NCBI GenBank assembly: GCA_002104895.1
Contig: MCFG01000383.1
Coordinates: forward strand, 1 to 40,000
Direction: 5' to 3'
From: Anaeromyces robustus
Lineage: Eukaryota; Neocallimastigomycota; Neocallimastigomycetes; Neocallimastigales; Neocallimastigaceae
Length of the DNA stretch: 40,000 bases
Shown: piece after piece, positions 1 to 40,000 of the stretch
Layout: each line of letters starts with the position of its first letter
Position numbering within the stretch: position 1 is the first letter of the stretch
Translations under genes and position numbers: made by a program
Notes under the pieces: model-generated
Told to the model about the DNA's origin: nothing
The model's input: only the letters and a program-made list of their open reading frames with translations
The model's database searches: none

Positions 1-78
1 AAATTTTTATTATAATTGTTATCCTTTTTTTTTTTTTCTTTGGATTTTATTATATATTTTTTTTCTTAGGTTAGTAAT

Positions 79-250
79 ATTAAAATTATTATTGTTAAAC
101 TTATTATTATTATTTTATTATTATTAAAATTATTATTGTTAAACTTATTATTATTATTTTATTATTATTAAAATTGTTATGATTGTTTTATTATTATTTT
201 ATTATTATTAAAATTGTTATGATTGTTTTATTATTATTTTATTATTAAAA
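79..250. repeat. AT-rich minisatellite, two related unit types
   Basis: Two tandem copies of a unit of about 44-50 bp (TTAAAATTATTATTGTTAAAC followed by ATT triplets) run directly into two copies of a related unit of about 40 bp that contains TTAAAATTGTTATGATTG. The second type looks like a point-mutated, shortened version of the first, so the array probably grew by unequal exchange or slippage. No coding potential is seen. Confidence 0.7.
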
Positions 251-710
251 TTATTGTTATTGTTTTATTATTATTACATATTATTGTTATTAATTATTTT
301 AATTGAATATTAATATATGCCTTTTTTTTTTTTTTTGAGAATAAATTTTTAATTCAGTTGAATTAATTATATTTTTGTCTTAGTAAAAAAAATAGTTAAA
401 TTATTATTATTATTATTATTGTTATTTAAAATTTGTTATTATAGCTTATTATTATCAATTGAATGGTATATTGTGGCGATTATAATTTTATTATTATTTG
501 TCAAAATTTCGTAATCAAGAATTTAATTATTATAATTTCTTAATTAAATTAAATGGTATAATTATTATTATTATTATTATTATTATTAGATATATTATTT
601 TTCTTTTGTTTTTATTTTTATTGTATTAAGTTGAGGTGTAATACGTTTCATAAAAAAAAAGGAAAGCAAAATTTGTTAAATAAATTAGTTTTTATAATGT
701 AATTAATTAG

Positions 711-743
<33 letters not shown>

Positions 744-1873
744 TTACAAAATTATTTACAGTTCAATAATATATATATAATAAAAAAAAAGCAATATTAA
801 TTAAAATTAAAAGTCAAAATTAAAAAAAAAAATAAATATTTATACAAATTAAAAACAATTGCTTTTTTTTATTTTATATTATTATTTTTTTCATTTTATT
901 TTACTATTTTTAATAAATGGAATTATATAAGAATTACAATGAAAAAAAAAAAGGATACTTTTTTTTATTATTTAAATATAAATGTATATTATATAAAAAT
1001 AATTTAATTATTTTTTTTTAAAAAAAAAAAGTTTGAAAAAAAAAAAAAAAACAAAGTTAAATTTAATATATCCAAATTTATATAAAAATGAAAAAAAAAA
1101 GTTTTTTTTTTTTATTTTTTAATATTTGCTTTTCTTTTCCATCTGCTTTTTTTATTTTTATTTTTTTTTCCTTTTCTTTTTTATTTTAATTTTCTATTTT
1201 TAATTTTTTATTTAATTTTTTAATTTTTAATTTTATTTAATTTTTTAATTTTTTTTTAATTAAATTAATTTTTCATTTTTTTTTTTAACAATACATTGAA
1301 AAAAATAAAATAAAAAAAGTTTCAAATTTCATTATTAAAATTTAAATTTTTATTTAATTAAAAAAAAAAAAGAGAAAACAAAAAAATGAAAGAATTTTAA
1401 TTATTAAAATTTTATTAAATTAAAAAATGAAAAAAAAAAAAAAAATTTGAAAATTAATTAAAAATTTATATAAATGAATGAAATAAATAGTAAATAAATA
1501 AAATAATTAAATAATTAAATGTATAAAAGGAATAAACTTAAATAAATTATTAATTAATATTTTTATAGTAGAATTATTCTAAATTTCTATATAGAAATAT
1601 AAAAGTTTATTAAATAATTAGGTTAGGCCATGTTGATTTATGAAATTGGAATGATGCTTAATTATAATATAAATAATAAATAATAATAAATAATAAATAA
1701 TATTAAAAATAATAAAAACAACACAGTAATTATTATTTATTGAAATTATAGAAAGTATAAAGTATAATTGTTAAGCCTTTTTTTTTTTAAAAAAAAAAAT
1801 ATGGAATGTTTTTATTTTTTTTTTTTTATTTTTTTTTATATTTAATACTTCATATATATTCATATATATTCAT

Positions 1874-1879
1874 ATATTT

Positions 1880-1915
<36 letters not shown>

Positions 1916-1950
1916 ATATTTAAATCAATGAATAAATAAATAGATATATA

Positions 1951-1981
<31 letters not shown>

Positions 1982-2037
1982 ATATTTAAATCAATGAATA
2001 AATAAATAAATATTTAAATCAATGAATAATAAATTTT
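1874..2037. repeat. (AAAT)n array with a repeated 29-bp insert
   Basis: A tetranucleotide AAAT array is interrupted three times by nearly identical copies of AAATATTTAAATCAATGAAT followed by more AAAT units, starting near 1914, 1979 and 2009. The repeated interruption shows that blocks including the insert were duplicated, rather than the tetranucleotide simply slipping. Confidence 0.65.
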
Positions 2038-2084
2038 TTAATGTTTTAAAATATATTTAATTGAATTTAAAATATAAAATTATG

Positions 2085-2092
2085 GACCGGTC
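2085..2092. promoter_or_regulatory. GACCGGTC palindrome upstream of CDC27
   Basis: GACCGGTC is a perfect 8-bp palindrome with six G/C bases inside DNA that is otherwise almost pure A/T, about 560 bp upstream of the CDC27 start codon. Such a site could bind a dimeric transcription factor. No family is identified and only one copy was noticed, so this is a weak candidate based on composition and symmetry alone. Confidence 0.25.
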
Positions 2093-2649
2093 ATCATTTA
2101 AAAATAAATAAATGAATAAATCAATAAATGAATGAATAAATAAATATATAATAAAAATTCTTTTTATTTATTTTATATAATTTTTTATTATTAATTATTT
2201 AATTATTTATTTAAATAATTATTTATTTATTTATTTATTAAATTAGAAATAAATATTGAATATATGGTGTTCTCTATATATTATTTATTATTATAACTAA
2301 TTCAATCATTATAATTATTTATATAATTATAATAAAATTAAATAATAAAATTACAATAATCTAGAAAATAGTAAAAAAAAAATAATTAAATAATGATAAT
2401 AAATTATTATTAATGTTTTATAATAAAATAGAAATTTCATTTTATATATATATATATATTACATGTTAAATAATAAAGATTAAAATTAAAATTAAAATTA
2501 ATTTTTTTTTTTAATAAAAAAATTATATTTTTTTATACGTCCATTTTTAATTATTTATTCTATTTAATTCTATTTTAATTCTATTTAATTATTTATTTTA
2601 TTTATATATATATATATATAAATATTTTTTCTTTATTAATATATATAAA

Positions 2650-8461
<5,812 letters not shown>

Positions 8462-9109
8462 TAGAAAAAAAAACTATAACAAAAAAATAAAAATAAAAAA
8501 AAATTTATAGATAAAAGAAATACATAAATTATATATATAAATATATAAATATATATAAAGAAAAAGAGAAAGAAAATGAAAGAAAGAAAGAAAGAAGAAA
8601 GGGAAAAAAAAAAAAAAAAAAAACAAAGATTATATGGGAATATTTTTTAATTTTAATTATCTTTATATTTATCAAAAATTTCATATATTTTTAATTTATA
8701 TCTATAATCTATAGATATATAAATATTATTTTAATATCTAAAAATAATAATAATAATAACAATAATAAAAAATAAATTGTTTAAATTATTTATTTATAAA
8801 GCATTTATATATATTTATTTATTTATTAAACCTTAGTTTTGAATTTATAGTTTATATATATATATATTTTTTTTTTTATAATATATATATAATTATTTTT
8901 TTACTTTATTTTAATTTAAAAACATGATAAGAAAATATTAATATTATAGCTTTTTTTTTTTTTATACATTTCTGCATTTTATATCAATAAATAATAAGTT
9001 TAACATTTTATTCATAAAAATAAAATGAAAATAAAAATGAAAATAAATGAATAAATAAATAAACAAAATAAATAAAAAGAAGATACCAAAATAAATAAAA
9101 CCTATTAGA

Positions 9110-9153
<44 letters not shown>

Positions 9154-9884
9154 TGAATTTATTTTATTTTATTTTATTTCTGTATTTCTGTATTTCTGTA
9201 TTTTAATTTTATTTTATTTTTTTTTTTTACCTAATAAATAAAATATTATACACCAACTTTTATATACATGAATTACACATATTACATACTAAAAATATAT
9301 ACAAAAAAGAAAAAACTTGGAAATTCTTTTGTATTAAAATTTTTAATAACAATAATAAAAATAATAATAAATAATAATAATTAAATAATAAAAAATAATA
9401 ATTTTTTTTTATTATTATATATTAGGAAAATTTTTTTTTTTTTCTACAGAGTGTTTTTTTTATTTAATTAGAAAAAAAAAAAACCATTATTTTATGTTAA
9501 CCAATAACTAATAAAATGAATTTAATACTAAATAATACTAAATAATAATAATGATAAAATGTTTTAATTATTTTAATTATTGATTTAATTATTATTTTAT
9601 CTAAAATGTTTTAATTTTTCTATTCATTTATTTACTTTTTTTATTTTTTTTTTAAAAAAAATTAAGTATAGAATAAAAAAAATAAAAACATTTTTATTAT
9701 TAAATTTTTATTTATGAAAACTGTACTTTTTTTTTTACTTTATTTAGATATTTGGTAATGGCAAAGTTAATTTTTTTTTCTAAATTGATTAATACGATAA
9801 CAATTAAGTGTTTAATAACAAATTATTAATAATAATAACAAATGATTAATAAAATAGTAATAATAATAATGATGATGATGATTA

Positions 9885-9981
9885 AAATAATAAATAATAA
9901 ATAATAAATAATAAATAATAAATAATAAATAATAAATAATAAATAATAAATAATAAATAATAAATAATAAATAATAAATAA
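9885..9981. repeat. 7-bp minisatellite (AAATAAT)n, about 13-14 copies
   Basis: A nearly perfect array of the heptamer AAATAAT sits about 1.4 kb downstream of CDC27. It is preceded by short AAT and GAT triplet runs. Nothing indicates a function. Confidence 0.85.
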
Positions 9982-12345
9982 TGATAATGATTTTATAATT
10001 GAATCGTATTATAAAAATAAATATATTTTATTATTGTATATTAATTCTTTTTTATTTTTAATTAATTATTATTTTTTATTATTATTTATTATTAGTGTTG
10101 AGCATTTATTTTCTAACATATTATAGAATGTATATAGAATATAGAAAAATAAAAATAAAAATAAAAATAAAAATAAAATATATAAAAAAAAAAAAAAGGA
10201 AATGGCAGTAAAACCACGTTATTCAAATTCAATAAAATAAAAGGTTAATTTTATTTATTAAATCATTTAATGAAAGGAAAAAATAATTAAATAATAATAA
10301 TTAAATAATAATTAAATAATAATAAAACACACATTAAATAAAATATTTATAAATCATTTTATATGTTTTTATTTTATTTTATTTTTTTTTTTTACTTATT
10401 TAATTATATTTAATAATTAATTAATTAATTAATTAATTAATTAATAATTAATAATGAAAACTATAATGGTTAATGATAATTTTTCTTTTTTTTTCTTTAA
10501 TTTTATTTTACTTACTTATCATTTTAATTAATGAAATTCTTTTTAATAAATAATAAGAAAATAAAATAAAAAATAAAATAAAAATAAAAAGAACATATGA
10601 TTTTTTAAACATAGATTTAATATTAATTTATTAATACATTAATAGTAATAAAAAAAAAAGGTAATATGATTAATACTTAATATTATATTAATTACAAGTC
10701 TTTCATTATTTCTTAATTAAAATAAATAAATAAAAAAAAAAAAGCCATCTTTTATTATTACTATTATTTACTATTATTTACTATTTAATATTAATTAATC
10801 TTTATTAATCTTTATTAATCTTTATTAAAACATCTTTTTCTATTCTTTATTTTTATATCTTTTTAATATTAAATTATTATTCTAGAAACTTTTTTTTTTT
10901 TTTTTTATTTTATTTTTAATTCTTTTACATGAAAATAAATTCTTTTTTTATGTAAAAAAAAAAAAAAAAAGAACTTATTTTTTAAACTTTTTTTTATGTA
11001 AGAAGAAAAATAAAAGAAAAAAGAAAAAAGAATATTCTACATCAACTATTAATTTTTTTTTATTTTGAAAAATTAAAAAAAAAAAAATAAAGAAAAAAAA
11101 AAAGACTTTAAAATAATAAAATAATTAAGAAAATAACCTTTTTTTATTTTATTTTATCTTCTAATTTTATCTCTTATTTTATAACATTTTTTGTTTTATT
11201 TTTTTAAAAATAATAAATTTGTTTTAAATTTTTATAAAAAAAAAAAAAACTATTAAATACCTTTTCTCACTCTTTCTTTTTTTATTTTTATTTTTAAAAA
11301 AAATTTGTTATTATTATTTGTTATCAAATAAATTAATAATTAATAATTAATAATTAATTAATACATTAATACTATTAAAAAAAATATTAATATTAAAAAA
11401 CTAAATATTATGATAATAATAATTAATAATAGTATTTATAATGATATCAATTCATATTTTAAATAATTAATATTATTTTATTTATTATTAAATATTAATT
11501 GATATTAATTATTATTATTATTATAAAGTATTAATATTCATTATTAATTAATAATATTATAACTTTTATAACATTTTTTTTTTTTTATTTTAAAATTTTA
11601 TTTTCTTGCTTTTTTTTTTTTTTCATTTTTAATTAAACCATAAAAGGAATTTTTTCAACATTTTCTTTTCTTTTATTTTTAAAAAAAAATGTAAACACTT
11701 TTTAATTATTTAATACAAATAATTAAAAATGAATTATATTGTGAATATATTGTAAATATATTATAAATATATTAAATATTTAGTAAATAGGTGGAATTTA
11801 ATTAATTATGGGATTTATGGAATTAATGAAAAAAAGAAAAAAAAAAAAAAAAAAAAGTTACTATTATTACTATTAACGAGATTTTATTCATTACCATTAC
11901 TTATAAATAATAATTATAATTATTTTACTTTCTGTTATATAAAATGATTATATTAACAATAACAATAATTTTCAGTTATATAAAATATTATGTTTATAAA
12001 TAATATTTTATTTTTTTTTAAAAAAAAAAAAAAACTGATTTAAAAAAAAATGTAAAATACAAAATATAAAATAAAAAAAAATATGAATGCATTAATGAAT
12101 TTTTTTAAAATTTATTTAATTTTTTTTTTTTAATAAATAAAAATAGCATAGCATATATATATTTACTTAATTAATTATGTATGTATTTGTGTGTATGTAT
12201 GTATGTGTATGTATTATGCTTTTTAAATAAATAAATAAATTAAAGAAAATGATGATGATAATAATGATGATGATAATAATGACAAGTGAGAAATGACAAA
12301 TGAAAAATGATATAATGATATATTAATAAATGAATGATAAAAAGA

Positions 12346-12391
12346 TAAAATAAAATAAAATAAAATAAAATAAAATAAAATAAAATAAAAT
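12346..12391. repeat. (AAAAT)9 microsatellite
   Basis: About nine perfect copies of the pentanucleotide AAAAT/ATTTT. The same unit forms the much larger array at 17791-17981 and, in other phase, the array in CDC27 intron 5, so this pentamer is a recurrent expansion unit in this genome. Confidence 0.85.
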
Positions 12392-13148
12392 TTATTATTA
12401 AAGGAAATGAAATATTAATAAAGATAAATTACAATATTAAAAATATATTTTTTTTTAATATGTATAAAAAAAAAAACAACCACCAAAAAATAATAAAAAC
12501 AAAAATAGAAAAACCAGTTGAACCAATTATTATAAATGATTATTATTAATGATTATTATTAATGATTATTTTATTTTATTTAATTTACTTTTTTTTTTTT
12601 TTTAAAAAAGAATGTCATCAGATAAATAAAAATAAATTGTTATGTCTTTATTATATGTCTTTTATGTCTATATTAATTAATTAAAATAAACATTTAATTA
12701 AATAAATGCATTCAAGTTTTATGTCTCTCTTTCTTTATTTCTTTATCTCATTCTCTCTCTTTCTATTCTTTATATATTAATTTCTTATTTTATACTAATA
12801 ATTTAATTTAATATTAAAAAAAATAATAAATAATAATAATAATTATAATAATAATTATAATAATAATTCAATAGTTTCAATTATAAATAAATAATATTTA
12901 TTCATTCATTCAATTTATTTTAGATATACGATATCGTATGACTATTGATTATCTTTTATTATTTAAAACTAAAAAAAAAAAAAATTATTATTTAAATTAT
13001 TATTTGTTTTATGCTTTAATGTTTATTTTTTAAATTTATTTCAATTATTTGATTTGAAAAAAAAAATTCCATTTTTAGTATAATTAAAAAAATTAAAAGA
13101 TTTTATTTAATGGTTAAAAAAAGAAAAAAAAAAATTTAAAACAAATTT

Positions 13149-13181
<33 letters not shown>

Positions 13182-14146
13182 AGGTTGCTGTTATTGTTTA
13201 AATCTTTTTTATTTTATATTTTATTTTATATTTTATTTTTTAAATGCTTTATGAAATATATATTTTATTTTAATTTTTATTTAATAATAAAAAAAAAATA
13301 ATACCAAGAAATTAATATAACCTTCATCAATAGAATTAAAAGTAAAAAGTAAAAAAAGAAATATTAAAACATTTTTGGTTAAATAAAATAAAATTAAAAA
13401 TAAAAATTAAAAATTTTTATAATTTAAATATAAATTATAATGTTGTTATTGTATATCATAATTTTTTTTAAAGTTATTTTTATTTTTTATTTTTTATTTT
13501 AACGTATTTACAACAATTAATTTTTTTTTATATCTTGTACAATAACAACAATAATAATAAATAAATAATAATAAATTAATGATTATTTTATTAGTTCAAA
13601 TTACTTGAAAAAAAATGTAAAAAAAAAAAAAATGTAAAGAATAAGTAATTGTATAACTGGTATAATACAGAATAAATAATATTTAAAATATTATTTAAAT
13701 TTTTTTTTTTTTATTTTTTATCTTTCCATAGAGTAAGTAATAAAACTATTTTTGGTCAAATTAAAAGCCTTTTTTTTCGTTTTTTTTTTCTTTATTTTAA
13801 TTATAAACTAAATCTTATTAAAAAAAAGGCTTTTTTTTTTTTTTTTTGAATTTTTTTCTTTTATTTTCTATTATAATAAAAAATTTCTATTTTTATATTT
13901 ATAAAATTTCTATATAATTTTTTTTTTCTATTTTTTATTTTTTATTAAATTAAAATAAAATTAAATTAAATAAAATATAATTTTTTTTTTAGACCCTCTT
14001 TTTTATTATTATTATTAATTATTAATTATTATATGTTATAATAAATATTTTTTTATTTAATTCACTTAATTAATTAATTAATTTTTTTATATTTATTTAT
14101 TTTATATTTGATTATTTTTATATTTATTTATTAACATCAACTTTTT

Positions 14147-14183
14147 ACTGTCACTGTCAACAATGTTAAATGTCACGTCATCT
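14147..14183. promoter_or_regulatory. Cluster of TGTCA motifs incl. CACGTCA
   Basis: Within 35 bp there are three TGTCA pentamers (14149-14153, 14155-14159, 14171-14175), and the last overlaps TCACGTCA (14174-14181 region), whose complement TGACGTGA resembles a CRE/bZIP site. The patch is distinctly less AT-rich than its surroundings but lies about 5.7 kb from CDC27 and 21 kb from the RasGEF gene, so no target can be assigned. Low confidence. Confidence 0.2.
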
Positions 14184-14704
14184 TAGAAACTAACAAAAAA
14201 AAAAGAATATTTATTATAATTATAATTATTATTATTAATGCTTAAATGTAATATAGGATTAGATATATATAAATATTATAAATATAATAAAAACTTTATA
14301 ATATATAAATGAATGAATACTAAATAATTATAATAAATATAATAAATAAATGTAGTTATAATCAATCACTAAATCTACGTTATAAATTTACATCACCTAC
14401 AAAACACACAAACACAACCTAAAAATTTGTTCTTTTTTTTTTTTTTTTTTTTTGTTATTATTATTTCTGTATAATTATACAGAAACAAAAAAAAAAAGAA
14501 TTATGATTAATAATTTATTATTTTACAGAAACTTTTTTTTTTATTTTTTTTTCTTGAATAAAAAAGAGTGGTTAAAAGATGAAATAAAATGAAATAAAAT
14601 AAAATAAAATAAAATGAAATGAAATAAAATATTTATATATATATATATAAATATTTTTTTATTTTATTTCAAGTCTATAATTAAATGATTAAGTAAATAA
14701 ATAA

Positions 14705-14868
14705 ATGAATAAATATTTATATATGTAAATAAATGATTAATTAATTAAATAAATGAATGAATAAATATATAGTAAATAAATGATTAATTAATAAAATTAA
14801 TGAATAAATATTTATATATGTAAATAAATGATTAATTAATTAATTAAATGAATGAATAAATATAGAAA
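14705..14868. repeat. Duplicated ~65-bp AT-rich segment
   Basis: A 44-bp segment beginning ATGAATAAATATTTATATAT at 14705 recurs exactly at 14800. Similarity continues for about 20 more bases, giving a spacing of 95 bp. The DNA between the copies is a further diverged AAATGATTAATTAA variant. This is a short local duplication within an AAAT-rich background. Confidence 0.6.
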
Positions 14869-15559
14869 TAAATAAATATTTGATCTCTTTTTTTTTTTTA
14901 TTTTTATTTTAAATTTTTGTTTATTTTTTGTTTATTTTTATTTTATATTAATTATTTTAATCTTTTATATTATTTTATATTATTTTAATATTTTAATATT
15001 TTTATAATTATGATGTCATTATTAAATCAAAAAGTTTTTAATTTTTAATTTATCAATACAAAATAAAATAAAAACATTTTTATTTATAAAGAAAGTTTTG
15101 ATTATAAATAATAAAATAATAGTAAAAAAAAATAATGAAATGAAATAAAAATGAAATTGATATAGAATAATTCATACAATACAATACCTTTTATATTATA
15201 TCTTTTATTATTTATTTATTTATTTATTATAATATTTTATAAACTATATAATAATTCTTTGATTAAAAATTGTAATCCATTTAATAGTAATTATTTTTTT
15301 TTTAATATGAGTTTAATTCTTTTTTTTTTTTTTTTCTTTTTTCTTTTTTTTTCTTTTAATTTTCTTTTAATTTTCTTTAATGTTATAATGGTTTTATGAT
15401 TGTGCATTTTTATTGTTATTGTATTATTGTGTTATTTTTTTTTTTATTGTATTTAACAAACATCTTAATAATTAACTTATTATTAAATAATGAATGGATT
15501 ATTAAGTTTAAAATATTTACACAAAAAAGGAAATGAATTTAATATATTCATATATTAAT

Positions 15560-15610
15560 ATTAATATTAATATTAATATTCATATTCATATTCATATTCA
15601 TATTCATATT
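15560..15610. repeat. (TATTAA)n to (TATTCA)n hexamer array
   Basis: About four TATTAA-type hexamers change into about six TATTCA hexamers. A single base change within the unit followed by expansion of the variant explains the switch. No other feature is seen. Confidence 0.65.
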
Positions 15611-16225
15611 TTATTTTATTTTATTTATTTATTTATTTATTTCATCGTTTTATAATTTAATTATTTATAGTAATTAATAATTATCAAAAGTTTTTTTTTT
15701 TCAAATTTTTAATTAATAATTTAATCATTACTAATGTAGTACAAATAAATTAAATGTTTAATATGGAAAAAGGTATACCTTTTCATCCTTTGATTTATTA
15801 AATATATTCATTTATTTATATTAATATATTTATTTATTAATAATTTATTTATTCATTTATATATTATAAACAAAAAAAAAATCATTTTTTTTTTTAATTT
15901 TTGATATTTTAATTTATTTTTAATTTAATTTAATATTTTAATTTAATCAACAAATTATTTTTTTTTATAGTTTATTTATTATGGTTTTTTCTATTTCTTC
16001 CAAAAAAAAACTTTATTGAATAATAAAATATAAATTATTATAAAAAAATATAAAATATAAAAAAATATAAATGTAAAATATAAAATATAAAATATAAAAA
16101 AAAATATTAATATGATTTTAATAATAGAATAAAATAATAAAAAATATACTAAACTAAATTTCTTTTTTTTAATGAATGAAATAAAATGAGATGAAACAAA
16201 ATAGAATAGAATATAGAAATGAAAT

Positions 16226-16275
16226 TGATAATTTAATAATTTGATAATTTGATAATTTGATAATTTGATAATTTG
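16226..16275. repeat. (GATAATTT)6 octamer array
   Basis: About six tandem copies of GATAATTT, one of them with a changed base at the left end. The unit contains GATA, but in an array formed by slippage this is probably incidental. Confidence 0.75.
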
Positions 16276-16938
16276 GTGTATAATATAACATTAATATTAA
16301 CATTAATATTGTAAAACATTAGATCTAATATTAAAATAAAAAATAATATAAAGAATAAAATATATAAAATTTATTTTATTTTATTTTATTTTGTACTTGT
16401 ACTTGTAACTTTTTTCTAATCTTTATTTTTTCATTTTTATTAATATAAATTGTATCAAAAATATAATAAAATAGTTAAAGATAAATTTAGAATTAGAATT
16501 AAAATATTATATTATAAAGATACATGTTATATTGTATTATATTATTATATTATTTCTATTATAAAAAAATAAAAAAATAATAAAAAAAGTTTTGATTACA
16601 ACTTTTTTTCTTTTTTCTTTTTTCTTTTTCTTTTTCTGCATGTCATAAATATAATAAATATAATAAAATATAATAAATAATTAATTTATTTATTAATAAT
16701 AAAATAAATCAAAAACTATTTATTAAATAATGAGTATTAATCATAAAAATTTTTATTGGTTCCATCATCTTAAAACTTATTGGCATAATTTATTAAATAA
16801 ATAAAATAAATAAAATAAATAAATAAATAAATATTATTAAGTAAATAAATAAATGAATAAATAAAATAAATAAATAAATAATTTAATAAGTAAATAAATA
16901 AATATTATTAAGTAAATATATAAATAAATAAATAATTT

Positions 16939-16969
<31 letters not shown>

Positions 16970-17509
16970 ATTAGTAATAAATATTTTTATTATTCTATAG
17001 AATTTCTTTTCTTTTTTTTTAAAAATAAAATCTTTTATCATTTAAAGTTATTATTATTAATTTCATTTCTTGTTATGATACATTAATACATTATTTTATA
17101 TACATTTTATATACATCATACATTAATACATTATTCATAATATATGTAGAATGTTAATGATTCAATGAATTGTTATAAATATAAATATAATAATAATAAT
17201 AATTTTAATCATAATAAATAAAGTTATTTGTTTTAGAATAAAATAAAATAAAATAAAATAAAAAAAAAAAAAAAAAAAAAAAAAAAAGAATATTTGAAAT
17301 TTACTATTGTTAAATATTAAAAGTTAAAAAAAAAAAAAGTGGGATGTTTTTTTTTTAATACATACAAAAAAATCATACCTTTTTTATTTTGTATTTTGTA
17401 TCTTAAAAAATAAAAATAAAAATAAAAACAAAAATAAAAATAAAAATAAAAGTAGAGTTACTGCCATCCTAGAAAAAAGATTGAAATCTAATTTTCAAAA
17501 AATAAGAAT

Positions 17510-17540
<31 letters not shown>

Positions 17541-17790
17541 TGATATAATTTATATTTATATTATATTTATATACATATATAATTTACTCCACACTTTTAT
17601 TTTAGTTTTCTTTTTCTTTTTAATATATATATATACTATATATTATTAATAATAAAACAAACTATAAAATATTTAAATATTTAAATATTTAAAAATATAA
17701 TTAATTATTATTAAATTTATATTTATTTATTCCTTATATTTATAATATTTTACTATAAAATTTATTATTTTTTTTCTTTCTTTCATATTT

Positions 17791-17981
17791 ATTTTATTTT
17801 ATTTTATTTTATTTTATTTTATTTTATTTTATTTTATTTTATTTTATTTTATTTTATTTTATTTTATTTTATTTTATTTTATTTTATTTTATTTTATTTT
17901 ATTTTATTTTATTTTATTTTATTTTATTTTATTTTATTTTATTTTATTTTATTTTATTTTATTTTATTTTATTTTATTTTA
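17791..17981. repeat. (ATTTT)38 microsatellite
   Basis: About 38 uninterrupted copies of ATTTT make the largest simple repeat in the window (191 bp). TTTTGATAGGATAAAA follows directly at 17985-18000 and recurs once at 18416-18431. The perfect state of such a long array suggests recent expansion. Confidence 0.95.
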
Positions 17982-20900
17982 TGATTTTGATAGGATAAAA
18001 TTTTATTTCATTTTTCATATTTCATTTTTCATTTATTAAACGTTTTATATTATTATTTATTATTTATTATTATTTATTATTATTATTAATAGAAAAGATG
18101 GAAAAAAAAAATAAAAAAAAAAAAAAAGGTGACATAAAAAAAAAATTTATTGACAATATTATCATTTAGGATAATTACGCCGATGGTTATAATTAATTAA
18201 TTATTAAATTAATGATTAATAATTAATGATTATTTAATTATTTATTTAATCGAATTTAATAATTATATATAGAACTTTTTATATGATAAATAATAAATGA
18301 TTATAATGATAATATAAGATATAAAATGCAAGTTTATTTTTTTTTTAAAAATAATAATAAATTAAAATAGGAAAGAATAGAGAAGATTTAATAGATATGA
18401 AGACAAAAAAGATGGTTTTGATAGGATAAAAATTAAAATATTAATAATTTTTAACTTTTAATAAGAATAAAAACTATATATTTTTATTTGGAATATGAAA
18501 AAGTATTTATATATATATATATAATAAAAGATTAAAATAATTATATCATTATTTATAAAAACAAAACTTTTCTGTAATTCTTTTTATAATTCTTTTTTTC
18601 TTTTTCTTAGAAAATAAAATAAAAAAATAAATAGTAAAATAAAAACATATACATGTAATAAACTTCTACAGAAAGTGTTATATAATAACTATAATAATAA
18701 TAATTATAATTATTATTATTAATAGATAGAATAATTCTGATAATAATATAATAAAATAGAAATTATAATAATTATTATATAATTTAATAGAAATAATAGA
18801 AATAATGGAAATAAAAAGTTTTAAATTTTTTTTTTAATAAAAAATTATTATTGTCAATGAAATTTTTTAAAACATTTTTAATATGACTAAATATAGAAAT
18901 TTTTTTATTATTATTATTTTATTATAAAATATGAAATATTAAATATTATATTCATATATATAATATTTAATAAATAATAGTTAATGATTAGAAGATTATT
19001 TATTTATTTATTATTGTTTATTATTAGGAAAATGTTACAATGTTTTATTTTATATAAAGTAAATCTAATAAACTAATCATAATAATTTTTTTTGGTTTTT
19101 TGTTTTTGTTTTCTGTAAATCCAATAATATATATAATAAATTCTTTATTATTATTATTTATAATGACTTTATAAAGTTTTCTTTTTTTTTTTTTTTACTA
19201 TTATTATTATTTTTTCAAATAAATAAATAATAAATAAATAAATAAATAAATAAATAATAATAAATAAAATTAAAGAAAAAAGAAAATACTGAAAAACTTA
19301 AAAACTAAAAAAAATTTTTTTAATAACAAATTAATTGTTAATTGTTAAAAAAAAACTAAAATTTTTTTATGAATCATTGGTTACAAAATTTAATATTTTT
19401 TTAATTTCAAGTTACAAAAAAAAAAAAAAAGAAAAAAATTTTTTTTTATTATTTTAAATTTGGAAAAAAGAAAAAAAAAAAATAAAAAAAATTAAATTAA
19501 ATTAAAAGAATGAATTAATATATTAAGAATTTATTGGAATATAGGATTAGTTAATTGAATTCCCATTTTTCATCCTATATTAGAATATAATAATAACATA
19601 TTATAAGTAGATTTTTTATTATTATTAAATTTGGAAATTGGAAATTGGAAATTGTTGTTAAAATTAAAATAAAATTAAAATAAAATAAAGTAGAAGATTT
19701 TTATATTTATTATTTATTATTTATTATTTATTATTTATATTTATTATTTAATAGTTATTATTTATATTTAAAAATTTATCCTAATCAATAGTATAAATAT
19801 AATAAAGAATTTATTATCACTATTTTAATTAATTCTATATTTTATCTTCTTTTTTTATCTACTTTATTCTATTATTCTACATATTCTATTCTATATATTC
19901 TATTATTCTAAATATTCTAAATAATAGTAAATAATAAAAATAATAATAATAAAAAAGTACATTCCTAAAAATATATAAATAAATAAAATAAATATATGAA
20001 TAAATGATACTTTAATAATTCTGTATTTTTTATTCTACATATTTTATATGCAGTGTGATAATAATAAAAAAAAATTTTTTTTTTTTAAAAAAAATAAATA
20101 ATAATAATAATTAAAAAGTTTAATTTTCATTATTACTTTATATAATTATTTAAAAAAAAAATAAAATAAAAAAAATAAATAAAAAAAAAAACAATTATTA
20201 ACAAACTTTATTTTTTTTTTATACACAATAATAAAATAATAAAATAATAATTAAGATATTAAGAAATAAAGAAATAAAGAATTTAGTATATTTAGTAAAG
20301 TTTTTTTTTTTTTTTAAAGTTTTTCCTTTAAAAGAATTGCTTTTGTTGTTGTTGTTGTTTTTGTTTTTATCTCTGTTATATATTAAATTAAATTAAAACT
20401 TTTTTTTTTCTGTTTTTTTTTCTTTCTGTTTTTTTTCCTATTATTTATTTAAATATACATATGTAATGATGTCATTATCGTAATTATATCTATGCATTTA
20501 TTTATTTATAGTATAACTAATTTTTTTTTCTTTATTTCCTTTTTTTGTATCAAAGAAAAAATACTAAAAAAAAAACACTTATTAAAAAAAAAAACAATAA
20601 TAAATAAATAAACAATAAGAAGAAATAATAATAAATAATATAATAATAATAATATTAACAAAAAATTAAAAAAAAATCATACCACTTTTATTACTCTTTT
20701 TTTTTTTTTTACTTTTTTTTTAATATTATTATTATTAGTTATCTTTTCTTTTTTTTTTTTTTATCTTTATCTTATATTTACTTTATCTTTAAATTTTTTT
20801 AAAAATTAAATATTAAATAATGACCTTTTTTTTTAATAATAAAAATATTTAAAAAGTAAATATTAAAATGAAAAAAAAAAAAAGTGGAGAATATTTAAGG

Positions 20901-22864
20901 TATTTAACTTTATTTCAATTCCATTTCATTTTATAAATCCAAAATTATTTTATCAGAAAAAAAAAAAAAAAGAAAAACAAAAAAGAGGATAATAAATAAT
21001 AAATAAATAATAATAATAATAAAAAAAACAGTAACATTTTTTTTATCCTATTACAGAATAATAATAATAATAATAATAACAATTTTTTTTTTTAAAAAAA
21101 AAAAAATAAATTATTACATATATTACTTAGTTACTTAGTATTATTATTTTTAAAAATGTAACAATTTTTTATTTATTTATTTTATTTTATATTTATTTTA
21201 TATTTATTTTATTATTTATATTTATTTATTATTTCAATTTTCAATTTTATATTTTTATATTTTCAATTTTATATCGTTTTTTTTTTTACAAAAAAAAAAA
21301 ATTTTTTTTTAAAGTTGCAGATCATTTACATTTTATGGAATTAAAAATATTTCTTTTTTTATTTTTTATTTTTTATGTTTTTATGTTTTTTTTTATTTCT
21401 ACTTCTTCTACTTTTTAAAATAAAAAGATAATTTATTTATTTATAATATATACATATACATAAATATTTTATTTTTATGGATGATTAAAATATAATTTTA
21501 ATAATAATAACAAAAAAAAAAGATTATATATATATCAATAAGTAAAATCTCTTATTATCTATCTATATATATATAAAGACTTCCATAATTAAAAAAATAA
21601 TAATAGAAGGCTTTTTTTTTTTTTTTTTACTTTTTTACTTTTTTTAATAATTAATTAATAAAATAATAATTAATAAATAATATTTAATATTTATTAATAA
21701 TTAATAATAATTAATAATTAATAATTAATTTAATAATTATTATTTATTAATTATTATTTTATTAATTGTTCATATTTTTATATATTATTATTTATTAATT
21801 ATATAAAAATATAAAATTCTTTTTAACTTTTTTTTTTTATTTTTTTTTTATTTAGTATTTCAAAATTTAAAATAAAAAAAAAAAATTGTTTTAATTTTAA
21901 TATTATAATTAAAATCTTTCCTTAATTAGAAATTCTTTATTGACATAAATAGAAATATTAAAAATTTTACCAAGAAATAAAAAATGAGATAAAGATCAAC
22001 CATTATAAAAAAAAAAAAAATTAAAAAAATTAAAAAAAAATTTTTTTATTTAAATTTTAATTTATTTAATAATATAATAATTTATAGTTTATTTCTAGAT
22101 GGAATATATTATTTTATATATAATAAATATAATAGATGATATATATAAAGTATATTTTATAGAGTATTGCGTAATATATAGTGCAATATAAAAAAATACT
22201 TTATTAAGAATTTTATAGTATTTTTTCCTTTTTTCTTTTTTCTTTTAAAATTAAAACAAAAATAAAAAATTAGAATAAAATAAAAAAAGAAAGAATATGA
22301 CATTTTAATAACTAAAAAAAAAGTTAATATTAATATTTTATTTTTAATTTTTATTTTTAATTGTAAATCAATTAATAATTAATAATTAATAATTTATAAT
22401 TAATAATTCATAATTAATATTTAATATTTAATAAATTTATTTTATTTTATTTTATTTTATTTTATTTTATTATTTTACTTCTATGCCATAAACTTTAATA
22501 AAATATTTTGTATAATAAAAATATAAAATATAAAAAACAAAACAAATAGAATTCTAAAAAAAATAATGAATATACAAAAAAAAAAGAGAGAGAAATCTAT
22601 ATAATCATTAATATAAATAATGAAAATCATTGAAAATCAATTTTAAACTTTTTTTTTTTTACCTTTCTCTCTTTAATTTTTAATATTGAAAATAACAAAT
22701 AAAAAAAGAAAAAGAGAAAGAGATGAATTTTAATAATTTAATTTTAATTTTAACCTGTGGATATCAGGATAAATTCAATGATTTTAGTTAATTCTATTTA
22801 ATTTTTATTTTCTTCTTTTAGTTTTAGTTTTAGTTTTATTTTTATTTTTTTTGCCTATATTTTT

Positions 22865-22902
<38 letters not shown>

Positions 22903-23611
22903 GAAAATACTTTAATTAAAAATTTAACAATATATGACATGACATAAAATGTAATCAAATAAAATCAAATAAAATACAATTTTATTATTATTTTTAATTA
23001 TTATTTTTAATTATTATTAATTATTATTATTATTTTGTTTTATTTTGTTTTGTTTTGTTTTGTTTTTGTTTTTATTTTTTTTAATTTTTTTATATACAAA
23101 TTTCATAATTAAAACTAAATACAACCATTAATAACAAAACATGAAAAGTTATTAATATTAATAAATATTAATATTATTTTAATTATTATCAACTATAAAA
23201 ATAATTATTAATACTTAATTACTTAATTAATTAATACTTATTTAATTAATTAATCTAATAAAAAAAATAAAAATAAAAAAACGATTTACTATTAATTATT
23301 AGTATTGTTTTTTTAACTTTTTGTTATTCTTTTTTTTTTAAAAAATTAATTAAATAATTAAAAAAAAAAAAAATCCATCATCATCATCATTATTATTATG
23401 GATATCCATTCCATTTAATAATACTTTTCTTTTTTTCTTTTTTTTTCTTTTTTTTATATTTAAAGTTTTTTTTTTATTTAAAGTTTTTTTTTTTTTTTTT
23501 TTTTTCATTTCTGTAAATGTAATTAATTTATAATTTTAAGTTTTTAAAGAGGAAAAAAAAAAAGAAAAAGGAAAAAAAAAATTTTTTTTTTAATTAAACT
23601 TTTTTTTTTTA

Positions 23612-23628
23612 ATTATTTTTTATTATTT

Positions 23629-23630
<2 letters not shown>
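23612..23630. repeat. Target site duplication, copy at poly(A) end
   Basis: ATTATTTTTTATTATTTTA lies directly against the T36 tract (the poly(A) of the minus-strand insertion). It is identical over all 19 bp to 24652-24670. Because the sequence is low-complexity AT, some chance similarity is expected, but an exact 19-bp match abutting the tail on one side and the start of the coding frame on the other is hard to explain otherwise. Confidence 0.7.

Positions 23631-23666
<36 letters not shown>
23631..23666 (-). other. Poly(A) tail, 36 nt (T36 on plus strand)
   Basis: This is the longest homopolymer noticed in the window. It begins 20 nt after AATAAA in the minus-strand sense, as expected for a genuine mRNA 3' end, and stops exactly at the flanking duplication. 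Confidence 0.75.
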
Positions 23667-23667
<1 letters not shown>

Positions 23668-23686
23668 GCAATAAAATAATGAAAAC

Positions 23687-23692
23687 TTTATT
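23687..23692 (-). promoter_or_regulatory. Polyadenylation signal AATAAA of the retrocopied transcript
   Basis: AATAAA on the minus strand is followed by 20 nt and then the 36-nt poly(A). The hexamer is common by chance in such AT-rich DNA; its spacing to the tail is what supports the call. Confidence 0.6.
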
Positions 23693-23834
23693 TAAATTTA
23701 ATTTAAAAAGTACATGTTATAAAGTAATTGTACATATTAAAACTTAATCTAATAAAGAATAATAATTTATTATTTAATAGATAGTAATAATTTATAATTA
23801 CTTCATATGGTATAGTGTATATTATTAAATTAAA

Positions 23835-24641
23835 TCAAGTTGGAAAGTTATTATCATTATTAGATGCGTGTGACCTACTGTCTTGTCCTACTGAATTGTC
23901 AGCTTCGACGCTCTTGGTTAGATTGTTGGGATACCTATTGAATAATGACCAGATCTGGCCACTAACAGTAGGCATAATTCTAAGTAAAAGTGCGGATGTA
24001 CGTACCAAAAGTGGAACATCCGAAAAGGTGCTAGGTTTAAGTTGCGCCTTACAAAGACTGTTCCACTCCTCTTTCCCCAAGTTATAATGATTAACTCTTC
24101 CACCAAGAAGGAAATAATATACCCTACTCCATTCCAACGAGTTGGAATGAAAATTTACCCCACTTGAAGCATTACTAACTAAATTATTATAATTAATACT
24201 ATTATTTAAACTATTATTATTGTTGTTGATACTATAACTGAAAGTATTATTTAAGTTGTAAGTTAAACTAACATAATGAATAAAACTATTAGAAACTAAG
24301 AAAGTACTATTTCGTGAAGAATTCTCCAAGGAGGAGAAATTGTTGAAGTAATTAAAACCAAAAAAAATGTTGTTGATAGTTAAATTATTAATGAATTGAG
24401 AGTAGTTGTATAGAAAATATGTAGATAAGCTAGTACTATTACTATTACTAACATTATTAATATTACTATTATCATTGCTATTACCATTATTATTACTATT
24501 AATATTAATATTACTATTACTACTGCTATTATTATTATAGATATTATCATAAATATTATTATTGTAGTTATTATTAAAATTATTAGAAAAGTTGATATTA
24601 TCAGAACTAACTAAAGGTTTTCGATTAACATACAAATAAAT
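23835..24641 (-). pseudogene. Asn-rich protein, C-terminal 268 aa, unidentified
   Basis: The frame is open for 268 codons from the 5' junction of the insertion to TGA at 23837-23835. No ATG occurs until 46 residues from the end, so this is the C-terminal part of a longer protein. The first half is Asn/Ser-rich low complexity. A roughly 100-residue non-repetitive region follows with WSRVYYFLLGGRVNHY, GKEEWNSLCKAQLKPS and RIMPTVSGQIWSLFNRYPNN. The last third is about 43 percent G+C, far above the surroundings, and uses more G/C-ending codons than the two host genes. I do not recognise the family: there is no zinc knuckle, reverse transcriptase or RNase H motif, no signal peptide and no clear membrane helix. 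The overlapping plus-strand frame at 23815-24087 (90 aa) is most likely antisense to this one. Confidence 0.6.
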
Positions 24642-24651
24642 TTATTATTTT

Positions 24652-24670
24652 ATTATTTTTTATTATTTTA
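24652..24670. repeat. Target site duplication, copy at 5' end of the retrocopy
   Basis: Exact 19-bp match to 23612-23630. In the minus-strand sense the junction reads AATAAAT then TAAAATAAT, close to the TT/AAAA cleavage preference of L1-type endonucleases, which is compatible with target-primed insertion. Confidence 0.7.
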
Positions 24671-25472
24671 ATTTATTAAAAAAAAAAAAAAGTTTTTTCT
24701 GTTTTTATTTTCTGTTTTTGTTTTTGTTTTCTGTTTTTGTTTTCTGTTTTTGTTCATTTTGTTCCATTGTCATTAAAAAAGTTAAAAAAATAAAATAAAA
24801 TAAAATAAAATTATATTCCAAGAGGATATTTTTATTTTTATTTTTATTTATATACTTTCAAAAAAAAAAATCAACATATTATAATAATGATTAAAAAAAA
24901 ATTTTTTTCATAAAGAAAGATATTTTAATTTTCTTTTCTTCTTTTATTAATTTTTCTATTTATTTATTTAATATTAGTTAAATAAAAAGTAAAAACAAGG
25001 AATTTTGAGTTATGAATTATTGTAATAAAAAAAATAAAAAATAAATAAATTCTAATTTCTAATTAAAATAAAAAAAAAATATATAAATATAAAAATATAA
25101 TTATTTAAATAAATAAATAAAATTTTTTATTTTTTTATATATTTTTTTTTAATTATTACTTTTATAGTAATTTTTAATTTTTTAATATTTTTTTTTATTA
25201 GTAAAAATCCACTTTTTCAAAAAAAAAAAAAAAATAAAAATTTTTATATAATAAATAAATAAAATAAAATAAAATAAAAAAAAGTTTATTCGATGATTCT
25301 ATTTTGTTACAAAATAAAAATTAGAATTGATATAAATTTTTTTGAAATTCATTAATTAATTATTAAATTATTAAATTATTAATAATATAAATTAATATTA
25401 ATAATAATTAAATAATTAATAATAATTATATAAATAAATAATTAAATAATTAAATAAGTACATATATTATTT

Positions 25473-25562
25473 TATTAAGATATTAAAATATTGTTATTGT
25501 ATTTGTTTAATTGTTTAATTGTTAATATTTTAATATCTTAATAAACAATTACAATAACAATA
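25473..25562. repeat. Nested inverted repeats (20-bp and 13-bp arms)
   Basis: TATTAAGATATTAAAATATT at 25473-25492 is exactly inverted at 25524-25543. The overlapping TATTGTTATTGTA at 25489-25501 is inverted at 25550-25562. The two stems cross, so they cannot both form fully; they could act as alternative hairpins. No coding potential or terminal duplication was found, and origin and function are unknown. Confidence 0.7.
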
Positions 25563-25704
25563 ACAATTAACAAATAAATAAGTAAATAATTATTGATTTT
25601 ATCTTTTTATTTCTTTTATATTTTATATTTTATATTTTATTTTATTTTTTATTTTATTTCATCTTAAAATTAATTATATTTTTAAGTTATCTTTTTCTTT
25701 AATT

Positions 25705-25743
25705 TCTTATTTCTATTTCTATTTCTATTTCTATTTCTATTTT
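25705..25743. repeat. (TTTCTA)6 hexamer array
   Basis: About six tandem TTTCTA units, pyrimidine-rich on the plus strand, followed by a longer T tract. A simple slippage repeat. Confidence 0.75.
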
Positions 25744-27285
25744 TGTATTTCTTTTTTTTTTTTTTTTTTTGTATTTTGTATTTTTTTGTATTTTGTTATC
25801 TTGTTATTTTGTTATTTTGTAATTAATTTTTTTCATTTAATGATTCATTATTAATATTATTAATATCCTTATAACTAATAATTAATAATTAATAAATAAA
25901 AATAAAAATAATAATTATTAATAAAAATAATTATTATTAATTATTATTAATTATTTGTTATTAATTATTATTTAAATTTTTTTTATTTTAGTTCATTTTT
26001 ATTTAAATAAACAATTTTTTTACCCCCTTTTTTTTCTTTCTATGCTTTTTCTATGTTTTTTCTTTTTGTTCTTTTGTTTCTTCTTTAAACTATTCTTTTT
26101 CCTTTTTCATTTACATTTATATTTAACATTTAATTAAATAGAATAAATAGAACGTTTTAAAAAATTATTAATAATTAATTATTAATAATTTCATATATAT
26201 TTATTATTTATTATTTATTAATTATATTTATTATTTATTAATTACTATTTATTATTATTCTTTTTTTATTTATTTTATTTTAATTTTATTTTATTTCCTT
26301 TTTTATTTTTTTTTGTTCTTTTTTTTTTACTTTACTTTTTTACTTTTTTTTTAGTTGTGGATAAATCATAAAAAAAAATATTAATATTTATAAACTTTTT
26401 TTTTTATTTTATTTAATATTAATAAAAGTTTTATTTTTTTTATTTTATTTTACTTTAATAATTAAAGTAAAAATAATCATATATTAAAATACATTTAAAT
26501 ATATTAAGTTATATATAATATTTTTAATTAATTAATTAAATATAATTACAATTATTTAAATATAAAATATTTATTTATTTAATTTATTATTTATTTATTT
26601 ATTTAAATAGTTATTTATTTATTTATTTATTTAAAATTTTTTAATTTCTTTTTTCTTTTTTCTTTTTTTTTTTTTTATATTGTTTTAATTCTTTTTTAAT
26701 TATTTTTTGTTTTAGTTACAAAATTATTATTTATTTATTTTCATTTATTTTTTTTATATTTATTTATTTGTATTCCAATTTTTTAATATTCAAGTTTTTA
26801 TTTTTTTTTTTTACAATTTTTACATTTTTTTTTACATTTTTTTAATATTTAAATAATAAAAATAAAGACAATAAAAGAATAATAATAATAAATAATAATT
26901 AAATTTAAATTTAAATTTAAATTATTTATTTATTATGGATATGTTTTGCCATCATTAATCATCATCATCATTATAAATAATATAATAAAATAAAAATAGA
27001 GAAATTAAAACATGTAATAAAATAAAATAAAACAAATTAATAATAATAATAATTAATAATAATAATATTAAATAAAATAAACTATTATCTTTCAATTTAT
27101 CATTCATTTTATCATTCATTTTATCACTTTTTTATTATTTATTTCTTTCTTTATTATTAATTATAATTTAAATCTTTTTATTTTATTTTCAATTTCATTA
27201 TTATATGTAATGAAATATTTCATTTATTGGTATCATTTTTATTATTATTATTATTCATAATACCAGATTTAAATGATTTCATTTT

Positions 27286-27360
27286 ATGTTTTATCTTTTT
27301 TCTTTTTTAATTTTTATTACCATTGAACCAATATAATAAAAGTAAAAAAAGATAAAACAT
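27286..27360. repeat. 16-bp inverted repeat with 43-nt spacer
   Basis: ATGTTTTATCTTTTTT at 27286-27301 is exactly inverted as AAAAAAGATAAAACAT at 27345-27360. A looser GGTAT...ATACC pairing lies just outside on the left (about 27229-27266). The spacer is not coding. The arms include GATAAAA. It could be a foldback element remnant or a transcribed hairpin; there are no flanking duplications to decide. Confidence 0.65.
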
Positions 27361-29636
27361 CATACTATTATTTTTATTCTTTAATCCATTCTATTCTTTT
27401 TATATTATTATTCTTTTTATATTTGTATTTTATTTGTATTTCATTATATTATATTATATTATATATTGTATTGTTTTTTCATTTTTAATTTTCATATTCA
27501 TTTTTAATATTTCAAAATTTCAAATTTTCATATTCATTTTCATTTGTAAAATTCTGTCATTTTAATTTTAATAATTATTTTTTTTTTTTAATTTTTTTAA
27601 TTTTTTTTAAATTTTTAATTTAAATAAATTATGTTAAAAACCCTAAAATAAATAGGTTACACAAACATTTAAATGAATTTTTAATTTGTATCACGATATT
27701 TAATCATTTTTCATTTATCTATTATATATTATAATAATAAAAATTTAATTTATAAATAATAGATATTAAATCATTTTTAATTTATTTTGTTTTATCATCT
27801 TTTATTTATAATTTATTCAATATGTAACAATAGAATATTGGATTTAATACAACTATACCTCTTTTTTATATTAATAAAATAATTAATAATAATTATTAAT
27901 AATTAATAAAATATAAAATAATTTTTTAATTTATTTTTTTATATTTTTTATTTTTTTATTTTTTATTTTATTTTTTAACTATTTCCTTTTTTGGAAATAA
28001 TCATTTATAATATATTATAAATATAAAATAATATATTATTAATAATATATTTAAATATAATTTAATATATAAATAATTACTTGGAATTGATTCAAAAAAT
28101 GTAAAATGTAAAATAAAAATAAAAAAAATGTTAATTTCTGTCAAAAAAATAAAATAAAATAAAAAATGATGGAGAAAAAAAAATTTTTTTTTTTACTTTT
28201 TAAAGATTAATCTATAACTACATATATAAAATTAGTAAAAATATCCTATTACAATATAAAAAGAAAAAAATTAAATATTTTTCTGTAATAATAAATTATT
28301 TTATTATTATTATTATCTTATAATATATATAATACATTTAATAATTATTATTATTATTTGATTGTTTCATGATTATGATTTTATTATTTAATTATACAAT
28401 AACTTATTTTATTAATTTGTTTTATTTTTTTTATAACTTTTCTTTTTTGTATAAATTTATTTATTTATTTACTTTTTTATTTTTTTTTTTTTTTGTTACT
28501 GTTTTTTTTAATTAATTAATTATAATTATTATTAATAGAAAAGTCTTAATGAAAAAACAAGAATATTTTTTTTCTGTTTTTCTGTTTTTCTGTTTTTTTT
28601 TTTTTTTTTTTTTTTTCGAAAATTGTTATTTCTTTACTATTACCATTACTTATTTAGTAAAATATTAGTTAATATTTTTTAACATACATTGATTTATGTA
28701 TAACACATGATTATCATTCCTTAATATTTTTTATTAAATTAATGCTATATATGACCATATAGAATTCAACAAAAAAAAAAAAACAATCAATAAAATAAAA
28801 ACAAAACAGAAAACAAAACAAAAAAAATAAAAAATAAAAAAAACACAAAAGAAACAAAATAATAATAAAAACAACTATATAATACTATTATATTGATATT
28901 AATATAAATATATAAGATTTTATATATTATAAATATATTATAATCAATTAATAAATAGATTATAAATAATTAATAAATAAAAAACAAATACAAAATAAAT
29001 AAAATATAAAATATTAAATATAAAATAATAAATATAAAAAAAAAATTTTTATAATAATTAAATAATTAATAAATTTAATATAATTAATATTTAAATCATA
29101 ATTAAATAATAAATAATAATATTATATAATAAATATAATATAAAAATGTTTTAATCTTTTCTTTTTTTTTTTTTTATTTAAAGATTTCCTTTAATGTCTA
29201 GAGTTTTTTCTTTTCTTTCTTTCTTTTTAAACATAAAATATATAGATTTATTTATTTATTCATTCATTCATTTATATAAAATCATTTTGTTTTTTTATTT
29301 TTAGTTATAAAAACATTAGATTTTGTCTTTACCTTTTGTTTTTAATTTTTATGTATTGTCTTATTTTTTATTAATAGTTTAGCCAAAATTAAAAGAATAG
29401 AAATTTTATATTTAATTTTTGTAATATTTTTTTTTGTGTTTTTTGTATCCTTTTTTTTTTAAAAGTTAAAAAAAAAGAATTAATTATAATATAACATAAT
29501 ATTATGTAATATATATATAAAAAAAAAAGATATTCATTTCTTTTTTTATATATAATAATAAATAATTATTATAGTAATATAAAATACGAAATATAAAATC
29601 AAGAATAAAATAAAATGAAATAAAAGAGATTTCAAT

Positions 29637-29651
29637 CATACCAATGGTATG
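29637..29651. repeat. CATACC-AAT-GGTATG short palindrome
   Basis: Six-base arms with a three-base centre, immediately followed by GTGTGTGTATACG. The patch is richer in G/C than the flanks. It could be a protein-binding site, but nothing nearby gives it a target. Confidence 0.4.
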
Positions 29652-30844
29652 GTGTGTGTATACGTTTTAATAATTCACTTATTAAGATATTTAAATATTA
29701 AAAATATAATTTATTTATTATTAAAGAACAATTAAATTAAAAAAAAAAAGAAACAAAGAAATAAAGAAAAAATAATAATAATTTAAAATTAAAAATTAAA
29801 AATTAAAAATTTACAATAGATAATAATAATATAAAATGGTTAATAATAAATTAAAAGAATATTTATTTTTAATAATAGTTGAAACATTTATTTTATACAA
29901 TGAACCATTAACAATTATAATAATAATAATAATAATAAATATATATAGTTATATTTTAACAATAAATAAATAGCAACAACTAAAATAACAACAACAACAA
30001 TAACAATAATAATAATAAAAATAATAACAATATATATTATTATTTTGACTTTTTTTTTATTAATCATTCTTATCATTTTAATCTTTCATATCATTTTAAT
30101 CTTTTATTTTAATTTTTTTTTTATTTTATTTTACTTAATAAAATCTTTTGATGTGGAAAAAAAATTACACAAAAAATAATAAAAAAAAAAGTTTTTCATT
30201 TTTTAGTATTCTTCCTAATTATTATTAATTATTTTTTTTTTTTTTTTTTTTTTTTTTTCATTTTTGTATTCCAAAATATTTCAACTTTTTTTTTTTTTTA
30301 ATTTTAATTACAAAATCTCTATTTAAAGTTATATTAATTTTTAATTTTTTTTTTTTAAATTTTTAAATTTTTAAATTTTCAAATTTTTAAAAGCACTTTT
30401 TTAAAAAGCAACAGAAAAAAAAAAAAAAAAAAACATTTTTTTCTTTAACTTTTTTTTCTTTATTTTAATTATATAAACATATCATGTGATTTATACTCAT
30501 GAAGGTATCATAAACACATAAAAAATAAAATAAAATAAAAAAAAAAGATGAAACTTTGAATATATATATGTACATATACATGTATATTTATTTATTTTAA
30601 AGTATAATACAAATATATATTTTATATAAATATATATTATATATAAATATATATTATATATATTCAAAAAAAGGATTTTATTATTTCATTATATTTTTTT
30701 TATTTTTATTTTTTTTATTTTTTTAATTTAGTTTTAGTTTTAAGTTTTTATTATATTATATTTAATATAAATAAATTGTTTATCAAATAAGATCATTCTT
30801 TCTTTTATACCATAAAAATTGTTAATCAATTTTTATTAATTTCA

Positions 30845-30900
30845 TTTTTATTTATTTTTATTTATTTTTATTTATTTTTATTTATTTTTATTTATTTTAT
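30845..30900. repeat. (TTTTTATTTA)5 decamer array
   Basis: About five tandem copies of the decamer TTTTTATTTA, followed by degenerate ATTTT units. A simple slippage repeat. Confidence 0.75.
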
Positions 30901-31274
30901 TTTTATTTTATTTATTCTTATTTTATTTATTCATTACACCATAATAGTTATTTAACCATTATCCATTATGTAGTAACAAAAAAATATATATTTATAATTT
31001 TTTTTTTCTTTTTAATAATAATCAATATAAAACATAAAACTTAAAAACAATAAAAATGTAAAACAATTTTTTTTTTATTTTATATTCTATGATTTTTTGA
31101 ATTAATTAATTAATTAATTAATTAATCAATTTACTGGTAATTCCAAAAATTATTTTTTTTTTTTTTTTTATAAATATGAATATTAATAAAAAGATTTTAG
31201 ATTTTACCTTTTGTAAATTATTAATTAATTATTATTTATTTATTTATTTATTATTTATTTATTAATTAATTAAT

Positions 31275-31305
<31 letters not shown>

Positions 31306-31680
31306 AATGGATTATTAATTATTAATTATTAATTATTTACTAAATTGTTCTTTTTCAATGTATTAAGAATTGTTTCATTATACTTATTTATTATTATTAT
31401 ATATTATAGATTTATTATATAATATATTGTTATTTTATGTTATTCTTTAATATATATATTGTCATATATTTCTTTATATTATATTCTATTATATTCTATT
31501 ATATTATATATATATTTATTTATATTTATTTTATTCATTTACTTTAATTAATCTAAAATAAATAATTATATTATTATTATTTTATTATTATTATTTTATT
31601 ATTATTCTTCTTAGTTAATGAATTATAAATATAATATAATAAAGTTTATTAGAATATATGAATAAATTTAATATAAAATA

Positions 31681-31776
31681 GTATTACTAGAGTAATACCA
31701 ATATTTTTATTAATTTATTTTATATATATTAAGAATTGACATTTAATATATTGTAATATAGTAATACCAATATTTT
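31681..31776. repeat. 8-bp-arm palindrome and 17-bp direct repeat
   Basis: GTATTACT-AG-AGTAATAC at 31681-31698 is a palindrome with 8-bp arms. Its right arm begins AGTAATACCAATATTTT (31691-31707), which recurs exactly at 31760-31776. The combination of a palindrome and a copied half suggests a short duplicated segment, not simple slippage. Confidence 0.6.
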
Positions 31777-34700
31777 CATTTTTTTTCTTTTCTTTCACCA
31801 AAGATTTTTAATTTTTTTATTTGTTCTTTTTTTTTATATATTTAATAGTAAATTCATTTATTTTATTTTATTTTATATTATTTTGTTTTAAAAATATTAA
31901 ATAATAAAGTTAAAAAATTTAATATATATTTTAATAAATATTCATTTGACTTTGATATTTATAATATTATATTATTTAATTAATTTTATCATATATTATA
32001 ATTAACTTGTTGTTTATTAAAAATATTACAAACACTAATTAAATAAATAAATAAATAAATAAATAAAGAAAAAAAAAATTAAATAATAAAATTATTTTAT
32101 CTTTTTTTTTTTTTTTACTTTATTGATTTTATTTTATTTATTTTATTATATTATAATAATTATTTTTTTATATTATTAATATGTCAAATATATTTTTTAA
32201 ATGTAATACAAATATATTGTAACATTTAATTATTAAACTCTTGTAATACAATAAAATAAAATTAAATAAAATTAATTTATTTATAAATTATATTTATAAT
32301 ATATAGTAATATATTACTCATAATATATTTATTTTAATTTATACAATATATTAATAATCATATTAAATATATATAAATAATCATAATATTAAATGATGTT
32401 TAAAAAAAAAAACTTTTTTTTATAATTAATAATATTAATATTAATAATATAAAAAAATTTTTTTTTTTTACTACTATTATTATTAATTAATTCTAATAAA
32501 TATTAATATAAGTTTAATAATTTTAGTTATTTCTTTCAAATCCATCATTTTGTACCATATATTATAATGTAATACAAAATAAATTACTTTTTATTCATAA
32601 AGACTATGAATTAATTTAAATATATATAAAAATAAATTAATTTTCAAGTCTAAAAATTATATATTTGGTAATATATTATATTAATACTATTTAAAATAAA
32701 TAAAAATCATTTTAATAATCATTTTAATAATGGTAATTATTTCAATATATATTATAATATAAAGTTTATATAAAGCTAATCATTTAATTATTAAATTATT
32801 AAAACTATTGAAATAATAAATATAAAAAAAAATATAATAATCATTAAAATATGAATAAATAAATAAACATATAAATAAATAATTAACTATATAAATAAAC
32901 ATATAACTATATAAATAAATAAATAGAATAAATAAATAATAATATTAAAAGTTTCTATATTTATTAAAAATTAAACTTTTCTTCTATCTTATATTTTATT
33001 AATTTATTAATTTTTAAACTTTATTATATAATAAAATTAATTAAAAAAGAATAACATTTTTTAATAATTTTTATTTTATTAATATAAAAATTATTAAATT
33101 AAAAATATATTAAATTTTTCTTTTTTATCAATAAAAATAAATAAATATAAAAATTAATATATAAATAAATCATATAATGAATAAATAAAAAAATTATAAA
33201 ATTTTAAATAAATTCGAAATTATATAAATATAACTTGTTTTTTTTCTTTTATTTACAAATTTTTTCTTTTTTTTTTTTTACTTTACTTTTTTTTACCTTT
33301 TAATATAAATATATATTTTTTTTTAAAAAAAAAAAACTTTCATTAGTAAACTTTTTTTTTTTTTCTTAATTCTTTCTTTTTTTTTTTTTAAATGTAATTT
33401 TTATTTTTGAAACATAAAACATAAATAAAAAAAAAAAGAAATTATTTTTTTATATTTTGTTTTAAATATATATTTTAAGAGAAAAAAAAAAAACAAAGAG
33501 AAAAAAAAGGAAAGAAGAGAAAAAAAAAAAAAAAAAGAGGAAATAATAATTTGTAAATTTTTTTAAGTGATAAATAAATAATATCAAATAAATATATTTC
33601 AATACCAATTTGAAAAAAAAAAAAAACATTAAAATAAACAAAGTAAAAATAAATAAAGAAATAAAATAAAAGGGACAAAAATTTTCATTTAATATAAAAG
33701 AATAAAAAGTAATAATAAACAAATATCAGTTGTAATATATTTTTTGCTATAAAAAAAAAAAAATTGAATTTATCATTTTATTTATTTCTTTTTTTTTTTC
33801 GTTTTTTAATAGTAAAAATAAAAAAAAAAGGAAAATAAGATTTTAAATATTTAGTAGTTTTTTTTTTTTCATTTGTAAAAAAAAAAGAAGTTATTTTTTC
33901 GCAGTTTATTTAATATACACATTAAGAATTTTTTTTATAAAGTAAATAAATAAATAAATAAATAAGTTAAGAAGAAATATTTAATTAATTAAAAATAAAT
34001 TGACCAAATGGATTAAATACAAAAACATATATACATATACACACACACAAAAAAAAAAATAAAACAACAACAACAAAAAACAAAAACAAAATAAAATAAT
34101 ATATATAAAGTAAATATTTTTTTATATATAATTTAGTTAAAAGTGATAATTAATAATTGAAATAAATAAATAAATAAAAATAAATAAACAAGTCACTAAT
34201 ATTTTTCAAAAAATATTTTTTATTTGTATATGAATATAGGATCAAATAATAACAAAAAAATATCATAATATTTTATATATAAACAAATAAATAAATAAAT
34301 AATATACAATAAATAAACAAACATAAATACTAAATATTATTATCTCTTGCTGATTATCTCATAAATATATTTATAAATATATAAAAGTTAATAGACAATA
34401 TTATATTAATAAATATAAATAACATAGAAATATAATAACTCTTTTTTTTTAAACAAATCATTATAAATAAAAAAAAACAAATACATTTCGTACTTAATCA
34501 ATCCAAAAATCACTTTTTTTTTTTAAAGAAAAAAAAATTGTCGAAAATATTTATCTTATCATATTAACAAACAAACAAAACAAACAAAAAATTTTTATTA
34601 TTGTACATATATTTCTTTTTTTTTATTTTATATATAATTTATATTTTTTTTTATAAAATATTTTTTTTAAAAAAAAATAATTGAATATATAATAAAAGGA

Positions 34701-35329
34701 AAGAAAAAACATGTTTAATGAAAATTAAAAAAAAAAAATTATTAAAAAAAACTATCTTTCGCAAATTTTATTAGAATATTGTTATACTCGTTCTATATAT
34801 CCTTAAAAAAGAGAAAAAAAAATCAAAAAAAAATTCAAATAATATATATATAGGTAAAATTAGATTAATTCAATTTCAACAATAAAATTGTAAATAAATA
34901 TTATTTCAAAAGAACAAAAAAAAAGGTTTATTTTTATCCGTATTTTATTAAATAAGTACCTTATAACTTTTTGCTTAATAATTTTATAACAATAAAAAAA
35001 AATTAGCCATCAATATATTAACAACTTGACTGAAAAAAAAAAAGAAATAAAGTAAAATAAAATAATTTAAAAAAAAAACACTTTATATTTTTAGTTAATT
35101 GTAATAAATTATTTATTTTATTTTATTTTATTTTATTTTATTTATTTTATATTATATTTTAGTAATATTTATTTTAACAAATAAATAAACAAACAAATAA
35201 ATAAACAAACAAACAAAAAAGTATAAACAAAACAAAGAAAAAATTAATTTTTTTTTTCAATTTGGATATTAAAACTTAAAAAAAAAAAAATTAAAAAGTA
35301 AATAAATAAATAAATAATAATTAATCATT

Positions 35330-38300
35330 ATGAATACCCTTGTAGAAGCAAAGGAAGATTATATAGCTCAAGGAGCTGATCAACTTTCATTTAAGAAAGG
35401 TGATATAATTCAAGTTATAACACGTTTAGATAGTGGTTGGTGGGATGGTTTCTGTAATGAAAAAAGAGGATGGTTTCCATCAAATTTAGTTAGAGAAACA
35501 TATATAGAAGAAAATCAAACTGTACAATGGTATCCACAATTAGATGCTAAAGGAATTCAATATTATGTAAATTCTAGAACCAATGAAATATCTTATGAAT
35601 ATCCTTTAATTAAAACTGTCAATGATAGTATGAGTCAAAGTAGTGGTGGTATTGATAATCTTCCAAAGAATTGGGGAGTAAAATATACACATGATAATCG
35701 TATTTATTATTATAATAAAGAAACCGATGAAACTTGTTGGTCTTTAGATGAAATTAATTTAGAAACAGGTAGATTAAAAAATAAACGTAATAGTACTAAT
35801 TCCATTTCTTCTATAAATGAAGATATTATTGTATCTACAAGTCCAAAAGAAGGTGAATTAACTTGGAAAAAACTTGCAAATGATATATATTATTGTTTAC
35901 AACAACTTTTAAGTTCAGCTCGTTTAAATAAAAAGGAATCTTATATTAGTCATTCTACGGCAATTGTTGAAACTATTCGTACTATGCTTTATGCTTCCAA
36001 TGCCGCAAAACGTGATTCCCCTGTACTTAATGGAAATAAACCATTAAAACAACAATATAAACATATCATGAGTTCATTATCAAAATTAGTTGTTACGACT
36101 AAAACGGCTTCTCAAGTCTGGCCACCACCAGATTCTGTACCAATGATGCAACAAGCTGCTAATGAAGTCTATCTTAGTGTAAAAAATTTCATTCATATTG
36201 CTAAAGAATTAAATATACCTTTAGATATCAAACTTGTAGAAGAAAGTAATAAGGATGAAAGTAAAGAGGAAGAGGATCAAGATGATAGTCAACAACAAAA
36301 TCCTACTAAAATTATTTCTCAATTAGAAGAATATTCTAAAACGATTAGTCAAAGTACTCAAAAATTAATTAAAACGGTACGTACATTAGAAATGGTTTCT
36401 ACCGAAACTATTATTGCGGAAACAAAAAATATTGTCATTGATGTTGGTAATTTACTTGCTGTTATTGATGAAATAGATTATGAAACTTTGGATGAAGATA
36501 TTGTAAAAAGATTTAAATATAAACGTATTGCTGTATGTAATAGTATATCTGGTTTAGTTATGGCTACTCAAAATGTAGTAAGTACTTTACTACCAAGTAA
36601 TTTTGAAGAACAAATTTTATTAAGTATTGAATTAATTGAAAATGCTGTAAAAGATTTTGTTATTGCCACTAAATGCCTTTTACAAGAAAAGGAAAATGTT
36701 GATCAATTACAATACCAAAGAATGTTTTATGATTATAATAATCATAGATATTCTACTGCTTCCTCTGAAAGTTCCTATAAAAGTATGAATCTTTTAAATT
36801 CTGCTTCCTCTAATATAAGTAATGAATCTGCTCCATTACCAAGTACCAATACCATAAATTCTGCCATTTTATCCCATAAACCTAGATCTATGTCTCTTCC
36901 AGGTGTAGGTTTAGAAATACCTAATGGTGAATATCATCATGATTATGAAGAATCTCAAAATAATAGAAATAGAACTTATTCTCAACCCCAACATTCCTTA
37001 CCAAATAATTATATTGCCGTTGATAATAATTATATTTATGCTAATACCAATATAGATAATAGTCCTAATGTTTTTACTTCACCTACCCCATCTCTTCATA
37101 ATTCCAATCCAAGTAGTGCTAGTAATGTTTCATCCCGTAAAAGTTCAGCTCAATCTTCTACTCCAATTTTACCACCTCCTCCACAACTTTATTTTGATCC
37201 AACTGCCGCCCCAGTAGATATTGATCAATTTAGAAAACAAAAATCTTCCAATGCTAAATTAATGAAAGTTTTAGGTAGAGAATTTTCTTCTAGTGATTTT
37301 CATGGTAATAACGCTGGAAATAATAGTGAATCTTCCAAAAAATGGTATTTACGTTATGATTATGATCCAAAGGATCTATTATTTAATATGGAAGGTAAAG
37401 TTAAAGGTGGTACCTTTGATGCTTTAGTAGAACGTTTAACCCTTCATGATTATTATGATGCCAACTTTACCACCACCTTCCTTTTAACCTATCGTTCCTT
37501 TAGTTCATCCACGAAATTAATGGCTGCTCTTTTAAAAAGATATTCCTTACCACAACCTCCAGGTCTTACCGATTTAAATGAAGTTAATGAATGGCATGAA
37601 AAGAAATTAAAATTAATTCGTCTTCGTGTTTGTAATGTCGTAAAATCTTGGTTCGAATCCTATTGTATTGAAAAAGATCCAGATGATCAAAGAGCTTTTG
37701 AAATGGCAAAAGAATTCTTTGAAAGACAAATTCAAAGTGATCCAACCTTCCTAACCGTATCTCAACTTTTAGATAAATTTGATAAAGGTTTTGCTAAAAA
37801 AATTATACCAAATCCAGGTCGTGAAGCACCACTACCTATTTTCCCAAAAAGTTTACGTAATCGTATTCGTTTTATTGATTTAGATCCAACAGAAATTGCA
37901 AGACAATTAACTTTAATGTGTTCTAAATATTATAATCAAATTCAACCTGTAGAATGTTTAAATAAGGCATGGTCTGATAAAAATAATGAAAATACTCCTG
38001 CTGTAAATATTAAAAAGATGATTGAAATGTCTAATCAAGTCTCTGGTTGGTTAGCCTTAACCATTCTTCAAGAAGTAGATATTAGAAAACGTGCCTCTAT
38101 ATTAAAACATTTTATTTATGTCGCCGAAAAATGTTATAATTTAAATAATTTCAATACCTTAGTTTCACTTTTAGCTGGTTTTGATTCATCACCCATTTAT
38201 CGTTTAAGAAGAACTTGGGATTTATTAAGTAGTAAATCTATTAATATTTTAGAAAATTTAAAAAGAATTATGGATAGAGAAAAGAATTATAGTGCCTATC

Positions 38301-38752
38301 GTGAACAACTTCATTCTATTAATCCACCCTGTGTACCATTTTTAGGGGTATACCTTACGGATTTAACCTTTATTGAAGATGGTAATAGTGATGTTATTGA
38401 AAGAAAAACGGAAGAAACTGATAAAAATAAAACTTCTAATAGTAATAGTAGTACACCTACTACCCCTACTTCACCTAAAAAGGATGAAATTATTAACTTT
38501 AGTAAACAAAGTAAAGTAGCCGATGTTATACGTGAAATACAACAATATCAAAATCAAGTCTATTGTTTACATAGTGTACCTGAAATACAAAAATATTTAA
38601 AGGATTCTTTAGCAAGAACCGAAGAATTTTTGAAAATGTCAGAAAGAACAGATGATGAATCCCCATTATTTGAAATGTCTGAAATATTAGAACCCAAAGA
38701 ACGTGAAGATGAAAAACTTACAAGATTATTATTTGAATATGGATTCCTTTAA
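35330..38752 (+). CDS. CDC25: Cdc25-type Ras guanine-nucleotide exchange factor (SH3-WW-RasGEF)
   Basis: Activates Ras-type GTPases at the membrane by promoting GDP release; in yeasts the homologue Cdc25 drives Ras-cAMP signalling. One uninterrupted frame of 1140 aa. SH3 at residues 3-58 (GWWDG 36-40, GWFPSNLV 47-54). A degenerate WW at 66-93 has W67 but Tyr at the second Trp position; a better WW at 111-139 has W115 and W137. A helical region at about 175-460 is followed by a Ser/Asn/Pro linker with PILPPPPQ at 612-619. RasGEF_N begins near 686 (LTYRSF 719-724). The RasGEF catalytic domain runs from F848 to about 1120 with FIDLDPTEIARQLT, SNQVSGW (901-907) and PCVPFLGVYLTDLTFIEDGN (1000-1019). 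A 34-residue polar insert (1020-1053) follows that signature. The start is the first ATG and sits right at the SH3 edge. No introns, transmembrane segments, PH or DH domain. CDC25 orthology is inferred from architecture. Confidence 0.95.
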   Translation: MNTLVEAKEDYIAQGADQLSFKKGDIIQVITRLDSGWWDGFCNEKRGWFPSNLVRETYIEENQTVQWYPQLDAKGIQYYVNSRTNEISYEYPLIKTVNDSMSQSSGGIDNLPKNWGVKYTHDNRIYYYNKETDETCWSLDEINLETGRLKNKRNSTNSISSINEDIIVSTSPKEGELTWKKLANDIYYCLQQLLSSARLNKKESYISHSTAIVETIRTMLYASNAAKRDSPVLNGNKPLKQQYKHIMSSLSKLVVTTKTASQVWPPPDSVPMMQQAANEVYLSVKNFIHIAKELNIPLDIKLVEESNKDESKEEEDQDDSQQQNPTKIISQLEEYSKTISQSTQKLIKTVRTLEMVSTETIIAETKNIVIDVGNLLAVIDEIDYETLDEDIVKRFKYKRIAVCNSISGLVMATQNVVSTLLPSNFEEQILLSIELIENAVKDFVIATKCLLQEKENVDQLQYQRMFYDYNNHRYSTASSESSYKSMNLLNSASSNISNESAPLPSTNTINSAILSHKPRSMSLPGVGLEIPNGEYHHDYEESQNNRNRTYSQPQHSLPNNYIAVDNNYIYANTNIDNSPNVFTSPTPSLHNSNPSSASNVSSRKSSAQSSTPILPPPPQLYFDPTAAPVDIDQFRKQKSSNAKLMKVLGREFSSSDFHGNNAGNNSESSKKWYLRYDYDPKDLLFNMEGKVKGGTFDALVERLTLHDYYDANFTTTFLLTYRSFSSSTKLMAALLKRYSLPQPPGLTDLNEVNEWHEKKLKLIRLRVCNVVKSWFESYCIEKDPDDQRAFEMAKEFFERQIQSDPTFLTVSQLLDKFDKGFAKKIIPNPGREAPLPIFPKSLRNRIRFIDLDPTEIARQLTLMCSKYYNQIQPVECLNKAWSDKNNENTPAVNIKKMIEMSNQVSGWLALTILQEVDIRKRASILKHFIYVAEKCYNLNNFNTLVSLLAGFDSSPIYRLRRTWDLLSSKSINILENLKRIMDREKNYSAYREQLHSINPPCVPFLGVYLTDLTFIEDGNSDVIERKTEETDKNKTSNSNSSTPTTPTSPKKDEIINFSKQSKVADVIREIQQYQNQVYCLHSVPEIQKYLKDSLARTEEFLKMSERTDDESPLFEMSEILEPKEREDEKLTRLLFEYGFL

Positions 38753-39039
38753 TTAAAAGAGAATAAAATATAAATATAAATATAAAAATAATATAATAAT
38801 ATATATATATGTATATATAAAAATATATAAAAAATATATATATATATAATATATAAAATAATAAAAGTATAAATAATAAAATAATAAAATATAAAAAGTA
38901 AAAAAAAAATAATAAATTATAAATTATAAATAATAAATATAATAAATATAATAAATATAATAAATATAATAAATAATAAATTAAAAAAAATAAAAAATAA
39001 AAAAGGTTGAAGAATGGAGTGAATAAATTAAAAATGAGT

Positions 39040-39079
<40 letters not shown>

Positions 39080-39301
39080 TGATGGATTAAGAGGATTATA
39101 ATGATTATAGTAAATACTAATAATAATACAAAAATAAATAAATAAATTAATAAATAAAAATTAAATAAATAAAAATTAAAAAATAAATAATAAAAATTAA
39201 AAAAATAAAAAAATTAAAAATTAAAAATAATAAAAAAAAAAAAAAAATTAAAAAATTTAATATATATATAATATATTAATAATTTTTTATTATTTTATAT
39301 T
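38753..39301. other. AT-rich 3' flank of the RasGEF gene
   Basis: Contains AATAAA at 38762-38767, 10 bp after the stop codon. It also holds many further AATAAA-like hexamers, TA dinucleotide runs, an AATAAAT-type array around 38930-38980 and an AAT triplet run near 39040-39077. The true polyadenylation site cannot be picked by eye. No gene is seen. Confidence 0.5.
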
Positions 39302-39436
39302 ATTTTATATTTAAGTATGGCAGTCCATGAGGGACACACTACCACCTAATTATTAGGGAGTGGGCTTACTGCTTCACATTAGGGAAGGTCAAAGAAGCAT
39401 ACCCCGGTCATAGCAAAAAAAAAATTTTATATTTAA
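39302..39436 (+). mobile_element. Short retroposon: structured 100-nt unit, A tail, 13-bp TSD
   Basis: ATTTTATATTTAA at 39302-39314 is repeated exactly at 39424-39436. Between them lies a 100-bp unit (39315-39414) of 49 percent G+C, followed by ten A (39415-39424, the last one shared with the duplication). The flanking repeats abut the unit exactly on both sides, and the A tail is at the plus-strand 3' end. This is how a retroposed small RNA or SINE inserted by target-primed reverse transcription looks. It is non-coding: every frame is short. No tRNA-type A/B box pair, 7SL, 5S or U-snRNA signature was recognised, so the family is unknown. The tail and flanks are undiverged, suggesting a recent insertion. 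Confidence 0.65.
39315..39414 (+). ncRNA. Putative structured RNA (source of the short retroposon)
   Basis: The sequence can fold into a multibranched shape. A closing stem pairs GTATG (39315-39319) with CATAC (39398-39402). Hairpin 1 is GTCC/GGAC (39323-39326 with 39332-39335, loop ATGAG). Hairpin 2 is CCTAA/TTAGG (39345-39349 with 39353-39357), extended by CCA/TGG (39342-39344 with 39361-39363) across a GAG bulge. Hairpin 3 is TGCTTC/GAAGCA (39370-39375 with 39394-39399), whose last two pairs compete with the closing stem. The layout resembles a cloverleaf, but the lengths and missing T-loop sequence rule out an ordinary tRNA. I do not recognise it as a known ribozyme, riboswitch or spliceosomal RNA. 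It may be a dead copy, not an expressed gene. Confidence 0.4.
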
Positions 39437-39491
39437 ATAATGTGATTATAGTATTTTTTTTTTTTTTTTTATTTTTTTTATTTTATAAGTA

Positions 39492-39525
<34 letters not shown>

Positions 39526-39876
39526 GATATACCATAAAAAATAGTAAAAAGGAAAAAAATAATTGGAAAAATAATTGGAAAAAATAAAAAAAAAAGTAAA
39601 AAACAGAAAAAAAAGATTATAATTTTTTTTTAATTTTTTTATTAAATAATAAAAAAAAAAAAAAAAAAAATTTATTAAATAATCATTATTATCATTTTAT
39701 CAAGTAATTAATTCAATTATCATTAAAATTATTCTAAAAAAAAAAAAGTAATAAGTAATAAATATAAAAAAGAAAAATAAATAATAATAATAAATTTATA
39801 TATATATATTATATTATTTAATTTTTTTTTTATTGAATAAAAAATGATTAAAATAAAATAAAATTAAATAAAAAAG

Positions 39877-39907
<31 letters not shown>

Positions 39908-40000
39908 TGAAAAAAAGAAATATATTTATAAAAAAATAAAAAAATAAAAAAATGAAAAAAAGAGAAGAAAAGAAAAGAAAAGAAAAAAAGAAATAATAAT
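39437..40000. other. AT-rich window end
   Basis: Homopolymer A/T tracts, TA dinucleotide runs (about 39490-39525) and an AAAGA/AAAAG purine array at the end of the window. No gene or RNA is seen. Confidence 0.6.

Follow-up and report, generated by a model that had tools for sequence, protein, structure and literature searches.

The window examined here, the first 40,000 nucleotides of contig MCFG01000383.1 of Anaeromyces robustus, has a G+C content of 9-17% in 19 of its 20 bins of 2 kb and of 30% in the bin covering 36-38 kb. An open reading frame of 1140 aa on the plus strand (35330-38752) resembles, by eye, an SH3-WW-RasGEF (Cdc25-type) protein. Approximately 560 bp downstream of the end of this frame at 38752 lies a block of 100 nt with 49% GC (39315-39414), followed by an A-tail and placed between exact 13-bp direct repeats, an arrangement whose coordinates and composition, as described in the initial annotation, were confirmed. 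The 5' copy of the target-site duplication, ATTTTATATTTAA, occupies positions 39302-39314 of the plus strand, was also called by the script applied to the whole family, and is identical to the exact 3' copy at 39424-39436 (plus strand); the tail consists of 10 A residues (39415-39424, plus strand), the last of which possibly belongs to the duplication. When compared with the full-length copy designated L009, the interval 39310-39414 matches its last 105 nt at 99%, the first 5 nt of this match falling inside the duplication with one mismatch there, and through this match the block at 39315-39414 (plus strand) is identified as the 3'-terminal 100 nt of a 5'-truncated SINE of subfamily A. The block is the 3' fifth of an interspersed element of about 500 nt and not a self-contained element.

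The window also contains, on the minus strand at 23626-24640 (upstream edge approximate), a LINE fragment with a poly(A) tail and an ORF of 266 aa, which belongs to a candidate helper-LINE class. Over 1001 nt, from 24626 to 23626, this fragment shares 99.7% identity with the 3' part of a LINE at G000:C1 (locus L074); the matching part of that LINE follows an RVT_1 match and continues its reading frame. Given this identity, recent movement of that LINE too is probable. By eye, the fragment is bordered on both sides by a repeat (TAAAATAATAAAAAATAAT) of about 19 nt.

No Rfam match was obtained in the window at the gathering score, and a permissive search with the block, one A element and one B element gave 13.0-17.3 bits, below gathering and with E-values above 1; on these searches a known small RNA, an alternative named in the initial annotation, was rejected. 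ARAGORN detected no tRNA or tmRNA in the window. The description of the block as structured found no support: the folding energy of the 105-nt RNA is -24.7 kcal/mol, where shuffles average -23.4 (z -0.41; 62 of 200 shuffles at least as good), and the 497-nt element gives a z of -1.51, with 7 of 100 shuffles equally stable. A special structure was rejected on these values, and since the fold is no better than that of shuffles, the term is unsupported beyond short stems.

Extent and composition of the SINE family

The full element measures about 496 nt in subfamily A and about 502 nt in subfamily B, in both cases followed by poly(A), with termini GTCAAACCAG...CATAGC in A and GTCGGTCCAG...TATAGA in B. 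It comprises a tRNA-like head, a non-coding body of about 330 nt, a 3' end that is nearly alike in both subfamilies, and the poly(A) tail; the longest stop-free stretch in the one full copy examined (L037) is 52 aa. Most copies share a 5' end located about 390 nt upstream of the block and are similar from that point on. The element has a G+C content of about 41%, compared with a mean of 13% in its flanks.

Pattern searches of the 70.2-Mb genome, allowing up to 3 mismatches, located the block core at 83 places and the tail at 88, and merging the head, core and tail matches yields 92 loci, so the single-copy alternative raised by the initial annotation is ruled out; reversed-pattern controls gave 0 matches. 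The head mark is present at 69 of the 92 loci (67 places from one head-pattern search and 2 found by another search only) and absent from 23. All three marks occur together at 64 loci, in one of which the head and core are spaced by just 47 nt, corresponding to an internal deletion; two further loci carry head and core with no tail within the mismatch limit, one carries head and tail with no core, and in two the head is the sole mark, one of the two loci lying at a contig end. The closely spaced marks belong to a SINE copy at G000:C257:243905-244051, where the usual head-core distance is about 360 nt. Pattern positions are the sole record for 22 of the 92 loci, and sequence was retrieved for 70 distinct SINE loci, 68 of which hold the tail motif (L054 and L071 are without it), after L015, L018 and L020 had been dropped as repeats of L003, L002 and L004. 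The statistics given below for 65 copies leave out L064 (contig edge), L014 (N after the tail) and L066 (too short). A search with one 20-mer in each of two collections, viral_contigs and genome_contigs, produced 0 hits, which is weak evidence, neither being a eukaryote collection.

Full-length copies account for 48 of the 65 (35 A and 13 B), and the other 17 are incomplete, consisting of 15 simple 5' truncations, the window copy included, and two internal deletions (L032 and L067), whose joints show an overlap of a few nucleotides. No two of the 15 truncations share a starting position in the reference (49, 53, 54, 56, 57, 63, 186, 241, 386, 390, 397, 414, 427, 430 and 441, with A and B numbered separately). 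Six of them (L008, L010, L044, L049, L050 and L070) start at reference 49-63, in the B box or immediately ahead of it, as though the tRNA-like arm were a frequent pausing site of reverse transcription. Poly(A) tails range from 4 to 61 nt, with a median of 26 over the 65 copies. Flanking repeats of at least 9 nt were found in 55 of 65 copies, as opposed to 13 of 650 control pairings in which the 5' flank of one copy was set against the 3' flank of another; the duplications are 9-17 nt long, mostly 11-13 nt, and a duplication of at least 9 nt is missing in 10 copies. Moreover, the 12-mer preceding the 5' end is unique to each copy (65/65). In the case of the window copy, a third copy of ATTTTATATTTAA is present in the window at 29403, and in DNA this rich in A and T the repeat by itself constitutes weak evidence; it gains weight from the excess of flanking repeats over mismatched pairings and from the distinct 12-mers throughout the family.

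Pairwise identity, with gap columns left out, averages 99.47% among full-length A copies (minimum 98.38%) and 99.7% among full-length B copies (minimum 99.2%). Judged by these values, the family is demonstrably young in the visible part of its copies, the pattern searches being limited to copies with at most 3 mismatches over 25-28 nt and the DNA searches having scored the best 40 of 99 and the best 40 of 86 first-look candidates. Subfamilies A and B are 90.65% identical in the one pair compared, and their differing columns, gaps counted, are distributed as 5 in the last 100, 6 in the first 72 (two of which are an artefact of the cut point of the A copy) and 47 in the middle 332. The difference between tail and middle gives a Fisher p of 0.013 and that between head and middle a p of 0.25. 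The small number of tail differences hints that the 3' end of the SINE may be under constraint, a reading drawn from a single comparison of two subfamilies. A more specific scenario, in which the SINE would have originated or arrived very recently and expanded in a burst of near-identical copies, with two subfamilies whose bodies are less alike than their 3' ends, and would perhaps have entered the lineage from outside, is considered doubtful; the possibility of such an entry is raised by the G+C content of the element, which is far above that of its flanks.

Mode of insertion and alternative origins

An A-tail, truncation at the 5' end and flanking duplications of 9-17 nt characterize insertions that LINEs make by target-primed reverse transcription. 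LINE-like RVT_1 matches spanning 762-771 nt numbered 39 among the best 150 of 463 first-look candidates, and 4 of 13 Exo_endo_phos_2 matches (on contigs C1, C79, C769 and C490) lie beside such a reverse transcriptase in a frame of the same length; LINEs with endonuclease and reverse transcriptase in one frame are present in the genome. We consider it very probable that the window feature arose by 5'-truncated insertion of a member of a young family of tRNA-related SINEs, for which a host LINE supplied the target-primed reverse transcription. In the proposed mechanism, RNA polymerase III would transcribe the SINE from an internal promoter, yielding a predicted transcript of about 500 nt that begins with GUCAAACC; the protein of a host LINE would then grip the poly(A) 3' end of this RNA, nick AT-rich DNA and reverse-transcribe from the nick. 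For the window copy, reverse transcription would have halted after 100 nt and left the shortened insert flanked by duplications of 13 bp. Two LINEs, one of them the LINE that has the 99.7% identical fragment in the window, run into poly(A) at their 3' ends. The 3' end of the SINE showed no resemblance to the 3' UTRs of these two LINEs (the score was equalled or exceeded in 87 and in 190 of 200 shuffles), and a tail borrowed from a LINE was rejected on this comparison, which covers the two LINEs; a third LINE class, present for instance at G000:C490 and C57, has a reverse transcriptase of about 768 nt.

According to the initial annotation, the block might be a retroposed copy of an unknown small RNA, and its 100 nt were treated as a unit. 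A reading of this kind, in which the 100 nt are themselves mobile, either as a SINE of very small size or as a retroposed small RNA, and also form the 3' part of a longer element, draws on the near-equal lengths of the window copy (100 nt) and a copy on contig C18 (about 97 nt), which have different 13-nt duplications. It is nonetheless highly improbable, given that truncation points vary from copy to copy and the majority of copies are full-length, that no B-box motif, strict or loose, is found in the 100 nt, and that the fold shows no excess structure; the block being the 3' end of a longer element, neither the 100-nt unit nor the small-RNA origin is retained.

The block could instead be the 3' end of a LINE or another longer element rather than of a SINE, a view to which we assign a similarly slight probability. 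Poly(A), 5' truncation and duplications are equally typical of LINE copies, LINEs are present, and one pair of copies has a common 5' flank of about 890 nt; against this, 48 copies have the same 5' start, the preceding 12-mers are all distinct, the longest stop-free stretch is short in the full copy examined, and the two LINE 3' UTRs are unlike the block. The pair in question consists of L009 and L034, located on different contigs, in which this 5' flank is 99.2% identical and breaks off at the insertion point (98.999% over 1598 nt when the element is included), and which have their own duplications, ACAATTATTAT and AATGTTTGTAA respectively, and their own 3' flanks. Simple independent insertion gives no explanation of this shared flank. 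Among the matches listed, most other shared flank stretches look like simple repeats, L009/L034 being the exception. L006 and L013 have a weaker upstream extension (79-80%, with many gaps), and L042, L051 and L056 one of about 75-95 nt, in all five cases in AT-rich DNA. Upstream of the subfamily-B copy at L039 (G000:C13:196000-204300), two direct repeats of about 2.1 kb that are 88.8% identical were observed at positions 384-2485 and 2829-4897 of the locus.

Derivation from a DNA transposon (MITE) has a negligible probability: the element is short, repeated and accompanied by direct repeats, but the first and last 40 nt form no inverted repeats in the two copies tested, one A and one B (an equally good score was obtained from 300 and from 223 of 300 shuffles), duplication length varies, and variable A-tails and 5' truncation are no marks of MITEs.

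The tRNA-like head and relationship to known SINEs

An A-box-like motif, TGGTTGTTAAGG, and a B-box motif, GGTTCGANNCC, are present in all 48 full-length copies, the second located 39 nt past the first in the two copies measured; we take both to fit the A- and B-box consensus. When the head was compared with tRNA genes of the host (12 of 63 reported matches: 5 Thr, 2 Cys, 2 Gly, 2 Arg and 1 Ala), the best z was 5.15, for tRNA-Ala(CGC), with 0 of 300 shuffles scoring as high; z was at least 3.76 for 9 of the 12 and 1.9-2.4 for the other 3. The top score of the head was 41 (with a tRNA-Thr), as against 20.5-28 for the ten other segments, the first of which overlaps the head. Meanwhile, ARAGORN reported no tRNA in 8 SINE loci, six of them with the head, and Rfam made no tRNA call in one A and one B copy. 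The similarity to host tRNAs supports the description of the head as tRNA-related. A candidate parent gene resembling tRNA-Ala(AGC) was rejected, as a head-based pattern met no separate tRNA gene: all 67 of its matches carry the letters of the SINE, 66 of them identically and one with a single change. A run of five T residues located about 95 nt into every full-length copy (48/48) could end Pol III transcripts early.

Short, non-coding and non-autonomous, the element is classed as a new family within a well-known type, the tRNA-headed SINE, and not as a new kind of small RNA. The suggestion of a retroposon and of a new SINE family made in the initial annotation is borne out by the 92 loci, the A-tail, the flanking duplications and the tRNA-like head, the family being undescribed as far as the literature was searched. 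SINEs of the Alu type are moved by L1, carry an A-tail, are flanked by duplications and have a head related to 7SL RNA. The gut-fungus SINE is similar to Alu in its A-tail, its duplications and the lack of 3' similarity to the LINEs examined, whereas its head resembles a tRNA and not 7SL RNA, with no 7SL-type Rfam match in the window or in the A and B elements searched. The host of MgSINE is a different fungus, an ascomycete. MgSINE of Magnaporthe grisea is described as a tRNA-derived element of 472 bp with ca. 100 copies, and by this description it is near to the gut-fungus SINE in size, build and copy number (PMC5063351). The AfuSINE2 families of Aspergillus fumigatus are characterized as elements of 140-493 bp with a tRNA-related head, a tRNA-unrelated region, Pol III promoter motifs and duplications of 4-14 bp, a build that by description is like that of the gut-fungus SINE in head, promoter motifs and duplications; the AfuSINE2 families differ in their low copy number and in one member that ends in ACT repeats, where the gut-fungus family has 92 loci and poly(A) (PMC5063351). 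Other fungal SINEs mentioned there as having the same build are Foxy and nrs1 (PMC5063351).

Among the open-access papers listed, titles and abstract beginnings describe no SINE from anaerobic gut fungi, and those of the papers listed on transposable elements and LINEs of Neocallimastigomycota name no SINE of the group. If no earlier report exists, this would be the first SINE family of gut fungi with defined ends, subfamilies and duplications. It offers a test case for the choice of targets by retroelements in DNA of about 13% GC, and since full-length copies are about 99.5% identical, the presence or absence of individual insertions could serve to mark isolates. The case also teaches that calling a short, repeat-flanked block an element is premature until its other copies have been set beside it. 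As for the host, dockerins are linked to anaerobic gut fungi (Neocallimastigomycota), and the abundance of CBM_10 (dockerin-type) domains in this genome, taken together with its very AT-rich composition and its size of 70.2 Mb, points to a member of that group; the best 150 of 683 first-look candidates all scored over the cut-off, compared with 0 of 14 control genomes.
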